From Gemmatimonadota bacterium (GTDB lineage: Bacteria; JAAXHH01), in NCBI GenBank assembly GCA_009838645.1, contig VXRC01000008.1, positions 1-64,000 of the forward strand: 64,000 bases of DNA, written 5' to 3'. Positions 1 to 64,000 of the stretch are shown piece after piece. Position numbers and translations under genes: made by a program. Below the pieces are notes generated by a model. The model was not told the origin of the DNA, did no database searches, and saw nothing but the letters and a program-made list of their open reading frames with translations. The number at the start of each line of letters is the position of its first letter. Position 1 is the stretch's first letter.

Positions 1-68
1 TTTGGTCGTGTGTAGCGTTTGTGTGGTCAGCCGCGCCTGGCTGTGCGGGTGACGGGGTCGATGGTTGA

Positions 69-263
69 GGCGACCATGGGAGGTGGGGCGAAGGCGGCGA
101 GGGTGGAGGAGAACATGGGAGGGGCGGCGAAGGTGAGCACGGATCGGTAGGAGAAGGGAACGAAGAACACGGCGGAAGCGGTGAAGGCGGCGAGGGCGCT
201 GGCGAGCACGGAGAGAATGGTGAGGGCAGTGAGGGCGGAGGAGAACACGATTCGGGAGGATAA
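69..263 (+). pseudogene. Gly/Glu/His-rich reading-frame remnant
   Basis: One frame stays open for about 65 codons and reads as imperfect repeats of Gly, Glu and His (units such as GEGGEGGGEHG and GEGAGEHGENG), ending in TAA at 261-263. It has no ATG or GTG start, and an in-frame TGA lies just upstream at 66-68. It therefore looks like the 3' end of a longer low-complexity gene that was cut or frameshifted. The next gene starts 26 bases downstream with its own ribosome binding site. The opposite strand also has an open frame (27-299, hydrophobic Ala/Phe/Ser/Thr-rich), which is expected when such a repeat is read backwards. Bases 1-68 hold nothing I recognise. Function unknown. Confidence 0.35.
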
Positions 264-289
264 CGGAAGTATATGGAGGTAAAACCCTA

Positions 290-1387
290 ATGCGACCAAC
301 GCCAGCGGACCCGGGCATAAATCAAGTTCCGCTCCTCACCAGTAGCCAAATCGCCCAATTCAAGCGTGACGGATTCCTCGTGCTGCCCGGCGTGCTCGAT
401 CCTGAACTTTGCCGCCAGGCCAGGGAAGCGCTGTGGGATGCGGTGGAGACGCACCATCCTGCCATGAAGCGTGCCGATCCCTCAACCTGGGCGCCTTTCA
501 ACGACGAAGTAAGCGGCCAACTGAAGGCGAAGCGGCCCGAAATCGGCGGTGACCCCTATTTCTTCACCGAAGGCCACCGCTTCTATATCCGCAACGGCGC
601 AGAGCCCTTCATGCTCGACCTGGCCCCCCGGGCCCTTTGGCAGGTCGCCGAGCAATTGCTTGGCCAGGGCACGGTGGTATGGCCGGCCGGAGCGGATGAC
701 TCGGGCATGACGACGGGGCCGTGCTTCATGTCCGACGACGTGGTGGGCGGGCTGGCCAGCCACGGGGTCGAAGCGACCGGGCGATGGTCCGAGAAGGGAT
801 CCTTCACCACGGAAAAAGCGCTGCGTCTGCCCAGGACGGGTCCGGTGTGGTCCACCGGGCAAGGGACACGCGGCCTGTACTGCACCCTGCCGGGCAGTCC
901 GTCTCCCGGTCCGGACTACCGCGGCGCCCATACCGACGGCGCATGCTACGGCCGCGTCCGGTTTCAGGTTACCGCCTATGTCGACGACCTGCCGCCCGGC
1001 TCCGGCGGCTTCACGGTTTGGCCGGGAAGCCACAGCCGGATCTGGCGCGCGCAGTGGCAGGCCTTTCTCGAAGGCGCAAAGCATATGGACGAACACCTGG
1101 CGGGACGCAAGCCCGGCTACAACGATCCGGTAATTCAGCGCATCAAGCGCGATACCCAACCCGTCGATTGCCACGGCCCCGCAGGCACGGCGGTCCTGTG
1201 GCACACCAAAATCCTGCACATCGCCGGACAGAATACGTCGGCCGACGTCATCCGCCAGGCGACCATCTACGGCTTCCTAAAAACGCCGGAATCCCTGCCG
1301 GACTCGCTCATGACGGACCAAACCAACATGGATATCTGGAGGGATTGGTCTGATGAGGTGCGGGACGTTGATGAGGCGATTGCGTAG
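290..1387 (+). CDS. Phytanoyl-CoA dioxygenase (PhyH) family protein
   Basis: A 365-residue Fe(II)/2-oxoglutarate-dependent oxygenase of the PhyH family, which hydroxylates small organic substrates; the substrate here is unknown. The iron-binding facial triad is visible: H214-T-D216 in the stretch AHTDGACYG, and the distal histidine near residue 310 (KILHIAGQN). An arginine about 12 residues later probably binds 2-oxoglutarate. GSGGFTVWPGSHS (about 237-249) is typical of the double-stranded beta-helix core. The ATG at 290 is preceded by GGAGGT at 9 bases. There is no signal peptide, so it is cytoplasmic. It stands alone, but two further PhyH proteins occur at 5.9 and 8.2 kb. Confidence 0.9.
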   Translation: MRPTPADPGINQVPLLTSSQIAQFKRDGFLVLPGVLDPELCRQAREALWDAVETHHPAMKRADPSTWAPFNDEVSGQLKAKRPEIGGDPYFFTEGHRFYIRNGAEPFMLDLAPRALWQVAEQLLGQGTVVWPAGADDSGMTTGPCFMSDDVVGGLASHGVEATGRWSEKGSFTTEKALRLPRTGPVWSTGQGTRGLYCTLPGSPSPGPDYRGAHTDGACYGRVRFQVTAYVDDLPPGSGGFTVWPGSHSRIWRAQWQAFLEGAKHMDEHLAGRKPGYNDPVIQRIKRDTQPVDCHGPAGTAVLWHTKILHIAGQNTSADVIRQATIYGFLKTPESLPDSLMTDQTNMDIWRDWSDEVRDVDEAIA

Positions 1388-1470
1388 GGACCTGAATCGA
1401 GTAAACCAGGTACAGAATCTCCAATGAATTGAGATAAGTGTGATTTAATGTGCGGAGGATAACACACACA

Positions 1471-1671
1471 GTGTCAACATACGTTTCAATTGACCCCGAA
1501 CTACTTGACAAAGCGCTCCAGGTCGGTGGGGAGAAAACCAAAAAGGAGACCGTCAACAAAGCCTTGAGGGAGTTCATCGCGCGACGGGAACAGGAACGGC
1601 TACTCGATATGTTCGGCAATTTCGACTGGGATGAAGTGTACAACTACAAGCGCGAGCGGATGCGACGTTGA
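1471..1671 (+). CDS. Orphan VapB-type antitoxin
   Basis: A 66-residue protein beginning STYVSIDPELLDKALQVGG and continuing EKTKKETVNKALREFIARR. This is the ribbon-helix-helix pattern of VapB family antitoxins, which bind DNA with the N-terminus and neutralise a PIN-domain VapC RNase with the C-terminus (acidic/aromatic tail LLDMFGNFDWDEVYNYKRE). I chose the GTG at 1471 because it gives the usual VapB N-terminus; GGAGG lies about 12 bases upstream. A GTG at 1450 would add seven residues. No full toxin gene follows. Only a short frame overlapping the stop codon remains before the convergent ATPase gene, so this is probably an orphan left by truncation. Confidence 0.75.
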   Translation: MSTYVSIDPELLDKALQVGGEKTKKETVNKALREFIARREQERLLDMFGNFDWDEVYNYKRERMRR

Positions 1672-1703
1672 CTAAGTTCGCGGTCTATTGCTGTGTCATT
1701 TGA
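1668..1703 (+). pseudogene. Possible truncated vapC start
   Basis: A TTG that overlaps the antitoxin stop opens a frame reading LTKFAVYCCVI before TGA at 1701-1703. VapC toxins usually start by a 1-4 base overlap with vapB and begin with a short hydrophobic strand, so this could be the stump of the lost toxin. The stretch is very short and the reading is weak. Confidence 0.2.
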
Positions 1704-1716
1704 AAAAGTACCATGA

Positions 1717-4362
1717 TTACTTCTTTACTGACTCTTCGTCTATCTCACGCAATATATCCCTTGCCACCTCCATTACCTCAACCGGCGCACGCACTTTTTC
1801 ACCTAAGCGTATCCTAAGAGCTGCAATTAATGGTGTTAGAGTTTTTGCTTTCTGTTCGTCACTCACCAAAACATCCAGGATGGTTCTTTCAGACGTCCCG
1901 ACTGCAACCATACTAACTACACCAGATTGCATCATGACCATCGAGTCGTCGTTTTCCGGATCGAATTCATTGTAAATTGACTTGAACAAGGTAGAAGAAG
2001 CATCCACATCTGACTTGTGATAAAGCGACTTAATTCTTATCCAGGAAGTAATAGTTTTTTCTGTTGTGTTTTTGCTTTCCTCGTCCTTAAGTCGTCTATC
2101 TGCATCGTCACACGTAAGTAATGCTTCATCATACTTTTTTAAGTCGATTAGGTAATACGCCATGGCTACTAAGGCTCTAACGACATGTGTTTGGACGACC
2201 TTCCTTTCAACTTTGCCGAAACGTTTTACTATGGATTTGAATGTTGTTACTGCCTCCGTATACTGACCTTGTTCGCCACGTACAAGTCCCTTGTTCAATA
2301 GTGCTCTTGCAACGGACGACTGGAGTTCGGTCGACGTGCTATCGCTGAAACGCTCGATGACGGAATCTAACGTGTCAACAGCTGCTTCGAAGTCGCCACT
2401 CTTGTTTTGTGAAACACCTTTGTTGTTCATCGCTTCGGCGACAACCGTCATAATCCCATCTTCCGAATCTTTTCCATATCGATTGACTACCTCATCGTAA
2501 GAAGTAATCTCTTCCTCGTTTCTACCAAGTTCCCTTTTAAGCATACCGCCATTTAGTAAAGCTTCGGCGACTACCTTCCGAATATGAGGGTCCGCGATAT
2601 TTACGTAGCGACTGACGACTGCCTCTGTCGTTGCTAACGCAGCGTTCTGGTCGCCGAGATTGCCTTCCGATCTGCTCTTGTTGAGCATCGTTGTAGCAAC
2701 GCATACACGCACTCTAGGTTCGGTGCTATCGCCAAACTGTTTTATTGTTTCGTCATATGATGCGATTGCAGCCTCGTATTCTCCTTTTCGGTCATAAATG
2801 TGACCGATGGCTATTGATGCTAAGGCGACGAGGATTTCGACGTCTGGAATCTTTATGCTTCCAAATTCTTCAACAATAGAAGCGTAAATGGGTATTGCAT
2901 CATCAAATTTACCCAGATGATACAACAGGTTTCCTTCAGCCCACTTGGGGCTGACACGAAATAAAAGTTGCTGTCGCTGTGAAAGACCGGACAGTGAAGA
3001 ATCTTGAGATGCCAAATTAGAAGGACCAGGTTCTGCAACAGTAGAAATCGCTTTATTGTAAAGATAGTCAAGGTGAGGGATTTCTGTTCTTGCCTTATCC
3101 AACCCCTCTCTAATAACCGGAAATTCTATGGCTTCTGTTCTAAATCCTTCGGCCAGTGTCGCAAGTTCTTGTTTGGTGTAAAACACCGCCATAAACCTTA
3201 TCAGGTATTGCACGATGGCTGCTTCACCTTGTTCACGTCTGATTTTGTAGTAAATGCTGTATAGTCTCTCCGCGGCGGAGTACAAGCGCTTCCTACCTGT
3301 TCCATGACCCATTACCATTTCACGGTCGATCAGTCTGCCAAGAAGGCTGGAAACACTGCGAACATCCATACGTGCTCGTGCCGCGATCTCGCTGGTACTT
3401 GAAGGCTGCCATAGATCAATCGTGGCCAGATAGACGCGTCGCTCCGTTTGTGCCAGTGCTTCGAGATGACTGCGGAAATACTCGGTATGATCGTCTACGA
3501 GCCCCACCAGTTCTTCCATCAATTTACGCAACGAGCGATGTCCGGCGAACTCCGCGACGATGACAAGCAGGCGTGGGCTTCCTCCAGTAAGAATCTGTAG
3601 CGGGCGAATGCGGCGTTCAGACACACCATCGCCGCTGATTACCTGCCACAGCCTTTGGCAAGCTTCGGTATCCAACGGATTCAGGTCAAGTATCCGGAAC
3701 AGTTCGAAGAAGGGTTCCCGTACGTCATCCAACCGCTCAAAACGCTTGGTGGCAGTACAAAGCAGGATGATCTGAGGTTCAGTCTGCAACGTCTCTCGCA
3801 ACTGCCAGCCGAAGTTGTCGTCCACGGCATCACACAATGTCTGCATGTTCTCGATCATGAGAACGAGTTTTCGGCCCAAACGATCCGACGCATCTAGAAC
3901 CGTGACTTTAGCCCGTTCCGCCAGGAATTCGCCCCGCCATTGACCGGCCAGATCGGCATGGGTGGCCAGTAACTCCCGGGAGAGGTCCTGATCAGTACGC
4001 GCGATCTCTTTTGAAAGATAGAAGAGCGTTTCAAGCCAGAAGTCGGCGATGTCGAATACCTCGTGACTTTCTTCCATGAATCGCACTGGCAGCATGCTCC
4101 GGGACAGTTCATTGTCAGCACGCAGCTCCGCGGCGACACGGGCTAACAGCATGGTCTTGCCTCTGCCTCGGGGTGCAATAAGAAGAACGTGCTGACAAGC
4201 AGGCGTTTCGATATTCCCGCGCAGCACATCAGTCACGATCCCCAGTTCAGGTTGTCGTACCACGAACTGTCTGATTACCTCTTCATCGGACTGAAATGTC
4301 CCTGGATTAAACTTTCGTATCGTACGGGCCTGGGCCGGACTCTTGGCTGTTTCTTCACTCAT
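1717..4362 (-). CDS. ATPase with winged helix and extended TPR array
   Basis: An 881-residue protein. The N-terminal P-loop NTPase has Walker A APRGRGKT (about residues 63-70) and a Walker B-like strand KLVLMIEN (about 165-172) with Glu in place of the usual Asp. A winged-helix segment follows at about 300-380. From about 480 to 720 there are roughly five TPR-like units of about 40 residues (recurring pattern YDE.I..FGDS..P.....VA.ALLNKG). This NTPase-winged helix-TPR order is seen in STAND-like signalling ATPases, many linked to conflict systems. The ATG at 4362 has GAGG 8 bases upstream; a GTG at 4371 is the alternative. It is the second gene of a pair, 27 bases after the 410-residue ATPase. 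Base composition is clearly more AT-rich than flanking genes. Confidence 0.8.
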   Translation of the reverse strand: MSEETAKSPAQARTIRKFNPGTFQSDEEVIRQFVVRQPELGIVTDVLRGNIETPACQHVLLIAPRGRGKTMLLARVAAELRADNELSRSMLPVRFMEESHEVFDIADFWLETLFYLSKEIARTDQDLSRELLATHADLAGQWRGEFLAERAKVTVLDASDRLGRKLVLMIENMQTLCDAVDDNFGWQLRETLQTEPQIILLCTATKRFERLDDVREPFFELFRILDLNPLDTEACQRLWQVISGDGVSERRIRPLQILTGGSPRLLVIVAEFAGHRSLRKLMEELVGLVDDHTEYFRSHLEALAQTERRVYLATIDLWQPSSTSEIAARARMDVRSVSSLLGRLIDREMVMGHGTGRKRLYSAAERLYSIYYKIRREQGEAAIVQYLIRFMAVFYTKQELATLAEGFRTEAIEFPVIREGLDKARTEIPHLDYLYNKAISTVAEPGPSNLASQDSSLSGLSQRQQLLFRVSPKWAEGNLLYHLGKFDDAIPIYASIVEEFGSIKIPDVEILVALASIAIGHIYDRKGEYEAAIASYDETIKQFGDSTEPRVRVCVATTMLNKSRSEGNLGDQNAALATTEAVVSRYVNIADPHIRKVVAEALLNGGMLKRELGRNEEEITSYDEVVNRYGKDSEDGIMTVVAEAMNNKGVSQNKSGDFEAAVDTLDSVIERFSDSTSTELQSSVARALLNKGLVRGEQGQYTEAVTTFKSIVKRFGKVERKVVQTHVVRALVAMAYYLIDLKKYDEALLTCDDADRRLKDEESKNTTEKTITSWIRIKSLYHKSDVDASSTLFKSIYNEFDPENDDSMVMMQSGVVSMVAVGTSERTILDVLVSDEQKAKTLTPLIAALRIRLGEKVRAPVEVMEVARDILREIDEESVKK

Positions 4363-4389
4363 CGCGGTCACCTCATTCCTAGTGTTCCC

Positions 4390-5622
4390 TCACCCATCGC
4401 GGACCTGGCCACGTAGCTCGATAGGAACGTGATGATGACCAAACCGCGCGGCCCACCAGTCCTTCAGCAGGCACGATGGAAATTGGTAGCCTGCTTCGCG
4501 TGACTCCAGGTAACCGTCATGTTCGAGTATGTCGAGGACCTCCGAGATGCGATCAGGTGCGTCATCTACTAGCGGTAAGTATAGGTTGCCGAGTATTCGT
4601 TGTACTTCGGGAGTCAGGACTTCCTTCGTGGATGTTTCTGCCAGTACTTCCATAGCAATGGTGTGGTCCTGATCATCGCCCAAAGCATCCTTCAGGCGCG
4701 TTTCATAGTGAATAAGATCGTTTTGTCCGGCTGGTCCTAGAAGTACGTTTTTATATACGACTTCCACATCCAAAACAGACACCTGGTTTTTGCCCTGTAA
4801 GAGTGCGTGATCGGTCAGCCTGGCGAAAAACGACTGGACTTGATGCGGAATCCCTATTCCGAGTCGCTCATAAACAGCTTCTGCAACATCCGAATCGATC
4901 TTAAGTGTCGAATTGTCGGCGAGTCGAAACAGACACTCGATGGTGGCTTCACGGCTCCATGGGCCTAATCTAAATGGGTCGAGATAGTTAATGCGATCAG
5001 GTATGCCGAGTCGACGTACGAGTGGAGTCAGTCCAATACTACCGGATACCATGAGTACTAGCGATCCTCCACTAAAGTGTTGCAGCACTCCTCGCAGCCA
5101 ACTCAGAAACTCGTCGACTTTCTGCCGGCCTCCCTCTGCATGGAGCATTCGTTTGAGAAAAATCGGCATTTCATCGACGACAAGGAATACCGGGTTTGCA
5201 TGAGCAGCACAGTATCGAAGTAAACCGCCGCCATGTTCCTTCCAGTTCTTTTCGCTCAAACCGGCCCGTACTCTCAGCCGGAAATCAAAAGCACCGATTT
5301 CGTCAAAACTCTCGGTGAACCATCGCTGCATCGTTCGTGCAAATCGTGATGAGATCGAACGAATCGGGTGTACCGCTTCCGCAATATCCGAGATCACATC
5401 TTCCGGGCCAGTCGCACCTTCGACGTCAGCAAACAGAAACACCCATCCGTCTGCCTCAAGTCGACGCCCCAGTTCCCGTGCGATACTGGTCTTGCCCATA
5501 CGACGCTGACCTGTCAGCAACACGTGGTTTCCATTCCGCACTCGCTGATCGAGTATGCGTAGTTCGTTTTCTCGATCAAAAAAGTCTTCACCACTCACCC
5601 ATGGACCGGTAACAGATTTCAT
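4390..5622 (-). CDS. Archaeal-ATPase-like AAA protein
   Basis: A 410-residue P-loop ATPase. Walker A is GQRRMGKTS (38-46), Walker B is VFLVVDEMP with D150-E151, a sensor-like strand LVLMVSGS follows, and the C-terminus (about 310-395) looks like a winged helix. The opening FFDRENELRILDQRV is characteristic of the archaeal ATPase/MNS group, often found in mobile or defence loci. It is the first gene of a two-gene operon with the TPR ATPase downstream. AGGAG lies 5 bases before the ATG at 5622, behind a promoter with two tandem palindromes. The partner ATPase probably works with it as sensor or effector, but no nuclease, protease or membrane effector domain is recognisable in either protein. 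Confidence 0.82.
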   Translation of the reverse strand: MKSVTGPWVSGEDFFDRENELRILDQRVRNGNHVLLTGQRRMGKTSIARELGRRLEADGWVFLFADVEGATGPEDVISDIAEAVHPIRSISSRFARTMQRWFTESFDEIGAFDFRLRVRAGLSEKNWKEHGGGLLRYCAAHANPVFLVVDEMPIFLKRMLHAEGGRQKVDEFLSWLRGVLQHFSGGSLVLMVSGSIGLTPLVRRLGIPDRINYLDPFRLGPWSREATIECLFRLADNSTLKIDSDVAEAVYERLGIGIPHQVQSFFARLTDHALLQGKNQVSVLDVEVVYKNVLLGPAGQNDLIHYETRLKDALGDDQDHTIAMEVLAETSTKEVLTPEVQRILGNLYLPLVDDAPDRISEVLDILEHDGYLESREAGYQFPSCLLKDWWAARFGHHHVPIELRGQVRDG

Positions 5623-5678
5623 TTTAACTCCTGTTTTTTGTGATTTAGCCGACTGGGATTCGTGTAGTTTCTCCGATC

Positions 5679-5707
5679 AAGATATTAGTCAACAATTTTG
5701 TTGTCAA
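5679..5707 (-). promoter_or_regulatory. Sigma70-type promoter of the ATPase pair
   Basis: On the minus strand TTGACA (5702-5707) is followed after 17 bases by TATCTT (5679-5684), about 57 bases upstream of the 410-residue ATPase start. The -35 box and spacer are covered by the tandem palindromes. Confidence 0.6.
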
Positions 5708-5718
5708 CAGATTTGTTG
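5690..5718. promoter_or_regulatory. Tandem operator-like palindromes
   Basis: Two 14-base inverted repeats, CAACAATTTTGTTG (5690-5703) and CAACAGATTTGTTG (5705-5718), share arms CAACA/TGTTG and are one base apart, so their centres lie 15 bases apart. They cover the -35 box and spacer of the ATPase promoter, which suggests repression by a dimeric regulator. No regulator gene is adjacent. Confidence 0.55.
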
Positions 5719-5923
5719 AAATTATTGCAGATTGACTGAGTTTATGCTTACAGATTTTGCGTGGAGGTGATTCCATGATATAGACCACCGGAGAGTTTGA
5801 CCTTGACATCCGACAGAGAATCGGGCATTGCTAAACATCATCGTGCACCCCAATTCGCATCGTATATTGTATAGTCGATCAAGCCAAAGTGTTTGTCGCA
5901 CGGACTGAACGATCGGAGGCACA

Positions 5924-6850
5924 ATGTCTACCGAGCAAGCCACGGATACCGACACAGACAAAGGGGACGCGTCGGCAATGGCCGTCGAGAATTCCACCAC
6001 TTCCAGCCCCACCCCCGCCCCCATGACCGATGAGCTGAAGTTCTTCTTCGACCTGAAGGGCTGGATCCTCGTGCCCTCCGTACTGACGGAGACCGAGGTC
6101 GAGGAAATGAAGGCCGAGGTGTATGCCGCAGTTGAGCCGGACAACAAGGGCAAGAACAGCGGTTTTAAAAGGGGTTACCACGGCAAGTTGGCCGATCTGC
6201 TCGATCACCCGGCCGTGGTGGGCATTCTCAATGAGATCCTGACCGAGCCGCCCTTCGTGGGGGACGACCACTACGGTTTCCGCTGTGAAAACTCCTTCCT
6301 CATGGTGAGGGAACCCGGCTGGGAATCGACCGTCAAGGGCACCGGGTTGCCCCATGTCGTGCGTCCTCCCCAGCAGGCCAACGCCATGCGCTACCAGGTG
6401 CAGGGCGGCAAGATCTTCGCGGGACTCACCCGGGTGGTCTGGGAACTGGAGGAGGTCAAGGCAGGATACGGCGGCACTTCCTTTCTGAGCGGATCGCACA
6501 AGGCCCATTTCAATTATGGTGGCCCGGACCGGTACCGACCCAACATCAGCGATTCACCATGGGAGGAAAGTCTCTATGCCGCCATGGAGGATTACAGTTG
6601 TCCGCCGGGGTCGATGCTGGTCTTCACCGAGAGCCTCATCCACGCGGCGAACGACTGGACCAATCCGGACAACCGGCGCTGCGCGGTGTTCAACTGCTAC
6701 AACTCGATCTGGGCGCAGTGGCACCGGCTCAACCTCGACCACGAGATCATCGACAAGATGCCTCCAAAGCGGCAGTCCCTCTTTCGCGGTACGTGGCAAC
6801 TGGGGGGCGATGGGAACCGAACCTACTCGCTGGACAACCGGTCGGTGTAA
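5924..6850 (+). CDS. PhyH family protein with altered iron motif
   Basis: A 308-residue PhyH-family protein. The N-terminal 35 residues are Thr/Ser/Pro-rich and probably disordered. The fold is recognisable from FFDLKGWILVPSVLT (41-55), GYGGTSFLSGSHK (181-193) and CPPGSMLVFTESLIHAAND (226-244). The distal histidine is H240. At the position of the usual H-x-D the sequence reads GLPH144-V-V, so the iron-binding carboxylate appears to be missing. GGAGG sits 4 bases before the ATG. It is the first gene of a PhyH/enolase-superfamily/PhyH cluster on the same strand and likely acts on the same substrate class. Substrate unknown. Confidence 0.85.
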   Translation: MSTEQATDTDTDKGDASAMAVENSTTSSPTPAPMTDELKFFFDLKGWILVPSVLTETEVEEMKAEVYAAVEPDNKGKNSGFKRGYHGKLADLLDHPAVVGILNEILTEPPFVGDDHYGFRCENSFLMVREPGWESTVKGTGLPHVVRPPQQANAMRYQVQGGKIFAGLTRVVWELEEVKAGYGGTSFLSGSHKAHFNYGGPDRYRPNISDSPWEESLYAAMEDYSCPPGSMLVFTESLIHAANDWTNPDNRRCAVFNCYNSIWAQWHRLNLDHEIIDKMPPKRQSLFRGTWQLGGDGNRTYSLDNRSV

Positions 6851-6923
6851 ACAGGCTCGACGAAACGTGTCGACCAGTGGCGCGTCCCACCGGGTTGATG
6901 GCCGGTGCAATCAGGAGTCGTAG

Positions 6924-8210
6924 ATGACCGAAATCCCCGGAGGCCTGGACGCCGTCCCGCCACACCCCGCTGCCGTCCCGCGTAGTTCCGACCTGAAGAT
7001 CACTGCCGTGGAGACCCTCATTCCCGACGATATCATGCCGGGGTTGATCCTGCTGCGGATCCACACCGACGCGGGCGCTGTCGGTCACGGTGAGACCTAC
7101 TACGTCCCCCAGGCGGTGGCCGCCGTCATCCATGACTGGCTGGCCCGCCGGTTGCTGGGCAGCGACCCCCTGTCCATCGAACACCACTGGCGATTCTTCT
7201 ACGAACGGTTCAGCGCGTTTGGCTCGCGGGGCGCCGAGATGCGGGCCCTCAGTGCCGTCGACCTGGCCCTCTGGGACCTTCTGGGACAGGCGAGCGGACT
7301 TCCCGTCTGGCAACTGCTGGGCGGAAAGGCCCGTGAGACTGTCCGGGTCTATAACAGCTGCGGCGGTCCGACGTATGGGCGCCGTCCGCCGGTTGCGCCT
7401 TCCGAGCAGGGCTGGCCTGGCCACGGCGACATCGGTAAACCCGGTCCGCTGGAAGACAACTGGGCCGCCCACCACGCCGCGGGCGACCTGGCGGAGGAAC
7501 TGGTGGCGGAAGGCTACACGGGCATGAAGTTCTGGACCTTCGACCGCGCCTACCGGGCCCACGGCTCAAGCTATCTGCCCATGTCCACGGTCCGGGAATG
7601 CGTCAAGCCCCTGGAGGAGGTGCGCAAGCGCGTGGGCGACCGGATCGAGATCCTTCTGGACGGACACGGATTCTTTCAGCTTCCCGCCGCCCTGCGCATC
7701 GCCGAGGCCGTGCGGGACCTGAACCCGATGTGGCTCGAGGACGTTATGCGCCTGGACAACGTGGACACGCTCAGGGACTTCCGCGAAAAGTCGGGCGTGC
7801 CTCTGGCGGTCAGCGAAATGTACATCAGCAGGGAGGACTACCGCCACGTGCTGGAGAGAAACGCCGCCGACTACCTCATGGTCGATCCCACCTGGGTGGG
7901 CGGCATCAGCGAGACGCGGCGGCTGGCCGAGATGGCCCAGGGCTACAACATCCCGGCGGCCATGCATGACTGTACGGGACCGCTTACGCTGTTCGCCGGT
8001 ATCCACGTCGCCACGGCCGTGCCCAACGTCGTCATCCAGGAGTCCGTCCGGGCTCACATCAGGACCTTCTACGATCTGCTCATCGAGCCCAACATCGTCG
8101 TGGATCACGGCTTTGCGCGACCGCCGGAGGGGCCGGGCCTGGGTACCCGCCTGCGGCCGGACCTCTTCGACCCGGGGCATCCTGGATACCGGATCAGCAA
8201 GGCGTACTAA
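6924..8210 (+). CDS. Mandelate racemase/muconate lactonizing enzyme family protein
   Basis: A 428-residue enolase-superfamily enzyme, probably a sugar-acid dehydratase. The capping domain is at about 20-130. The barrel carries K202 (GMKFW), metal ligands D246 (LLDGHGF), E272 (WLEDV) and E298 (VSEMY), and H348 (MHDCTGP) as the likely second acid/base. These match the mandelate racemase/galactonate dehydratase branch; the exact substrate cannot be read from sequence. An insertion at about 150-180 is rich in Gly and Pro. AGGAG lies 6 bases before the ATG. It sits between two PhyH genes, 73 bases after the first and 10 before the next, consistent with one transcript. Confidence 0.9.
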   Translation: MTEIPGGLDAVPPHPAAVPRSSDLKITAVETLIPDDIMPGLILLRIHTDAGAVGHGETYYVPQAVAAVIHDWLARRLLGSDPLSIEHHWRFFYERFSAFGSRGAEMRALSAVDLALWDLLGQASGLPVWQLLGGKARETVRVYNSCGGPTYGRRPPVAPSEQGWPGHGDIGKPGPLEDNWAAHHAAGDLAEELVAEGYTGMKFWTFDRAYRAHGSSYLPMSTVRECVKPLEEVRKRVGDRIEILLDGHGFFQLPAALRIAEAVRDLNPMWLEDVMRLDNVDTLRDFREKSGVPLAVSEMYISREDYRHVLERNAADYLMVDPTWVGGISETRRLAEMAQGYNIPAAMHDCTGPLTLFAGIHVATAVPNVVIQESVRAHIRTFYDLLIEPNIVVDHGFARPPEGPGLGTRLRPDLFDPGHPGYRISKAY

Positions 8211-8220
8211 TGGCGGAACC

Positions 8221-8997
8221 ATGTTAAAGGTCGACCTACTTGAAGCGAACGAGATCGAGCGGACCGCCGCGATTTTCCACCGGGACGGCTTCGTCTGCGT
8301 CGCGAATCCCCTGGACGAGGAGCAGTTCGCCCTTATCCGGTCGGGCGCCGAGCGCGTGATGGCGGAGCAGGAAGCCGAGTTCGGGCGCGAGAAAATGAAC
8401 CGGGGCTACGCGCGCCACTCCTTCGGCAGCCAGATGCACAACTGGGAATGGTGCATCCTGATCGACCTGCCCACGATCCTGCCGATTATAGACGCGATCT
8501 GGAGGAGCGACGACTATACCTGCACGGGCGCGGGCGGCGACTATTCCCTGCCCGGCGCGAAGATCCAGCACCTGCACTCCGATCGGAACGCCGACCTCTT
8601 CAACGATCCCCTGGGCCGGGTAACCCACCGGGACGTCCCGGCACCGTTCATCGTCATCAACTTCACTATGGTGGACTTCACCGTGGAGAACGGCGCCATC
8701 CGGTTCATTCCCGGCACCCACCGGTCCCGCGCGCCGATCCCTTCGCTCGAAGAGGAACCGGAATGGATGCGCACGAACCATCTCTGCGCGCCGGCGAATA
8801 CGGCCGTCATCCGCGACGTGCGCTGCTGGCACGGAGGCACGGCGAACCATTCGGAAATGAAGCGGCCCATGACGAGCGTGGGCTACCATGCGCCTTGGCA
8901 CCGGGCCGTCGAAGAGAAGTCTCTGCCGCGGGAGCACTACGACCGGCTGTCCACGCGGGGCCAGCGGCTGTGCAGGCATCTCGTGGAGAAGGGGTGA
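8221..8997 (+). CDS. Phytanoyl-CoA dioxygenase (PhyH) family protein
   Basis: A 258-residue non-heme iron oxygenase. The facial triad is intact: H119-S-D121 (IQHLHSDRN) and distal H204 (VRCWHGGTANHS), with an arginine near 215 for 2-oxoglutarate. NGAIRFIPGTHRSR (157-170) is the usual beta-helix signature. The frame is open upstream to 7966, but that part overlaps the enolase-family gene. The ATG at 8221 gives a normal PhyH start and has GGCGGA just upstream. It is the third gene of the PhyH/enolase/PhyH cluster and, unlike the first, looks catalytically complete. Confidence 0.88.
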   Translation: MLKVDLLEANEIERTAAIFHRDGFVCVANPLDEEQFALIRSGAERVMAEQEAEFGREKMNRGYARHSFGSQMHNWEWCILIDLPTILPIIDAIWRSDDYTCTGAGGDYSLPGAKIQHLHSDRNADLFNDPLGRVTHRDVPAPFIVINFTMVDFTVENGAIRFIPGTHRSRAPIPSLEEEPEWMRTNHLCAPANTAVIRDVRCWHGGTANHSEMKRPMTSVGYHAPWHRAVEEKSLPREHYDRLSTRGQRLCRHLVEKG

Positions 8998-9097
8998 GTA
9001 TGATTACCGGTCTCTTCCATATCCTTATCCTTCGGTATCCTTTTGTGGATGTAACGCCCGACCCATGAAAACCTGCGGCTGGGGTGTGTGGAAATTG

Positions 9098-9126
9098 TTG
9101 ACAAAATGCATACATTGTACGATAAT
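9098..9126 (+). promoter_or_regulatory. Promoter of the BrnT-like module (leaderless)
   Basis: TTGACA (9098-9103), a 17-base spacer, then GATAAT (9121-9126). The ATG of the toxin gene is 7 bases after the -10 box, so transcription should start at or next to the start codon. No Shine-Dalgarno sequence is present. An imperfect inverted repeat with arms CATAC/GTATG (about 9109-9135) spans the -10 box and could be an operator. Confidence 0.65.
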
Positions 9127-9132
9127 TGACGT

Positions 9133-9420
9133 ATGGACATTGGCTTCGACTGGAGCACCGAAAAGAACCGGCGGCTCATTGAACAGCGGGGAATCTCGTT
9201 CGAGCGCGTTGTCGTTGCCATAGAACAAGGCGGTCTGGTGGACGTGCTCGAACACCCAAACCGGGACAGCTACCCGGACCAGTTAATCTACGCCGTGGAA
9301 ATCGATAAATACATTCACCTCGTGCCTTTCGTGAAGCAGGCCGACGGCACTCACTTTCTGAAGACGATCATTCCCAGCCTGAAGGCAACGAGGGACTACA
9401 GAAGGAGACAGAAATCGTGA
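9133..9420 (+). CDS. BrnT-like toxin
   Basis: A 95-residue protein starting MDIGFDWSTEKNRRLIEQRGISFERV, the layout of BrnT toxins (F-W-D/S-x-x-K-N...HG-V/I-S-F), which are RelE-fold RNases. The C-terminal half (LIYAVEIDKYIHLVPFVKQADG, KTIIPSLKATRDYRRR) matches the beta-strands and basic tail of that fold. The stop overlaps the start of the next gene by four bases, the usual toxin-antitoxin order toxin first. The gene appears to be transcribed without a 5' leader. Confidence 0.75.
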   Translation: MDIGFDWSTEKNRRLIEQRGISFERVVVAIEQGGLVDVLEHPNRDSYPDQLIYAVEIDKYIHLVPFVKQADGTHFLKTIIPSLKATRDYRRRQKS

Positions 9421-9692
9421 AGGACGAATTGAGTGCAGAAGAGCGCGATGTGCTTGATCGATTCGAAAGGGACGAGTTGCGCACCGCCCCCGATGCCGAA
9501 CGGGAGATCAAGGCCGCCCGGCAGGCGGCTCGCAATACGTTCAATAAAACCAAACGGGTGAATCTCCGGGTGACCGAGCGTGACTTCAATCTTGCACACG
9601 CGCGGGCCAGGGAAGAGGGGATACCCTATCAGACGCTGCTGTCCAGCGTCATCCACAAATACCTGTCCGGACGCCTTACAGAGAAGAAGTAG
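9417..9692 (+). CDS. Antitoxin partner of BrnT-like toxin
   Basis: A 91-residue basic/acidic protein. The segment KTKRVNLRVTERDFNLAHARAREEGIPYQTLLSSVIHKYLSG (about 44-85) is a ribbon-helix-helix fold of the BrnA/CopG type: one DNA-binding strand followed by two helices. The N-terminal 40 residues are acidic and helical and probably wrap the toxin. The GTG start at 9417 overlaps the toxin stop (GTGA), so the two are translationally coupled. It should neutralise the toxin and repress the shared promoter. Confidence 0.72.
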   Translation: MKDELSAEERDVLDRFERDELRTAPDAEREIKAARQAARNTFNKTKRVNLRVTERDFNLAHARAREEGIPYQTLLSSVIHKYLSGRLTEKK

Positions 9693-10068
9693 GGTGACGG
9701 GCTGTGTCCGCATTTACCCTCGACCAGCTTAAACACCGATTCCCGTCACCTGTGAATAACCAGGCATTTTCATGTCCGGCCTTTCTCTCGTCCGGCCGTC
9801 CTTATTCGCCAGCCAATTTCCTATTCGTTATTACTAATTTAGTATCTATTAGTAGTAAGTTAGTAGTTAGATACACCGTCACGATTCTCTGATGTGGTCA
9901 TTATCGAACCGGACCAATAAAACATGACGGAAGCTACTAAAACCACATTCTCTACGTTGCGGTGCTGCCTGCGAACGTTATATTACGTGGTCGTCGATAT
10001 CACGTCGTCGATACCGCAGTCAACACTGTGGATGAACTCATGGGACGGGACCCCAGGATAGTTCACCG
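9693..10068. other. Intergenic region, AT-rich segment
   Basis: No convincing gene. An AT-rich stretch (about 9826-9872) holds short inverted repeats built on TACTA/TAGTA and CTAAT/ATTAG. A 62-codon frame at 9704-9892 has no known pattern and I do not call it. A possible promoter for the next gene is TTGCGG (9957-9962), 16 bases, TATATT (9979-9984). Confidence 0.4.
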
Positions 10069-12486
10069 ATGAAAAAGACCCTGTTGATGGCCACTGCGGC
10101 AGCGTGGTGGTGCCTCGTAGCAGCAGCGATACATTCCCCGCCAGCAGCAAACGCCCAATCCGACGCCCGGTCCAGTGCTCAGACCGAAGTCCAGCCCAGC
10201 GCGCAGGTCGACATCCGGGCCGACGCCCAGGTGACCGAGCATCGGCTTACCCTTTTCCACACCAACGATTTGCGGGGCAATATCTACTCCGAGGACGGCT
10301 TTGACGAGGCGGATCTGGCGGAGAATCAGGGTTGGGAAAACGCAGTGAACCGAGGCGGCCTGGCCGCACTCGTGTCGATGATCCGTGCCGATGCTGGCGC
10401 CGGCGGCGCTTCGACCCTGGTCCTGGACGGTGGAAACGCAATGGGCGCGACGCCCGCCTGCGACGTGGACGGTTGCCGCACGTTGTTTCAACTTATGGAC
10501 ATGGGGGGATACGACGCCATGGTGGTAGGCGGACACGAGTTCGCCTACGGACCCGACACGCTCGTGTCCCGGGCAGACCAGGCGGACTTCCCACTGTTGG
10601 GCGCCAACCTGGAGATTGGCGACTCGGTCGACGGGAATGGCGACCCGGTCTATGAGGCCATCGCTCCGTTTCTGCTGACTCAAAGAAGTGGATTGCAGAT
10701 CGCCGTCATGGGGCTCGTCTCGTCCCGGATGGCTGACGATCTTTCATCTGTGGATCCCGCAGCCCTGGATATCCAGGATCCACGGGAGTCGCTCGAATCA
10801 CTCCTGGCCGGTCCCGCGGGCCGCGCGGATGTACGCATCGCGCTGGTCAACATGAACATGAACGAGGCAAGGGACCTCGCATTGGCCTTTCCACAGGTAC
10901 AGTTGTTCATCGCGGGAGGCACGGCTGCCGGTCCCGAACCGCGACCGGCGGAGCATGTGGTCCGGTTCGTCGATGGCAGATACCTGGTTACTACACCGGG
11001 ACGGGGGACCCATTTGGGCAGGCTCGAAGTCACCTTCCGCCGGGAAGGCGGCATGACGGCCATTTCCAGTCTCAGTCCGGTCCTGGTACCCGCCGATACG
11101 TCCCTGCTTCCAAACCTCGCGACCGCGACCGGTTCAGCCGATCCATCCGGTCCCACGGCATCGGTTCCTTCGTCCGCGCTATTCGATGTCACGGGATCGG
11201 TTCCGTCGTCCGCGCCGCTGGATTCCGCGGTATCGGCGGTCGTCGCCAGGCACAGGGAAACCGTGCGCATGATTTATGACGTCCGGATCGGGAGGACCCG
11301 TGAACCCATCGAGGATACCGGGTCCTGGATCGCCGACCTGACGCGCACGAAACTGGCGGCCGACGTCGCCGCGGTCGACCGGCACGCCCTCAGGCCCATA
11401 CGTCTGGACGGGGAGGTCCGCTTGCGAACGGTTACCCGGCTGGTCCGCGACAACGACGTGCTCGTCCGCGTTTCCGTGTCGGGACGGCAGTTGCGGGCAT
11501 GGACCGGCAGGCTGCCGCGGGCACACGACGTGGTCTTCGCGGGGTACGATGTGGAGACCGGCGCCGTTGACGGACAGCCGCTGAATCAGGGCAGGACGTA
11601 CGTGGTGGCCGTCCCGATGATCCTCGCGGACCCGGCCCTGATCCGGGAGGCCAGGGATTTCCGCATTTTGCGCGATTACGGTACACGCATCGGACTGAGG
11701 GAACTGGTGATGGCTCATGTACGGGGCAACGAAACCCTTGACCGATGGGAGGGCATCCGGCGCGGGCCGCGAAGTGTGATGGAGGGCAGCACGAGGTTAA
11801 ACGGCTCCCTGTCGCAGACTACGCTGGAGGGGCCTGCCGACAAGTACAGCCGCGATCCGTTCCTGAGCGGCGAGGAATCGCTGACCTGGCTCGTTCGTGT
11901 TGCACATCAGTCCACCCGGTACACCCCGGTGGGATCGATTTCGGCCCTGTTGAGGACGGGCTACGGCAGGCTGAACAGTAACGGAAGCCAACGGGAGGCC
12001 GTGGACCGGATCGACGGCGAACTGCTCTACTCGCTGCCGTCTTTGCCATTGTCCCAATTCGTCGGACTGGACGTCAACACGGTATGGACGGGTGACGAAG
12101 GACAGAAGCACCCCGTCGTGTTTCGGTTCAAGGGAGGCCTTAGGACGGAACTGGGTTCCCAGGCGAACGTCCGGGTCGGCCTTGCCCTGGAAAGAGACCG
12201 GGTCACCGCGATGAACGTCGTGGGCGTCGAGGTGGCGCCCGAGTTCCGGACATCCCTGCTTCCAGGCAATACCCTGTCGTCGCAGGCCCGGGTTTTCTGG
12301 GGCACCGGGCGGCGCCAGACCATGTCCGTCCAGCACTTCAACCACCTGCGTTTCCGCCTGCTGGACGATCTTGCCGCCACGCTCGACGCGAACATCTTCC
12401 TGCACCGGGACAGCGACATCGACCGGGCGGCCGTCAAGTTCGAACTCCAGGTCGGCCTGGGTTACGATTGGCGCTACTACCGGTGA
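10069..12486 (+). CDS. 5'-nucleotidase-like protein with C-terminal barrel-like domain
   Basis: An 805-residue exported protein: signal peptide about 1-29 (cleavage near ANAQ), a metallophosphatase domain from about 60 (LTLFHTNDLRGN) to 330, and a 5'-nucleotidase C-terminal domain (about 400-540, VSVSGRQLRAWTGRLP and GRTYVVAVPMIL). Residues about 575-805 alternate hydrophobic and polar residues and end in YDWRYYR, as in outer-membrane beta-barrels. Several metal ligands of UshA-type enzymes are changed: the His of TNDLH is Arg, the Asp of GD is Asn (LDGGNAMG), and GNHEFD is GGHEFA. It is therefore likely an inactive or altered enzyme. Its place is probably the outer membrane or periplasm. Confidence 0.78.
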   Translation: MKKTLLMATAAAWWCLVAAAIHSPPAANAQSDARSSAQTEVQPSAQVDIRADAQVTEHRLTLFHTNDLRGNIYSEDGFDEADLAENQGWENAVNRGGLAALVSMIRADAGAGGASTLVLDGGNAMGATPACDVDGCRTLFQLMDMGGYDAMVVGGHEFAYGPDTLVSRADQADFPLLGANLEIGDSVDGNGDPVYEAIAPFLLTQRSGLQIAVMGLVSSRMADDLSSVDPAALDIQDPRESLESLLAGPAGRADVRIALVNMNMNEARDLALAFPQVQLFIAGGTAAGPEPRPAEHVVRFVDGRYLVTTPGRGTHLGRLEVTFRREGGMTAISSLSPVLVPADTSLLPNLATATGSADPSGPTASVPSSALFDVTGSVPSSAPLDSAVSAVVARHRETVRMIYDVRIGRTREPIEDTGSWIADLTRTKLAADVAAVDRHALRPIRLDGEVRLRTVTRLVRDNDVLVRVSVSGRQLRAWTGRLPRAHDVVFAGYDVETGAVDGQPLNQGRTYVVAVPMILADPALIREARDFRILRDYGTRIGLRELVMAHVRGNETLDRWEGIRRGPRSVMEGSTRLNGSLSQTTLEGPADKYSRDPFLSGEESLTWLVRVAHQSTRYTPVGSISALLRTGYGRLNSNGSQREAVDRIDGELLYSLPSLPLSQFVGLDVNTVWTGDEGQKHPVVFRFKGGLRTELGSQANVRVGLALERDRVTAMNVVGVEVAPEFRTSLLPGNTLSSQARVFWGTGRRQTMSVQHFNHLRFRLLDDLAATLDANIFLHRDSDIDRAAVKFELQVGLGYDWRYYR

Positions 12487-12522
12487 GTGTGGAAGTGCCC
12501 GCGCTGAACCTTCCCGCCACCC

Positions 12523-13368
12523 CTACCGCTCCCACGTCCTCTTCTTATCATCCGCACAGGTGATGGTCAGCGCGGGTCCCAGCCTGTCGATACTCAGGCG
12601 CAGACTGTCGCCGTCCTGCACGGGACTGAGGGCGTAGTGGTGCGTGCCTGTCGAGACGACATCGCCGGGCTCGAGGGTGACCACGGCGGTCACTTCGGCC
12701 AGGAGTTCGGGGATGTGCCGGGCCATCTCGCCGGTGGAGAAGTCGTGCTTGAGGTTTCCGTTGATCCACATCTTCGCGGGCAGGTCGTTGGCGTCGCCTA
12801 CTTCGTCCGCCGTGACCAGCGCCGGGCCCATCGGGCCGAAGGTGTGCCAGCTCTTGCCGAGGAAGAATCCGCCGGGCAGGCCGCGGGCCGAGACGTCTAT
12901 GAACTGGGTGTAACCGAAAATGTGGTTCAGGGCCTTGTCCGCACTGAGCTTGCTCGCTCGCTTGCCGATGACGATCGCGAGTTCGGGCTCGAAGTGGAAG
13001 ACCGAGGCATCCGTGTCGGGCAGTTCCACGACCGCATCCTGGCCCATGACGGACGTGTTGGATTTAAGGAAAGCGTTGAAGGTCTCCTTCGTGGGGTGAT
13101 CCGGCTCGATGTAGTTCCCCGCGAGGCAGAGCAGTTGTCCCGGTCGCGGTAACGGCGCCCTCAAGCTGACCGAGGAGAGGGGCGTTCCGGCCTGTCCCCG
13201 CGCGGCCTCGGCGATTCGGGCGCCATAGGTGTCCCAGCCGCTGATGACCGCTTCTATCTGCCCCTGGGGGTTGGACGCTCCGGCACTTGAAACGGCGGCG
13301 GAAACATCGATGATTGCGTCGTTCTCGATGACGCCCAGGGTGTAATCGTCGTAGTATGCCAGCTTCAC
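12523..13368 (-). CDS. Fumarylacetoacetate hydrolase family protein
   Basis: A 281-residue FAH-family enzyme, which cleaves or hydrates 2-oxo acids using a divalent metal. LLCLAGNYIEPDHPTKETFNAFLK (about 93-116) is the entrance to the fold. Metal ligands lie in FEPELAIVIGKRA (E-x-E, about 142-154) and in the later FIDVSARGL. The end DVVSTGTHHYALSPVQDGDSLRLSIDRLG is standard for the family. The start is GTG at 13368 with GGGAGG six bases upstream. It lies downstream of, and on the same strand as, the TonB receptor but has its own promoter in the gap. A sugar-acid or aromatic pathway role is plausible, given mannonate dehydratase nearby. Confidence 0.88.
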   Translation of the reverse strand: MKLAYYDDYTLGVIENDAIIDVSAAVSSAGASNPQGQIEAVISGWDTYGARIAEAARGQAGTPLSSVSLRAPLPRPGQLLCLAGNYIEPDHPTKETFNAFLKSNTSVMGQDAVVELPDTDASVFHFEPELAIVIGKRASKLSADKALNHIFGYTQFIDVSARGLPGGFFLGKSWHTFGPMGPALVTADEVGDANDLPAKMWINGNLKHDFSTGEMARHIPELLAEVTAVVTLEPGDVVSTGTHHYALSPVQDGDSLRLSIDRLGPALTITCADDKKRTWER

Positions 13369-13500
13369 ATCGTCCTCCCGTCTGCGGATGAATGCGCAAT
13401 CTCATTTGAAATGGCGTACAGAAGTATCGCGTTCATAAAACACCGCGTCCATAACTTCTGCGTTCATTAAACAACGTTTTGGTCTTGAAATGGCCGAATT

Positions 13501-13528
13501 AATATAACCGGACCCGGTGTTCCGTCAA
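13501..13528 (-). promoter_or_regulatory. Promoter of the FAH-family gene
   Basis: Minus strand TTGACG (13523-13528), 16 bases, TATATT (13501-13506), placed in the 165-base gap after the TonB receptor gene. It would give a leader of about 125 bases before the FAH start. Confidence 0.45.
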
Positions 13529-13533
13529 CTCCA

Positions 13534-16500
13534 TTAAAACGTATACCGCACCCCGGCCTGGACCTGCCAGCGGGATGAGAGGTTGGTGGTCTGGAACACG
13601 TCTTCGCGGTCGACCCTTCCGTCTTCGTTGGCGTCCCGGACCCGGAGGTCCAAGTCCGGCCTGCCCTGTTCGTCGTACCCGTCGAAATTGAACAGGCTCG
13701 CGGCGTCAAACCGCACGTAGCGGCTTTGTCCCCATTCGCTGTTGATCAGGTTGGCCAGGTTCAGCACGTCCAGCGTCAATTCGAAGTGCTGGTTCCGTAC
13801 GGAGGGCAGTTGCTGTATCAGGCGCAGGTCCAGCCGGTTCCGCCACGGCGAACGGCTCGCGTTGCGCCGGACGATGCCGCCTCGGGCCGCGCGCAGCGTG
13901 GGGTCGGAATCGATGAAGGCGTCGATCGCCCGCCATTCGTCGTCGGTGACCTCCGCGCTCAAGTCGCCCTTGCTCGCGGGGATGTAAGCGAGGTCGTTGC
14001 CCCGGATGCCGTCTCCGTTCACGTCGTCGGCATACATGTAACTGTACGGATCTCCCGCGCTGCCTTCGTAGAAGACGGAGACCGTCGTGGCGAGCCCCTG
14101 GCCGATCTCGAACTTCCAGGAACCGCTGGCCAGGACCCGGTGCCGGACCTCGAAATCGGACGTGGCGGTCGTCTCGCCGTTGGGGTCGTCGGTCTCGTTG
14201 TACTGCCAGTTGGAGATGGCGCGGCTCGACCGCCCACTGTTGATGTCCTCCGCGTCCTGGAACACGTACGCCACGCTTCCGAAGAGTCCGGGGAGGAAAG
14301 CGGTATTCTGTCCCTTGCGCAGCCGCAGCGTCAGGTTGAACTGGCGGCCCCTGTCCGTGTTCTCTAGGAGGATGACGTTGGTGAAATCTCCGCTGACCTT
14401 TCGGCCGCCGTAATCGGGCCGTCCGTCCGGCGTCAAACCGGTCGGCCTGCCGGCGTCCCCGATGTTGAGGTTGCGGAACCGGACGTCGTCGAGGTTCCGG
14501 GCCAGCAGGACTTCCACGGTACCGACCAGGTCCAGGGGCAGCCGACGATCGAGGGCGAGGTTGGTGCGGAAGACCCGGGGCAGCCGGAACGCCGGATCGA
14601 TGACGTTGACCTCCGTGGTCTGCGGCGCGGAGAGACCCCCGTCCAGCGGCAGCGGTTGCGCAAAGGGATCGGCAACGAACGCAGGGACGTCCTGGTCGCG
14701 GAAGGTGGCGAGATCGATGCGGGTGAAGTCCACACCGGTGTTGCTGTAGGCGTTGGAAAGCCAGACGGCCGGCGGCAGTCCCGCGAAGACGCCGGCGCCG
14801 CCGCGGATCTGGGTCCCGCGGTCTCCTCCGGCGTCGATATTGAACCCGAAACGGGGAGACCAGAGCACCTGGCCGCCCGGTGTCCGGTCCGTCCGGTGGC
14901 CGGCGAACTGGCGGGCGAAACGGTCGTTGGCCAGCGGCTCGACCGGCAGGATCGGCACGTCGGCCCGCAGTCCGAAGTTCAGGCTGAACCGCGGACTGAC
15001 TCTCCAGGCGTCCTGGGCGTAGAAACCCAGCTGCACGTAGTCCCAAGCGGCGCGTGGCTGTTCGACGCCGGGCACGCTGGAACGGCTCAGGAGGTAACGG
15101 ACAGGCGTGCCTTGCTCGAAAGCCTCGATACTGTCGAACTCGTAGGCCCCGTAGTAGTCCTGTATGAACAGGTTGTCGAAGGAGACGAACTCGTTGTGGG
15201 TGCCGATCGTTATGGTGTGATCCGCCCTGAACAGGTGGAGGTCGTTGGTGAACTCGAAGGTGTCCTGATCCAGCGTGTTGGCCTGGGAGAACCGCTCCAC
15301 GCCGAGCCGGACCTCGCCGAGGAACGCGCCGCCCGGTTCCTCGAGATCGATCCGGACCTGGGGAAAGGAAGCGGACAGCGGCGACCGCTTGTCCCGCACG
15401 CGGCTGTAGGATATGCGCGCTTCATTGGCCAGGCTGCCGGAGAAGGTGCTGTTGAGCTGCACGACCGACGACTGGGTGACGTTGTCGCGCTTGAACTGGT
15501 TGCTGGTCAGCGTGAAGAGGGTGCGTCCCCGGCTCAGCCCGTCGTCCAGGTCGCCGTTCACCAGGTTGTGGCGCAGGGTGAGACGGTGCCCGGGTGACAG
15601 GTTGACGTCCAGTCGCGCGAAGATCTTTTCGTTTCGCGTATCCTGCGAGAAAGGGTCGTAACCGCCGGCGTCGTAACCGTACCTCTCGCGGGCGATGTCC
15701 ACGATCCGCTGCAGATCGGCCGAGCCCGCCCCGAAGCGGATGGGCTGGCCCGAGTCTGCAGGGCCCGCGCTCGACGGACTCGAACGGCGCCGCAGCTCTC
15801 CATTGACGAAGAAGAACGCCCGGTTCCTGGATACCGGGCCGCCGAGCCTGAATCCGAGCTGGTAGTCGGTAAAGTCCCCGAATTCGTCCCCGTCCAGGTC
15901 GCCCACCAGGGATTCGTTCCGGCCGAACCAGTACAAAGAACCCCGGAAGCGGTTCGTTCCGCTACGCGTCACCGCGTTGATGAGTCCTCCCGCGAAACCG
16001 CCGGAGCGCACGTCAAAGGGCGCCACCTGTACCTGGAATTCCTCTATGGCGTCCAGGCTGATCGGCTGGGCGTCCACCTGGCCCGTGGGCAGCCCCTCGC
16101 CCGTCAGGCCGAAGGCGTCGTTCAGCACCGCGCCGTCCACCTGGAAGTTGTTCAGGCGGTTGTTCTTGCCCGCGATGCTCTGCCCGCCCGCCTTCGACGC
16201 CGCCTCGGGCGCCAGTCGTGTGTAGTCCTGGATGCTCCGCGCGATCGAGGGCAGCCGGGCGATCTCGATCGCCGAAACATGGGTCTCGGTACCGGTGTTC
16301 GACGCATTGAGCACCTCGTCCCGATGGGCCGTTACGGTGATTTCCCCCGCCTCGATGAGGTCCCTGTTCAGCCGGAAATCCGCCCGCAGGCTCTGGCCCA
16401 TGGTCAGCAAAATGTCCTGCCGGACGGCGGTGCGGTAGCCGATGTAGCTGACCCTGATCTCGTACGGGCCGCCGGTCCTCAAGCCCGCGATGTTGTACCG

Positions 16501-16722
16501 TCCGTCGGCACGGGAGAAGATGCCGGCGGAGACGCCCGTGGGCTCATGCAGGGCGACCACGGTGGCGTCGGGAAGCGGTGCGCCGGTGTCATCCAGAATC
16601 CTGCCGTAGAGGGTCGCGGTCGTAATGCCCTGTGCGTAAACCGGGACCGGCTGGATCAGGACGGGGATAAGGGCCGGCAGGATCAGGACGAGGGACAGGA
16701 TAGTCCGGTTCAGGAAACGCAT
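13534..16722 (-). CDS. Oar-like TonB-dependent receptor
   Basis: A 1062-residue outer-membrane receptor. A signal peptide (MRFLNRTILSLVLILPALIP..., ending VYAQ) is followed by a carboxypeptidase-regulatory-like beta-sandwich (about 38-120, ATLYGRILDDTGAPLPDATV) and a plug domain (about 125-270: ITVTAHRDEV, NNFQVDGAVLNDAFGL, GGLINAVTRSGTNRFRG). The large barrel ends in an aromatic residue (GVRYTF). Two Asp-rich loops near the C-terminus (DVNGDG, DANEDGRVDRED) look like calcium-binding loops. I chose the ATG at 16722 because it gives the signal peptide and has AGAGG upstream; the frame is open 32 codons further. It faces mannonate dehydratase divergently, which suggests oligosaccharide or sugar-acid uptake. 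Confidence 0.9.
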   Translation of the reverse strand: MRFLNRTILSLVLILPALIPVLIQPVPVYAQGITTATLYGRILDDTGAPLPDATVVALHEPTGVSAGIFSRADGRYNIAGLRTGGPYEIRVSYIGYRTAVRQDILLTMGQSLRADFRLNRDLIEAGEITVTAHRDEVLNASNTGTETHVSAIEIARLPSIARSIQDYTRLAPEAASKAGGQSIAGKNNRLNNFQVDGAVLNDAFGLTGEGLPTGQVDAQPISLDAIEEFQVQVAPFDVRSGGFAGGLINAVTRSGTNRFRGSLYWFGRNESLVGDLDGDEFGDFTDYQLGFRLGGPVSRNRAFFFVNGELRRRSSPSSAGPADSGQPIRFGAGSADLQRIVDIARERYGYDAGGYDPFSQDTRNEKIFARLDVNLSPGHRLTLRHNLVNGDLDDGLSRGRTLFTLTSNQFKRDNVTQSSVVQLNSTFSGSLANEARISYSRVRDKRSPLSASFPQVRIDLEEPGGAFLGEVRLGVERFSQANTLDQDTFEFTNDLHLFRADHTITIGTHNEFVSFDNLFIQDYYGAYEFDSIEAFEQGTPVRYLLSRSSVPGVEQPRAAWDYVQLGFYAQDAWRVSPRFSLNFGLRADVPILPVEPLANDRFARQFAGHRTDRTPGGQVLWSPRFGFNIDAGGDRGTQIRGGAGVFAGLPPAVWLSNAYSNTGVDFTRIDLATFRDQDVPAFVADPFAQPLPLDGGLSAPQTTEVNVIDPAFRLPRVFRTNLALDRRLPLDLVGTVEVLLARNLDDVRFRNLNIGDAGRPTGLTPDGRPDYGGRKVSGDFTNVILLENTDRGRQFNLTLRLRKGQNTAFLPGLFGSVAYVFQDAEDINSGRSSRAISNWQYNETDDPNGETTATSDFEVRHRVLASGSWKFEIGQGLATTVSVFYEGSAGDPYSYMYADDVNGDGIRGNDLAYIPASKGDLSAEVTDDEWRAIDAFIDSDPTLRAARGGIVRRNASRSPWRNRLDLRLIQQLPSVRNQHFELTLDVLNLANLINSEWGQSRYVRFDAASLFNFDGYDEQGRPDLDLRVRDANEDGRVDREDVFQTTNLSSRWQVQAGVRYTF

Positions 16723-16752
16723 GGACCGTAACCTCTTTTTTGCGATAAATCG

Positions 16753-16782
16753 TTTCACAATTTCAGGAACGTCGAATATAAT
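16753..16782 (+). promoter_or_regulatory. Promoter of mannonate dehydratase gene
   Basis: TTTCAC (16753-16758), 18 bases, TATAAT (16777-16782), about 50 bases before the ATG in the 109-base divergent gap. The -10 box is perfect and the -35 box is weak, which fits activator dependence. Confidence 0.5.
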
Positions 16783-16831
16783 ACCCTTCAAGTACGAAAA
16801 CGAAACGGAAACTTTCATTTAGGAGCCTGCC

Positions 16832-17842
16832 ATGGCGCTCATGGAAATAGAACCCGGTCTCAAGATTGCGGGACAGATGTCTCCCGAACCTTCGCAGGAG
16901 GACCTGCAATTCGCCCGGCAACTGGGCATTGAATACGTCTGTCTCTGGACGGACGGCGAACACGCCAACTACGACTATTTCATGAGCCGCCGGGAGATCT
17001 ACGAGGAAGCCGGCATCAAGATCTACGGGTTCGGGAACAGCGACGTGCACAACCAGGACGCCATCGTGCTCAACCTGCCGAACCGGGACGCGAAGGTGGA
17101 ACAGTACAAGCGGTACATCCGCGACCTCGGCAGGGCGGGCATTCCCTATACGACGTACGCCCACATGGGGAACGGGATCTGGAGCACGGAGCGGGAGACG
17201 ACCCGCGGTGGCGCGCCGGCCCGGGGATTCGACCTGGCAAAGGCCGAAGAGGGCCACTGGGGCGGCCGGTTGTTCAGGATGCCGCTGACCCATGACCGGG
17301 TGTACAGCGAAGACGAAATCTGGGACAATTTCGCCCATTTCATCGGGGAAGTCGCGCCGGTCGCGGAGGAAGCGGGCGTCCGGATCGGCATCCATCCGGA
17401 CGATCCTCCCCAGCCGGAGCTCGGCGGCATCCCGCGATGTATCTTCAGCAGTTTCGACGGATACTACCGGGCTATGGAAATCGCCGACAGCCCGAACGTG
17501 GGGCTCTGCTTCTGCATCGGATGCTGGCTAGAGGGCGGATCGTTGATGGGCAAGGGTGTGGAGGACGCGCTGCGCCATTTCGGCGATCAGGGCAAGGTCT
17601 TCAAGGTCCACTACCGGAACGTGGACCAGCCCCTGCCCCATTTCGTGGAGACTTTCATCGACAATGGCTACTTCGACATGTACCAGGCCGCGCGGGTCCT
17701 GGAGGAATCCGGTTTCTACGGAGTCATGATCCCCGATCACATTCCAGAGATGGCGGGAGACGGCCGGATCGGCTATGCCTACTCGATCGCCTACATGAAG
17801 GCGCATGCGGACCGGGCGAGAGCGGAGTGCGCCGCCGCGTAA
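16832..17842 (+). CDS. Mannonate dehydratase family protein
   Basis: A 336-residue TIM-barrel enzyme of the UxuA family, which dehydrates D-mannonate to 2-keto-3-deoxygluconate. Recognisable stretches are IGIHPDDPPQPELGGIPRCI (about 187-206), SFDGYYRAMEIADSPNVGLCFCIGCWLEGG (207-237), FKVHYRNVDQP and GVMIPDHIPEM. The His, Cys and Asp residues in these match the metal site of the family. It is slightly shorter than E. coli UxuA. AGGAG is 6 bases before the ATG. It is divergent from the Oar-like TonB receptor, suggesting uptake and breakdown of uronic-acid-containing glycans. Family members also act on related sugar acids, so the substrate is not certain. Confidence 0.87.
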   Translation: MALMEIEPGLKIAGQMSPEPSQEDLQFARQLGIEYVCLWTDGEHANYDYFMSRREIYEEAGIKIYGFGNSDVHNQDAIVLNLPNRDAKVEQYKRYIRDLGRAGIPYTTYAHMGNGIWSTERETTRGGAPARGFDLAKAEEGHWGGRLFRMPLTHDRVYSEDEIWDNFAHFIGEVAPVAEEAGVRIGIHPDDPPQPELGGIPRCIFSSFDGYYRAMEIADSPNVGLCFCIGCWLEGGSLMGKGVEDALRHFGDQGKVFKVHYRNVDQPLPHFVETFIDNGYFDMYQAARVLEESGFYGVMIPDHIPEMAGDGRIGYAYSIAYMKAHADRARAECAAA

Positions 17843-17878
17843 GTGCACGGGCGGAGTGCGGCTGCTAAGTTGCACGGG
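17822..17878 (+). repeat. Imperfect tandem duplication across a stop codon
   Basis: Two units of about 29 and 28 bases (17822-17850, 17851-17878) share GCGGAGTGCG at the start and TAAG-(T)TGCACGG at the end. The first unit contains the last codons and the TAA stop of the mannonate dehydratase gene. Confidence 0.75.
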
Positions 17879-17953
17879 CCGGCAGGACTTGTATGACCGC
17901 GCAAGCGAGATGCCTCGTTCCCGGCCTTGCCCTGGGAAGGACCGGCGCGCGTC

Positions 17954-18838
17954 ATGAATGAACTGAACGATTTCCTCACCCACCTGCTCATCGAACGGGG
18001 TCTGTCGCCGAACAGCCACGAGGCGTACCGCCGCGACCTGACCTCCTACAAGAACCACCTCGACCGGCGGGGGATCGCTGCCTTTTCGGACGCCACGCGC
18101 CAGGACGTCCAGGGATTCATCGCGTACCTGCGCCGGCGCGGGCTTGCGCCTTCGAGCATCGCGCGGCACGTCTCGGCGGTACGGATCTTCCACCGATTCC
18201 TCATCGGCGAGGGGCTGGCCACCGCCGATCCCACCGAGCACGTCCGGGTGCCCAAGCAGCCCCGCCGCCTCCCGGTCGTCCTGAGCCGGGAGGAAATCAG
18301 GACCTTGCTCGAACAACCCGATCACACGACGTCGCTGGGCCTGCGCGACCGGGCGATCCTCGAGTTCATGTACGCCACCGGCCTGCGCGCGTCCGAACTG
18401 CTGGATTTCAGGCGGCCCGATCTCCTCTTCGAAACCGGGCTGGCGCGCATCTTCGGGAAGGGCGGCAAAGAACGCCTGGTCCCCGTGGGCCGCCAGGCGA
18501 TCAACGTGATCCGCAACTACCTGCATAAAGTACGCCCCGCCCTGGCCTCATCGAAGAGCGGCGAACTGCTCTTCCTGAACGCCCGCGGAGGCCGGCTGTC
18601 CCGCATGGGCCTGTGGAAGATCATGGATACCTACGTGGAACTGGCCGGGTTCGAGAAGAAAGTCAGTCCCCACACCCTGCGCCATTCCTTCGCCACCCAT
18701 CTCCTGGAGGGGGGCGCCGATCTGCGCGCCGTCCAGGAAATGCTGGGCCACGTGGACATCGCCACGACGCAGATCTATACCAACGTGGACCGCGAATACC
18801 TCAAGGACGTATACACCCGGTACCATCCGCGGGGGTGA
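17954..18838 (+). CDS. xerD: Site-specific tyrosine recombinase XerD
   Basis: A 294-residue XerC/D-type recombinase that resolves chromosome dimers at dif with its partner XerC. The N-terminal core-binding domain (about 1-90: FLTHLLIERGLSPNSHEAYRRDL) is followed by the catalytic domain with R (TGLRASELL), K (GKGGKERLVP), H-x-x-R (SPHTLRHSFATHLLEGGADL), H (LGHVDIATTQ) and the nucleophile Y (IYTNVD). The length and the LGHVDIATTQIYTNV signature are those of XerD rather than a phage integrase. The frame is open to 17927, but the ATG at 17954 gives the standard N-terminus. No attachment sites or phage genes are nearby. xerC is not in this window. Confidence 0.93.
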   Translation: MNELNDFLTHLLIERGLSPNSHEAYRRDLTSYKNHLDRRGIAAFSDATRQDVQGFIAYLRRRGLAPSSIARHVSAVRIFHRFLIGEGLATADPTEHVRVPKQPRRLPVVLSREEIRTLLEQPDHTTSLGLRDRAILEFMYATGLRASELLDFRRPDLLFETGLARIFGKGGKERLVPVGRQAINVIRNYLHKVRPALASSKSGELLFLNARGGRLSRMGLWKIMDTYVELAGFEKKVSPHTLRHSFATHLLEGGADLRAVQEMLGHVDIATTQIYTNVDREYLKDVYTRYHPRG

Positions 18839-18946
18839 AGGGCGGCTGCGCATTCTGGTCGGTCCGGACGGCCCGGTCAACCGCGAAAACCTGATCAGTA
18901 CGCCCGGATCGATCAGTCCGGTCAGTGTGGCCGGCCCGCCAGTCGG

Positions 18947-20545
18947 TCATTTCGATTGGCGCCTGAGGAGGATGACGGTCCTGCTGCCCGCCAGGGCCGC
19001 CGCGACGACGGCCAGCAAGCAGCAGAGGAGGGCGAACACGTCGCCGTAACGGGTGTAGAACGTAAGCCCGCCCCGGTACGGATGCACGTTTTCGACGGTG
19101 GTCGTGGCGACCAGCATGGGCGTGGCGCCATAGACGGCGCCTGTGGCGGAGATGAATCCCGATATCCCCGTGTTCGCCGCGCGGATGATCGGCGTGCCGT
19201 TTTCCACGGCGCGCAGCACCGCCATGGAGAAATGCTGGGCGGGCGCCGATGAGGTCCCGAACCAGGCATCGTTGGTCATGACCACGAGCACGTCGGCGCC
19301 GTTCAGCGGGAATCTACGGACCAGATCCGGGAAAATGGATTCGTAGCAGATGACCGTGCCGACACGCATATCCTGCCCGGTGAGCGGCATCACGGTCAGT
19401 TCGTCCCCGGGCGTGAGGTCTCCGATCGCGCCGGTCAATCCGGAAAGAAAGGAAAACAGACTAGGAAAAGGGAGATACTCGCCGAAGGGCACCAGGTGCA
19501 TTTTGCTGTAGGAACTCACGATCCCCCGTTCGGGCAGGAGCAGGAAGGCACTGTTGTAGATGTCTTCTTCACCGGGCCGGTAGCCCAGCGCGCCGGTAAG
19601 CAGCGGAACCCCCGCCTCCTCGGCCAACGCATGCACCTGTTCGTTGTACTCTTCATAAGCCGGGCTCTCCAGCCAGAAGGTCATCGCCGTCTCTGGGAAC
19701 ACGATGAACTCCGGATCCCGGGGCAGTATCGACCGCGTCAGATCCCTATAGACATCCACGGTCCGCTGGACCTCCTCCTTCGACCACTTTATGCCCTGTT
19801 CCTTGCTGCCCTGGACGACAGCCACCTTCACCGGTGGGGTCATCCGCTCCAGGGCGCGGGCCTGCGAAATCGACCACCAGCCGTACCCCGTCGCGCCGAT
19901 CAGGGCCAGCCAGGACAGCGCCATGGCGAACACCGGCGCGCGCCAGGCGGTGCGTTCGCGAAGGGCGATGAAGACCATGGCCAGCGTCGCGTTCAACAGC
20001 ATGACCAGGAAGCTCACACCGTACACGCCCGTGTAGTTCGAAATCTGAATGACGGGAAGGACCAGGTACTGCGAGTAACCCAGCAGTTCCCAGGGGAACC
20101 CCGTGAAAACATAGGTCTGGATGTATTCCAGCGCCGTCCACAGGGCAGCCGCGAACAACGGGAAAAGGGGGGACTTCCAGTCGGCCCGCGCCGCATACAG
20201 ACCGAAAATGAAGGCGTACAGGGCGACGACGAAGGCCACGCCTGCCATGCTGACCAGGCCCAGCGCCAGGTTCAGGCCGCCGTAATTCATGACCGTTTCC
20301 CGGATCCAGTACACCTTGGCGACGCCTGAAACGAAGGCGAAAACCAGGGCGATCAAAGCCACCCTGGTCGAGGACCCGTTTCGACCGGCGTCGTGCAACG
20401 CGACCATGACCGGCACGAAAGCGACCCAGGCCAGGGGCCACCAGTCGAAATCGGGTATGCTCAGGTAGATGAACAGGGCGGAGCAAAGGGCGAGCCCGAG
20501 CCCGGCGATGGGCGTTGTGACGTGGAGGCGCTGCAGCAGGACCAT
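18947..20545 (-). CDS. lnt: Apolipoprotein N-acyltransferase
   Basis: A 532-residue inner-membrane enzyme that adds the third acyl chain to the N-terminal cysteine of lipoproteins. The N-terminal part has about six hydrophobic helices (e.g. LGLALCSALFIYLSIPDF, VALIALVFAFVSGVAKVYW). It is followed by a periplasmic nitrilase-like domain with the catalytic triad Glu (VFPETAMTF), Lys (YSKMHLVPFGEYLPF) and Cys (VICYESIFPDLV), and a last hydrophobic helix near the C-terminus. Its presence shows a diderm cell with triacylated lipoproteins, in agreement with the lipoproteins found elsewhere in the window. It is divergent from the Gfo/Idh/MocA gene. Confidence 0.95.
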   Translation of the reverse strand: MVLLQRLHVTTPIAGLGLALCSALFIYLSIPDFDWWPLAWVAFVPVMVALHDAGRNGSSTRVALIALVFAFVSGVAKVYWIRETVMNYGGLNLALGLVSMAGVAFVVALYAFIFGLYAARADWKSPLFPLFAAALWTALEYIQTYVFTGFPWELLGYSQYLVLPVIQISNYTGVYGVSFLVMLLNATLAMVFIALRERTAWRAPVFAMALSWLALIGATGYGWWSISQARALERMTPPVKVAVVQGSKEQGIKWSKEEVQRTVDVYRDLTRSILPRDPEFIVFPETAMTFWLESPAYEEYNEQVHALAEEAGVPLLTGALGYRPGEEDIYNSAFLLLPERGIVSSYSKMHLVPFGEYLPFPSLFSFLSGLTGAIGDLTPGDELTVMPLTGQDMRVGTVICYESIFPDLVRRFPLNGADVLVVMTNDAWFGTSSAPAQHFSMAVLRAVENGTPIIRAANTGISGFISATGAVYGATPMLVATTTVENVHPYRGGLTFYTRYGDVFALLCCLLAVVAAALAGSRTVILLRRQSK

Positions 20546-20841
20546 GGAGGTCGTCTCATGTGGGATTCACGGGTCGTTTTACGTGACTGAAATCAACACG
20601 CATTCCGGTAGGCTGTCAACTTAAAGAAGTGGCACAAAGCCGGTATGCCGGCGCCAAATAGGTTGACCGTGCGCCGTACCGGCATCTACATTTTCAGCCG
20701 TCTCCCGGCCGGTGTTTCCCGGCCGGACCCAACCGCTGCCGTGAAGACCTTGCCGGCTTTTCCGGCGGCAGGCACCGGATCGACCATATTTCAGCTGTCA
20801 GGTTGACAGACAACAGGCAGGATAACAGGGAGTCTCTGCGC
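20546..20841. other. Divergent intergenic region with direct repeat
   Basis: No gene. CCCGGCCGG occurs twice (about 20704-20728), separated by a few T-rich bases. It forms a short palindromic direct repeat between lnt and the dehydrogenase gene. No clear promoter match stands out. Confidence 0.3.
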
Positions 20842-21828
20842 TTGGACGCCTTGCGAATGGCCGTAATCGGCGTCGGACGGCTCGGTGAAGCACACGCCCG
20901 GGTGCTGGCGGGCATGCCCGGCGTAAGGCTTGCCGGCGTGTACGACGTTCGCGAGAAAAGAGCGGAAGAGGTTGCCCGCCGCTACGGCACGACTGCGCTC
21001 GAAAGCCTGTCACGCGTCGCGGAAGAAGCCGACGCGGCCACCGTGGTCGTGCCCACCACCGCACATTGCGAGGTGGCGTCGTACACTCTTGCGGAGGGCC
21101 TGCACACCTTCGTGGAGAAACCGATCACCGCGACCGTACCGGAAGCCGACCGGCTGATCGATCTGTCGGAGTCCCGGAACCTCGTGCTTCAAGTCGGACA
21201 CATCGAGCGGTTCAACGGTGCCTACCGGGCCCTCGACGGCATGGACATTTCCCCCGGGTTCATCGAAGCGCATCGCCTGGCCTCCTTCGACCCCAGGGGC
21301 ACGGACGTCTCCGTCGTCCACGACCTCATGATCCACGACATCGATCTCATCCTGCGTCTCGTCCAGTCGGACCTGGCGTCCGTGGACGCCACGGGCGTCG
21401 CCGTGATTTCCGACCAGGTGGACATCGCCAACGCCCGAATGCGATTCGCCGATGGGTGCGTGGCCAACGTCACGGCCAGCCGCATTTCGCTCAAGAAAAT
21501 GCGCAAAATGCGGATCTTTCAGCGCGATCATTACGTTTCGATGGACTTCCTGGCGGGCGAAAGCGAGATTTACCGGTTGGTCGACGATCCCGGACGGGCC
21601 GGAGCACGGGGATTGAAGATCCCGATCAACACCGGCGATGGACGGGTCCGCCATATCACGCGGCAGAAGACCTCGAAGGACCGGAGCGAGCCGCTCGAAT
21701 CCGAACTCGCCTCCTTCGTCGCGGCGGTGCGCGGCGATGCGCCGGCGCCGGTGACCGGTTTCGACGGCCGGGAGGCCCTTCGCGTCTCCCTGGCGGTCAT
21801 CGAACAGATCGAAACCAACAGCCGGTAA
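20842..21828 (+). CDS. Gfo/Idh/MocA family dehydrogenase
   Basis: A 328-residue NAD(P)-dependent sugar dehydrogenase. The Rossmann fingerprint is MAVIGVGRLGEAHARVLAG, the substrate-site lysine is in the motif VEKPIT, and VGHIERFNGAYRAL plus HDLMIHDIDLILRL resemble UDP-N-acetylglucosamine 3-dehydrogenases (GnnA-like) used in lipid A synthesis. Next to lnt, an envelope role is plausible, but no GnnB aminotransferase is adjacent. The start is uncertain. TTG at 20842 has GGGAG 9 bases upstream. ATG at 20857 gives the tightest N-terminus without a ribosome site, and TTG at 20803 the longest. Confidence 0.82.
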   Translation: MDALRMAVIGVGRLGEAHARVLAGMPGVRLAGVYDVREKRAEEVARRYGTTALESLSRVAEEADAATVVVPTTAHCEVASYTLAEGLHTFVEKPITATVPEADRLIDLSESRNLVLQVGHIERFNGAYRALDGMDISPGFIEAHRLASFDPRGTDVSVVHDLMIHDIDLILRLVQSDLASVDATGVAVISDQVDIANARMRFADGCVANVTASRISLKKMRKMRIFQRDHYVSMDFLAGESEIYRLVDDPGRAGARGLKIPINTGDGRVRHITRQKTSKDRSEPLESELASFVAAVRGDAPAPVTGFDGREALRVSLAVIEQIETNSR

Positions 21829-21925
21829 GGCCGACAGGCCGCTCGGCATCTTCGCGCATAGAGGAAGCGAAGCCCGCACCGGCCGGCAGACCGGACGAGT
21901 AATAACAAGGAGGCCCAGCTCCAGC

Positions 21926-22495
21926 ATGGATATCCGCGCCGCGGTCTTCGCGGCCCGAAGCTATACACCCATCCCGCTCCTGATCGCGGTCCTGATCATG
22001 GCCGAACCCGGCCCGATGACGTTCATTTCCGGGGGGCTGCTGGTGTTGATCGGGGAATCCATACGCCTGTGGGCGGTGGGTTACGCGGGCTCCGCCACCC
22101 GCACCCGCCACGTCGGAGCACCGGCGCTCATCACCAACGGGCCCTATGGGCGGGTACGCAATCCGCTGTATGTCGGCAACTTCGTGCTGAGTCTCGGCCT
22201 GTGCGTCATGGCCTGGGCCTGGATGCCTTACATGATCGGGATCTTCGTGACCGCTTTCGGAATACAGTACGGGCTCATCGTATCGCTGGAGGAGGAAAGC
22301 CTGCGGAAAACCTTCGGCGCACAATACGAAGCATACCTCGCGTCGGTACCGCGTTTCCTCCCCCGATTCACCGAATACACCGCGGGGAAACCGGCGCCTT
22401 ATGATTTCGGCGCCGCCCTGCGCAGCGAAAGACGCACCTTTCAGTCCACGGCCGTGGTTGCGGCCGCCATCGCTGTGCGCTGGTACTGGGGCTAG
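21926..22495 (+). CDS. Isoprenylcysteine methyltransferase-like membrane protein
   Basis: A 189-residue integral membrane protein of the ICMT/PEMT type. Hydrophobic helices include IPLLIAVLIMAEPGPMTFISGGLLVLIGESIRLWAV and FVLSLGLCVMAWAWMPYMIGIFVTAFGIQYGL. The conserved GPYGRVRNPLYVGNFVLSLG (about 72-91) and EEESLRKTFGAQYEAYLASVPRFLPR match the SAM-binding C-terminal region. The methyl acceptor is unknown; a lipid or quinone-like molecule is typical. AAGGAGG lies 12 bases upstream. A second member occurs at 37.8 kb. Confidence 0.82.
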   Translation: MDIRAAVFAARSYTPIPLLIAVLIMAEPGPMTFISGGLLVLIGESIRLWAVGYAGSATRTRHVGAPALITNGPYGRVRNPLYVGNFVLSLGLCVMAWAWMPYMIGIFVTAFGIQYGLIVSLEEESLRKTFGAQYEAYLASVPRFLPRFTEYTAGKPAPYDFGAALRSERRTFQSTAVVAAAIAVRWYWG

Positions 22496-22517
22496 TCCGG
22501 ATCGGACCAGGCGGGTA

Positions 22518-23000
22518 TTACGGGTTCGTTTCCACGCGGCTCATGCCGTTCAGAGACCGTTCGTGCATCGTGCACTGAAGAGGATCGCCGTTCTGCCCGG
22601 ACGGCCCGGGCGGACCGGACGGCCCTGTTGGCGTCGGAGGTGCCGTCGGCTCAGAAGGTGCGGGCGGCTCGGGCGGCTTCGAAGGTGCGGACAGTTCAGG
22701 TGAATCGGCAGCGGCACCAGCGCTTTTCCGCCTGTCTGGTTGCTTCTGTACGCTTACGCCCGTGGTCCCGTGCAGCAGGCTGAGCAAGGCGACGAGGGCC
22801 ACGAGGAGGACGACCGGCCACCAGGGTACGTTGGACAGCATACGCGCCGAGTCCGGACCGGACTGGAACAGCAGTCCGTAGAGCAGGATGGGACCGAGGA
22901 TGATCAGCAAGGCGACACCGACGACGCATACCACCTGGGACCAGGCCGGGTTGCGCTGAAGAAACCGCGAAATGCTAGATAGTCCGTGTTCTCTTTTCAT
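22518..23000 (-). CDS. Small membrane protein with Pro-rich tail
   Basis: A 160-residue protein starting MKREHGLSSISRFLQRNPAWSQ, with two hydrophobic helices (VVCVVGVALLIILGPILLYGLLF and WWPVVLLVALVALLSLLHG). A Pro/Ser/Ala-rich tail (SKPPEPPAPSEPTAPPTPTGPSGPPGP) is likely disordered and may cross the periplasm. I do not recognise the family. The frame is open much further upstream, but that part lies opposite hisB and is a shadow. The ATG at 23000 is the natural start. It is convergent with the ICMT-like gene and divergent from hisB. Confidence 0.6.
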   Translation of the reverse strand: MKREHGLSSISRFLQRNPAWSQVVCVVGVALLIILGPILLYGLLFQSGPDSARMLSNVPWWPVVLLVALVALLSLLHGTTGVSVQKQPDRRKSAGAAADSPELSAPSKPPEPPAPSEPTAPPTPTGPSGPPGPSGQNGDPLQCTMHERSLNGMSRVETNP

Positions 23001-23123
23001 GGATCGTTCCCGTGTAGCGAACGTGTACATTGGCATCCGTTTCCCACCTCTCACCGGGGCGGATGCACATATGTTCAAAAAGAAAAACGTTGGGATCGGA
23101 TGAAGCTTCGCCGGGGCCCGAAA

Positions 23124-23183
23124 GCACGGCGGTACGCAGGCCGGAACGTACGGCTGGATGCACGGCGATTCGCAGGCCGGAAC
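23124..23183 (+). repeat. Two-copy direct repeat upstream of hisB
   Basis: Two 24-base copies (23124-23147 and 23160-23183; 22 of 24 bases equal by eye) share GCACGGCG and CGCAGGCCGGAAC. They are spaced 36 bases apart and lie just upstream of the hisB -35 box. Confidence 0.6.
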
Positions 23184-23186
23184 CTC

Positions 23187-23215
23187 TTGACAATCACGAT
23201 CCCCGCGTCTACTGT
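23187..23215 (+). promoter_or_regulatory. Promoter of the hisB operon
   Basis: TTGACA (23187-23192), 17 bases, TACTGT (23210-23215), about 65 bases before the hisB start and directly after the 24-base direct repeats. Confidence 0.5.
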
Positions 23216-23282
23216 AACAGGTCGAACCTGACGCCAATCGATTGAACGACTTTCGGCGACTCGCCATCGCATTGAGGTATAC

Positions 23283-23870
23283 GTGCCTCGCACCGCCACG
23301 GTAACGCGCGAAACCCTGGAAACCCGCATCGAACTGGCCCTGACCCTCGAGGGCGAAGGTCGACTCGCCGGAGAAACCGGCATCGGTTTCTTCGACCACA
23401 TGCTGGGCAGCTTCGTCAAGCACGGCGGGTTCAACCTCGATCTCGCCTGTACCGGCGATTTGCATATCGACGATCATCACACGGTGGAAGACGTGGGGAT
23501 CTGCCTGGGCCAGGCCATCGCCCGGGCGATCGGCGATGGATCGGGCATTACGCGGTTCGGCCACGCCTACGCACCCCTGGACGAAGCGCTGGCCCGGGCC
23601 GTCTTCGACGTAAGCGGCCGCGCCCACCTGGAGTTCGACGCCGATTTCTCGCGTTCCTCGGTCGGCGATTTCAGCACGGAAATGGTGCGGGAGTTCTTCG
23701 GAGCCCTCGTGCATCACGGTCGCGTCACCCTGCACGTCGCGTTGCTCTCCGGCGTGAACGCCCATCACCAGGTCGAGGCGGTCTTCAAGGCGGCGGCCAG
23801 GGCGCTGCGCCAGGCCGTGGCCATAGACGACCGCGTATCCGGCGTACCGTCCACCAAGGGCAGTCTCTAG
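23283..23870 (+). CDS. hisB: Imidazoleglycerol-phosphate dehydratase
   Basis: A 195-residue enzyme for the sixth step of histidine synthesis (imidazole glycerol phosphate to imidazole acetol phosphate). It has the paired metal-binding motifs of the family: GFFDHMLG (about 36-43), DDHHTVEDVG (about 63-72) and ALVHHGRVTLHV and VNAHHQVEAVFKA near the C-terminus. The length is that of the monofunctional enzyme, without the phosphatase domain of enterobacterial HisB. The GTG start at 23283 has GAGG 5 bases upstream. It is the first gene of a run with short gaps through 30.5 kb. The other his genes are absent apart from a HisC-like aminotransferase at 26.5 kb. Confidence 0.95.
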   Translation: MPRTATVTRETLETRIELALTLEGEGRLAGETGIGFFDHMLGSFVKHGGFNLDLACTGDLHIDDHHTVEDVGICLGQAIARAIGDGSGITRFGHAYAPLDEALARAVFDVSGRAHLEFDADFSRSSVGDFSTEMVREFFGALVHHGRVTLHVALLSGVNAHHQVEAVFKAAARALRQAVAIDDRVSGVPSTKGSL

Positions 23871-23883
23871 CCAACGGATAACC

Positions 23884-24927
23884 ATGCACATCGACGAGCT
23901 GGACACTCCTGCCTACGTGGCCGACCTGGACCTGATGGAGCGCAACATCGCGTCCATGGCGGAACATTGCCGGAATCTCGACATCGGTCTTCGATGCCAC
24001 ACGAAGAGCCATAAAATCCCGGAAATCGCCCACTGGCAGGTCAAGGCCGGCGCGATCGGTATCTGCTGCCAGAAACTCGGCGAGGCCGAAGTCATGGCCG
24101 CCGCCGGCATCGAGAACATCCTGATCCCCTACAACATCGTCGGTCCCCGCAAGGTGGAACGTCTGACGCGTGTCGCCAAACGGACCGAGATCATCGTGGC
24201 CGTCGATGACGAGATCACGGCACGGGGCATTTCGGACCAGGCCGAAAAAGACGGCTGCCGGGTCAACGTGATCATCGAGCTGGATACGGGCACGCAGCGT
24301 TGCGGCGTGCAGTCGCCCGAAGCGGCAGCGACGCTGGCCGAACGTATCACGGACCTGCGCGGCCTCGTTTTCAAAGGCGTCATGATCTTCCCCAGCCATC
24401 CCGAGGCCAGGGATTTCCTGGCGGAAACGATAGAACGGATCACCGGGAAGGGCATCCCTGTCGAGATCATCAGCGGGGGCGGCACCGGCGGCGAAGAAAA
24501 CTCCAAAGCCATGGGCTGCACCGAGACCCGTAGCGGTTCCTACATCTGGGAGGGCATGGAGCGTCTCAGCACTTCCGCCATGCTAGATCCCCAACGCTGC
24601 CCCTGCCGCATGATCTGCACCGTGGTGAGCGCACCGACCCCGGACCGCATCATCATCGACGGCGGCATGAAGACCTTCGCGAGCTATCCGCCCACACCCT
24701 ACGGCCACATCATCGAACATCCCGAGGCGCAGATCTACGGCATGTCCGTGGAACACGGCCACGTGGACGTATCTCACTGCACGCACCGGTTCAGGGTCGG
24801 CGAGCGCGTTTCGGTCATCCCCCTGCACCAGGAAATGGCCCTCAACCTGCACGACGAGCTCAACGGCGTACGGGGCGACCAGGTGGAAGTCATCTGGCCC
24901 GTGGCCGGCCGGGGCCGGGTCAAATAA
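23884..24927 (+). CDS. D-threonine aldolase/DSD1-like PLP enzyme
   Basis: A 347-residue fold-type III PLP enzyme of the alanine racemase superfamily. The PLP lysine is in RCHTKSHKIPEI (about 39-50). ELDTGTQRCGV, VEIISGGGTGG and the C-terminal PLHQEMALNLHDEL match D-threonine aldolase and related D-amino-acid enzymes. The usual metal motif H-x-C or H-x-D reads H-Q-E here, so the metal ligand set may differ. It begins 13 bases after hisB, so it is probably co-transcribed. Together with the NSS transporter and amidase it points to uptake and breakdown of a beta-hydroxy or D-amino acid. Substrate not certain. Confidence 0.85.
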   Translation: MHIDELDTPAYVADLDLMERNIASMAEHCRNLDIGLRCHTKSHKIPEIAHWQVKAGAIGICCQKLGEAEVMAAAGIENILIPYNIVGPRKVERLTRVAKRTEIIVAVDDEITARGISDQAEKDGCRVNVIIELDTGTQRCGVQSPEAAATLAERITDLRGLVFKGVMIFPSHPEARDFLAETIERITGKGIPVEIISGGGTGGEENSKAMGCTETRSGSYIWEGMERLSTSAMLDPQRCPCRMICTVVSAPTPDRIIIDGGMKTFASYPPTPYGHIIEHPEAQIYGMSVEHGHVDVSHCTHRFRVGERVSVIPLHQEMALNLHDELNGVRGDQVEVIWPVAGRGRVK

Positions 24928-24973
24928 TCACGGTCCGACCGGATAAACACTGTCCGTCTGGAAGGAGTACCGG

Positions 24974-26518
24974 ATGTCCGTCAATGGAGTAAGGGAAGTC
25001 TGGAAGAGCCGCCTGGGGCTGATTATGGCCATGGCTGGCAACGCCATCGGCCTGGGTAATTTCCTTCGGTTTCCCGTACAGGCGGCCGCCAATGGCGGCG
25101 GCGCCTTCATGATCCCCTATTTCGTCGCGTTCCTGGTCGTGGGCATCCCCATGATGTGGGTGGAATGGAGCGTGGGGCGGTTCGGCGGCAAGCATGGCCA
25201 CGGCACCACCCCGGGCATCCTGTACCGGCTGTGGAAACACCCGGCGGCCAAGTACATCGGCGTGCTCGGCATCGCGGCGCCGGTCGCCTTCGCCCTGTAC
25301 TACTCCTACGTGCAGTCGTGGACCCTGGCCTACAGCTTCTTCTCCCTGACCGGCCAGTACTTCGGCATTACCTCCCAGGCGGAGATGGGCGCGTTCCTGA
25401 GCAGCTTTCAGGGTGTCACCGAGAGTGCCTACTTCAGCAGTGTCGCCACCGCCTACATCTTCTTCCTCATCAACCTGGGCATCGTCTTCTGGGTGCTGAG
25501 CCGGGGCGTGGTACGGGGCATCGAGACCCTGGCCAAGTTCGCCATGCCCATGCTGTTGATCTTTGCCATCGTGCTGGTGGCCCGGGTACTGACGCTGGGT
25601 ACGCCCGATCCGGCCTTTCCCGATCGCAGCGTCATGGCCGGTTTCGCCTGGATCTGGAACCCGGACCTCAGCCGTCTTACCGAAGGCGGCGTGTGGCTCG
25701 CGGCAGCGGGACAGATCTTCTTCTCCCTCGGCATCGGCATCGGCAGCATGCAGTGCTACGCGAGTTACGTCCGCGCCCGTCAGGACGTCGCCCTCACCGG
25801 CCTGACCACTTCCATGAGCAACGGTTTCGCCGAGGTGGTGCTCGGAAGCTCCATCGCGATCCCGGTCGCCGTGGCCTTCTTCGGCGTCACCGCCACCGAG
25901 GCGATCGCGACGGGCGGCGCGTACGACCTGGGGTTCCAGTCCATGCCCCTGATCTTCCAGCAACTGCCCCTGGGCCAGTTCATCGGGACGCTGTGGTTCG
26001 GCCTGCTGTTCTTCGCGGGGATTACCTCGACGGTGGCCCTGACGCAGCCGCCCATGGCCTTCCTGCAGGATGAGATGGGGTGGCCGCGCAAGAAGGCCGC
26101 CATATTCGTCATCTCCTGCCTGTTCCTCTTCGGCAACTTCATCGTCTTCAATATCGAGCACGGCGTCATCAACGAACTGGATTTCTGGATCGGGACCGTG
26201 GGCCTGGTGGTCTTCTCCTTCTTCGAGATCATCATCTTCGCCTGGATCTTCGGCATGGACAAGGCCTGGGAGGAGATCAACGAAGGCGCGGCCATCCGGA
26301 TACCGCGGATATTCTACTACATGATCAAGTACGTCACGCCGGCCTCGCTGGCGGTCCTGCTGGTCGTGTGGACCTATCAGGCCGGTTTCGACATTCTCCT
26401 GCTACGCAACGTCGACCCGGTGGACATCCCGTATCTGCTGATAACGCGCGGTATCATCGTGGCGCTGATCCTCGTGGGCGTGTTCCAGGTGCGGCGCGTT
26501 TCGAAGAACTGGAAATGA
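24974..26518 (+). CDS. Sodium-dependent transporter, NSS/SNF family
   Basis: A 514-residue inner-membrane symporter of the neurotransmitter:sodium symporter family (LeuT-like), importing amino acids or similar amines with Na+. The first helix carries the family signature MAGNAIGLGNFLRFPVQAA (about 16-34), with NGGGAFMIPYF after it. I count about twelve hydrophobic helices; the last third contains SLGIGIGSMQCYASYV and FVISCLFLFGNFIVF. AAGGAG is 6 bases before the ATG. Its place between a D-threonine-aldolase-like gene and an aminotransferase suggests it imports their substrate. Confidence 0.92.
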   Translation: MSVNGVREVWKSRLGLIMAMAGNAIGLGNFLRFPVQAAANGGGAFMIPYFVAFLVVGIPMMWVEWSVGRFGGKHGHGTTPGILYRLWKHPAAKYIGVLGIAAPVAFALYYSYVQSWTLAYSFFSLTGQYFGITSQAEMGAFLSSFQGVTESAYFSSVATAYIFFLINLGIVFWVLSRGVVRGIETLAKFAMPMLLIFAIVLVARVLTLGTPDPAFPDRSVMAGFAWIWNPDLSRLTEGGVWLAAAGQIFFSLGIGIGSMQCYASYVRARQDVALTGLTTSMSNGFAEVVLGSSIAIPVAVAFFGVTATEAIATGGAYDLGFQSMPLIFQQLPLGQFIGTLWFGLLFFAGITSTVALTQPPMAFLQDEMGWPRKKAAIFVISCLFLFGNFIVFNIEHGVINELDFWIGTVGLVVFSFFEIIIFAWIFGMDKAWEEINEGAAIRIPRIFYYMIKYVTPASLAVLLVVWTYQAGFDILLLRNVDPVDIPYLLITRGIIVALILVGVFQVRRVSKNWK

Positions 26519-26553
26519 GATCGAAATCGTGGTATTGACGGTGTAATGCCGCT

Positions 26554-27633
26554 ATGAGCACGGACAACGAAGCCTATCGAAGCATCGGTCTTCCTCCCGG
26601 CATCATCCGCCTGAGCCGGAACGAGAACCCCATCGGGCCTTCCCCGTCCGTCATCGAAGCCGTCAAGGCGCGGTGCGCCCGGATCAACCGGTACGAGGAC
26701 CCAGACCAGATAGCCCTCTTCCGCAAACTGGCCGAACTGCACGGCGTACCCCACGATGAGAAGCTCGCCCTCCCCGGGGCTGGTTCGGACGGCGCCTGGA
26801 TCCGCGTGGGCGACGGTTCCGAGCATCTGATGCACGCCATGGCCCGGGCTTTTCTCTCCCCGGGAGACGAACTCATCGAGCCCCATCCATCCTTCGGGTT
26901 GATGTCCCGTTACGCGGAGGAATCGGGTGCCCGCGCCGTACGGACGCCTTTGACGGCCGATTACGTCTACGATCTGGAAGCCATGGCCGCGGCCGTCAAC
27001 GAGCGGACCCGCATGGTCGTCATCACCAATCCCAACAATCCCACGGGTACCATCGTCACCCACGACGCGCTTTCAAGCTTCGTCGCCGGCCTGCCGGAAC
27101 GGGTGATGGTCCTGGTGGACGAGGCCTACGCGGACCTGGCGGAGGATCTGGCCTGCGCCGATGGCGCCGGTCTCGCGCGGGAGTTCGAGTACGTCCTGGT
27201 GGTCCGTACTTTTTCCAAGGGTTACGGCCTGGCGGGATTCCGCTTCGGCTATGGCGTGGCCCAGCCTCGAACGATGAAGCGCGTCCGTGCGTTCCACGGC
27301 GGATCGCCCAGCGCCATGGTCCTGACCGCGGCCATCGCCGCCCTCGATGACCCGGATCACGTACTGCGCACCCGGAACGCGGCGAGCGCGTCCAAGGCGA
27401 TCTACTACGAGGCCTGCGAAGAACTCGGACTCGAGTATGTCCGCAGCGAGGCGGCCTTCGTCCTGATCGCCGTGGGAGACGCCGCCGCCGTGACGGCCTC
27501 CCTGGCCGAGCGCGGTATACTCGTCATCAACGCCGAGGCATCCTGGGGTCTGAAGGGCATGATCCGGGTCTCCTACGGCAACGAGCAGGAAAGCCGGATT
27601 TTCGTCGAGGCCCTGCGGGAAATCCTTAGCTGA
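26554..27633 (+). CDS. HisC-like PLP aminotransferase
   Basis: A 359-residue fold-type I aminotransferase of the histidinol-phosphate aminotransferase subfamily. It has LSRNENPIGPSPSV (about 20-33), VVITNPNNPTGTIV (about 151-164), VDEAYADL (about 190-197), the PLP lysine in RTFSKGYGLAGFRFGYG (about 221-237) and MIRVSYGNEQES at the end. It could complete histidine synthesis with HisB in the same operon. HisC-like enzymes also act on phenylalanine, threonine phosphate or other amino acids, and the catabolic neighbours make that equally possible. No strong ribosome site is seen before the ATG. The gap to the next gene is 10 bases. Confidence 0.87.
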   Translation: MSTDNEAYRSIGLPPGIIRLSRNENPIGPSPSVIEAVKARCARINRYEDPDQIALFRKLAELHGVPHDEKLALPGAGSDGAWIRVGDGSEHLMHAMARAFLSPGDELIEPHPSFGLMSRYAEESGARAVRTPLTADYVYDLEAMAAAVNERTRMVVITNPNNPTGTIVTHDALSSFVAGLPERVMVLVDEAYADLAEDLACADGAGLAREFEYVLVVRTFSKGYGLAGFRFGYGVAQPRTMKRVRAFHGGSPSAMVLTAAIAALDDPDHVLRTRNAASASKAIYYEACEELGLEYVRSEAAFVLIAVGDAAAVTASLAERGILVINAEASWGLKGMIRVSYGNEQESRIFVEALREILS

Positions 27634-27643
27634 AAGGCACGCA

Positions 27644-29065
27644 ATGCCTGAATCCGAACTGTGCTTCACCCCGGCGACCGACCTGGTCCGCATGATCCGC
27701 CGCAAGGACGTATCCGTGACGGAGGTCATGGAGGCCCACCTGGCCCAGGTCGACCGGGTGAATCCCGCCGTGAACGCCATCGTCACCTACCATCCCGACC
27801 AGGCGCTGGACGGCGCCCGGAAGGCCGACGAGGCCATCGCGCGAAACGAAGTGCGTGGACCCCTCTTCGGCCTGCCCATCGCCCACAAGGACCTGGTACT
27901 GACCAAAGGCGTCCGGACCACCTACGGTTCGCCGATCTTCCGCGATTTCGTCCCGGGACAGGACGAACTGATCGTGGAGCGGCTGAAGCAAGCGGGGGCG
28001 ATCTCCTTCGGCAAGACCAACGTGCCGGAATTCGGCGCAGGATCCCAGACCTTCAATCCGGTCTTCGGCGCGACGCTGAACCCCTACGACACGACCCGGA
28101 CCTGCGGCGGCAGCAGCGGAGGCGCCGCCGTGGCGCTGGCCTGCGGCATGCTGCCCATCGCCGACGGCAGCGACATGGGCGGCTCGTTGCGCAACCCGGC
28201 CAACTTCTGCAACGTGGTGGGGCTGCGGTCCGCGCCGGGACGCGTGCCGAGATGGCCGTCCATCAACGCCTGGGGCAAGCTCAGCGTCCAGGGTCCCATG
28301 GCCCGGACGGTGGCGGACGCCGCGCTCATGCTCAGCGCCATAGCGGGTCCCGATCCCCGTGCGCCCCTTGCCATCCGGGAGCCGGGACAGCCCTTCGCCA
28401 TGCCGCTTGAACGCGACTTCAAGGGGGTAAGCGTCGCCTGGAGCATGGACTTCGGCGGGCTGCCCGTGGATCCTGAAGTCGTCTCGGCCATCGAGGCGAA
28501 GCGCGGGGTATTCGAGGATCTGGGCATGACCGTCAAACCGGGCCAACCCGATTTCTCCGAGGCCGACGAGGTGTTCAAGACGTTGCGGGCGTGGAGCTTC
28601 ATCCAGGGATACGGCGACCTCCTCGAGACGCACCGCGACCAGATCAAGGACACAGTCATCTGGAACCTCGAAGCCGGATTCGCCCTTACGGGGCCGCAGA
28701 TCGCCCGCGCGGAGGTGGACCGGACCACCCTGTACCACCGGGTCCGGCGGTTCATGGAACACCACGATTTCATAATCTTCCCCGTGAGCCAGGTCCCGCC
28801 CTTCGACGTGAATACGCCCTACCCCACGGAAATCGACGGCGTGCAGATGGAGACCTACATCGACTGGATGAAGTCGTGCTACTACGTCACCGTCACCGGC
28901 CTGCCCGCCATCTCCGTGCCTTGCGGTTTCACTTCATCGGGCCTGCCCGTGGGACTGCAGATCGTCGGACGGCACGAGGACGAACTCGGCGTCCTTCAAC
29001 TCGCCCACGCCTTCGAACAGGCGACCGGGACCTGGAAGAGGCGCCCGCCCGTGGCCGGGGCATGA
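27644..29065 (+). CDS. Amidase signature family protein
   Basis: A 473-residue amidase with the Ser-cisSer-Lys triad: Lys in LPIAHKDLVLTKG (about 75-87), and the two serines in the Gly/Ser-rich segment CGGSSGGAAVALACGMLPIADGSDMGGSLRNPA (about 149-181). The end GLPAISVPCGFTSSGLPVGLQIVG is typical of the family. It hydrolyses carboxamides. With no GatB/GatC genes nearby and its catabolic neighbours, it is more likely a degradative amidase than GatA. It follows the aminotransferase by 10 bases and is likely in the same operon. Confidence 0.9.
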   Translation: MPESELCFTPATDLVRMIRRKDVSVTEVMEAHLAQVDRVNPAVNAIVTYHPDQALDGARKADEAIARNEVRGPLFGLPIAHKDLVLTKGVRTTYGSPIFRDFVPGQDELIVERLKQAGAISFGKTNVPEFGAGSQTFNPVFGATLNPYDTTRTCGGSSGGAAVALACGMLPIADGSDMGGSLRNPANFCNVVGLRSAPGRVPRWPSINAWGKLSVQGPMARTVADAALMLSAIAGPDPRAPLAIREPGQPFAMPLERDFKGVSVAWSMDFGGLPVDPEVVSAIEAKRGVFEDLGMTVKPGQPDFSEADEVFKTLRAWSFIQGYGDLLETHRDQIKDTVIWNLEAGFALTGPQIARAEVDRTTLYHRVRRFMEHHDFIIFPVSQVPPFDVNTPYPTEIDGVQMETYIDWMKSCYYVTVTGLPAISVPCGFTSSGLPVGLQIVGRHEDELGVLQLAHAFEQATGTWKRRPPVAGA

Positions 29066-29130
29066 GCAGGCCGATCGGCTATACCTGGGCAGCCAGGCCC
29101 GCCTGACCCTCTTACCCGAAGAGCACATCC

Positions 29131-30489
29131 ATGTCCACCAGGGCGGAAATTGTCATCTGCGGCGCGGGCGTGGCCGGTGTGTCCGCCGCGTATCATCTCG
29201 TCGTTCGCCGCGGCGTGAGGAACGTCGTGCTCGTCGACGAAAGGCCGCCGCTTTCCCTGACCAGCGCGTACGGGACCGAAGCCTATCGCAACTGGTGGCC
29301 CGACCTGCCCATGTTCCGGTTCATCAGCCGGAGCATCGACCTGCTGGAGGATGTGGCGGCGGAAAGCGGGAACGCGGTCCGGATGAACCGCAGGGGCTAC
29401 GTCTTTCTGACCGGCGACCCTCGCCGCATCCCGGAGCTCGAAAAAGAGGCGGAAGCGGTTGCCGGCCTGGGTGGCGGCGCCCTGCGCATTCATCACGACC
29501 GTGAGTCCTACGTGCCTTCGCAGCCGGAGGGACTGCAACCGGACCTGACGGGCGCCGACCTCGTACTGGATACGGAGACGATCGCAAGGCTGTTTCCCTT
29601 TCTCACGGACGATACGGCCGCCATGCTGCACGTGCGCCGCTGCGGCTGGATGGACGTCCCCTCGCTGGGCCGGTGGATGCTCGACCGAATCGATGCCTGC
29701 GGAGGCAAGATCGTCAGTGACCGAATCGCGGGCGTCGACACGAGGAACAACCGGGTCACGGGCGTAAGGCTGACATCCGGATCGTCGATCGAGACCGGTA
29801 AGCTTGTTCTTGCCGCCGGACCAATGGTCCAGGAGGCCGGCCGGATGCTGGACCTGGATATACCGGTCTTCATGGAACTGCACGGCAAGATCATCGTGGA
29901 GGACACGGCCGGCATCCTGCCGCCCGATGCACCTATGTTGATCTGGACGGATCCGGTCGAGCTGGTCTGGGACGACGACGAACGCAGGAGACACGCCGCC
30001 GATCCAGACGCCCGCCATCTCATCGAACCCTTTGCCGCGGGGCTTCACATCCGGCCCCGCTTCCGGGACGGAAAACAGACTTTCCTGGGCATCTGGACCT
30101 ACGACATAGCGCCAGGAGAGGCGGTGTTCCCACTCGTGTTCGATCCGGCCTATCCGATGATCGTCCTGCGCGGGCTTGCGCGGATGATCCCCGGCATGCG
30201 GTCCTATTTCGATAGGGCGGACGCAATGCCGGTGGACGGCGGCTACTACTGCAAGACCCCGGACAACCGGCCGCTGATCGGACCGCTGCCCATCGAAGGC
30301 ACTTACATCGCCGGGGCGCTGTCCGGTTACGGCGTGATGGGTTCGCAGGCGGCGGGAGAACTGGTCGCTGCCCATGTCACCGGTGAAGCATTGCCCGACT
30401 ACGCGCAGTCTTTCTCCTTTGATCGTTTCGACGGTCTTTCGGCCGCCGATTTGGCCGGCATGGGGGATGCGACGCGCGGGCAACTGTGA
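29131..30489 (+). CDS. FAD-dependent oxidoreductase (DAO family)
   Basis: A 452-residue flavoprotein with the dinucleotide-binding motif IVICGAGVAGVSAAYHLV (about 7-24), a following acidic strand end VVLVDERPP, and the C-terminal signature GGYYCKTPDNRPLIGPLPIEGTYIAGALSGYGVMGSQAAGELVA. It resembles sarcosine, dimethylglycine and D-amino-acid oxidases, which oxidise C-N bonds. The substrate is unknown. It is the last gene of the hisB-to-oxidoreductase run, 65 bases after the amidase. Together with the aldolase-like enzyme, transporter and amidase it suggests an amino compound degradation route. Confidence 0.88.
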   Translation: MSTRAEIVICGAGVAGVSAAYHLVVRRGVRNVVLVDERPPLSLTSAYGTEAYRNWWPDLPMFRFISRSIDLLEDVAAESGNAVRMNRRGYVFLTGDPRRIPELEKEAEAVAGLGGGALRIHHDRESYVPSQPEGLQPDLTGADLVLDTETIARLFPFLTDDTAAMLHVRRCGWMDVPSLGRWMLDRIDACGGKIVSDRIAGVDTRNNRVTGVRLTSGSSIETGKLVLAAGPMVQEAGRMLDLDIPVFMELHGKIIVEDTAGILPPDAPMLIWTDPVELVWDDDERRRHAADPDARHLIEPFAAGLHIRPRFRDGKQTFLGIWTYDIAPGEAVFPLVFDPAYPMIVLRGLARMIPGMRSYFDRADAMPVDGGYYCKTPDNRPLIGPLPIEGTYIAGALSGYGVMGSQAAGELVAAHVTGEALPDYAQSFSFDRFDGLSAADLAGMGDATRGQL

Positions 30490-30600
30490 ACGACATGTGT
30501 GTCGCTTTCCGCGGACCGTTGCAGGCAGGCCAGCACGGAACGGATATGCGCGGTTTTCTGTGGACTGGCCGGATCGCGGCGCATACGGCAAGGGATCCCG

Positions 30601-32067
30601 ATGAATGCTTTAATGATCCAGGGCACGGCCTCGGGCGTCGGCAAAACGCTGCTTGTTGCAGGGTTATGCCGGCTACTTGCGCGTTCCGGGGTGAAAGTGG
30701 CTCCTTTTAAACCGCAGAACATGAGCAACGCGTCCTCCGCCTGTCCCTCCGGTGGTGAAATCGGACGGGCGCAGGCCCTGCAGGCCTTCGCATCCGGCAT
30801 CGAACCCACCGTGGATATGAACCCCGTCCTGATCAAGCCGGAGGCCGACAACGTGGCGCAACTGGTCGTAGGCGGCGAGGTACGGGGCAAGCTCATGGCC
30901 GGTCGGTTCAAGGAAGACCGGGGCGGACTGATGCCCGAGGTTGTGGCGGCGTTCGACCGGTTGCGCCATGCCCATGACTGGATCGTCGTGGAAGGCGCGG
31001 GATCGCCGGCGGAACCCAATCTCCGCGAGGGAGACATCGCCAACATGGGTTTTGCCCGTGCCGCCGGCATCCCGGTATGGCTGGTCGGGGACATCGACCG
31101 CGGGGGTGTTTTTGCCGCCCTGCTCGGTACGATGACGGCCCTGGAATCGGATGACCGCAGGCTCGTGAAGGCGATGATCGTCAATCGATTCCGGGGTGAA
31201 GCTTCCCTGCTGGGCGACGTATTCCAATGGCTCGAAGGCCGAACGGGCACGCCCGTGCTCGGCTGGTTGCCGTATTTTCAGGACTTGGGACTCCCGGAAG
31301 AAGACACCCCCTACACGGGCATGGATCGCTCGTCGCGTGCCGCGAAATCCGGGGACGACCTCAAGTTGCGTGTCGCCGGCATTCACTATCCGAGAGCGAG
31401 CAACACGACCGACCTGGATCCCTTCCTGCACGACCCGGAGGTGGATTTTGCCTGGCTGCGCGACCCCTCTGAACTGACTGGACCGCCTGGATGGGATCTG
31501 GTCGTCCTGCCCGGATCGAAGTCCACTTCCGCCGATCTCGCGTGGCTGAGGGAGCGCGGCTGGACACCGGCTCTCGAACGGCACCTTCGATACGGGGGAT
31601 GCCTGCTGGGTATCTGCGGCGGGGCGCAAATGCTCGGGAGACGTATTCTGGATCCCAGGGAGATAGAAGGACCCGCCGCTACGGATGGCCTGGCCTGGCT
31701 GCCTATCGAAACCGAGATGCAACCGGACAAGCGGGTTCATCCGTTGACGGCCCGGGCTAAATGGCCTGCTGATTTACCGTTCAGCGGGTACGAGATCCGG
31801 CACGGACGAAGCAACGAGGTTCCCGAGCTGTTCCCCTTCTGCGCCCGCTCCGACGACGGCCAGGTGATGGGCACGTTCATCCATGGACTCTTCGATGATG
31901 GGAAGTACCGCGGCGCGGTACTCGAATCCTGGCTGAACTGGAAGAGCGATTCCGAAGAGCACATCACGGCCCGGTGGACCCGCGACCTGGACCGGATCGC
32001 CGACGCCATGGCTGAAAACCTGGATCTCTCGCTCCTTGCTGGCAGAATCGGAATCAGTCTGGGTTGA
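30601..32067 (+). CDS. cobQ: Cobyric acid synthase
   Basis: A 488-residue ATP-dependent amidotransferase that amidates four side chains of adenosyl-cobyrinic acid a,c-diamide in cobalamin synthesis. The N-terminal dethiobiotin-synthetase-like domain starts MIQGTASGVGKTLLVAGLCR and KVAPFKPQNMSNAS. The C-terminal class I glutaminase domain has the catalytic Cys in LGICGGAQMLG (about residue 339), with VMGTFIHGLFDD giving the catalytic His. I chose ATG 30601 because AAGGGA precedes it by about 7 bases and it gives the standard N-terminus; the frame is open to 30499. No other cob genes lie next to it. A cobalamin riboswitch and receptor occur at 47-49 kb. Confidence 0.95.
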   Translation: MNALMIQGTASGVGKTLLVAGLCRLLARSGVKVAPFKPQNMSNASSACPSGGEIGRAQALQAFASGIEPTVDMNPVLIKPEADNVAQLVVGGEVRGKLMAGRFKEDRGGLMPEVVAAFDRLRHAHDWIVVEGAGSPAEPNLREGDIANMGFARAAGIPVWLVGDIDRGGVFAALLGTMTALESDDRRLVKAMIVNRFRGEASLLGDVFQWLEGRTGTPVLGWLPYFQDLGLPEEDTPYTGMDRSSRAAKSGDDLKLRVAGIHYPRASNTTDLDPFLHDPEVDFAWLRDPSELTGPPGWDLVVLPGSKSTSADLAWLRERGWTPALERHLRYGGCLLGICGGAQMLGRRILDPREIEGPAATDGLAWLPIETEMQPDKRVHPLTARAKWPADLPFSGYEIRHGRSNEVPELFPFCARSDDGQVMGTFIHGLFDDGKYRGAVLESWLNWKSDSEEHITARWTRDLDRIADAMAENLDLSLLAGRIGISLG

Positions 32068-32092
32068 AGTGTTCCTTCCAGGTGATTTTGTA

Positions 32093-32121
32093 TTGGTCCT
32101 GTGTCGGGCCGATGGTATAAT
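32093..32121 (+). promoter_or_regulatory. Promoter upstream of the amidohydrolase gene
   Basis: TTGGTC (32093-32098), 17 bases, TATAAT (32116-32121), about 110 bases before the amidohydrolase start. The leader contains a short hairpin ACCCT/AGGGT (about 32187-32204). Confidence 0.6.
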
Positions 32122-32233
32122 CTCTCTTTTCGGATTACATGCCAGGTCCGATTTGAATGCCATGTCTAATGTAATCGCGGCGCCCCATACCCTGACGATA
32201 GGGTAACTCGCCCTGCACTAGATCGGAGACACC

Positions 32234-33361
32234 ATGACCACAACGCCCGCACACGAATACGACCTGCTCATACGGTCGGGCCGCGTGTTCTGCGCGGAAA
32301 CCGGCCTGGACGAACCGGGTGCCGTGGCGGTGAAAGACGGGCGCATCGCGGCGTCCGGACCCGGGGTCGAGGGTTCCGCCGCCATGACGTTCGATTTTCC
32401 CGACGCCGTGGCGATGCCGGGGCTGGTGGACCTGCACGCCCATCCGGCCCGGGGCGGTTCGCGTTACGGCGTCGACCCCGACGCCCATTTCCTGTCCCGG
32501 GGCGTCACGACGGTCATGTCCCAGGGCGACGCCGGTGCCAGCAACTGGCCGGCCTACCGGGACCGCGTGATCCGGGCATGCAGGACGCGGGTGATCCTCG
32601 CCATCAACCTCTCGATCCACGGCGAATCCCATCCGGATGCCTGCTTCCCGGACCTGGAGGCCGCGGACGTAGACGCTTGCGTTTCGGCCATCGAATCCGG
32701 AGGAGACGCCATCTGGGGCATCGCGGCCAATACGGGACCCAGCAATCCCACACCGCCCAGAGAGATCATGCACCGGGCGCTGGCTGCCTCCGAACGAACC
32801 GGCAAACCCCTGCTGGTCGGCACGCGCCTGTCCAGCGACTGGTCACTCGACGACCAGTTGCCGCTGCTGCGAGCCGGAGACGTGGTCACTTACTGCTTCA
32901 ACGATTTCCCCGAAAGCGTGGTGAAGGACGGGAAGATCCGGACCAGCGTCCGCGACGCCCGAGAACGGGGCGTACTCTTCGATATCGGCCACGGCATGCG
33001 GTCCTTCAGTTTCCCGGTCGCCGAGTCGGCCATCGCCGACGGATTCCTGCCCGATACCATATCCACCGACCAGTACAGCCGCCACGTGGGGAGCGACCCG
33101 CAGCACGACCTGCCCCGGACGCTGTCCAAGCTGATCGCGGCCGGCATGGCGGAACGCGACGCCTTCCTGCGGGTGACGAGCCGTCCCGCGGAAGTCCTGG
33201 GACTGCAGGGCGAGATCGGCACCCTGCGCGTTGGCGCCTGCGGCGACGTGGCGGTGCTGCGCTGGAACGATGACGTGCCGCCGCTGCGGGACGTGGACGG
33301 GGCGGAACGGCCGGGCGGTTGCTGGGAACCCCTGCTCACGGTCCGGGCGGGCATCGTGTAA
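32234..33361 (+). CDS. Amidohydrolase/deacetylase family metalloenzyme
   Basis: A 375-residue amidohydrolase. The metal-binding H-x-H is in MPGLVDLHAHPARGG (about 59-73). Further ligands are likely in LAINLSIHGES, VLFDIGHGMRSFSF and DTISTDQYSRH (Asp near 275). The end (LGLQGEIGTLRVGACGDVAVLRW) is the small composite beta-domain. It resembles the deacetylase/D-aminoacylase and dihydroorotase-like branch that acts on N-acylated amino acids or sugars. GGAG lies 5 bases before the ATG. It is followed by an NHL-repeat protein 47 bases later. Substrate unknown. Confidence 0.87.
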   Translation: MTTTPAHEYDLLIRSGRVFCAETGLDEPGAVAVKDGRIAASGPGVEGSAAMTFDFPDAVAMPGLVDLHAHPARGGSRYGVDPDAHFLSRGVTTVMSQGDAGASNWPAYRDRVIRACRTRVILAINLSIHGESHPDACFPDLEAADVDACVSAIESGGDAIWGIAANTGPSNPTPPREIMHRALAASERTGKPLLVGTRLSSDWSLDDQLPLLRAGDVVTYCFNDFPESVVKDGKIRTSVRDARERGVLFDIGHGMRSFSFPVAESAIADGFLPDTISTDQYSRHVGSDPQHDLPRTLSKLIAAGMAERDAFLRVTSRPAEVLGLQGEIGTLRVGACGDVAVLRWNDDVPPLRDVDGAERPGGCWEPLLTVRAGIV

Positions 33362-33408
33362 AATCGGTTACGTGGTTCAGGTCCACGGTCAACCCGGGAG
33401 ATTCCAAC

Positions 33409-34266
33409 ATGGTATACGGATCCGGAAACTACACCTACGAACGCGTCGAGGGCTGGGGAGGCGGCGCATCCGGTCGGGACCTCGGCGTGGTATCTTCCAT
33501 GGCCGTGGACTCGCAGGACCGCGTGCACGTGATCGACCGGGAGCCCAATCCCGCCATCGTCGTCTACGACCGGGACGGACGGTTCCTGTACGACTGGGGT
33601 CAGGACCTCTTCAAGGTGCCCCACTCTATCTGGATCAGTGAAGACGACATCATCTACATTACTGAAGTAGAACTGCATACGGTCATGACCTTCACCCTCG
33701 AAGGCAAGATGCTCTCCATGCTCGGCACGCCCGGCAGGCCGGGCGCATTGGGCCAGCCTTTTAATTCACCTACCTGGGCGGTGCTCGGCCTGGACGACGA
33801 CCTTTACGTGACCGACGGCTACGGCCAGCATTACGCCCACCGTTTCACGACGGACGGGGAGCTGCGCTGTACCTGGGGCGGTCACGGCAGCGAGGCGGGA
33901 CAGTTCGATACGCCCCACTGCGTCCGGGTCGACAGGGACGGCCGGGTCCTGATCGTGGACCGGGGGAACGCGCGGGTGCAGATTTTCGACGCCGAAGGTC
34001 GGTACCTCGACTCATGGGACCATCTGCTGGCCGCCAACGACCTGTATATCGACAGGGATGATGTGGTGTATCTTGCCGAAGCACCGGGAAGAGTCAGCAT
34101 CCTCAACCTGGACGGCGAGGTCCTGTCGCAATGGGGTAACCGGGACGACAAGGACGGTGTATTCGTGGACGCGCCCCACGGGATCTGGGTGGATGCCCAC
34201 GGGGACGTCTACGTGTGCGAAGTACCTTTCGCGCACAACCGTATTCAGAAGTACCGGCGGGTATAG
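33409..34266 (+). CDS. NHL-repeat beta-propeller protein
   Basis: A 285-residue protein built from about six NHL-type blades. Recurrent blade patterns are VVSSMAVDSQDRVHVIDREPNPAIVVYDRDG, PHCVRVDRDGRVLIVDRGNARVQIFDAEGRYL and PHGIWVDAHGDVYVCEV. It resembles the peptidyl-alpha-hydroxyglycine alpha-amidating lyase group, though many relatives are only binding scaffolds. There is no signal peptide. I chose ATG 33409 because GGGAG lies 8 bases upstream; the frame is open to 33319, overlapping the amidohydrolase. Function unproven. Confidence 0.85.
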   Translation: MVYGSGNYTYERVEGWGGGASGRDLGVVSSMAVDSQDRVHVIDREPNPAIVVYDRDGRFLYDWGQDLFKVPHSIWISEDDIIYITEVELHTVMTFTLEGKMLSMLGTPGRPGALGQPFNSPTWAVLGLDDDLYVTDGYGQHYAHRFTTDGELRCTWGGHGSEAGQFDTPHCVRVDRDGRVLIVDRGNARVQIFDAEGRYLDSWDHLLAANDLYIDRDDVVYLAEAPGRVSILNLDGEVLSQWGNRDDKDGVFVDAPHGIWVDAHGDVYVCEVPFAHNRIQKYRRV

Positions 34267-34334
34267 CGAGATCGCAAACGGCGCGTTATGAGACCGAAAA
34301 CGGAGCGCAGCGGTTCAGTGGAAGGAACAACACA

Positions 34335-34835
34335 ATGAAGGACCTCGGCCCACTGCTGCTGGTTATGTTATTCGCTTGTGCCGTGGCCTGCGGCAACGAC
34401 GAAGACAGTCCCGTTTCCACGACACCTGATCAGGGGCCGTTCGACAGCGGCCCCAGAACCGGCAACGTCGTCTTCAGTCCCGGAGACGTCCGTTCCACCA
34501 CGCAGTGGGGCACGGATGACTATGAACTGAACGCGGCCGCCATCAGGGGAGATACGCTCGCGGTTTCCGTGTCATACAGCGGCGGATGCAGAGCGCACCG
34601 GTTCACGCTCGTTGCCGCCGAGGTCTTCAAGGAGTCGGATCCCGTACAGCTCGATGTCGCCATCGCCCACGACGCCGACGGCGACCCCTGCGAGGCCTAC
34701 CCGACGGAAGACTACCAATTCATCCTCGATCCGATCAAGGCACGGTACAAGGCGTCGTATGGGTCCGGGGCGGGCACCATCGTCCTCGGGCTCGACCGAG
34801 CACCGGACGTTCCACTCGTCTACGAATTCGATTAG
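34335..34835 (+). CDS. Putative lipoprotein
   Basis: A 166-residue protein with a lipoprotein signal: MKDLGPLLLVMLFACAVAC, where the lipobox AVAC is followed by Gly. The mature part has a Thr/Ser/Pro linker and a beta-rich domain (GDTLAVSVSYSGGCRAHRFTLVAAEVF, DADGDPCEAYPTEDYQFILDPIK). Two cysteines in the mature domain could form a disulfide. I do not recognise the family. The ATG at 34335 gives the signal peptide and has GGAA upstream; the frame is open to 34215. Outer- or inner-membrane anchoring after Lnt processing is likely. Confidence 0.7.
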   Translation: MKDLGPLLLVMLFACAVACGNDEDSPVSTTPDQGPFDSGPRTGNVVFSPGDVRSTTQWGTDDYELNAAAIRGDTLAVSVSYSGGCRAHRFTLVAAEVFKESDPVQLDVAIAHDADGDPCEAYPTEDYQFILDPIKARYKASYGSGAGTIVLGLDRAPDVPLVYEFD

Positions 34836-34875
34836 CAGAATCCTGGGCAGTGCGGCTCGACGCGGATTCGATTAG
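34826..34875 (+). repeat. Direct repeat around a stop codon, at an island edge
   Basis: ATTCGATTAG occurs at 34826-34835 (ending in the lipoprotein TAG stop) and again at 34866-34875, 40 bases later. It lies where base composition changes into the DUF5131/TcmP module. Confidence 0.5.
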
Positions 34876-34897
34876 ATGAATGTACGAAAGAAAGCGT

Positions 34898-34931
34898 TTG
34901 ACAGGCTGATATTACTAAACATATATTTAGT
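34898..34931 (+). promoter_or_regulatory. Promoter with overlapping palindrome for DUF5131/TcmP
   Basis: TTGACA (34898-34903), 18 bases, TATATT (34922-34927). An 18-base inverted repeat ACTAAA-N6-TTTAGT (34914-34931) covers the -10 box, as an operator would. The first gene starts about 45 bases further on. Confidence 0.6.
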
Positions 34932-34973
34932 TTAACATGCATATTCTAAGGCAATTTACCGGGAAAGATTGAT

Positions 34974-35726
34974 ATGCCTTCCTCAATAGAGTGGACAGAC
35001 GAGACCTGGAACCCGGTAACAGGTTGCAGCCGGGTGTCTCCCGGTTGTGATCATTGTTACATGTTTACACTATATCCGAGACTAAAAGGTATGGGTGTAT
35101 CAGGTTACCGTTCATCCCCCGATGATGTGACGTTGATACCCGATCGACTGGAGATTCCATTTACCTGGAAAAACCCAAGACATGTTTTCGTCAACAGTAT
35201 GTCGGATGTATTTCATAATCGAATACCCTTCGACTTCATATATCGCATTTTTCGGGTAATGCAGGAATCTTCCGATCGTCATGGCCATGTTTTTCAGGTG
35301 TTGACAAAAAGACCAGGGCGTGCGGTCGCTTGGTGGAAAGCATATGAAGATTCCTTTCCCGACGGCTGGCCTCCTGGGGTATGGATTGGGACATCGGTCG
35401 AGAACCAAAAATACGCGCCACGGCTAACCGTACTCGCACGATTACCTGCAAAAATTCGGTTTGTATCAGCCGAACCCTTGCTCGAGCAGGTTGACCTAGA
35501 ACCATGGCTGGAAAACGGTAGGTTACAGTGGGTAATTGTTGGTGGAGAGAGTGGTCCAAGCGCTCGACCCATGGAACTGAATTGGGTACGGTATCTACGC
35601 GACCAGTCTGTAAATGCGAGTGTTCCTTTTTTTCTGAAGCAACTTGGTGGTAGTCGAAATAAGCAGAGCGGGGATACTGCAGTCGTTGATGGCCGTCAGT
35701 GGAGAGAAATGCCCATTCAGGAGTAA
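34974..35726 (+). CDS. DUF5131 (phage Gp37/Gp68-like) three-Cys protein
   Basis: A 250-residue protein starting MPSSIEWTDETWNPVTGC. The three cysteines C18, C25 and C28 (GCSRVSPGCDHCY) give the family's three-Cys motif, which resembles a radical-SAM iron-sulphur site. Also typical are RVFVNSMSDVFH-like (HVFVNSMSDVFHN), HVFQVLTKRPGRA, WIGTSVENQ, RFVSAEPLLE and VIVGGESGPSARPM. The family is found on phages and mobile elements; the reaction is unknown. It is followed after 9 bases by TcmP, its usual partner. The gene is more AT-rich than its neighbours, consistent with transfer. GGGAAAG lies 6 bases before the ATG. Confidence 0.9.
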   Translation: MPSSIEWTDETWNPVTGCSRVSPGCDHCYMFTLYPRLKGMGVSGYRSSPDDVTLIPDRLEIPFTWKNPRHVFVNSMSDVFHNRIPFDFIYRIFRVMQESSDRHGHVFQVLTKRPGRAVAWWKAYEDSFPDGWPPGVWIGTSVENQKYAPRLTVLARLPAKIRFVSAEPLLEQVDLEPWLENGRLQWVIVGGESGPSARPMELNWVRYLRDQSVNASVPFFLKQLGGSRNKQSGDTAVVDGRQWREMPIQE

Positions 35727-35735
35727 AGTAGCATT

Positions 35736-36587
35736 ATGGTTTCATTCGGAGGTATATGGACTCAAAAGAAACTTGAGATACTGGGCGAGTATCTGGACAG
35801 GTACACCACAGTACTGAAAAACCAAAGGTTTCGCCTGATCTACGTTGATGCATTCGCAGGTGAAGGAGAATGGAGGTCTGGTGAAAGATCAGGTTATACG
35901 ACAGATGTATATGGTGATTTTCAAAAGGTTCACGAAGGTTCACCCAAGATCGCCTTAAGTGTTCAAAAACGGCCTTTCGATAGGTTCGTATTCATTGAAA
36001 AAGACCCTAATCGTTGCTACAAGCTAGAAAGTTTGAGATCTGAGTTTCCAAACCGTGACATGGAAATAAGGCATGGAGATGCTAATTCCGAAATAGACTC
36101 ATTTTGCAAAGGAATGGGGAATTACGATCGTGCCGTCGTCTTTCTTGATCCTTTTGCCACCCAGGTTTCTTGGAACACAGTTTCTAATTTGGCTCAAACT
36201 GAGAAGGTAGACTGCTGGATTCTGTTCCCCCTGAGTGCGATCGCACGCATGATGCCCGTTGAATCTGAACCTTCGGAAGCTATGGCTGGTCAACTAGATA
36301 GGATCTTTGGAAAGCGACAATATTGGTGGGAAGATGTTTATCATCCTCCAGCTCAGCAGAACATGTTTGATGAAGAACCAGGCCAAGTTCGTACGCAAGG
36401 CAGCAAACAAATCGCCGCTTGTTACCGCAATCGTCTTGAAGACGTCTTTAAGATGGTCGCGCCTACTCCTCGTACTTTCTACAATTCCAAACAGTCCCCC
36501 CTGTTCGAGTTGTTTTTTGCAGCCAGTAACCCAACTGGTGCACCAAAAGCCGTGAGAATTGCAGACCATATCCTTAAAAAATGGTGA
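35736..36587 (+). CDS. tcmP: Three-Cys-motif partner protein TcmP
   Basis: A 283-residue protein with WTQKKLEILGEYLDRYTTVLKNQRFRLIYVDAFAGEGEW near the N-terminus, the hallmark of TcmP. The fold resembles a methyltransferase-like Rossmann domain: DAFAGEG for the first glycine loop, FVFIEKDPNRCYKLESL, IRHGDANSEI and AVVFLDPFATQVSW for the DPF-type motif. It is always reported next to three-Cys radical-SAM-like proteins, as here (9-base gap). The biochemical role is unknown. AT-rich composition matches the partner gene. A 19-base hairpin spans its stop codon. Confidence 0.9.
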   Translation: MVSFGGIWTQKKLEILGEYLDRYTTVLKNQRFRLIYVDAFAGEGEWRSGERSGYTTDVYGDFQKVHEGSPKIALSVQKRPFDRFVFIEKDPNRCYKLESLRSEFPNRDMEIRHGDANSEIDSFCKGMGNYDRAVVFLDPFATQVSWNTVSNLAQTEKVDCWILFPLSAIARMMPVESEPSEAMAGQLDRIFGKRQYWWEDVYHPPAQQNMFDEEPGQVRTQGSKQIAACYRNRLEDVFKMVAPTPRTFYNSKQSPLFELFFAASNPTGAPKAVRIADHILKKW

Positions 36588-36602
36588 CTTAAATCAAGTC
36601 AC
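36584..36602. terminator. Hairpin at the end of tcmP
   Basis: GTGACTT-N5-AAGTCAC (36584-36602), perfect 7-base arms, includes the tcmP stop. There is no T run on the plus side. Read on the minus strand it is followed by six T residues, so it would terminate transcription entering from the right. On the plus strand it may simply protect the mRNA end. Confidence 0.45.
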
Positions 36603-36713
36603 GCCAATACAGAGTTTCCGCCAAAAACTATCTTCATATTAGATTAACCTAGGCCGACCAGAGGTAAGTTTCACCAAAGCGTAGATGTCCGGCAATCGAA
36701 CGAGGTACTCACC

Positions 36714-37811
36714 ATGGCATTCGAAATTCTGGACCAGGGCATGATCGCCCGGCAGCCGTCGACCGGGCCGGACGCGGTCGCGGCCTGCTCCCGCTGCGTG
36801 GTCACCGGTGATGGCGGACTGGTCTGTTCCTTCGCCGTCCAGGAAGCCCTCGGCCAGAACGATTTCAAGCAGGTTATCGTACGCTCTGAAGACGGCGGCG
36901 GAACGTGGACAAAGCCGGCCTACCTGTGGCCCAACCTGCACGATGATTTCGCACACATCGGGTCAATCAGCCAGGCGCCGGACGGCACCTGCTTCATCAC
37001 GGGCATACATATTCCAATCGACGAGCCCGGTGAATCGTTCTGGCGAGAAGAAACCCAGGGCATCAAGCAGAACGCCATGTTCTGGGCGTCGTCCGCGGAC
37101 CAGGGCCTGACCTGGACCGATCCGACGCCCATCGTCCTGCCCGCCCCAGGTTCGGCCGAGGCGCCCGGTGCACTCACCGTGACGCGCGACGGGACCTGGA
37201 TCTGCTGCTATTCGCCCTACAACACCTTTGATCCCGCCGTGGAAGTGGATCGTAACCGGGTGGTTTACCTGCGCAGCACCGATCAGGGCGCATCGTGGAC
37301 CCACGGTACGATGTTGCGTTTCGACGATGCCGGATCGACGGCAGCCGAGGCCTGGGTCGTGGAACTGGCCGACGGGAGGCTCCTCGGCGCGTGCTGGCAT
37401 ATCGCGCCGCACGGCAAGCCGGATTATCCCAACGCCTACGCCCTCTCCCACGACGGGGGACTAACCTGGACGCCGACGCGATCCACGGGCACGCTGGGTC
37501 AGTCCATCTCGCTGACCGCCCTGGCGGATGGACGGGCGCTGATGGTATACAACCAGCGGCAGCACGGGGATCCCGGGATACGCCTCGCCGTCGCGCGGCC
37601 CACCGACGAAGATTTCGGCGTAGAAGCGGATGAACTCGTCTGGAAGGCCGAAGTCCGGACCCAGAGCGATACGTCCGGCGATCACGATGAATGGCAGGAC
37701 TACTCCTTCGGCGAACCCGCGGTAACGGTGCTTCCGGGCGGCGCATTACTGGTCGTGTTCTGGCTCATCCAGCCCGATGTCCGGGGCATCGGCTACGTGA
37801 GGGTGAGGTAG
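36714..37811 (+). CDS. BNR/Asp-box (sialidase-like) protein
   Basis: A 365-residue beta-propeller with four Asp-box repeats: SEDGGGTWTKP (about 61), SADQGLTWTDP (about 127), STDQGASWTHG (about 186) and SHDGGLTWTPT (about 245). Asp-boxes occur in sialidases and many other glycan-related propellers. No clear arginine triad or FRIP motif is seen and there is no signal peptide, so sialidase activity is not supported. Relatives in such genomes are usually annotated exo-alpha-sialidase family. GAGG lies 8 bases before the ATG. Confidence 0.8.
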   Translation: MAFEILDQGMIARQPSTGPDAVAACSRCVVTGDGGLVCSFAVQEALGQNDFKQVIVRSEDGGGTWTKPAYLWPNLHDDFAHIGSISQAPDGTCFITGIHIPIDEPGESFWREETQGIKQNAMFWASSADQGLTWTDPTPIVLPAPGSAEAPGALTVTRDGTWICCYSPYNTFDPAVEVDRNRVVYLRSTDQGASWTHGTMLRFDDAGSTAAEAWVVELADGRLLGACWHIAPHGKPDYPNAYALSHDGGLTWTPTRSTGTLGQSISLTALADGRALMVYNQRQHGDPGIRLAVARPTDEDFGVEADELVWKAEVRTQSDTSGDHDEWQDYSFGEPAVTVLPGGALLVVFWLIQPDVRGIGYVRVR

Positions 37812-37815
37812 CGCT

Positions 37816-38364
37816 TTGTCCGGCGCCCGGATCATGCTGGCTCCGCTGGTCGTCGCGCTGGTACGGCACGCCATCTTCGCGGTCGCCCTCCCCTGGCTGA
37901 TCCTGTACCGCACCGCAGGCATGGAGGAGATGCGGTTCGATGCCGGCTTTCCGGCCGCCGGATCGGTGCTCTTCGTCCTGGGCGCGGCCCTATATATCCG
38001 CGCCTTCGCCGAACGGATTCGCATGGCGGCGATCGTTACCGCTGCCGCAGGAACCTTCGAGCCCGGGGGAGATGCCCGGCCGATGCCCGGGGGAGATGAC
38101 CGGCCCATCTGGTCGACCGGCGTCCACGGCTGGTCCCGCAACCCCCTTCAGCTCGGTGTCATCCTCATCCTGGTCGGTGAGTGCCTGGCCTTCGAGTCGC
38201 TCGCGCTGCTCGTATACGCGGCGCTGTGCTGGACCGGGCTGACGCTGTACCTGGTCCTCGTCGAGGAGCCGGCCCTCAGTCGCGCCCTGGGCGACGAATA
38301 CCTCCGCTACTGCCGCCAGGTTCCACGATGGTTGTTGCGTTTCCGGATCAGAAAACCGTCCTGA
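37816..38364 (+). CDS. Isoprenylcysteine methyltransferase-like membrane protein
   Basis: A 182-residue membrane protein with ICMT/PEMT features: hydrophobic helices (VVALVRHAIFAVALPWLILYRTA, AAGSVLFVLGAALYIRAFAE, ESLALLVYAALCWTGLTLYLVLVEEP), then WSRNPLQLGVILILVGE and DEYLRYCRQVPRWLLRFR. The RNP motif and the E-Y-x-x-Y end bind SAM in this family. The start may be TTG 37816 (4 bases after the previous stop, GAGG upstream) or ATG 37834. The loop before the RNP motif contains a short repeated Gly/Asp/Arg/Pro unit (GGDARPMPGGDDRP). The methyl acceptor is unknown. Confidence 0.75.
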   Translation: MSGARIMLAPLVVALVRHAIFAVALPWLILYRTAGMEEMRFDAGFPAAGSVLFVLGAALYIRAFAERIRMAAIVTAAAGTFEPGGDARPMPGGDDRPIWSTGVHGWSRNPLQLGVILILVGECLAFESLALLVYAALCWTGLTLYLVLVEEPALSRALGDEYLRYCRQVPRWLLRFRIRKPS

Positions 38365-38374
38365 TCGGCCAAAG

Positions 38375-38443
38375 CGGCCTGACTGGCCTGACCGGCCTGA
38401 TTCTCCGAGCTGATTCCCCGAGCTGATTCCCCGAGCTGATTCT
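38375..38443 (+). repeat. Stacked tandem repeats after the ICMT-like gene
   Basis: Three 9-base units (CGGCCTGAC-type, 38375-38401) are followed by three 13-base units CCGAGCTGATTCC (38405-38417, 38418-38430, 38431-38443; last base of the third differs). They start 11 bases after the stop codon. Confidence 0.85.
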
Positions 38444-38762
38444 ACCTACCTTTCCCAATTCGATCACTTCAGGCGTTCCCGGCCGGTCGAGTTCAGTCGA
38501 GTTCGAACAAGCAGAACTGCCAATATGGCATATCTGCCATTTTGTCAGGTTATATCAAACCTATTACCGGTTTTTCGACCGGTTGAGCAGACGATTTTGC
38601 TCGAAAACAGGTCGGAATCGCGATCATCGCGGCGGCATCGCGGCAGCATTGCGGCTGAAACGGCCATGGCACACGTTTTGCAATCTAAATGGCTTGGTAT
38701 GCGATGAAGCAGCATGAAATCAGGGTAGAACAGGCGAGAAAGAACAGGCGAGGAGGAACCTC
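38444..38762. other. Intergenic region upstream of clpB
   Basis: No gene supported; a 60-codon frame at 38525-38707 has no family pattern. A perfect palindrome TGCCA-ATA-TGGCA lies at 38518-38530 with a further TGCCA half nearby. I see no CIRCE element and no clear heat-shock sigma-factor promoter. Confidence 0.4.
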
Positions 38763-41360
38763 ATGAGAACGGATAAACTGACGCAGAAATCGATGGAGGC
38801 GATCCAGGTTTCCCAGGAGATCGCCCGCGGCCGCAACCACAACCGGCTGGAGCCCGCGCACCTGGCGCTGGCGTTGCTTGAACAGGACGAAAGCCTGGCA
38901 ACCATCCTGCTGGAAAGAGCGGGATCGGATCCGGCCCGGGTACGAGAAGGGCTGGAAGCGGCCCTGGACAAGCTGCCCAGGGTAACCGGCGACGGCGCAT
39001 CGCTCTATGCCTCCGACGCTTTTCATCAGGCCATGGACCGGGCGCTGAAAGAGGCGCAGAAACTGAAAGACGAGTACATCAGCGTGGAGCATCTGCTCCT
39101 TGCCCTGCTGGAAGACGGCGGGGAGGTCAATCGCGTCATGAAGGAGGCCGGCGTACGACGCGAGGGGATCATGAAAGCCATGAAAGAGGTGCGCGGAAGC
39201 CAGCGTGTCACGAGCCAGACGCCGGAGTCCGGCTACCAGGCCCTGGAGAAGTTCAGCAGGGACCTGACCGACCTGGCCCGGGAGGGCGGACTCGATCCGG
39301 TCATCGGCCGGGACGAGGAGATCCGGCGGGTAATCAAGGTGCTTTCCCGGCGGACCAAGAACAATCCCGTGCTCATCGGCGAACCCGGCGTGGGGAAGAC
39401 GGCCATCGTGGAAGGACTGGCCCAGAAGATCGTGGCCGAGGACGTCCCGGAATCCCTCAAGGGACGCAAGGTGATCAGCCTCGACATGGGCGCCATGCTG
39501 GCCGGGGCCAAGTTCCGCGGCGAATTCGAAGAGCGTTTCAAGGCCGTGCTGAAGGAAGTGGAGCAGGCCGCGGGCGACATCGTGCTGTTCATCGACGAGC
39601 TGCACACCATCGTCGGCGCGGGTGCCGCGGAAGGCGCCGTGGACGCGTCCAACATGCTCAAGCCGGCGCTGGCACGGGGGACCTTGCGCTGCGTGGGCGC
39701 GACGACCCTGGACGAATACCGCAAGCATATCGAGAAAGACGCCGCCCTGGAAAGGCGGTTCGCGCCCGTCTACGTCGGCGAGCCCTCCATCGAAGACACC
39801 GTGTCCATCCTGCGCGGGCTCAAGGAGCGTTACGAGATCCACCACGGCATTCGCATCCGGGACGGCGCCCTCGTCACGGCGGCGACCCTGGCGGAGCGAT
39901 ACATCAGCGACCGGTTTATGCCGGACAAGGCCATCGACCTGATCGACGAGGCCGCGGCGAACCTGCGCATGGAGATCGACAGCATGCCGGCCGAACTGGA
40001 TGATCTGGAGAAGCAGATCCGCCAGCTCGAAATCGAGCGGGAAGCGGTAAAGCGCGAGCGCGACGGGGAGGAACGCCTCAAGCCCGTGGAAAGCAGGCTG
40101 GCCGACCTCGCAGCGCAGCGCAGCGTCCTGCGGGCCCACTGGCTCGCCGAGAAGGAACTGGTGAAGACGATCCAGGAAATCAAGGAACAGACCGAACAGC
40201 TGAAAATCGAAGCGGACCGGGCGCAGCGCACCGGCGATTACGAGCGGGTGGCCCGCATCCAGTACGGCGAGCAGCTGGAACTCGACCGCCGGCTCGAGGA
40301 GAAGAACCGGGCCCTCGCCGAACTCCAGCGGGAGCGCCGGATGCTGAAAGAGGAAGTGGACGAGGAGGACATCGCCCAGGTCGTCTCGAAGTGGACAGGC
40401 ATCCCGGTGAGCCGCCTGGTCGAAGGCGAGGTCGAGAAGCTGGTCCAGATGGAATCCCGCTTGCACCAGCAGGTGGTGGGCCAGGATGAAGCGATCGTCG
40501 CCGTGTCCAACGCCGTCCGGCGGAACCGCGCCGGGCTGGGAGACGGCAACCGGCCCATCGGCTCCTTTCTTTTTCTCGGCCCCACGGGGGTGGGCAAGAC
40601 CGAACTTGCCCGGGCCCTGGGCGAGTTTCTCTTCGACGACCGGGGCGCCATGGTGCGCGTCGACATGTCGGAGTACATGGAGCGGCATGCCGTCTCCCGG
40701 CTTATCGGAGCGCCCCCGGGTTACGTGGGTTACGAGGAAGGCGGGCAACTCACGGAAGCCGTGCGGCGCAGGCCCTACCAGATCGTGCTGCTGGACGAGA
40801 TCGAAAAGGCGCACCCCGACGTCTTCAACATCCTGCTGCAGGTCCTCGACGACGGACGGCTCACGGACGGCCAGGGCCGCACGGTGGATTTCCGGAACAC
40901 CGTGATCATCATGACCTCCAACATCGGGACGGAGCACATCGGCGGTCACGACGCGTCCCGGGACGAGCAGGTGCGATCGGACGTGATGCGCGCGATGCGG
41001 TCCCACTTCCGCCCCGAGTTCGTCAATCGGCTGGAGGAAATCATCATCTTCCATCCCCTCGACCGGGACCACATCCGGGACATCGTCCGTATCCAGCTCG
41101 AGGAACTGCAGGGACGGCTCTCGAAACAGGCCGGGTTGACGCTGGAACTGACCCCCGAGGCCGAGTCACTGCTTGCGGAAGAGGGCTATGAGCCCCAGTA
41201 CGGCGCGCGGCCCCTCAAGCGGGTGATTCGCAAGTTCGTCGAGAACCCGCTGTCCATGGCGCTGATCGAGGGCAGGTTCCGGGAAGGCGACGCGATCCGC
41301 GTGATCCGCGAAGGCGACCGCCTGGACTTTATCCGGCAGGATGCGTCCGCGGCGGCGTGA
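38763..41360 (+). CDS. clpB: ATP-dependent disaggregase ClpB
   Basis: An 865-residue Hsp100 chaperone that, with DnaK, extracts proteins from aggregates. The N domain (1-145) has two Clp repeats. The first AAA+ ring has Walker [10 protein letters not shown] (about 205) and Walker [11 protein letters not shown] long middle coiled coil (about 400-520, [25 protein letters not shown]) distinguishes it from ClpA/ClpC. The second ring has [12 protein letters not shown] (about 605) and [15 protein letters not shown]. No IGL/IGF ClpP-binding loop is apparent. GAGGAGG is 6 bases before the ATG. A 17-base tandem duplication spans its stop codon. Confidence 0.97.
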
Positions 41361-41387
41361 TGTCCGACCCGGCGTGATGTCCGACCC
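41354..41387 (+). repeat. Perfect 17-base tandem duplication over the clpB stop
   Basis: GGCGTGATGTCCGACCC occurs twice in tandem (41354-41370, 41371-41387). The first copy contains the clpB TGA stop (41358-41360). Confidence 0.95.
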
Positions 41388-41488
41388 GTGGTACAATTGA
41401 ATTGACGGCGAATGGCCGATTGTTCATCTTGATCGGTAAGTCCGTGCACTGAGGTGCTTTTGGGTTGGGCAACAGACCGGAGTCCGCG

Positions 41489-42022
41489 ATGCGCCAGGCG
41501 CCGATTCTGCTGATAAGCGCGCTTCTGACGGTACCCGCGTGCGATGATACGGGTCCGGCCAAGCCGGTCCAACCGCTGATCGACCGGGAAGAACAGCAGG
41601 TTAAGGAGGAACTGAGAGACCGTTCGTTCCGTCAGTTCCAACCGTCCCGCGACGCGCCGGAACGAAAGGCCGTCGTACTCGATTTCTTCTCAAGCGGCGA
41701 TCAGACGCTTGGTCTCTGGGCACAGTATTCCCTGAACGGCGTCGCACTGGCGGAATGGGAAGTCGGCGCGTCCGATTACCGGGTCGAGAAATCCGGATCC
41801 GAGTACAGACTCGTACCGATTGGTCCCCGCTCCTCCCGGACGCTGCCCACGTCCTGCGAAAACTGCATACCGGCATCCGGTCTGTCGATATCCGTAAGAA
41901 ACCTCTTCGATGGCGGAAACCTGCAGTTCAAATTGAACAATTCCGGGAACAGGCTTCCCCCGCCCTTCCCCGTATTCGAAAACTGGACCACGTGGATTGA
42001 AGACGAATATCTCGATGGATAA
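41489..42022 (+). CDS. Putative lipoprotein
   Basis: A 177-residue protein with a lipoprotein-type signal MRQAPILLISALLTVPAC, the Cys followed by Asp-Asp. In enterobacteria Asp after the Cys would favour inner-membrane retention, but that rule may not hold here. The mature part starts with a charged helix (IDREEQQVKEELRDRSFRQFQ), followed by a beta-rich domain with a CENC motif (SCENCIPASG). No family recognised. ATG 41489 has GGAG 6 bases upstream; a TTG at 41465 is also in frame. Confidence 0.68.
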   Translation: MRQAPILLISALLTVPACDDTGPAKPVQPLIDREEQQVKEELRDRSFRQFQPSRDAPERKAVVLDFFSSGDQTLGLWAQYSLNGVALAEWEVGASDYRVEKSGSEYRLVPIGPRSSRTLPTSCENCIPASGLSISVRNLFDGGNLQFKLNNSGNRLPPPFPVFENWTTWIEDEYLDG

Positions 42023-42111
42023 CTTCCCATGACCGGAAAAACACGCACGTTGTTCACGCGGTTCATGGGGGGCGATCCATCACCTCCACGCTTCATCGAC
42101 CGCCGACCACA

Positions 42112-43215
42112 ATGAACAGACGATCCTTTCTGCGAAAATCCGCCGGGGTGACCGGCGCGGGCGTCCTGGCGGGACTGGGCTCTCTGCGCGAGTCCGCCGT
42201 CGGCCAGGCGAACGACCCCTACGGCCCGTCCGGATCCATCACGGACGTCGAAGGGATCAAGGCCGGGCACTTCACCGACCCGCGGCGTCCGACGGGCTGC
42301 ACGGTGATCATGGCCGAGGAAGGGGCCGTGGGCGGGGTAGACGTGCGAGGCGGCGCTCCCGGCACCCGGGAAACCGACCTGCTCGATCCCGTGAACATGG
42401 TGCAACGGGTCCACGCCATCGTCCTCTCCGGTGGCAGCGCCTTTGGCCTGGACACGGCCACGGGCGTGATGCGCTACCTCGAGGAACGCTCCATCGGTTT
42501 CAACGTGCGCATCGCCCGGGTCCCGATCGTCCCCGCCGCGATCCTCTTCGATCTCGGCATCGGCGGCAAACCGGAAATCCGCCCCGACGCGGAAGCCGGC
42601 TACCGGGCCTGCGAGGCCGCGACGCCGGATCCGGTCCCCGAGGGCAGCATCGGGGCGGGCGCCGGCGCCACCGTGGGCAAGATGTCCGTCGGCGCGCCGG
42701 GGACCCGCACGGCCATGAAGGGAGGCATCGGCAACGCCTGCTTCACCACGCCCGACGGGCTCAGGGTCGGCGCCATCGTTGCCGTGAACGCCGTGGGCGA
42801 CGTGTACGATCCGGATACGGGCCGCGTGCTCGCCGGCGCCAGGATGCCGGATGGGTCCGGTTTCGTCCGCGTGGCCCGGCGGATTCGCGAGATCGGGTCG
42901 CTTCGCCTGGAGGCGCCGCCCGGGAATACGACCATCGGCGTCATCGTGACCAATGCCGGGCTGACTAAGACCCAGGCCAGCCGCATCGCCCAGGTCGGGC
43001 ACGACGGGCTTGCCCGCGCCATCAACCCGGCCCACCTGCAGGCGGACGGGGACACCCTCTTCACCATTGCCACCGGGACCTGGGAGGGCGGCGTGAACCT
43101 CTCCCTGGTGTCCATCCTTGCGGCGGAAGCCGTCACGCGGGCCATCATCCGCGCCGTCGTCACGGCCGATGGCCTGCCCGGGTATCCCTCCTATTCGGAC
43201 CTGAACGCGGGATGA
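42112..43215 (+). CDS. P1 family (DmpA-like) aminopeptidase/esterase
   Basis: A 367-residue N-terminal-nucleophile hydrolase of MEROPS family S58. A Tat-type signal is visible at the start (NRRSFLRKSAGVTGAGVLAG), so export in folded form is likely. Family signatures are ITDVEGIKAGHFTDPRRPTG, TVIMAEEGAVGGVDVRGGAPGTRETDLL, VHAIVLSGGSAFGLD and GSIGAGAGATVGKM. Family members self-cleave before a Ser/Thr and remove small N-terminal D- or L-residues or beta-peptides. It is followed 22 bases later by an SSS transporter, a pairing that suggests peptide or amide breakdown followed by uptake. Confidence 0.9.
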   Translation: MNRRSFLRKSAGVTGAGVLAGLGSLRESAVGQANDPYGPSGSITDVEGIKAGHFTDPRRPTGCTVIMAEEGAVGGVDVRGGAPGTRETDLLDPVNMVQRVHAIVLSGGSAFGLDTATGVMRYLEERSIGFNVRIARVPIVPAAILFDLGIGGKPEIRPDAEAGYRACEAATPDPVPEGSIGAGAGATVGKMSVGAPGTRTAMKGGIGNACFTTPDGLRVGAIVAVNAVGDVYDPDTGRVLAGARMPDGSGFVRVARRIREIGSLRLEAPPGNTTIGVIVTNAGLTKTQASRIAQVGHDGLARAINPAHLQADGDTLFTIATGTWEGGVNLSLVSILAAEAVTRAIIRAVVTADGLPGYPSYSDLNAG

Positions 43216-43237
43216 CGGCTAGCGCGACTGAAGCTCT

Positions 43238-44632
43238 ATGTCCCCCTACGTAACCGCCCTCCTCGTTTATTCCATTTTCCTCATGGCGATCGGCTGGTGG
43301 ACGTCGCGGTCGGTCCGCCGCGCCGAGGACTTCTTCGTGGCCGGCCGGCGGCTTTCCCCCGCGCTGCTGTTCGGCACGCTGCTGGCCGCCAACCTGGGCG
43401 CCGGTTCCACGGTGGGCGCCACGGGCCTCGGCTACACGCACGGAATTTCGGCGTGGTGGTGGGTCGGGTCCGCGGGCATCGGGAGCCTCATCCTGGGCCT
43501 GACCGTGGGACCCCGTATGTGGCGCGTGGCCAAGGAACAGAACCTGTACACGGTCGGGGATTACCTGGAGCACCGGTACAGCCGCGGCGTCCGGGGCCTC
43601 ATCGCCGTGCTGCTGTGGTTCGGATCCCTTGCGATCCTGGCCGGACAGCTCATTCCGCTGGCATGGATCCTCAACCTCACGCTGGGCATCCCGAAGTACG
43701 TCGCCTGCCTGGCCGGCGGCGCCGTGGTGGTCGTGTACTTCACCTTCGGGGGGCTGACGTCCACCGCCCGGGTCAACATGGTCCAGCTGGTGGTAAAACT
43801 CTCCGGCTTCATCCTGGCCTTTCTCCTGATCGTATCGGGGGCCGGCCTCCTGTCCGGCGTAAGCGCGGCGCCCACTGGTTTTGAAAGCTGGTTCGGGGAC
43901 GATCCTTCCCGCATCTGGGGCTACTTCATCGTCCTGGTGCCCGCGTTTATCATCTCGCCGGGGCTGCTGCAGAAGATCTACGGCGCCCGGGACGCCCGGG
44001 CGGTCCGGCAGGGCGTCTGCACGAACGCCGTCGCCCTGATGCTCTTCGCCTTCATTCCCGCGCTCCTCGGCATGGCGGCCTACCACGCCTTCCCGTCCCT
44101 GGATACGCCGGACCTCGCGCTGCCCCGCCTGTTGATGGATGCCCTTCCCTTCTGGATCGGCGGGCTGACGCTGGCCGCCGTGTTCTCGGCAGAGATCAGT
44201 TCGGCGGACGCCGTGCTCTTCATGCTGACGACGTCCCTGAGCCGGGACCTGTACCAGACCTATATCGAACCCGGCGCTTCCGAGCAGCGGATGCTGGCCG
44301 TCAGCCGGATAACGGCCGTGGGCGCGGGACTCGCGGGCGTGGTCCTGGCGGCCGTGCTGCCGGACGTCATCACCGCGCTGACCATCTTCTACAGCATACT
44401 GTCCGTGGCGCTCTTCGTACCTCTTATCGCGGGACTGTACTCCACCCGGCCGAACGCGAACGGCGCCCTGGCGACCATCGCCGGTTCCGTGCTGGTGATG
44501 ATCCTCGTGCATCTGGGGTCGAACGGCGGCGGATTGGCCGGCATATCCCCGGCGACCTGGGGCATCGGAACGGCCGTTGTCATCATGGCGCTGCACATGC
44601 TGTATCGGCGCGGGACGCGACCTGCGGGATGA
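43238..44632 (+). CDS. Sodium:solute symporter (SSS family)
   Basis: A 464-residue inner-membrane Na+ symporter with about thirteen hydrophobic helices. Typical family stretches are VRRAEDFFVAGRRLSPALLFGTLLAANLGAGSTVGATGLGYTHG near the N-terminus (first helices), YTVGDYLEHRYSRGVRGL and AVFSAEISSADAVLFMLTTSLSRDLYQ (Na+ site region). The substrate is unknown; neighbours (peptidase, DapA-like aldolase, Ldh-like dehydrogenase) suggest an amino or keto acid. No strong ribosome site is seen. A 20-base imperfect tandem duplication includes its stop codon. Confidence 0.92.
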   Translation: MSPYVTALLVYSIFLMAIGWWTSRSVRRAEDFFVAGRRLSPALLFGTLLAANLGAGSTVGATGLGYTHGISAWWWVGSAGIGSLILGLTVGPRMWRVAKEQNLYTVGDYLEHRYSRGVRGLIAVLLWFGSLAILAGQLIPLAWILNLTLGIPKYVACLAGGAVVVVYFTFGGLTSTARVNMVQLVVKLSGFILAFLLIVSGAGLLSGVSAAPTGFESWFGDDPSRIWGYFIVLVPAFIISPGLLQKIYGARDARAVRQGVCTNAVALMLFAFIPALLGMAAYHAFPSLDTPDLALPRLLMDALPFWIGGLTLAAVFSAEISSADAVLFMLTTSLSRDLYQTYIEPGASEQRMLAVSRITAVGAGLAGVVLAAVLPDVITALTIFYSILSVALFVPLIAGLYSTRPNANGALATIAGSVLVMILVHLGSNGGGLAGISPATWGIGTAVVIMALHMLYRRGTRPAG

Positions 44633-44660
44633 CATTGGAACCTGCCGGATGACGTCAGTA
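44621..44660 (+). repeat. Imperfect 20-base tandem duplication over a stop codon
   Basis: CCTGCGGGATGACATTGGAA (44621-44640) is followed directly by a related 20-base unit (44641-44660), 15 of 20 bases equal by eye. The first unit contains the SSS transporter TGA stop. Confidence 0.65.
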
Positions 44661-44732
44661 TCGACCAGGCAACGTGCAATGAAGCGACATAAGCACGACA
44701 GTACATCGACTAACCCAACGAAGGAGGAAAAC

Positions 44733-45623
44733 ATGCTCAACGACCTGAGGGGCGTAATCCCCCCGGCGACCACCCCATTCTCCCGGGACGGTGCCGTGGA
44801 TCTCGGGGCCATGAAAGAACAGGTCAACTGGTTGATCGACCAGGGGGCGCACGGCATCGCGGTGGGCGGAAGCACCGGGGAGGGCCATACGATAGACGTC
44901 GATGAGTTCCGCGGTCTTGTCGACACGACCCTGGATGCGGCGGCCGGACGCGTACCGATCGTCGCCGGCATCATCGTCGACAGCACACGCGATGCGGTCC
45001 GGCGGGGGCAGGCCATCGCCGACCTCGACGTGGCGGCGCTCCAGGTGACCCCGGTCCACTACCTTTTCCGCCCGGACGACGATGCCATGCAGGAGCATTT
45101 CAGGGTGATGGGCGAGGAGGTGGATCAGCCCATCATCATCTACAACGTGGTGCCCTGGAGCTACCTGTCGCCGGAACTGCTCTGCCGGATCATGGACGAA
45201 GTGCCCGGTGTGGTCGGCGTCAAGCAGAGCGCCGGCGATTTGAAGCTGTTCGCCGACCTGATGATCATGGCCGACCCGGAACACCTGCTCTTCTGCGCCG
45301 TCGACGCCCTGATGTACTCGGCTTACACCCTGGGCGCACGCGGATCGATCGCGGCCATCCTGACGGCGGCGCCCCGGGCCTCGGTGGATGTATGGGACGC
45401 GGTACAGGCGGGCGATCACGCGCGGGCCCTTGATCTGCACCGAAAACTCCTGCGTCTCTGGAACGCCATGGCAGGGACGAACCTGCCGGCCTGTACCAAG
45501 CATGCCCAGACGTTGCAGGGCTGTCCCGGCAGGTTTCCCCGCGCCCCCATGCAGGAAGCGACCGACGAGCAGAAGAGGGGCATCGAGGAAGGCCTTGCGC
45601 TCCTGGGCGCGCTGGACGGTTAG
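44733..45623 (+). CDS. DapA/NAL family aldolase-dehydratase
   Basis: A 296-residue class I aldolase of the dihydrodipicolinate synthase/N-acetylneuraminate lyase family. The start GVIPPATTPFSRDGAVDLGAMKEQVNWLIDQGAHGIAVGGSTGEG carries the GxxxE/STGE motif. The catalytic Tyr is about 136 (IIIYNVVPWS) and the Schiff-base Lys about 164 (VVGVKQSAGD). The catabolic neighbours suggest a keto-acid lyase or dehydratase rather than lysine synthesis. AAGGAGG lies 6 bases before the ATG at 44733; the open frame further upstream overlaps the transporter gene. A 13-base perfect tandem duplication spans the stop. Confidence 0.9.
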   Translation: MLNDLRGVIPPATTPFSRDGAVDLGAMKEQVNWLIDQGAHGIAVGGSTGEGHTIDVDEFRGLVDTTLDAAAGRVPIVAGIIVDSTRDAVRRGQAIADLDVAALQVTPVHYLFRPDDDAMQEHFRVMGEEVDQPIIIYNVVPWSYLSPELLCRIMDEVPGVVGVKQSAGDLKLFADLMIMADPEHLLFCAVDALMYSAYTLGARGSIAAILTAAPRASVDVWDAVQAGDHARALDLHRKLLRLWNAMAGTNLPACTKHAQTLQGCPGRFPRAPMQEATDEQKRGIEEGLALLGALDG

Positions 45624-45637
45624 ACTGGACGGTTAGA
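45612..45637 (+). repeat. Perfect 13-base tandem duplication over a stop codon
   Basis: CTGGACGGTTAGA occurs twice in tandem (45612-45624, 45625-45637). The first copy contains the TAG stop of the DapA-family gene. Confidence 0.95.
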
Positions 45638-45711
45638 TCTGGCTGGCGCGAGTCGTATCGACTATGAGATCGGGCCGCCGCGCTAGAATACCTCGACAAG
45701 GATCGCCCTGG

Positions 45712-46848
45712 ATGGAGGACACTTCAAGCATGTCCGCTTCGGATAGCATGCCTGCATCGGATAACACGTCCGCTTCGGACCCGACTCCCGTCCGCATTGA
45801 ACCGGACCGGCTTGCCCGGATCATGGACCGTATCTTCGAACGCCTGGGCCTTGAAGGCGACGAAAGACGGGTGGTCGTCGAGCGGCTCATGGAGGCCTCG
45901 CTCTCCGGCTACCATTCCCACGGCGTCATGCGGATCACCATGTACACGGAGGGCATCCGCGCGGGCAACATGATCCCGGGCGCGTCGCTGGACGTCCTGG
46001 GTGAGACCGTCTCCACCGTGCACCTGGACGCCAACATGGGGATGGGCCCGTGGACGGCCACCGAGGCCATGAAGTTCGCCGTCGGCAAGGCCGAGGCGAC
46101 GGGCGTCGGCTGCGCGAGCGTCGTGAACGCCAACGACATCGCCCGGCTTGGGGGATACGTGGAACAGCCGGCGAAAGACGGTTACATCGCGCTGCTAATG
46201 ACCAACGACGCCGGGGGCAATCCCTGCGTGGCGCCGTGGGGCGCGACCTCGCCCCTGATGAGCACCAATCCCATGGCCGTCGGGATCCCCCGGGAAAGCG
46301 GCGACCCGGTCCTCATCGACATCTCCACGGGCGTTACGTCCGAGGGCGGGTTGAAGATGTTGCGCAACAAGGGCCAAGCGGTGCCCGACGGCTGGCTCAT
46401 CGACGGCGAAGGGCGGACTACGACGGATGCTGAGGCCTATTTCGCAACGCCCAGACGGGCGGCGATCCTGCCGTTGGGCAGTCTCCTCGCGGGACACAAG
46501 GGCTTTGCGCTGAGCATACTGGTCGACGTGTTGACCGGCAGCCTGAGCGGCGCGGGCTGCAGCGGCCGGTCCCCGGAGGACCTCGACCAGAACGCCCTGT
46601 TCATCCTCGCCATCGACCCGGAGAAATTCGCTTCAAGGACCGCCTTCTCCACCGAAGTCGACCGGCTCGTGGAAAGTATCAAGGGCGCACGCAAGGCGCC
46701 GGGCGTAGACGAAATCCGGGTGCCCGGCGACGGCGCGCGCCGAGAGCGGGAGCGGCAACTGAAGCAGGGCATCGAAATCGATCCGCCCGTCTGGTCCGCC
46801 ATCCAGGTCATCATGGACGAACTGGGCATCGGGCGAAACAGTGTGTAG
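45712..46848 (+). CDS. Malate/L-lactate dehydrogenase (Ldh) family protein
   Basis: A 378-residue NAD(P)-dependent 2-hydroxyacid dehydrogenase of the MDH/LDH-2 superfamily. Signatures are ASLSGYHSHGVMRITMYTEGI (catalytic His region), GCASVVNANDIARLGGYVEQPA, LLMTNDAGGNPCVAPWGA and STNPMAVGIPRESGDPVLIDIST, with LLAGHKGFALSILVDVLTG near the C-terminus. Members reduce or oxidise malate, sulfolactate, ureidoglycolate or keto-sugar acids. The N-terminus has a short Ser/Ala/Asp-rich repeat (SASDSMPASDNTSASD), probably disordered. ATG 45712 has AAGG upstream; another ATG at 45664 is in frame. It follows the DapA-like aldolase and may process its product. Confidence 0.9.
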   Translation: MEDTSSMSASDSMPASDNTSASDPTPVRIEPDRLARIMDRIFERLGLEGDERRVVVERLMEASLSGYHSHGVMRITMYTEGIRAGNMIPGASLDVLGETVSTVHLDANMGMGPWTATEAMKFAVGKAEATGVGCASVVNANDIARLGGYVEQPAKDGYIALLMTNDAGGNPCVAPWGATSPLMSTNPMAVGIPRESGDPVLIDISTGVTSEGGLKMLRNKGQAVPDGWLIDGEGRTTTDAEAYFATPRRAAILPLGSLLAGHKGFALSILVDVLTGSLSGAGCSGRSPEDLDQNALFILAIDPEKFASRTAFSTEVDRLVESIKGARKAPGVDEIRVPGDGARRERERQLKQGIEIDPPVWSAIQVIMDELGIGRNSV

Positions 46849-46945
46849 CTCGGCTACTGTGTCGCGCCGCGGTCTTTATTTGCCGTGCAGCGGTCTCAGT
46901 TTCCGCGCCGTGACCTCTATGACCGCGGTCCCAGCTACTGCAAGC

Positions 46946-48883
46946 TCAATTACCGGTGTTCGCCACCCGGATCCCCAGGTAGCCCGTAATGCCCACGGTC
47001 CCGTAGCCCAGGATCTCCTCGTATTCCGCGTCCAATAGATTGTCGATCCGGCCGAACAGCTGAATGTTCGGCGTAATCTTCCAGTTGGCGGCGACATTCA
47101 CGATCCCGTAACCGAACAGCGTAACCGGCGTCGCCGGCCAGGTGGAAAAGTCGTTGTCCCGCCGTTCCCCCGCGAACCGGTAACTCAGGTTCAGGTCGAA
47201 CCCCGGCCGTACCCGCTGATCCAGCACGATCCCGCCGCTGTGCCGCGGACGCCGCAACAACTGCTCATCCGATTCGTGGTCCTTCGAATCGGTAAAGGTG
47301 TAGTAGGCCCGCAGGGATGTTCCCGCGCCCCCCGAATACCGGCCGGTCAACTCCACTCCCTTGCTCGTCGCCTTGAAGACGTTCTTGTAACTGGAGGTCG
47401 CGCTATCCCATCCGACCATGTTATCGTAGGTATTGTCGAAGTACGTCGCGCCGGCCGTAAGACGCTGGTCGGTCGTGTACTGTTCGATCCCCGCTTCCCA
47501 GCTCTTGCTCGTACCCGCCTGAAGCGTGGAATCACCGAAGGATGAATACAGCTGGAACAGTGAAGGCGCCTTGTAACCCGTACCGTAAGCGCCCTTAATC
47601 CTGGTCCCCGTCTCTTCGAAGAATACGTTTGGTGCGAGGTTGTAGGTGACTTCGGATCCGAACCGGTCGTGGTGATCGACCCGGATGCCCGCGGCAGCGA
47701 ACAATGCGTCGCCATACTGCAGCATCTCCTGCAGGTATACGCCTGTCGTCCTCGCCGTCTGACGGTCGAACTTGCTCGAAAACGGCCCTTTTGATTGCGA
47801 TTCTCCCTGTTCCGACTCGGTTTCGGCCCCGAACACGACGGTATTCCCCTCGGCGAGTAACAGCGTGTGCTGCCAGTCCACTTTGTGCAACCGTGCGTCG
47901 AACGTGGAATTCGCGGCCGTCTCCTGGTTGGCGTCCACCGGATTGTCGTCTTCTCTGCTGTGGTCGACCAGGCTGTAACCGAGGGTCTGCTTCCAACGCT
48001 GCGACCAATGCTCGAGGGTCGCGGAGGGCCGGACAAATAGTTGCCTGGATCTGTTTATCCGATTTGGATCGTCTCCATTGGGTCCGGTCCCGTTGTCGAT
48101 ATCAGCGCGACCGTCCGTGTACCGGACGTTGAGATCGACCGAAACGCCGGCGGAAGGCGTCGCCCCGAAACGGCCACCCAGCGTGGTATTCCGGTATCCG
48201 TCTTCTTCCATGTTCCCCTGGGCGTTCGACGAAATTCCCTTCGTGTTGAGGAACGAGCCATCCATTGCATACCGGTAGTCTGTTGTGCCCCCGCTCAATC
48301 CTGCCCGGCTTCGAATGGTACCCAGCGCGCCGCCCTCGATGGAGGCATCGATCTTCGGCGGACCGTCCCCCTGCTTCGTAATGATGTTCACTACGCCCGC
48401 GATGGCATCCGATCCGTAAAGCGTGCTCTGGGACCCGTAAAGCACCTCGATCCGCTCAACCTGGTCGACGGTCATATGCGCCGGACTGTAGCTGCGTCCC
48501 GGAGACATGGGGTCGTTCACTTCGACGCCGTCGATCAGAAACAGGGTGTAGGCCGATTCGGCGCCGCGAAGGAAAACTGACGCGTTCCTGCCCGGCCCGC
48601 CGTTCTGTGCCACGCTCAGCCCGCCCACATCGCGTAACAGGTCGGCGACCGTGTTCCGGCTGCTGCGTTCGATGTCTGCGGCGGTGATAACGGCGATCGA
48701 ACTCGAGACCTGCCGCAAGGGGGTTTCGATCTTGTTGCCCGTTACGACTATGGTGTCCAGGATGTATCTGGGCGTCTGGTCCGCCGCATCCTGCGTATCC
48801 TGCGCATCCTGGGCGTAGCCTGGCATGGCGGAAAGCAGGATAAGACAGATCACGGATTTAAGTGTGCTTCGTAGGTATTTCAT
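46946..48883 (-). CDS. btuB: BtuB-like TonB-dependent cobalamin receptor
   Basis: A 645-residue outer-membrane receptor. Signal peptide about 1-25 (ending GYAQ), a TonB-box-like DTIVVTGN (about 43-50), and a plug with VFLRGAESAYTLFLIDGVEVND and GSQSTLYGSDAIAGVVNIITKQ, followed by a 22-strand-type barrel ending VGITGYLGIRVANTGN. The length is close to E. coli BtuB. The assignment rests mainly on the cobalamin riboswitch and terminator directly upstream. AAGGAG lies 5 bases before the ATG. No BtuF/BtuCD transport genes are adjacent. With cobQ at 30.6 kb it suggests uptake and remodelling of corrinoids. Confidence 0.9.
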   Translation of the reverse strand: MKYLRSTLKSVICLILLSAMPGYAQDAQDTQDAADQTPRYILDTIVVTGNKIETPLRQVSSSIAVITAADIERSSRNTVADLLRDVGGLSVAQNGGPGRNASVFLRGAESAYTLFLIDGVEVNDPMSPGRSYSPAHMTVDQVERIEVLYGSQSTLYGSDAIAGVVNIITKQGDGPPKIDASIEGGALGTIRSRAGLSGGTTDYRYAMDGSFLNTKGISSNAQGNMEEDGYRNTTLGGRFGATPSAGVSVDLNVRYTDGRADIDNGTGPNGDDPNRINRSRQLFVRPSATLEHWSQRWKQTLGYSLVDHSREDDNPVDANQETAANSTFDARLHKVDWQHTLLLAEGNTVVFGAETESEQGESQSKGPFSSKFDRQTARTTGVYLQEMLQYGDALFAAAGIRVDHHDRFGSEVTYNLAPNVFFEETGTRIKGAYGTGYKAPSLFQLYSSFGDSTLQAGTSKSWEAGIEQYTTDQRLTAGATYFDNTYDNMVGWDSATSSYKNVFKATSKGVELTGRYSGGAGTSLRAYYTFTDSKDHESDEQLLRRPRHSGGIVLDQRVRPGFDLNLSYRFAGERRDNDFSTWPATPVTLFGYGIVNVAANWKITPNIQLFGRIDNLLDAEYEEILGYGTVGITGYLGIRVANTGN

Positions 48884-48987
48884 TTTGGCTCCTTACTTGG
48901 TGAATGGTTCGGCTTCGAGATCGACGACACAAATCGGGCTTTCCGGATACTGAATCAGGCTATCGTTACAAGGTGACCTCCTGTTAA

Positions 48988-49027
48988 ACAAAAATCCCCG
49001 CACCTGAACGATGTCAGATACGGGGAT
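48988..49027 (-). terminator. Intrinsic terminator between riboswitch and btuB
   Basis: On the minus strand ATCCCCG and CGGGGAT (49027 to 48994) form a hairpin with a 20-base loop, followed by a run of T residues. It sits between the cobalamin aptamer and the receptor start, so the switch most likely acts by transcription termination. Confidence 0.8.
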
Positions 49028-49164
49028 GCCGTTTATCATCCTCGGAGCATGGCCCGCGCTATACCACGCCCCAGGATACTTAGCCGGAGCGACTACGCCG
49101 GATGGCCACGCTTTCCATTATCCATGTACACCGGACGACTTCAGTCCACGGAAGTGCCGATGAA

Positions 49165-49360
49165 AACTATGGCGCAGGTCGGTCTTCTGGCTTCCGGATC
49201 GTTCTACTCGCCGCGCCTTCCCATTCCTTTCGGAACAGTGGCTCAAGCCCATAAGGCTCATGATGCGGCTTTCGTCCCCGGTCACAGCGACGGGTCCGCG
49301 ACGGATTCGCACCGTCTTCCCAACTTCTCACCTGCTACGGTCAATGTAGTGCCACCGTGA
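49165..49360 (-). promoter_or_regulatory. Cobalamin riboswitch
   Basis: Read on the minus strand, the region has the conserved core of the B12 aptamer: GGGAAGACGGTGCGAATCC, then a segment with GGACCCGTCGCTGTGACC, a GAGCCACTG joining element, GGGAAGGCGCGGC, and the B12 box GAAGCCAGAAGACCGACC (about 49178-49195). An intrinsic terminator follows about 140 bases downstream, then the BtuB-like receptor gene. High cobalamin should favour the terminator and lower receptor synthesis. End points are approximate. Confidence 0.93.
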
Positions 49361-49478
49361 CGGGAGATCAATCGAAAAGCGTGAATTGTCTTGAGGTATC
49401 CACCGCTCCGTGACTAATATCCCATGTACTGCAATACTGGAACTCAACCAGGTATATAGTTCGAACGGGACAAACACC

Positions 49479-50309
49479 ATGACGGATAGCTTGAAAGTAG
49501 GCCTGCTGGGGGTCGGTTTCGATGCGAACTCGACCTTTCGACGCGGCCCGGCCGAGGCGCCGTCCGCGATAAGGGCTGCCCTTGGTTCGGCGTCCGGAAA
49601 TCCCTACGCCGAGACCGGCGTGCGCGTGTGGCCAAGCGACAGCGTGCTCGACCACGGTGATCTCGAAGTGCCAAATGAGAAGGGCACGCGCGGACCCATC
49701 GATGCCATCGAGCGCGGGGTAAGCCGGGCACTGGGTGAAACACCGCGGCTCGTCGTCCTGGGCGGCGATCATACGGTTACCTATCCCGTGGTTCGCGCTT
49801 TCGCCGCACAGCACGGCCGGATCAGCCTGCTGCACTTCGACGCGCACCCGGACCTGTATCCCGACTTCGAAGGCAACCGCTATTCTCACGCCTGTCCCAT
49901 GGCGCGCATCATGGAAGACGGACTCGTCGAACGGCTGATCCAGGTCGGTATACGCAGCTTCACCCCCGCGCAGCACGACGCGGCGAAGCGACACAACGTC
50001 GAGGTGATCCCGGCCTACTCGTCGGGACCGGTTCCGGCGCTGGCGTTCGATACGCCGGTCTACATCTCGATGGACGTCGATGCGCTCGACCCCGGTTTCG
50101 CGCCGGGCGTCTCCCATCCCGAGCCGGGCGGACTGAGCGTACGGCAGGTGCTCGAGGTCGTTGCGGCGATGCGTGCGCCCTACGTGGTCGGCGGCGATGT
50201 GGTCGAGCTCAATCCCAAGCTGGACCGAGACGGCGGGACGGCGATCGTCGCCGCTAAACTGGCCTGTGAACTACTGGGGCGCGTCATCCTCGATGGGCGG
50301 GCGGGTTGA
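49479..50309 (+). CDS. Agmatinase/arginase (ureohydrolase) family protein
   Basis: A 276-residue binuclear manganese ureohydrolase. The metal ligands are in GGDHTVT (about 94-100), HFDAHPDLY (about 120-128) and SMDVDALDPGFAPG (about 196-209), and GVSHPEPGGLSVRQ follows as in agmatinase. It hydrolyses agmatine or a related guanidino compound to urea. The N-terminus LLGVGFDANSTFRRGPAEAPSAIR is typical. ATG 49479 has GGGA 8 bases upstream; the frame is open to 49410. It is divergent from the riboswitch and stands alone. Guanidinobutyrase or formimidoylglutamase activity is also possible. Confidence 0.9.
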   Translation: MTDSLKVGLLGVGFDANSTFRRGPAEAPSAIRAALGSASGNPYAETGVRVWPSDSVLDHGDLEVPNEKGTRGPIDAIERGVSRALGETPRLVVLGGDHTVTYPVVRAFAAQHGRISLLHFDAHPDLYPDFEGNRYSHACPMARIMEDGLVERLIQVGIRSFTPAQHDAAKRHNVEVIPAYSSGPVPALAFDTPVYISMDVDALDPGFAPGVSHPEPGGLSVRQVLEVVAAMRAPYVVGGDVVELNPKLDRDGGTAIVAAKLACELLGRVILDGRAG

Positions 50310-50349
50310 TCCTGCCGCGAGATAGAGCATGCTTGCGAGATTCAGGACG

Positions 50350-51177
50350 TCATGACACTTCGATTAATATCCTGCAGTGATCGCTGGGACCCCATTCTTC
50401 CGGATCGTTCAACGCTTTCGTCCTGATGTGATCTTTCATGCTATGTGAAGCAAAAACGTAGTCCAACTGCCTGGTGGCCGTCGCGGGCGTCTGACCGGGA
50501 TAGTAGTAGGTGGAACCTTGGTGGCCGATCATGGGCAGTCCGATTGATGACATCCGGTCAAAAACTGCTTGGTTTCGGCCCTTCCAGTAAGCGTTTCTAC
50601 CCCTTCCATACATTACCGTCGTATCTCCAGCCGCGATCATCCGGAAACTGTCCTTCCTGCCTATAAGGAGCGAGATGTCGGATATTATGCGATGTATCGA
50701 TGTATCTACCAGATCACGGCTTTTGACTCCAGATTTTGGATGGTGTGCTTCATACTTTGGGCAGAATGACACCACATGAATCGGCCAGCCCTGGTACTTG
50801 CCTTCTAGAGGCGTTACGACGGCCGCGGACAAGCAACCCGGATGACTGGAATGTATATCATCCAGGTATTCCACCTTGACCTTGTCGGATACTCTAGCTA
50901 TTGCGCATCTGGATCGTGCTGTACCCCGGCTATCCGGACGCTGAGAGTCCTTTTTGAAATATGGCGCAGGATCCACTTCTATCCTGTCAGCCACCTCCTT
51001 GGGCGGTGCATAGCCTTCCTGGAGCAGTACAACGTCTACACCCGTATCAGGCGACAATTTCCATGCTTCCTCAACTTCATCAATGATATCCTGCCGTTCA
51101 GATGAATCTACACCCAGATCCGGCAATGACCTCCACGCCGCCTTTCGATGGCCGATATTCCAGCTGATCAGTTTCAT
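50350..51177 (-). CDS. Endonuclease/exonuclease/phosphatase (EEP) family protein
   Basis: A 275-residue EEP-fold phosphodiesterase. The motifs are MKLISWNIGH (Asn at 7), VDVVLLQEG (Glu 54), MIAAGDTTVMY (the usual GDFN reads GDTT), QLDYVFAS and the catalytic end GPSDHCRILIEVS (Asp-His). There is no signal peptide, so it acts in the cytoplasm, on nucleic acid or another phosphodiester. It lies 35 bases after a 90-residue gene on the same strand. The pair is AT-richer than neighbours. AGGA lies before the ATG. A second EEP protein occurs at 58 kb. Confidence 0.82.
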   Translation of the reverse strand: MKLISWNIGHRKAAWRSLPDLGVDSSERQDIIDEVEEAWKLSPDTGVDVVLLQEGYAPPKEVADRIEVDPAPYFKKDSQRPDSRGTARSRCAIARVSDKVKVEYLDDIHSSHPGCLSAAVVTPLEGKYQGWPIHVVSFCPKYEAHHPKSGVKSRDLVDTSIHRIISDISLLIGRKDSFRMIAAGDTTVMYGRGRNAYWKGRNQAVFDRMSSIGLPMIGHQGSTYYYPGQTPATATRQLDYVFASHSMKDHIRTKALNDPEEWGPSDHCRILIEVS

Positions 51178-51212
51178 CTGGATTCCTGCGGGATTAGTCT
51201 GTAGATGGCATC

Positions 51213-51485
51213 TTATGGCCTGTCATCAAAGTACGGTGAGCAGTTCTGTTTCCAAACCAGCCAGGACCGGTTACCGTCCGATGCCACTACTATGTGATCT
51301 TTGAACTTGTCCGGGAAATTGGTGATTCTGCCGTGCGGGCCTTCGCCCATCACGAAAAGTTCGTCAAGCGTGGTCCTTTCATGAAACAACCTGGTCTTTC
51401 CTTCATGCACGGCGTCCTTGATATCCGATATCACCTGTCTGAATTCTTCTTCTAAATCATCGCCCAGGGCATGTTTTTCTGACAT
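51213..51485 (-). CDS. Small hypothetical protein upstream of EEP nuclease
   Basis: A 90-residue acidic protein. The first half is helical (LEEEFRQVISDIKDAVHEGKTRLFHERTTLDELF), the second half likely beta-strands (GRITNFPDKFKDHIVVASDGNRSWLVWKQN). I do not recognise the family. ATG 51485 is well supported by AGGAGG 8 bases upstream; the open frame extends ten codons further. The EEP nuclease gene follows after 35 bases, so the two are probably co-transcribed. An inhibitor or regulator of the nuclease is one possibility, without direct evidence. Confidence 0.65.
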   Translation of the reverse strand: MSEKHALGDDLEEEFRQVISDIKDAVHEGKTRLFHERTTLDELFVMGEGPHGRITNFPDKFKDHIVVASDGNRSWLVWKQNCSPYFDDRP

Positions 51486-51540
51486 TTTACTTGCCTCCTG
51501 ATTGGGTTCCCACAACCACTTGAGATTTTAATCTACAATA

Positions 51541-53226
51541 TCACCATCGGGCGTTCAACTGCAATGTCCACCGTGTTTCAACAAGCGGAATCTTGAGCTG
51601 ATCGTAACGGGTCTGGCGGGTCCGCGTGTAACGAACCAGGGTCGAAACGCCCGGACCGATCGGTCCGTACAGCAGGACAACCCATCGCTCCCGATGATTG
51701 GACCTGAATAGAGAGGTTGTGTCCTCCGGATCGGTAAATCCGGCCAGCGCGTCCTCCGGCGCGGGAAACCTGGACAGTTTGTATTCCCACTGCGCGGACA
51801 GGCTGACTCGGTCCCTGGACCGGTAACGCATGTACAGACGCATATCGTGTTCGGGCTTCAATCCGTACCGGCCGCGCCGCTCGTAGCGGGCGCGCCACTG
51901 AACCCGGGCCGGTATCCGCCAGGCCACCTGTCCCTGCCAGGTATCCAGCAGGGCCGATCCGGTGACCTGCCGCTCATTTTTTTCACGGCGCCACACCCCC
52001 GAGAGAATGAGTCCGCCGTTCATTCTGCGGCGAAAACGAATGGTGCTGCGCCGGTACAGTTCCAGGTAGGTCAACCGGGGTTCGACGCTCAGTTGAATCG
52101 TGGTCCGGCGATCAGGCCGCCAGCGCAGAAGCAGGCTCTGCCACGTCCTTTCGGTTTTCTCGATCAATCTTGCATCCGGCTGGCGGTGGAAGGTCAACCC
52201 GCCTTCCACCCCCTCCAAGCTCCAGACCATGCCTCCCTGAACGGTCTGGTGACCCTCGCCGTCGATGGCCATTTCACCGAACAGGTTCGTGCCGCCGTAA
52301 AGGAAGTCGAGGTCCGTACCAACGCGCAGGCTACCGTCCGACTGCAGGACAGAGATGCCGACCAACCCCCTGTTCCGGCTCCAACCCAGGCGGCCGCCAG
52401 GTTCCCATTTGCCCGAATCGGCCCGCGAGAGGATCCCCGTCAGGCTGAAGCCGCGTCGATCGATCCGCATGGCCATGCCGCGCCGGGCGCCCGATGCATA
52501 GGTCGTCCGCACGGGCCTCAGGCCACGGATGCGGCGTTTCACCGACGCGCTGAGACTGGCCGTGGAGGGCCGGATCGAATGGCTGCGCCATATCAGTCCC
52601 TGGCCGAAATCCATTTCAAAGTATCCGAGGATCAGCCTGCGGGAAGTAGCCGAACCGCCGAATTCCACATATCCGGACCGCCACCTGGTTTCCCCGCCCC
52701 GGTCCCGGCGTTCGCCCCGGCCTCCCAGCTTGAACCTGTTTCCCAGCCCTATATCCGCCTGCACGCCCAGGATGCCGTTTCCCGCCGCGTCGGGTCGGTC
52801 GGTGCGGTTTCGCGCCAGGCGCAGGCGCCCGGTGGTATCGAAACTGCGATCTTCCGCCGCGCGGACGAAGGGACTGATCCGGGACACAAGGACAGGCGTG
52901 AATCCAGGAACTTGCGCAAGCTCCCCGACATTGCCGAAGGGGCCGTGTCTTTCCCGCCAGGCCACGATCGCGCCGGCGAGGGCGGGCGTGATCCATGGAA
53001 GCTGCTCCAACTCGGTACGGCCCGCCCGGTTGATATCGAGCGGGTCGCGCCGCAGCGATACCAGCAGCGCGATGTCCTCCGGATCGATGTCGGCGGCTTC
53101 CCGGTCGATCAGCGTATCGATCGAGTAGTCGAGGTCCTGGGCCGCCCGTTCTTCAGGCGGGCACATCATCGCCGCAAGGGATGCGGAGGCCAGCAGCCTC
53201 GCTAGTAGTTTCATGAACAAACGCAT
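51541..53226 (-). CDS. Helix-hairpin-helix outer-membrane barrel-like protein
   Basis: A 561-residue exported protein. Signal peptide MRLFMKLLARLLASASLAAMM, then a ComEA-type double helix-hairpin-helix (about 50-120: DPLDINRAGRTELEQLPWITPALAGAIVAWRERHGPFGNVGELAQVPGF). The remaining about 430 residues alternate polar and hydrophobic residues in strand-like runs (e.g. RWRSGYVEFGGSATSRRLILGYFEMDFG) and end WTLQLNARW, as in outer-membrane barrels. HhH domains bind DNA non-specifically; here one would sit in the periplasm or on the surface. ATG 53226 is one base after the upstream stop, with GGAG about 10 bases before; a TTG at 53235 is also in frame. It forms an operon with the PorV-like gene. 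Confidence 0.8.
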   Translation of the reverse strand: MRLFMKLLARLLASASLAAMMCPPEERAAQDLDYSIDTLIDREAADIDPEDIALLVSLRRDPLDINRAGRTELEQLPWITPALAGAIVAWRERHGPFGNVGELAQVPGFTPVLVSRISPFVRAAEDRSFDTTGRLRLARNRTDRPDAAGNGILGVQADIGLGNRFKLGGRGERRDRGGETRWRSGYVEFGGSATSRRLILGYFEMDFGQGLIWRSHSIRPSTASLSASVKRRIRGLRPVRTTYASGARRGMAMRIDRRGFSLTGILSRADSGKWEPGGRLGWSRNRGLVGISVLQSDGSLRVGTDLDFLYGGTNLFGEMAIDGEGHQTVQGGMVWSLEGVEGGLTFHRQPDARLIEKTERTWQSLLLRWRPDRRTTIQLSVEPRLTYLELYRRSTIRFRRRMNGGLILSGVWRREKNERQVTGSALLDTWQGQVAWRIPARVQWRARYERRGRYGLKPEHDMRLYMRYRSRDRVSLSAQWEYKLSRFPAPEDALAGFTDPEDTTSLFRSNHRERWVVLLYGPIGPGVSTLVRYTRTRQTRYDQLKIPLVETRWTLQLNARW

Positions 53227-53227
53227 T

Positions 53228-54037
53228 TCAACCAAACTCCATGGTAAGGGAAAACCGGTGCGTGATACCCAACAGGGCGTGGGATGAGAGGGCGTAGTCC
53301 GTTTTAACCCGTCCCTTCGCCAGGCCCAGGCCGACGTAGAACAGGGAAGGATCGGTGGTCAGACCGGCCCGGATCGTAACGGACTCGGCCAGGCGAAACT
53401 CCTGGCCCGCTCTCGTGGTGTAGCCATGACGCGGGTGGCGGTCGAGCTGGAAGGAAACCGTCAGCCGGTCTCCCGTTCGGCTCAAACCCACCTGGATGAT
53501 GCGGGGACTTTCCGCAGCTGGGCCGGATTCCGAGAAGCGGCCTACGGCATGGGCCATCGCGCCGAGACGAAGTTCGTAGGGGAGATCCAGGAGGATACCC
53601 GCGTCCATCGCAACGGCGGAAGCGCCATCGTAGTTTTTAATGGAAAGGCTCAATCGGCGCAGGGCGAGTCCCGCATGGAACCGCCGGCCGATGGAACGTC
53701 CGTAGGAGAGACCGAAGACACTCTCCCGGTACAACGAGCTACCCAATCCGTGATAGAACAGGCCGAAATGCCCGAGGCCGGTCGGCGCGACGGCGGAGAC
53801 GGCCACCTGGGCCAGTTCTTTCATGCCGAAGAGCCGCGTATAGTAGCTCGTAAGGGCAAGCCGGTCTACCCTGGACGTACCGCCCGGGTTGAGGAAAGAC
53901 GCTTCGGCGTCGTCCGCGACGGCCACGAATGCGCCCGCCATGCCGACGGGTCTGGCACCGGCGAAGACCGGTTCGAATGCGCTCCATGCTGTACCGGGTG
54001 TAGCGAGTAACAAAAAAAGCAGTAGAAAACGTTTCAT
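53228..54037 (-). CDS. PorV/PorQ-like outer-membrane protein
   Basis: A 269-residue protein with a signal peptide (MKRFLLLFLLLATPGTAWSAF) and the opening FAGARPVGMAGAFVAVADDAEASFLNPGG, which is the hallmark of the PorV/PorQ/FadL-like barrel family. The rest consists of amphipathic strands (GHFGLFYHGLGSSLYRESVFGLSYGRSIG) and ends in SLTMEFG. Members assist type IX-like secretion or act as small channels. ATG 54037 has GGGAG 5 bases upstream. It is immediately followed by the HhH barrel gene, so the two likely work together at the outer membrane. Confidence 0.82.
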   Translation of the reverse strand: MKRFLLLFLLLATPGTAWSAFEPVFAGARPVGMAGAFVAVADDAEASFLNPGGTSRVDRLALTSYYTRLFGMKELAQVAVSAVAPTGLGHFGLFYHGLGSSLYRESVFGLSYGRSIGRRFHAGLALRRLSLSIKNYDGASAVAMDAGILLDLPYELRLGAMAHAVGRFSESGPAAESPRIIQVGLSRTGDRLTVSFQLDRHPRHGYTTRAGQEFRLAESVTIRAGLTTDPSLFYVGLGLAKGRVKTDYALSSHALLGITHRFSLTMEFG

Positions 54038-54205
54038 TATGGCTCCCATGTGAAAGTGAACTGTTGAGTGACCGCTTCATTGCGGCATACCTCAACAGTC
54101 GGAAGCCGATTCTGAAATCTCGTTTTCTACCGTAAAAAGTCGACCCGGTGCCGCCCCACTCTCGTGTTGACAGCAACCCCCGATCCCGTATATTGAAGGT
54201 GGTGC

Positions 54206-54279
54206 GCCCCAGTAGCTCAGTTGGACAGAGCATCGGACTTCTAATCCGAGGGTCGCAGGTTCGAATCCTGCCTGGGGTA
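54206..54279 (+). tRNA. tRNA-Arg (anticodon TCT)
   Basis: A 74-base cloverleaf: acceptor GCCCCAG/CTGGGGT with one G-U end pair, D stem GCTC/GAGC, anticodon stem TCGGA/TCCGA with loop CTTCTAA (anticodon TCT), T arm GCAGG-TTCGAAT-CCTGC, discriminator A at 54279; CCA is not encoded. It marks the left edge of an accessory segment. Confidence 0.97.
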
Positions 54280-54434
54280 TACCGACCTCGCATCAAACCG
54301 TCGTATGCCATCCCCGGATCATGTCGATTAAACTACGAACCTATGGCGCATTGCGACTAGGTTGAGGCAAGTTATACCACGGTAACCGAAATCAGGAGCA
54401 GCCTACCCGGCACTCTAACGCAGGAGACCTGCTG

Positions 54435-55595
54435 ATGTTCAAGGTAGACCTTACAGCCAATCACCTCGTCCAGCTTGAAGAACGACGTTTCAGCGATCTG
54501 AAACTGAATGAGCGCGATCACCTCCAGGAATGGTTGGTGCATACGCCGGAGGCGTTAGGCGAGGATCTCCTTGTCATCCAAAAGGAATTCGACGGCTTCG
54601 AAGACACCAGGGAACGTCTTGATCTCCTTGCCCTCGACAAGGAAGGCCGAGTGGTGGTCATCGAGAATAAACTCGATGATTCGGGCCGAGATGTCGTATG
54701 GCAGGCGCTCAAGTACGTCGCCTATTGTTCCAGTTTGAAGAAGGCAGAGATCGTCGACATCTATCAGAAGTATCTCAACCGGTGGGTCGACGGCGAGAGT
54801 GCGATACCAAACCTTTGCGAATTCCTCGGTGTTGAGGATCTCGACGACACCGTGCTTAATGCGGGTAACGAGCAGCGGCTGATACTGGTCGCCGCGAATT
54901 TCCGCAAGGAGGTGACGGCGACCGTACTCTGGCTGATCGGGCACGGGGTCGAGGCGCAGTGTTTCCGGGTAGTGCCTTACAGCTTCGGCGAGGAGCTTCT
55001 GATCGACCTGCAACAGATTATCCCCACTCCGGAGGCCGCGGACTACATGATTGGAATGGCCAACAAGGAATCGGAGGAGAAAGCCAGTCAGCGCACTTTA
55101 ACGCAAACACAACAGTTGAGGCACGCGTTTTGGGAAAAGACCTTGGAGGCACTCCGCGCTCGTGGCGTATCACGGTATGAGAATATCAGTCCGTCCAGGG
55201 ATCACTGGCTAGCGAGTTCTACAGGTGTAGCGGGCTGCGGGTACAACATGATCTTTGGTAAAAACCTCGCGCGCGTGGATCTTTATATGACGCGCTCGCA
55301 AGCGGACGAGAATAAACGAATTTTCGATCAGCTCATTCAGGAAAAGCAGGATATCGAAAGCCGGTTCGGGAAAGAACTAAATTGGCAGCGATTAAATGAC
55401 AAAAAAGCATGTCGTATCAGTTTTCCGCACTCATTCGATGGATTCGACGAAGAAAACTGGCCAGAAATGATTGAATGGCTCTGCGAGCACATTGTCAAGC
55501 TGGAGGAGGCGTTCTCTGATCCGCTGGACCGCGTGAACCGAGATATGAAATCTTGGAGCGACATAACGACTGCCGAAGAAACCGTCCCCTCCTGA
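54435..55595 (+). CDS. PD-(D/E)XK nuclease-like protein with DUF4268-type C-terminus
   Basis: A 386-residue protein. The N-terminal domain has the nuclease core D63 (ERLDLLALD), E77-N-K79 (VVVIENKLDDSGRDVVWQALKYV), spaced as in NucS/restriction-type PD-(D/E)XK enzymes. The C-terminal part (about 230-350: FWEKTLEALRARGVSRYENISPSRDHWLA, RVDLYM, ENKRIFDQLIQEKQDIESRFG) resembles DUF4268. Such proteins are common in defence islands and are thought to cut nucleic acid; the target is unknown. AGGAG is 8 bases before the ATG. It is the first gene after the tRNA-Arg, a frequent insertion site. Confidence 0.8.
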   Translation: MFKVDLTANHLVQLEERRFSDLKLNERDHLQEWLVHTPEALGEDLLVIQKEFDGFEDTRERLDLLALDKEGRVVVIENKLDDSGRDVVWQALKYVAYCSSLKKAEIVDIYQKYLNRWVDGESAIPNLCEFLGVEDLDDTVLNAGNEQRLILVAANFRKEVTATVLWLIGHGVEAQCFRVVPYSFGEELLIDLQQIIPTPEAADYMIGMANKESEEKASQRTLTQTQQLRHAFWEKTLEALRARGVSRYENISPSRDHWLASSTGVAGCGYNMIFGKNLARVDLYMTRSQADENKRIFDQLIQEKQDIESRFGKELNWQRLNDKKACRISFPHSFDGFDEENWPEMIEWLCEHIVKLEEAFSDPLDRVNRDMKSWSDITTAEETVPS

Positions 55596-55607
55596 GTACC
55601 CCAGGCG

Positions 55608-56621
55608 TCACGATTCCAGCGATTCGCTGGCAGAATACTCTCGAACCTTGCGTTTTCTGGTATCCAGGAGAGAAACGACCTGGGTTCCGTGGATCGATTC
55701 ATTGTCCGGCAGCGCCGTTTCGCCTTTCTCCTTGCCGGTCTGTGCCACACTCTTCACCGACTTCAGGATATCGCTGCCCGAAACGGCCTCGTGATCGGCG
55801 TCGTAATAATCGTACCAGGGCAGGCCGGTTTCGGTGTAGTGTTGAGCCGTAAGCGGTTCTATGGGCGGACGCTCACCGGTTATCGCCATCCACTGGGCCG
55901 AATTGGCGATGGTAATGAAACACCGGGCGGGATGCCGCTGGTCCCAGGCATCCAGGCCATAGTCGTCCTCGTAGATCTCCTGCCGCATCCGGCCGCCGGG
56001 CGCCAGTCCCATGCCCTCTTCCTGGGGACTTTGCATCGCCATCGGCGCCATGTCCATCTCACTGTATCGTCCGGTGCGCATCGCTTCATAGCGTTCCGCC
56101 TTCATGGGATAGGCCGTAATCTGAAGGCCGCCGTGTTGAGCCGAGTCGCGGACCTGCTCCTCGACCGTGTATCCCTTGCCCAGCGGCATGGCCACGAACT
56201 GGCGGATCACGCCCTTATCGACGCAGTACCCATCGAGCCACGGTTGTTCGGGCAAAACCAGGTAGTCCTGCGGATCGGTATTCAGGTGGTTTATCCAGTG
56301 CTCGCCAGTGATCGCACAGATCTTTCCGGTCGCGATCTTCAATGCGAACGGATAAGCACTGAAGCCGCCGAAGTTCAGCCACATCGCCTTGGCCTGGAAC
56401 ATCGGCATGATCACGCCACCCCTGCGGACCCACTCGTCCGGCAGGCGATCCGCGTAGTCGTCCAGGTGGCGCAAGGGGAAACAACCCAGGCCCGGGGACA
56501 AGGGGTAATCCCGCCCATCGTCCGGGATGCGCAGCGTACGCTGAAACGAAATCGAACACCGGGCCTGATCATGTACTTCCGGGCATCCTATTTCCAGTTG
56601 GTCGTGCTCAAGGTAAATCAT
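55608..56621 (-). CDS. Conserved protein of unknown function paired with XRE regulator
   Basis: A 337-residue cytoplasmic-looking protein. The stretch MWLNFGGFSAYPFALKIATGKICAITGEHW, followed by DPQDYLVLPEQPWLDGYCVDKGVIRQFVAMPLGKGYTVEEQV, is a pattern I recall from a widely distributed uncharacterised family. The C-terminal 100 residues include a linker and charged tail (TRKRKVREYSASES). ATG 56621 has AGGAG 7 bases upstream; an ATG at 56645 overlaps the regulator. It is co-transcribed with the XRE regulator upstream. No enzymatic motif is evident. Confidence 0.72.
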   Translation of the reverse strand: MIYLEHDQLEIGCPEVHDQARCSISFQRTLRIPDDGRDYPLSPGLGCFPLRHLDDYADRLPDEWVRRGGVIMPMFQAKAMWLNFGGFSAYPFALKIATGKICAITGEHWINHLNTDPQDYLVLPEQPWLDGYCVDKGVIRQFVAMPLGKGYTVEEQVRDSAQHGGLQITAYPMKAERYEAMRTGRYSEMDMAPMAMQSPQEEGMGLAPGGRMRQEIYEDDYGLDAWDQRHPARCFITIANSAQWMAITGERPPIEPLTAQHYTETGLPWYDYYDADHEAVSGSDILKSVKSVAQTGKEKGETALPDNESIHGTQVVSLLDTRKRKVREYSASESLES

Positions 56622-56638
56622 CATGGGTCTCCTTATTG

Positions 56639-56992
56639 TTACCATTCACCGTCCCGCACTTCGCGAACGATCCTGAGAATGGCGTGATCGGGCGCCTCCT
56701 TCATCTTCCGGATCAGGTCCGCGAACAACCTCGGCCGCTTGCGGATGATCTCCTGCAGATCACTCGACACCTTGCCCGCCAGGGCCAGCAGCACGTCCGG
56801 GTCCTCACCCAGGTCCCGTGCCAGCTTGAGCGTCGTGGCCTCGGAGGGCGGTGCCACATCGCCACGCTCGATCTTGCTCAGGTAGGCCGGCTCGACCTCG
56901 ATGCGCTGCGCCACCTGGCGCAGGGAGTATCGCTTGTCTTTCTTCCGCAGGGCTTCGCGGCGGGAACGGATGAGTTTTCCAAAATGTGTCAT
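56639..56992 (-). CDS. XRE family helix-turn-helix regulator
   Basis: A 117-residue DNA-binding protein. The HTH is at about 9-65 (LIRSRREALRKKDKRYSLRQVAQRIEVEPAYLSKIERGDVAPPSEATTLKLARDLG), the Cro/C1 type. The C-terminal helix region (LQEIIRKRPRLFADLIRKMKEAPDHAILRIVREVRDG) likely mediates dimers. The ATG at 56992 is 6 bases after a consensus -10 box and has no Shine-Dalgarno sequence, so the mRNA is probably leaderless. An inverted repeat over the -10 box suggests autoregulation. It is followed by the unknown 337-residue partner. Confidence 0.88.
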   Translation of the reverse strand: MTHFGKLIRSRREALRKKDKRYSLRQVAQRIEVEPAYLSKIERGDVAPPSEATTLKLARDLGEDPDVLLALAGKVSSDLQEIIRKRPRLFADLIRKMKEAPDHAILRIVREVRDGEW

Positions 56993-57012
56993 GTGTTATA
57001 TATAATACACAT
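56991..57012. promoter_or_regulatory. Palindrome over the XRE promoter -10 box
   Basis: Inverted repeat ATGTGT-N10-ACACAT (22 bases) covers the -10 box and start codon of the XRE gene, the expected place for an autorepressor operator. Confidence 0.55.
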
Positions 57013-57027
57013 CTAGATGATTGTCAA
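56999..57027 (-). promoter_or_regulatory. Promoter of the XRE/unknown pair (leaderless)
   Basis: Minus strand TTGACA (57022-57027), 17 bases, TATATA (56999-57004), with the regulator ATG 6 bases further. This is a near-consensus promoter. Confidence 0.75.
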
Positions 57028-57456
57028 GACCGTTTGTTAAAAAAAAAGCGTATGGATTCGGGCGTTCTGTCGAAGCGCAATAGTGCCTTGGATTCGTACT
57101 AATGGCGACCTATCTTCTGGTTCGGAAGCGAAACATACCGGCGAGTGCAACTGTACGTTGCGTGACAAACTGCTCAGCTTGGTAGAACACTAAATTCCCT
57201 TGAAGATACTCGGTCTGTGGATGAGGACGCACTCCTTGCCGGTTTTATATCCCTGAAGTAACCTACAAAAGCCATGTGAGTAGCGGCCAGCGAAGCTGGA
57301 TTGTGGCACTACAAGGGCGAAACATACGAACCGGTCAATTACTCACTGTTCAAGAGATCGTTGAATAGAAGCGCTATTCCGCACGCCCGCACGTGTCCAG
57401 CATCGGGATGACCACCTGCAACTGTCGTTTAAGTTGTAAACATGGAGTGATTGAAT
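57028..57456. other. Intergenic region, nothing firm
   Basis: About 430 bases with an A run near 57038 and no supported gene. Short open frames near 57260-57365 contain possible coding-like text but no recognised family. It may be remnant DNA. Confidence 0.3.
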
Positions 57457-57879
57457 ATGGCCCGTTCGACCATCTTTGGGATTGTGCTTCTCGTAGCAGT
57501 AGGCGGTTGTTGGCCATTGATTCCACCGTTACCAGACAGTCCATCTGGACGTGGTACGGAGACCCAGAATCATCCATCTAATCGCGACACAAATACCGAA
57601 CGGTGGGAATGCTTCGACTACTTAGGCCGGAGTAAGTTGGGAACACTGACCGTCGATCAGTATGGCACAAGCGGCACGGTGGATTTCAACGGAATCAACG
57701 CAAGTACGCAGTTTACAATCCAAGGCATTGAACGCCGATGGGATTGGGGGTGGGGAAACGGCGGTTATGATTACGCCATTGTGATCAATGCCGAAGGAAC
57801 AGGCAGATTTTATAACTTTCGAGGTTCGAACGGCGGAACGGTAAAACCGAGCCACGTTTTCAAATGCACAAGGCGTTGA
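57457..57879 (+). CDS. Putative small lipoprotein
   Basis: A 140-residue protein with a lipoprotein signal MARSTIFGIVLLVAVGGC, followed by a Pro/Ser/Asn-rich linker and a beta-rich domain (CFDYLGRSKLGTLTVDQYGTSGTVDFNGI, YDYAIVINAEGTGRFYNF) with two further cysteines near the domain ends (about 45 and 137) that could pair. No family recognised. ATG 57457 has GGAG 9 bases upstream; a TTG at 57451 is in frame. The second EEP nuclease follows. Confidence 0.65.
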   Translation: MARSTIFGIVLLVAVGGCWPLIPPLPDSPSGRGTETQNHPSNRDTNTERWECFDYLGRSKLGTLTVDQYGTSGTVDFNGINASTQFTIQGIERRWDWGWGNGGYDYAIVINAEGTGRFYNFRGSNGGTVKPSHVFKCTRR

Positions 57880-57907
57880 CAATCTCTCAAGTCCTAAAGC
57901 GTATAAT
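57876..57907 (+). promoter_or_regulatory. Possible promoter of the second EEP nuclease gene
   Basis: A perfect TATAAT (57902-57907) lies 20 bases after TTGACA (57876-57881). The spacing is long, so the -35 box is doubtful. It supports a start at 57963 rather than 57864. Confidence 0.4.
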
Positions 57908-57962
57908 TCCAATTCCCTTTGAATTATCCACTCAAGTCATCCTATTCAATCCAGATCATTTC

Positions 57963-59300
57963 ATGGCAGATCCTAATCCAAATCCTGAAGGCCCTCCACA
58001 GGGTAAAACAGTTTCCATTGGCACCTGGAACATGGACCATTGGAAGCGGACTGTGCAGCAACGTAGAGACGCCTGGGTATACCTTGATTCGAAGGCCGGT
58101 GCGGATATCATGCTGCTCCAGGAAAGCGGAGTTCCGACAGGGCTGCCGCGTACGCGTTATGTGCACAGGGAACTCGCCGGAAGCCGACCGTGGGGTTCTG
58201 CAGTCGTGGCGTTCTCCGATGCCGAGGACCTCGAATTGGAGGAAATCGATGCCGTACGTTCAAGGTATAGTTCTAGAAGATTTAGCATGTTGGGTTCCAA
58301 CCCGGGGACCGTGATCGTTGCCCGGGTGGACTTTCCGGGCATAGGACCTATCACATGTATTAGCGTGTACGGCGCCATTAACGTCTATGCGCAAACGACG
58401 ATGTTCCGTATCGTGGCCGATCTGATTCCCCTTTTCGACTCGAGCGATGGCAAGCGCGTCGTCCTCGGGGGAGACTTCAATGTTACGGATGCAATTCGCG
58501 GTGACGCAACCGTACTTCCCAGGTGGCGGGCCATACTGAATGCAGTCGAATCCCTCGGCCTGGTGAATCTCGCCAAAGTTGCTTCTAACCGTCCTCCATC
58601 CATCCCAGGATGTCTTTGTGCCGAAGAGGAATGTTTCCATCTTCATACCTATACATGGGGAGGCAACCAGGGGACGCAGCTCGACTGGTTATACGCAACC
58701 CCGGATCTGGCAAATCACTGCACGCGAATCCGGCTCGACCACGAGGTATTCGGCAAGTTGAGCGACCATGCCCCGATCGTCGCGGATTTCAACGTCGTTC
58801 CCGATGAGCGTCCCCGAATCGTCGATCCCGATTCCTTCGTCGAAGTATTGGCGGCTCGTTCCGGTCCGGAATGTGCCCGCATCGCAGAAGAATTGATCAA
58901 CTGGGCACTTCGAAAACACGAGACATTGAGACGAGGTGAACGCAGGTTTGCAACCTACGACCGATTCGATATCTCGTCCCGCGTGAGAAACCCGCAGATG
59001 TGGTTCCAGCTTGACCTGGATTATCCGGACGACGTGCAATGGACATTCAGCCTTACAACCGACGGCAACGTATGCGTACAGTTTCAATTCATGAAGTCGC
59101 CCTTCGATCGATTTGAGGCACGTAAGCGAATCTGGAACGAGATCAACCAGATCCCGGGCGTAGATCTAGACCAGCGACTCAGGGGTCGACCTACGATCCC
59201 GATACGTTGCCTGGCGTCCACGGAAACCTGTAAACGGTTCGAACGCGTGTTTTCCGACATGATTGACGAAACGCTTCGTGAGAGGTTGAACTTAACATAG
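57963..59300 (+). CDS. EEP nuclease-like protein with C-terminal extension
   Basis: A 445-residue protein. The EEP domain (about 16-275) has SIGTWNMDHW (Asn 23), DIMLLQES (Glu 54), VVLGGDFNVTD (about 167-177), QLDWLYATPD and LSDHAPIVADF (catalytic Asp-His). A further about 165 residues (EVLAARSGPECARIAEELINWALRKHE, then beta-rich text) match nothing I know and may recognise a target. No signal peptide. The frame is open to 57864, but a promoter-like -10 box at 57902 favours ATG 57963. It lies just left of tRNA-Arg(TCG) at the right edge of the accessory segment. Confidence 0.8.
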   Translation: MADPNPNPEGPPQGKTVSIGTWNMDHWKRTVQQRRDAWVYLDSKAGADIMLLQESGVPTGLPRTRYVHRELAGSRPWGSAVVAFSDAEDLELEEIDAVRSRYSSRRFSMLGSNPGTVIVARVDFPGIGPITCISVYGAINVYAQTTMFRIVADLIPLFDSSDGKRVVLGGDFNVTDAIRGDATVLPRWRAILNAVESLGLVNLAKVASNRPPSIPGCLCAEEECFHLHTYTWGGNQGTQLDWLYATPDLANHCTRIRLDHEVFGKLSDHAPIVADFNVVPDERPRIVDPDSFVEVLAARSGPECARIAEELINWALRKHETLRRGERRFATYDRFDISSRVRNPQMWFQLDLDYPDDVQWTFSLTTDGNVCVQFQFMKSPFDRFEARKRIWNEINQIPGVDLDQRLRGRPTIPIRCLASTETCKRFERVFSDMIDETLRERLNLT

Positions 59301-59383
59301 CATCGGGTTTGAGGACGCCTGATTTCGTTGACATCAATCCGTTCAATGCGTATATCGGATGCTGGCCTCAATGGGTTCCCCGT

Positions 59384-59457
59384 GCGTCCGTAGCTCAGCT
59401 GGATAGAGCAACTGACTTCGGATCAGTAGGTCGGGGGTTCGAATCCCTCCGGGCGTA
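59384..59457 (+). tRNA. tRNA-Arg (anticodon TCG)
   Basis: A 74-base cloverleaf: acceptor GCGTCCG/CGGGCGT with two wobble pairs, D stem GCTC/GAGC, anticodon stem ACTGA/TCAGT with loop CTTCGGA (anticodon TCG), T arm GGGGG-TTCGAAT-CCCTC, discriminator A; CCA not encoded. Confidence 0.96.
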
Positions 59458-59488
59458 TTCTCTTCTTCGACTTCCCCATCTGTAGTTT

Positions 59489-59516
59489 CGAACCCAGGGC
59501 AACGAACCCAGGGCAT
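59489..59516 (+). repeat. 14-base tandem duplication
   Basis: CGAACCCAGGGCAA (59489-59502) is followed by CGAACCCAGGGCAT (59503-59516), between tRNA-Arg(TCG) and the next gene. Confidence 0.9.
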
Positions 59517-59538
59517 CGATTGCCGGAAAGGCCTATTC

Positions 59539-60624
59539 ATGGACCGCATCAGGATCGGCGTGGTCGGCTGCGGCGCGATCGCCCAGATTCAGCATCTGCC
59601 CCATATCGCGGAACTCCGTGACCGCTACGAACTGGCCGGGCTCTGTGACGCGTCCGCGAAACTCGTCGACTTCATCGGCGAACTCTACCACGTGCCCGAG
59701 CGCAGCCGCGTCATCCGGTACGAGGACCTCCTGGTGCTGGACCTGGACGCCGTGCTGCTCTGCTTCGCCGACCCCAAGACCGAAGCGGCCGTCGCCGCGC
59801 TGGAAGCGGGCAGGCACGTATTCATTGAGAAACCCATGTGCTATTCGGTGCGGGAAGCGGACCGGATCATCGGGGCCGCCGAAGCTTCGGGCAGGACGCT
59901 GATGGTGGGGTACATGAAGCAGCACGATCCGGGGTACCGATTCGCCCGGGACGAGGTGCTTGCCATGCCCGATGTCCGCTTCATTCAGGCCAACCACCTC
60001 CACTGCGGCAACGACCGCCACCTGAGTGAGTATACGCTGTACGCCTTCGACGACATACCGGGCGAGGTGATGGAGCGCACGGCCGCCCTCCGGGAGCGCG
60101 CCGTCCGGGACGCCATCGGCGACGTGCCGGAGGCCGCGCGAAGGATCTTTTTCTCCCTTTCCGGCAGCATGATCCACGACATCAGCAGCCTGCGGGGCCT
60201 CTTCGGTCCGCCGGACCGGGTGGTCAGCGCCGAAGTCTGGCGCGGCGGATCGAGCGTGACGACCGTGCTGGCCTACGAGAACGACGCGCGGTGCGTGGCG
60301 ACCTGGACCAGCCTGCCCGAACTCCACGATTTCCGGGAGACCCTGGAAGTCTTCGGCGCGGGACGGCGCGTGGGTATCCGTTTTCCCACGGGGTTCGACC
60401 GGGGACTGCCGTCGCCGGTCACGGTGATGGGCATGGACGGCGAACAGCCCTGGAAAAAGGAACTCGTGGTCAACAAGCAGAACGCCTTCAAGCTGGAGCT
60501 GATCCACTTCCACGATTGCGTCGTGAACGGTAAACCACCCATCACCGACGGATACGGCGCGCGGCAGGACCACGCCCTTTGCCGCGACATCGTACACGCC
60601 TACCTGCGGGCCAACCCATCATGA
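59539..60624 (+). CDS. Gfo/Idh/MocA family oxidoreductase
   Basis: A 361-residue NAD(P)-dependent dehydrogenase. Rossmann start IRIGVVGCGAIAQIQHLPHI, substrate Lys in HVFIEKPMCYSV (about 94-105), and SMIHDISSLRGLFG (about 211-224) with the catalytic-site His. GGAAAGG lies 7 bases before the ATG. Its TGA overlaps the ATG of the next gene (ATGA), so it is coupled to a sugar isomerase/epimerase. The operon continues to the window end. Likely substrate: a sugar, inositol or sugar acid. Confidence 0.9.
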   Translation: MDRIRIGVVGCGAIAQIQHLPHIAELRDRYELAGLCDASAKLVDFIGELYHVPERSRVIRYEDLLVLDLDAVLLCFADPKTEAAVAALEAGRHVFIEKPMCYSVREADRIIGAAEASGRTLMVGYMKQHDPGYRFARDEVLAMPDVRFIQANHLHCGNDRHLSEYTLYAFDDIPGEVMERTAALRERAVRDAIGDVPEAARRIFFSLSGSMIHDISSLRGLFGPPDRVVSAEVWRGGSSVTTVLAYENDARCVATWTSLPELHDFRETLEVFGAGRRVGIRFPTGFDRGLPSPVTVMGMDGEQPWKKELVVNKQNAFKLELIHFHDCVVNGKPPITDGYGARQDHALCRDIVHAYLRANPS

Positions 60625-61553
60625 AGATTGTATTCTGTACCCTCACGCTGAGTGGCTATCGTTCACCCGAAGCCGCGGAACGGGGTTATCCTCTGGCCGA
60701 AGAGCGAAAGCCGGTGTGGGACTGGCTCGTCCGCCACGGATTCGACGGGATCGACCTGGGCGAGACCTGGTTCAATTTCTACGACGCACCGGACGAAGCG
60801 CTCGTCGAGCTGGGTGAGGAGGCGCGGGGGCACGGACTCGAAATCGGCGGGCTGACCGTGCTGCGGAAAATCATCACCTGGCCGGCGCCCGAGGAGGTCA
60901 GGGCGACGAACCGGGGATTGCTGTCCCGTGCGGTGAAAGCGGCCCAGCTCGCGGGGGCACCGCTGGTCAACATGTCCATCTCTCCGCAGCCCTGGGAAGT
61001 GGGCGTGCGCGAGCAGGATCTCAGGGGGCAGTCCGACCCGGTGGGCAGCAGCATGCGGGCGCGGGACGAGGACTACGAAGAGGCTGCCGGCGTGCTGCGG
61101 TCACTGGCGCGGGAGGCCGATCCGGAGGGCACCGAACTGACCCTGGAACTCCACCAGAACAGCATTGTGGACACCCCGGAGGGCATGCTGCGGCTGATCG
61201 ACCTGGTCGGCCATCCCCTGATCAAGGCGAACCCGGATCTCGGCAATTTCTACTTCGCCTACGCGACGCCCGAAGGCGGCTGGGACGACGTGTGCCGCAT
61301 GCTCGCGCCCCACACCAACTTCTGGCACGTCAAGAATATCCAGCGGATCTACTTCCAGGAAGAAGACCGCGCCCAGCACATCAACGCGCCCCTGGGCGAG
61401 GGCATGATCGACTATCGGCGGGCGCTTCGGATCATGCGGGACGGCGGCTTCGACGGGTACATCAGCATCGAACTGGCCACGGGCGCCGATCCCTTCAACG
61501 CGATCCTGTCCGGCAAGCGATACCTCGACGAAATGATGCGGGACGAAATCTGA
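60621..61553 (+). CDS. Sugar phosphate isomerase/epimerase family protein
   Basis: A 310-residue xylose-isomerase-like TIM barrel. Family stretches are GFDGIDLGETW (about 35-45), the metal-binding Glu in LTLELHQNSIVDT, HPLIKANPDLGNF, FWHVKNIQRIYF and a final GFDGYISIELATG. These carry the Glu/Asp/His metal ligands of the family. ATG 60621 overlaps the previous stop; the frame is open to 60579. Together with Gfo/Idh/MocA enzymes it is the usual core of inositol or rare-sugar breakdown. Confidence 0.9.
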   Translation: MKIVFCTLTLSGYRSPEAAERGYPLAEERKPVWDWLVRHGFDGIDLGETWFNFYDAPDEALVELGEEARGHGLEIGGLTVLRKIITWPAPEEVRATNRGLLSRAVKAAQLAGAPLVNMSISPQPWEVGVREQDLRGQSDPVGSSMRARDEDYEEAAGVLRSLAREADPEGTELTLELHQNSIVDTPEGMLRLIDLVGHPLIKANPDLGNFYFAYATPEGGWDDVCRMLAPHTNFWHVKNIQRIYFQEEDRAQHINAPLGEGMIDYRRALRIMRDGGFDGYISIELATGADPFNAILSGKRYLDEMMRDEI

Positions 61554-61566
61554 TACCGGAAACGAC

Positions 61567-62799
61567 TTGAAACTGAACTTCTTCCAGATGATCGCCCTGA
61601 TGGGACCGGGGATCGCCGTTGCGGCCACGGGCGTCGGCGCCGGGGACATGATTTCGGCCACCAATGCCGGCGCGAATTTCGGTACGGTGCTGCTGTGGGC
61701 CCTCGTCTGGGGCGCTGTGCTCAAGTTCGCCCTGAACGAAGGGGTCGGACGCTGGCAGCTAGCGACGGGCACCACGCTCCTGGAAGGCTGGGTGGAGCGC
61801 CTCGGCAGACCCGTTCAGTATTTCTTCCTGCTCTATCTCCTCATCTGGTCCTTCCTGGTCGGCGGCGGGTTGCTTTCGGCCTCCGGCATCGCCGGCCACA
61901 CGGTTTTCCCAGGCCTCTCGGTCGCGCAGTGGGGAATTATACACGCCCTGGCCGCGTGCGTCATGGTCTGGGCAGGCCGTTTCGGGTTCTTCCTGACCGT
62001 CATGAAAGTGCTCGTCGGCCTGATGTTCGTGAGCTTCCTGATCAGCGCCTGGGCCCTTCGCCCCGACATCGGCGACATCCTGCGCGGCATCGCCCTGCCG
62101 ACTGCGCCGTCGGGTTCGGTGGTCGCCGTGCTGAGCGTCCTGGGAGGCGTGGGCGGCAGCCTGTCGGTCATGTGCTACGGGTACTGGATCCGGGAAGCCG
62201 GGCGCGAAGGCGGCGAATGGCTCAGGGGCATTCGGATCGATCTAGGCGGCGCCTATCTCCTGACGGGATTCTTCGGCGTAGCCGTCATGATCCTCGGCGC
62301 GCAGATCCGTCCCGAGGCCGTGGGCATCGATATCGTCCTGGGCATGGCGGACCGGCTGGAAACGGCGCTGGGCCCCTTCGGGCGGTGGTCCCTCTACCTG
62401 GGTTTCTGGGCCGCGGTCATCACCTCAGTGCTGGGCGTCTGGCAGGGGATACCCTACCTGTTCGCCGACTTCATGGCGCTGTTCAAAAGAGCTTCCAGCG
62501 AGGACCGCGCGGCCATGGTCCGGACCGACTCACGGTACTACCGCGGGTTCCTGCTGTTCCTGACCTTTCCGACCATGGCCCTGCTGCTATTCGACCGGCC
62601 GGTATCCATCGTCATCATCTACACGGTGGTCGGCGCCTTCTTCATGCCGTTCCTGGCCGGCACCCTGCTGTACATGAACTCGAAACGGGATTGGGTCGGA
62701 AACCTGAAGACGGGGTGGTTGTTGAACGTACTTCTGGTCCTCGCGCTGGTCCTCTTCCTGTATCTCGGCGTCATTCAGTTGATCGACGCGCTGGGTTGA
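61567..62799 (+). CDS. Nramp-like divalent metal transporter family protein
   Basis: A 410-residue inner-membrane protein with about eleven hydrophobic helices. The first is MGPGIAVAATGVGAGDMISATNAGA, in which the DPGN metal motif of true Nramp proteins reads GAGD. LKFALNEGVGRWQLATG and GSLSVMCYGYWIREAGR follow as in distant members. The metal-selective Met and Asn of Mn/Fe transporters are not evident, so the substrate may differ. The start is a TTG at 61567; ATG 61588 is an alternative. It lies inside a sugar catabolic operon. Confidence 0.83.
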   Translation: MKLNFFQMIALMGPGIAVAATGVGAGDMISATNAGANFGTVLLWALVWGAVLKFALNEGVGRWQLATGTTLLEGWVERLGRPVQYFFLLYLLIWSFLVGGGLLSASGIAGHTVFPGLSVAQWGIIHALAACVMVWAGRFGFFLTVMKVLVGLMFVSFLISAWALRPDIGDILRGIALPTAPSGSVVAVLSVLGGVGGSLSVMCYGYWIREAGREGGEWLRGIRIDLGGAYLLTGFFGVAVMILGAQIRPEAVGIDIVLGMADRLETALGPFGRWSLYLGFWAAVITSVLGVWQGIPYLFADFMALFKRASSEDRAAMVRTDSRYYRGFLLFLTFPTMALLLFDRPVSIVIIYTVVGAFFMPFLAGTLLYMNSKRDWVGNLKTGWLLNVLLVLALVLFLYLGVIQLIDALG

Positions 62800-62896
62800 C
62801 CCTGACATTCGGTCGGTCAGGCGACTGTGCAGCTGATCCGACGATTACGCGGCTGGCCCCGGCGATCAATACGATTTGTAAATCGGAGCGACTGAA

Positions 62897-64000
62897 ATGG
62901 CCTCGCCGATCGGCATCGGCATTATCGGTATGGGGTGGATGGGCATGGTCCACGGCCGGGCCTACCACCAGGTCCGGCAGCGCTTTCCTGAAAGCGGGCT
63001 GGTACCGGATCTGGTCGTCTGCGCGGACGACGTGACTGCGCGGTGCGAGCAAGCCCGGAACATGCTGGGATTTACCAGGACCACGACGGACTGGCGCGAA
63101 GTGATGGACGACCCCGAAGTGTCCGTGGTCAACATCACCGTGCCGAATCATCTACACCTGGACATGGTCCGTGCCGCGGCGAAGGCGGGCAAGCATGTAT
63201 TCTGCGAGAAACCCGTGGGGCGCTCTCCCGCGGAAACGGCCGAAATCGCCCGGGCGGCCACCGAAGCCGGCGTGCTGACCTGGGTGGGTTACAACTACCG
63301 GTGGGCGCCGCTGGTGCAGCATACGCGAACGCTTGTCGCCGATGGCACGCTGGGCGACATCACCCACTATCGCGGCCGCTTTTTAGCAGGCTACGCGAGT
63401 CACCCCGACGGCGTGCTCTCGTGGCGCTTTCGAAGTGAGGATGCCGGAAGCGGCGCCCTGGGCGACCTCATGTCCCATGTAGTCGACATGGCCCACATGC
63501 TCGCGGGACCCATCAGGCGCGTAGTCGGGCAGCAGGCGCTGATCATCGAAGACCGGCCCGTCGCGCCGGCCGGCGACGGCACGCACTTTTCCGTTGGGAC
63601 CGGCGGGCAACGCGAACCCGTGACGAATGAAGACTACGCCGGGGCGCTGGTGGAGTTCGAGCGCGGCGCCCGGGGTTCCTTCGAAGTCGACCGCGTGATC
63701 CAGGGGACGAAATGCCAGATGGCCTTCGAGATTCACGGCACCAAGGGCGCAATCCGGTGGGACTTCGAACGCATGAACGAATTGCAGTTGTACGCGGTCG
63801 ACGGACCGCACGACGGGTTCGTCACCCTGCAGAGCGGTCCGGCCTATCCGGGGCATGTCCACTTCAACCCCGGGCCGGCCGTGGGACTCGGATACGACGA
63901 CCTCAAGGCGATCGAGACTTTTCACTTCCTGCAGTCCATCGCGGCGGGCAGACAGGGCGAACCCGGCTTCAATGAAGCGCGGGCCGTGGCCGAGGTGCTG
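62897..64000 (+). CDS. Gfo/Idh/MocA family oxidoreductase, partial
   Basis: At least 368 residues, open at the window end (3' end missing). Rossmann start IGIGIIGMGWMGMVHGRAYH, substrate Lys in HVFCEKPVGRSPAET (about 100-114), VGYNYRWAPLVQH, and GSGALGDLMSHVVDMAHML with the Asp/His pair of the active site. It resembles myo-inositol or glucose-fructose dehydrogenase relatives. GGAG lies 8 bases before the ATG. It is the fourth gene of the operon. Confidence 0.9.
   Translation, partial: MASPIGIGIIGMGWMGMVHGRAYHQVRQRFPESGLVPDLVVCADDVTARCEQARNMLGFTRTTTDWREVMDDPEVSVVNITVPNHLHLDMVRAAAKAGKHVFCEKPVGRSPAETAEIARAATEAGVLTWVGYNYRWAPLVQHTRTLVADGTLGDITHYRGRFLAGYASHPDGVLSWRFRSEDAGSGALGDLMSHVVDMAHMLAGPIRRVVGQQALIIEDRPVAPAGDGTHFSVGTGGQREPVTNEDYAGALVEFERGARGSFEVDRVIQGTKCQMAFEIHGTKGAIRWDFERMNELQLYAVDGPHDGFVTLQSGPAYPGHVHFNPGPAVGLGYDDLKAIETFHFLQSIAAGRQGEPGFNEARAVAEVL

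Follow-up and report, generated by a model that had tools for sequence, protein, structure and literature searches.

A DUF5131/TcmP gene pair with a predicted LexA box, inserted between two host genes of a Gemmatimonadota bacterium

In many bacteria and phages, proteins of the DUF5131 family, also called 'phage Gp37/Gp68', and their TcmP partners are annotated as unknown. The closest described systems are two candidates listed by PADLOC: PDC-M41, in which DUF5131 (M41B) and TcmP (M41A) are adjacent and whose models carry no regulation, and PDC-M30, in which a protein of the same DUF5131 family accompanies a longer TcmP (about 365 aa) that carries an additional region at its C-terminus. A TcmP gene has also been described in the tubercle bacilli. 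In BCG, the TcmP gene BCG_2748c comes after recX (BCG_2749c) (PMC7387457), and in M. tuberculosis, recA-recX and Rv2735c are transcribed together (PMC3062782); the two TcmP genes are equated here because each is the gene after recX. Upon mitomycin C treatment, Rv2734, Rv2735c, recX and recA form one cluster of differentially expressed genes (PMC5057432). Rv2735c is transcribed in response to DNA damage (PMC3062782, PMC5057432), as is predicted of the TcmP gene described below, and is unlike the latter in its location in the chromosomal recA operon.

The pair considered here lies in a window of 64,000 nt (positions 1 to 64,000 of contig VXRC01000008.1, assembly GCA_009838645.1) from a Gemmatimonadota bacterium that is probably sponge-associated. 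The 3.8-Mb genome to which the window belongs (G000) was compared within a set of 12 genomes of the genus, G000 included, the others being cited by G number where they need to be told apart. The features of the locus are as follows.

34823-34841 and 34863-34881, + strand: two imperfect copies of a 19-nt direct repeat (84%), left of the insert only
34836-34875, no strand: left remnant of the host intergenic spacer, from comparison of spacers; assignment approximate
34876-36678, + strand: inserted segment, ends approximate, missing at the corresponding intergenic site of 10 of the 11 other genomes of the genus
34898-34927, + strand: sigma-70-like promoter, TTGACA-18-TATATT (11/12, consensus match only)
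34914-34931, + strand: predicted LexA (SOS) box, ACTAAACATATATTTAGT, overlapping the -10 element
34974-35726, + strand: DUF5131 ORF, 250 aa (PF07505; PADLOC PDC-M41B)
35736-36587, + strand: TcmP ORF, 283 aa (TIGR04474; PADLOC PDC-M41A)
36584-36602, no strand: inverted repeat (hairpin) over the TcmP stop codon, not conserved in G005
36679-36713, no strand: right remnant of the host intergenic spacer, from alignment to the G004 spacer

Both genes are read from the + strand with a gap of 9 nt, and both are recognised by profile. DUF5131 matches Pfam PF07505 (E=3.9e-81) and, over its full length, PADLOC PDLC04639 (M41B, E=8.2e-83), while TcmP matches TIGR04474 (E=2.5e-57) and PDLC04635 (M41A, E=8.7e-86, residues 3-282, full length). 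By these matches the pair is the PADLOC candidate system PDC-M41, with a TcmP of the short (M41) form, unlike that of PDC-M30; on this point the original prediction, in which the two figure only as conserved partners of unknown function, has been slightly overtaken. The compact, AT-rich cassette that it described is real, extending over ~1.8 kb, with a GC content of 49% in DUF5131 and 45% in TcmP (GC3 of 41-44%) against about 63-65% in the surroundings.

To the left of the insert in the window lies a gene for a 166-aa lipoprotein-like protein, and to its right a 365-aa gene. These two genes are adjacent, no more than about 170 nt apart and with the site empty, in 10 of the 11 other genomes of the genus; only G005 carries the cassette at the same place. 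Comparison with these relatives, which had been proposed as a means of finding the exact ends, placed them at ~34876 and ~36678, because the window is homologous to G005 over 34876-34932 and 36588-36684, and alignment to the empty G004 spacer picks up again at 36679 (score 18.5, against 12.5 for the best of 300 shuffles). The condition set to refute the earlier reading, a cassette fixed and ancestral in the lineage with no sign of gain or loss, therefore does not hold, and gain or loss is supported. On a tree of recA and the flanking genes, the window falls within a group of empty genomes, and the first branch of the same clade is G005; by parsimony this distribution requires two changes. A recent transfer between G000 and G005 is unsupported, as their DUF5131 genes (82.8% DNA identity, 63.6% at third positions) are about as diverged as the adjacent host gene (85.6% and 67.1%); because of this similar divergence, the history of the cassette would fit either a single ancient gain followed by repeated losses or two gains at the same site. 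A related cassette is found at a different place in G001, and a second DUF5131 subfamily, about 44-46% identical to that of the window, is present in G001, G004, G009 and G011. In two copies the reading frames are disturbed: the TcmP frame of G005 is broken near its start (L002, about 4892-4981), by assembly error or decay, and the G011 cassette (L126, L127; G011:C20) is degenerate, with DUF5131 and TcmP split and an in-frame stop in TcmP.

Neither an integrase or transposase nor terminal repeats were found in the insert, the one repeat being on its left side. That direct repeat had been noted at the left edge and is present, but it does not bracket the insert: its first copy forms the 3' end of the host gene for the lipoprotein-like protein, the right end has none, and the occupied site of G005 lacks the repeat, for which reasons it was rejected as a target-site duplication. 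Similarly, the inverted repeat proposed as a terminal hairpin exists, but its T-run is on the minus strand only, it is not conserved in G005, and it was rejected as a sense-strand terminator; a terminator scan gave two candidates against 2.2 expected. With no mobility gene, no bracketing repeats and no sign of addiction, the suggestion that the cassette is selfish was not borne out.

The feature that gives this locus its interest is the palindrome overlapping the -10 element. It had been described as an 18-base palindrome over the promoter; it is real, but imperfect (8/9 pairs). The promoter itself is a consensus match in a region where scanning found two promoters against 2.8 in shuffles, no excess. 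Each of the 12 genomes encodes one clear LexA, the lexA sites carry an exact ACTAACC[AG]TATGTTGTGT in all 12, and the recA promoters of the genus carry ACTACACAAATGTTTGG-type boxes. A symmetric LexA matrix was built from lexA, recA and four other sites, all of them non-cassette, and by this independent matrix the cassette box scores 23.7 bits, ranking first in the 64-kb window, where the next site reaches 10.8. Boxes precede six of the seven DUF5131 cassettes of the genus at a shuffle P <= 0.002, the other cassettes scoring 23.7, 21.6, 20.2, 15.2, 13.5 and 8.1 bits, the last (the seventh) with P = 0.05, and they extend to the second DUF5131 subfamily despite its identity of only about 44-46%. 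A genome-wide pattern search allowing up to three mismatches found four sites in G000 and 68 across the 12 genomes, four of these at cassettes, with reversed-pattern controls giving zero sites in all genomes but one; the cassette boxes of G000 and G005 are each the closest to consensus in their own genome. The palindrome of the window thereby stands well above what chance would give. Control of the cassette by LexA is, on this evidence, very probable. The claim of a regulated promoter is supported accordingly in its substance, but the operator is a predicted box for the host LexA rather than one specific to the cassette.

Further LexA-type boxes were noticed in the genus. One, ACTAAACATATTTTGTGT (L183, site G000:C49:97611), is conserved in 12/12 genomes and closely precedes a divergent ORF of 262 aa that is resolvase-like by eye. 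Small Cys-containing proteins of about 130-156 aa, with a CCGRxM...CPxCGxRR stretch, are encoded 3' of such boxes in several genomes (L281, L286, L189), and a 308-332-aa protein (TGNSHYCYSNSLHMCL) is encoded 3' of a strong box in G008, G004 and G003 (L279, L282, L284).

In other phyla, the consensus boxes were chosen after promoter inspection or from general background, so the shuffle tests there are partly post hoc. Among 44 cassette loci, mainly Chloroflexota and from sponge-type metagenome genomes, 39% of promoters have a GAACATATGTTC box that matches at 10 or more of 12 positions, against 0.2% of their dinucleotide shuffles. That this is the SOS box of these hosts is supported by a 12/12 copy upstream of recA in one Caldilineaceae host genome and by related boxes upstream of lexA. 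Of 150 Mycobacteriales genomes, 17 have TcmP matches (13 of them above the family cut-off), with DUF5131 also present at 12 TcmP loci, and a TCGAAC-N4-GTTCGA box at 10/12 or better precedes 6 of 11 cassettes, against 0.7% of shuffles. The neighbour of Rv2735c, Rv2734, is presumably a DUF5131 protein. No recA was found in 12 stretches (9-12 kb each) around DUF5131/TcmP of Mycobacteriales, and the recA-operon arrangement therefore rests on the published work. A clear box precedes no more than about half of the cassettes in Chloroflexota and Mycobacteriales, and 34 other DUF5131 loci gave none when scored for the GAAC type, from which their hosts' own LexA boxes may differ. DUF5131/TcmP loci in other phyla appear often to carry the box type of their own hosts.

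What the two proteins might do is suggested by their folds. The three-Cys motif noted in DUF5131 (C18-x6-C25-x2-C28) is present, and Cys18, Cys25 and Cys28 are invariant in an alignment of 52 homologues. The classic radical-SAM spacing is CX3CX2C, with respect to which the CX6CX2C of DUF5131 is non-canonical. The structure model (pLDDT 89.6) matches TIM barrels in Foldseek, with the radical-SAM TIM barrel spore photoproduct lyase (SplB) among the top matches, weakly (E=2e-3, TM 0.42), and several non-radical TIM barrels scoring as well or above it. The profile TIGR04471, 'radical SAM mobile pair A', is matched weakly by 51 of the 52 homologues, the window protein being far under the cut-off, and no convincing homologue of solved structure was found by sequence. 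The three invariant Cys could hold an Fe-S cluster, and the modelled scaffold resembles a TIM barrel; a radical-SAM-type enzyme, which would use SAM chemistry, is therefore the likeliest identity of DUF5131. SplB, which is SOS-regulated in several species (PMC8565304), differs from it in Cys spacing, in lacking convincing sequence similarity and in having no methyltransferase-fold partner.

TcmP has a class I methyltransferase Rossmann fold, with motif I (DxFAGxG) and motif IV (DP) seen in alignment and model. Its structure model (pLDDT 88.3) best matches the rRNA base methyltransferase RlmJ (E=1.5e-8), comparison with solved structures by sequence gives weak matches of RsmD/RlmJ type, and 14 of 35 TcmP members match PF03602, which we take to be the RsmD family. 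These likenesses suggest an RlmJ/RsmD-like class I methyltransferase. The amino-methyltransferases of N6/N4 type carry a motif IV of (D/N)PP(Y/F). The TcmP alignment lacks it, D138-P139 being followed by F or Y to give DPF/DPY, where RlmJ/RsmD have DPPY, and catalysis is for this reason not assured; TcmP further differs from RlmJ/RsmD in its predicted LexA link and its pairing with DUF5131. Radical chemistry and methylation by the pair are therefore reasonable readings of the models.

The two partners have not always travelled together. Similar DUF5131 proteins pair with either short (M41) or long (M30) TcmPs, and the TcmP class switches at least six times on the DUF5131 tree, showing that DUF5131 and TcmP recombine. 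TcmP also diverges faster than DUF5131, and two members of a mixed TcmP set give a weak GMT-wHTH match in the M30 C-terminal region.

The surroundings of the pair vary. In a Dehalococcoidia clade, DUF5131, with or without TcmP, is flanked by a type IIG-like methyltransferase and a PLD-Snf2 helicase (L032 3807-12808, also L033, L034 and L036); TcmP is present except in L033, where the helicase directly follows DUF5131 and no TcmP was found, and a LexA-type box precedes DUF5131 in L032 and L036. The other sponge cassettes mostly have ordinary metabolic genes beside them; the neighbours of the window's own pair were judged from ORFs. As to the proposed co-occurrence with defence genes, this one clade is embedded among such genes, and a coarse test, which counts families and not proteins with any match, gave no obvious general enrichment (131 PADLOC families in 118 proteins near the cassettes, 116 in 108 far from them). 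Among phages, DUF5131 is found in 158 records and M41-type TcmP in only 2 of 50,697, while eight TcmP pattern matches in viral_contigs yielded none confirmed. Paired genes occur in Gordonia phage Fairfaxidum and two Synechococcus phages; in Fairfaxidum (L226 4980-6921), gp43, annotated only as a methyltransferase, is a TcmP convergent with the DUF5131 gene gp42, and the two lie between the integrase and the immunity repressor.

Several explanations can be weighed against these observations. In anti-phage defence proper, the pair would recognise and chemically alter phage DNA or RNA, and the LexA box would let it respond to infection or prophage induction. Such a role would accord with the listing of PDC-M41 and PDC-M30 among phage-defence candidates, with the Dehalococcoidia cluster and the position of the Fairfaxidum pair, and with the faster divergence and repeated class switching of TcmP. 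It would also suit two published observations, namely that TcmP SMa2243 is listed beside the Hna defence helicase SMa2245 (PMC12445080) and that, among 100 P. aeruginosa strains, 32 carry PDC-M30, of which 68.8% are phage-resistant (PMC10855318). However, the sponge cassettes have mostly metabolic neighbours, with PADLOC families about as numerous near as far in the coarse test, the recA operon of the tubercle bacilli suits repair better, and phages themselves carry DUF5131. Defence proper is considered rather unlikely. The phage records could instead point to a phage-derived moron or anti-restriction base-modification pair lingering in chromosomes, with LexA control inherited from prophage-style regulation, for which the pairs in Gordonia and Synechococcus phages also speak. 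This is improbable given that the cassette sits between two host genes in an insert without phage genes, that the box type tracks each host's own LexA and not one donor type, and that M41-type TcmP is so rare in phages.

A selfish pair resembling a toxin-antitoxin system would share the two-gene, mobile and stress-inducible layout, and one copy, in G011, is degenerate. Both proteins are, however, enzyme-sized and enzyme-like, with no toxin fold among the structure matches of either; empty sites are common, and L033 shows DUF5131 leading directly into the helicase without TcmP. Such a nature is accordingly very improbable.

The explanation preferred here, by a slight balance of probability, is that of a horizontally patchy two-gene PDC-M41 stress module, repressed by LexA, induced by DNA damage and acting on nucleic-acid bases; taken by itself, the action on bases is moderately probable. 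The host LexA repressor would hold the cassette off until, upon DNA damage, RecA filaments would trigger LexA self-cleavage, freeing the promoter at 34898-34927 so that both proteins are made. DUF5131 would then act as a radical-SAM-type enzyme, with an Fe-S cluster on its three Cys and a TIM-barrel-like scaffold, and TcmP as a class I methyltransferase like those methylating rRNA bases, or as a derivative using the fold for base recognition. Together they may modify or restore particular nucleic-acid bases under genotoxic stress, the source of which could be damage or a phage, either infecting or induced. Computation supports the insertion into an empty site, the LexA box in the genus and two other phyla, the pairing, the partner exchange and the predicted folds; we infer LexA binding, the Fe-S cluster, SAM chemistry, a base substrate and a benefit to the cell. 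The pair is most likely SOS-induced, for repair or anti-phage stress, between which its supposed purpose is split.

A limited literature search found no paper linking DUF5131/TcmP to LexA or the SOS response, and the LexA link is an addition of the present analysis to the PDC-M41 models. More broadly, and tentatively, with a little under an even chance of being right, DUF5131-TcmP may be a branch of the SOS response that has gone unrecognised, is widespread and moves horizontally, in which a radical-SAM-type enzyme and a methyltransferase-fold partner repair or edit nucleic-acid bases, with host-supplied LexA boxes of at least three types in three phyla and swaps of the TcmP partner. The LexA link in three phyla, together with the literature on the tubercle bacilli, makes of this orphan pair a DNA-damage or phage-stress system that can be tested, and tells under which condition the phenotype of the pair should be sought.
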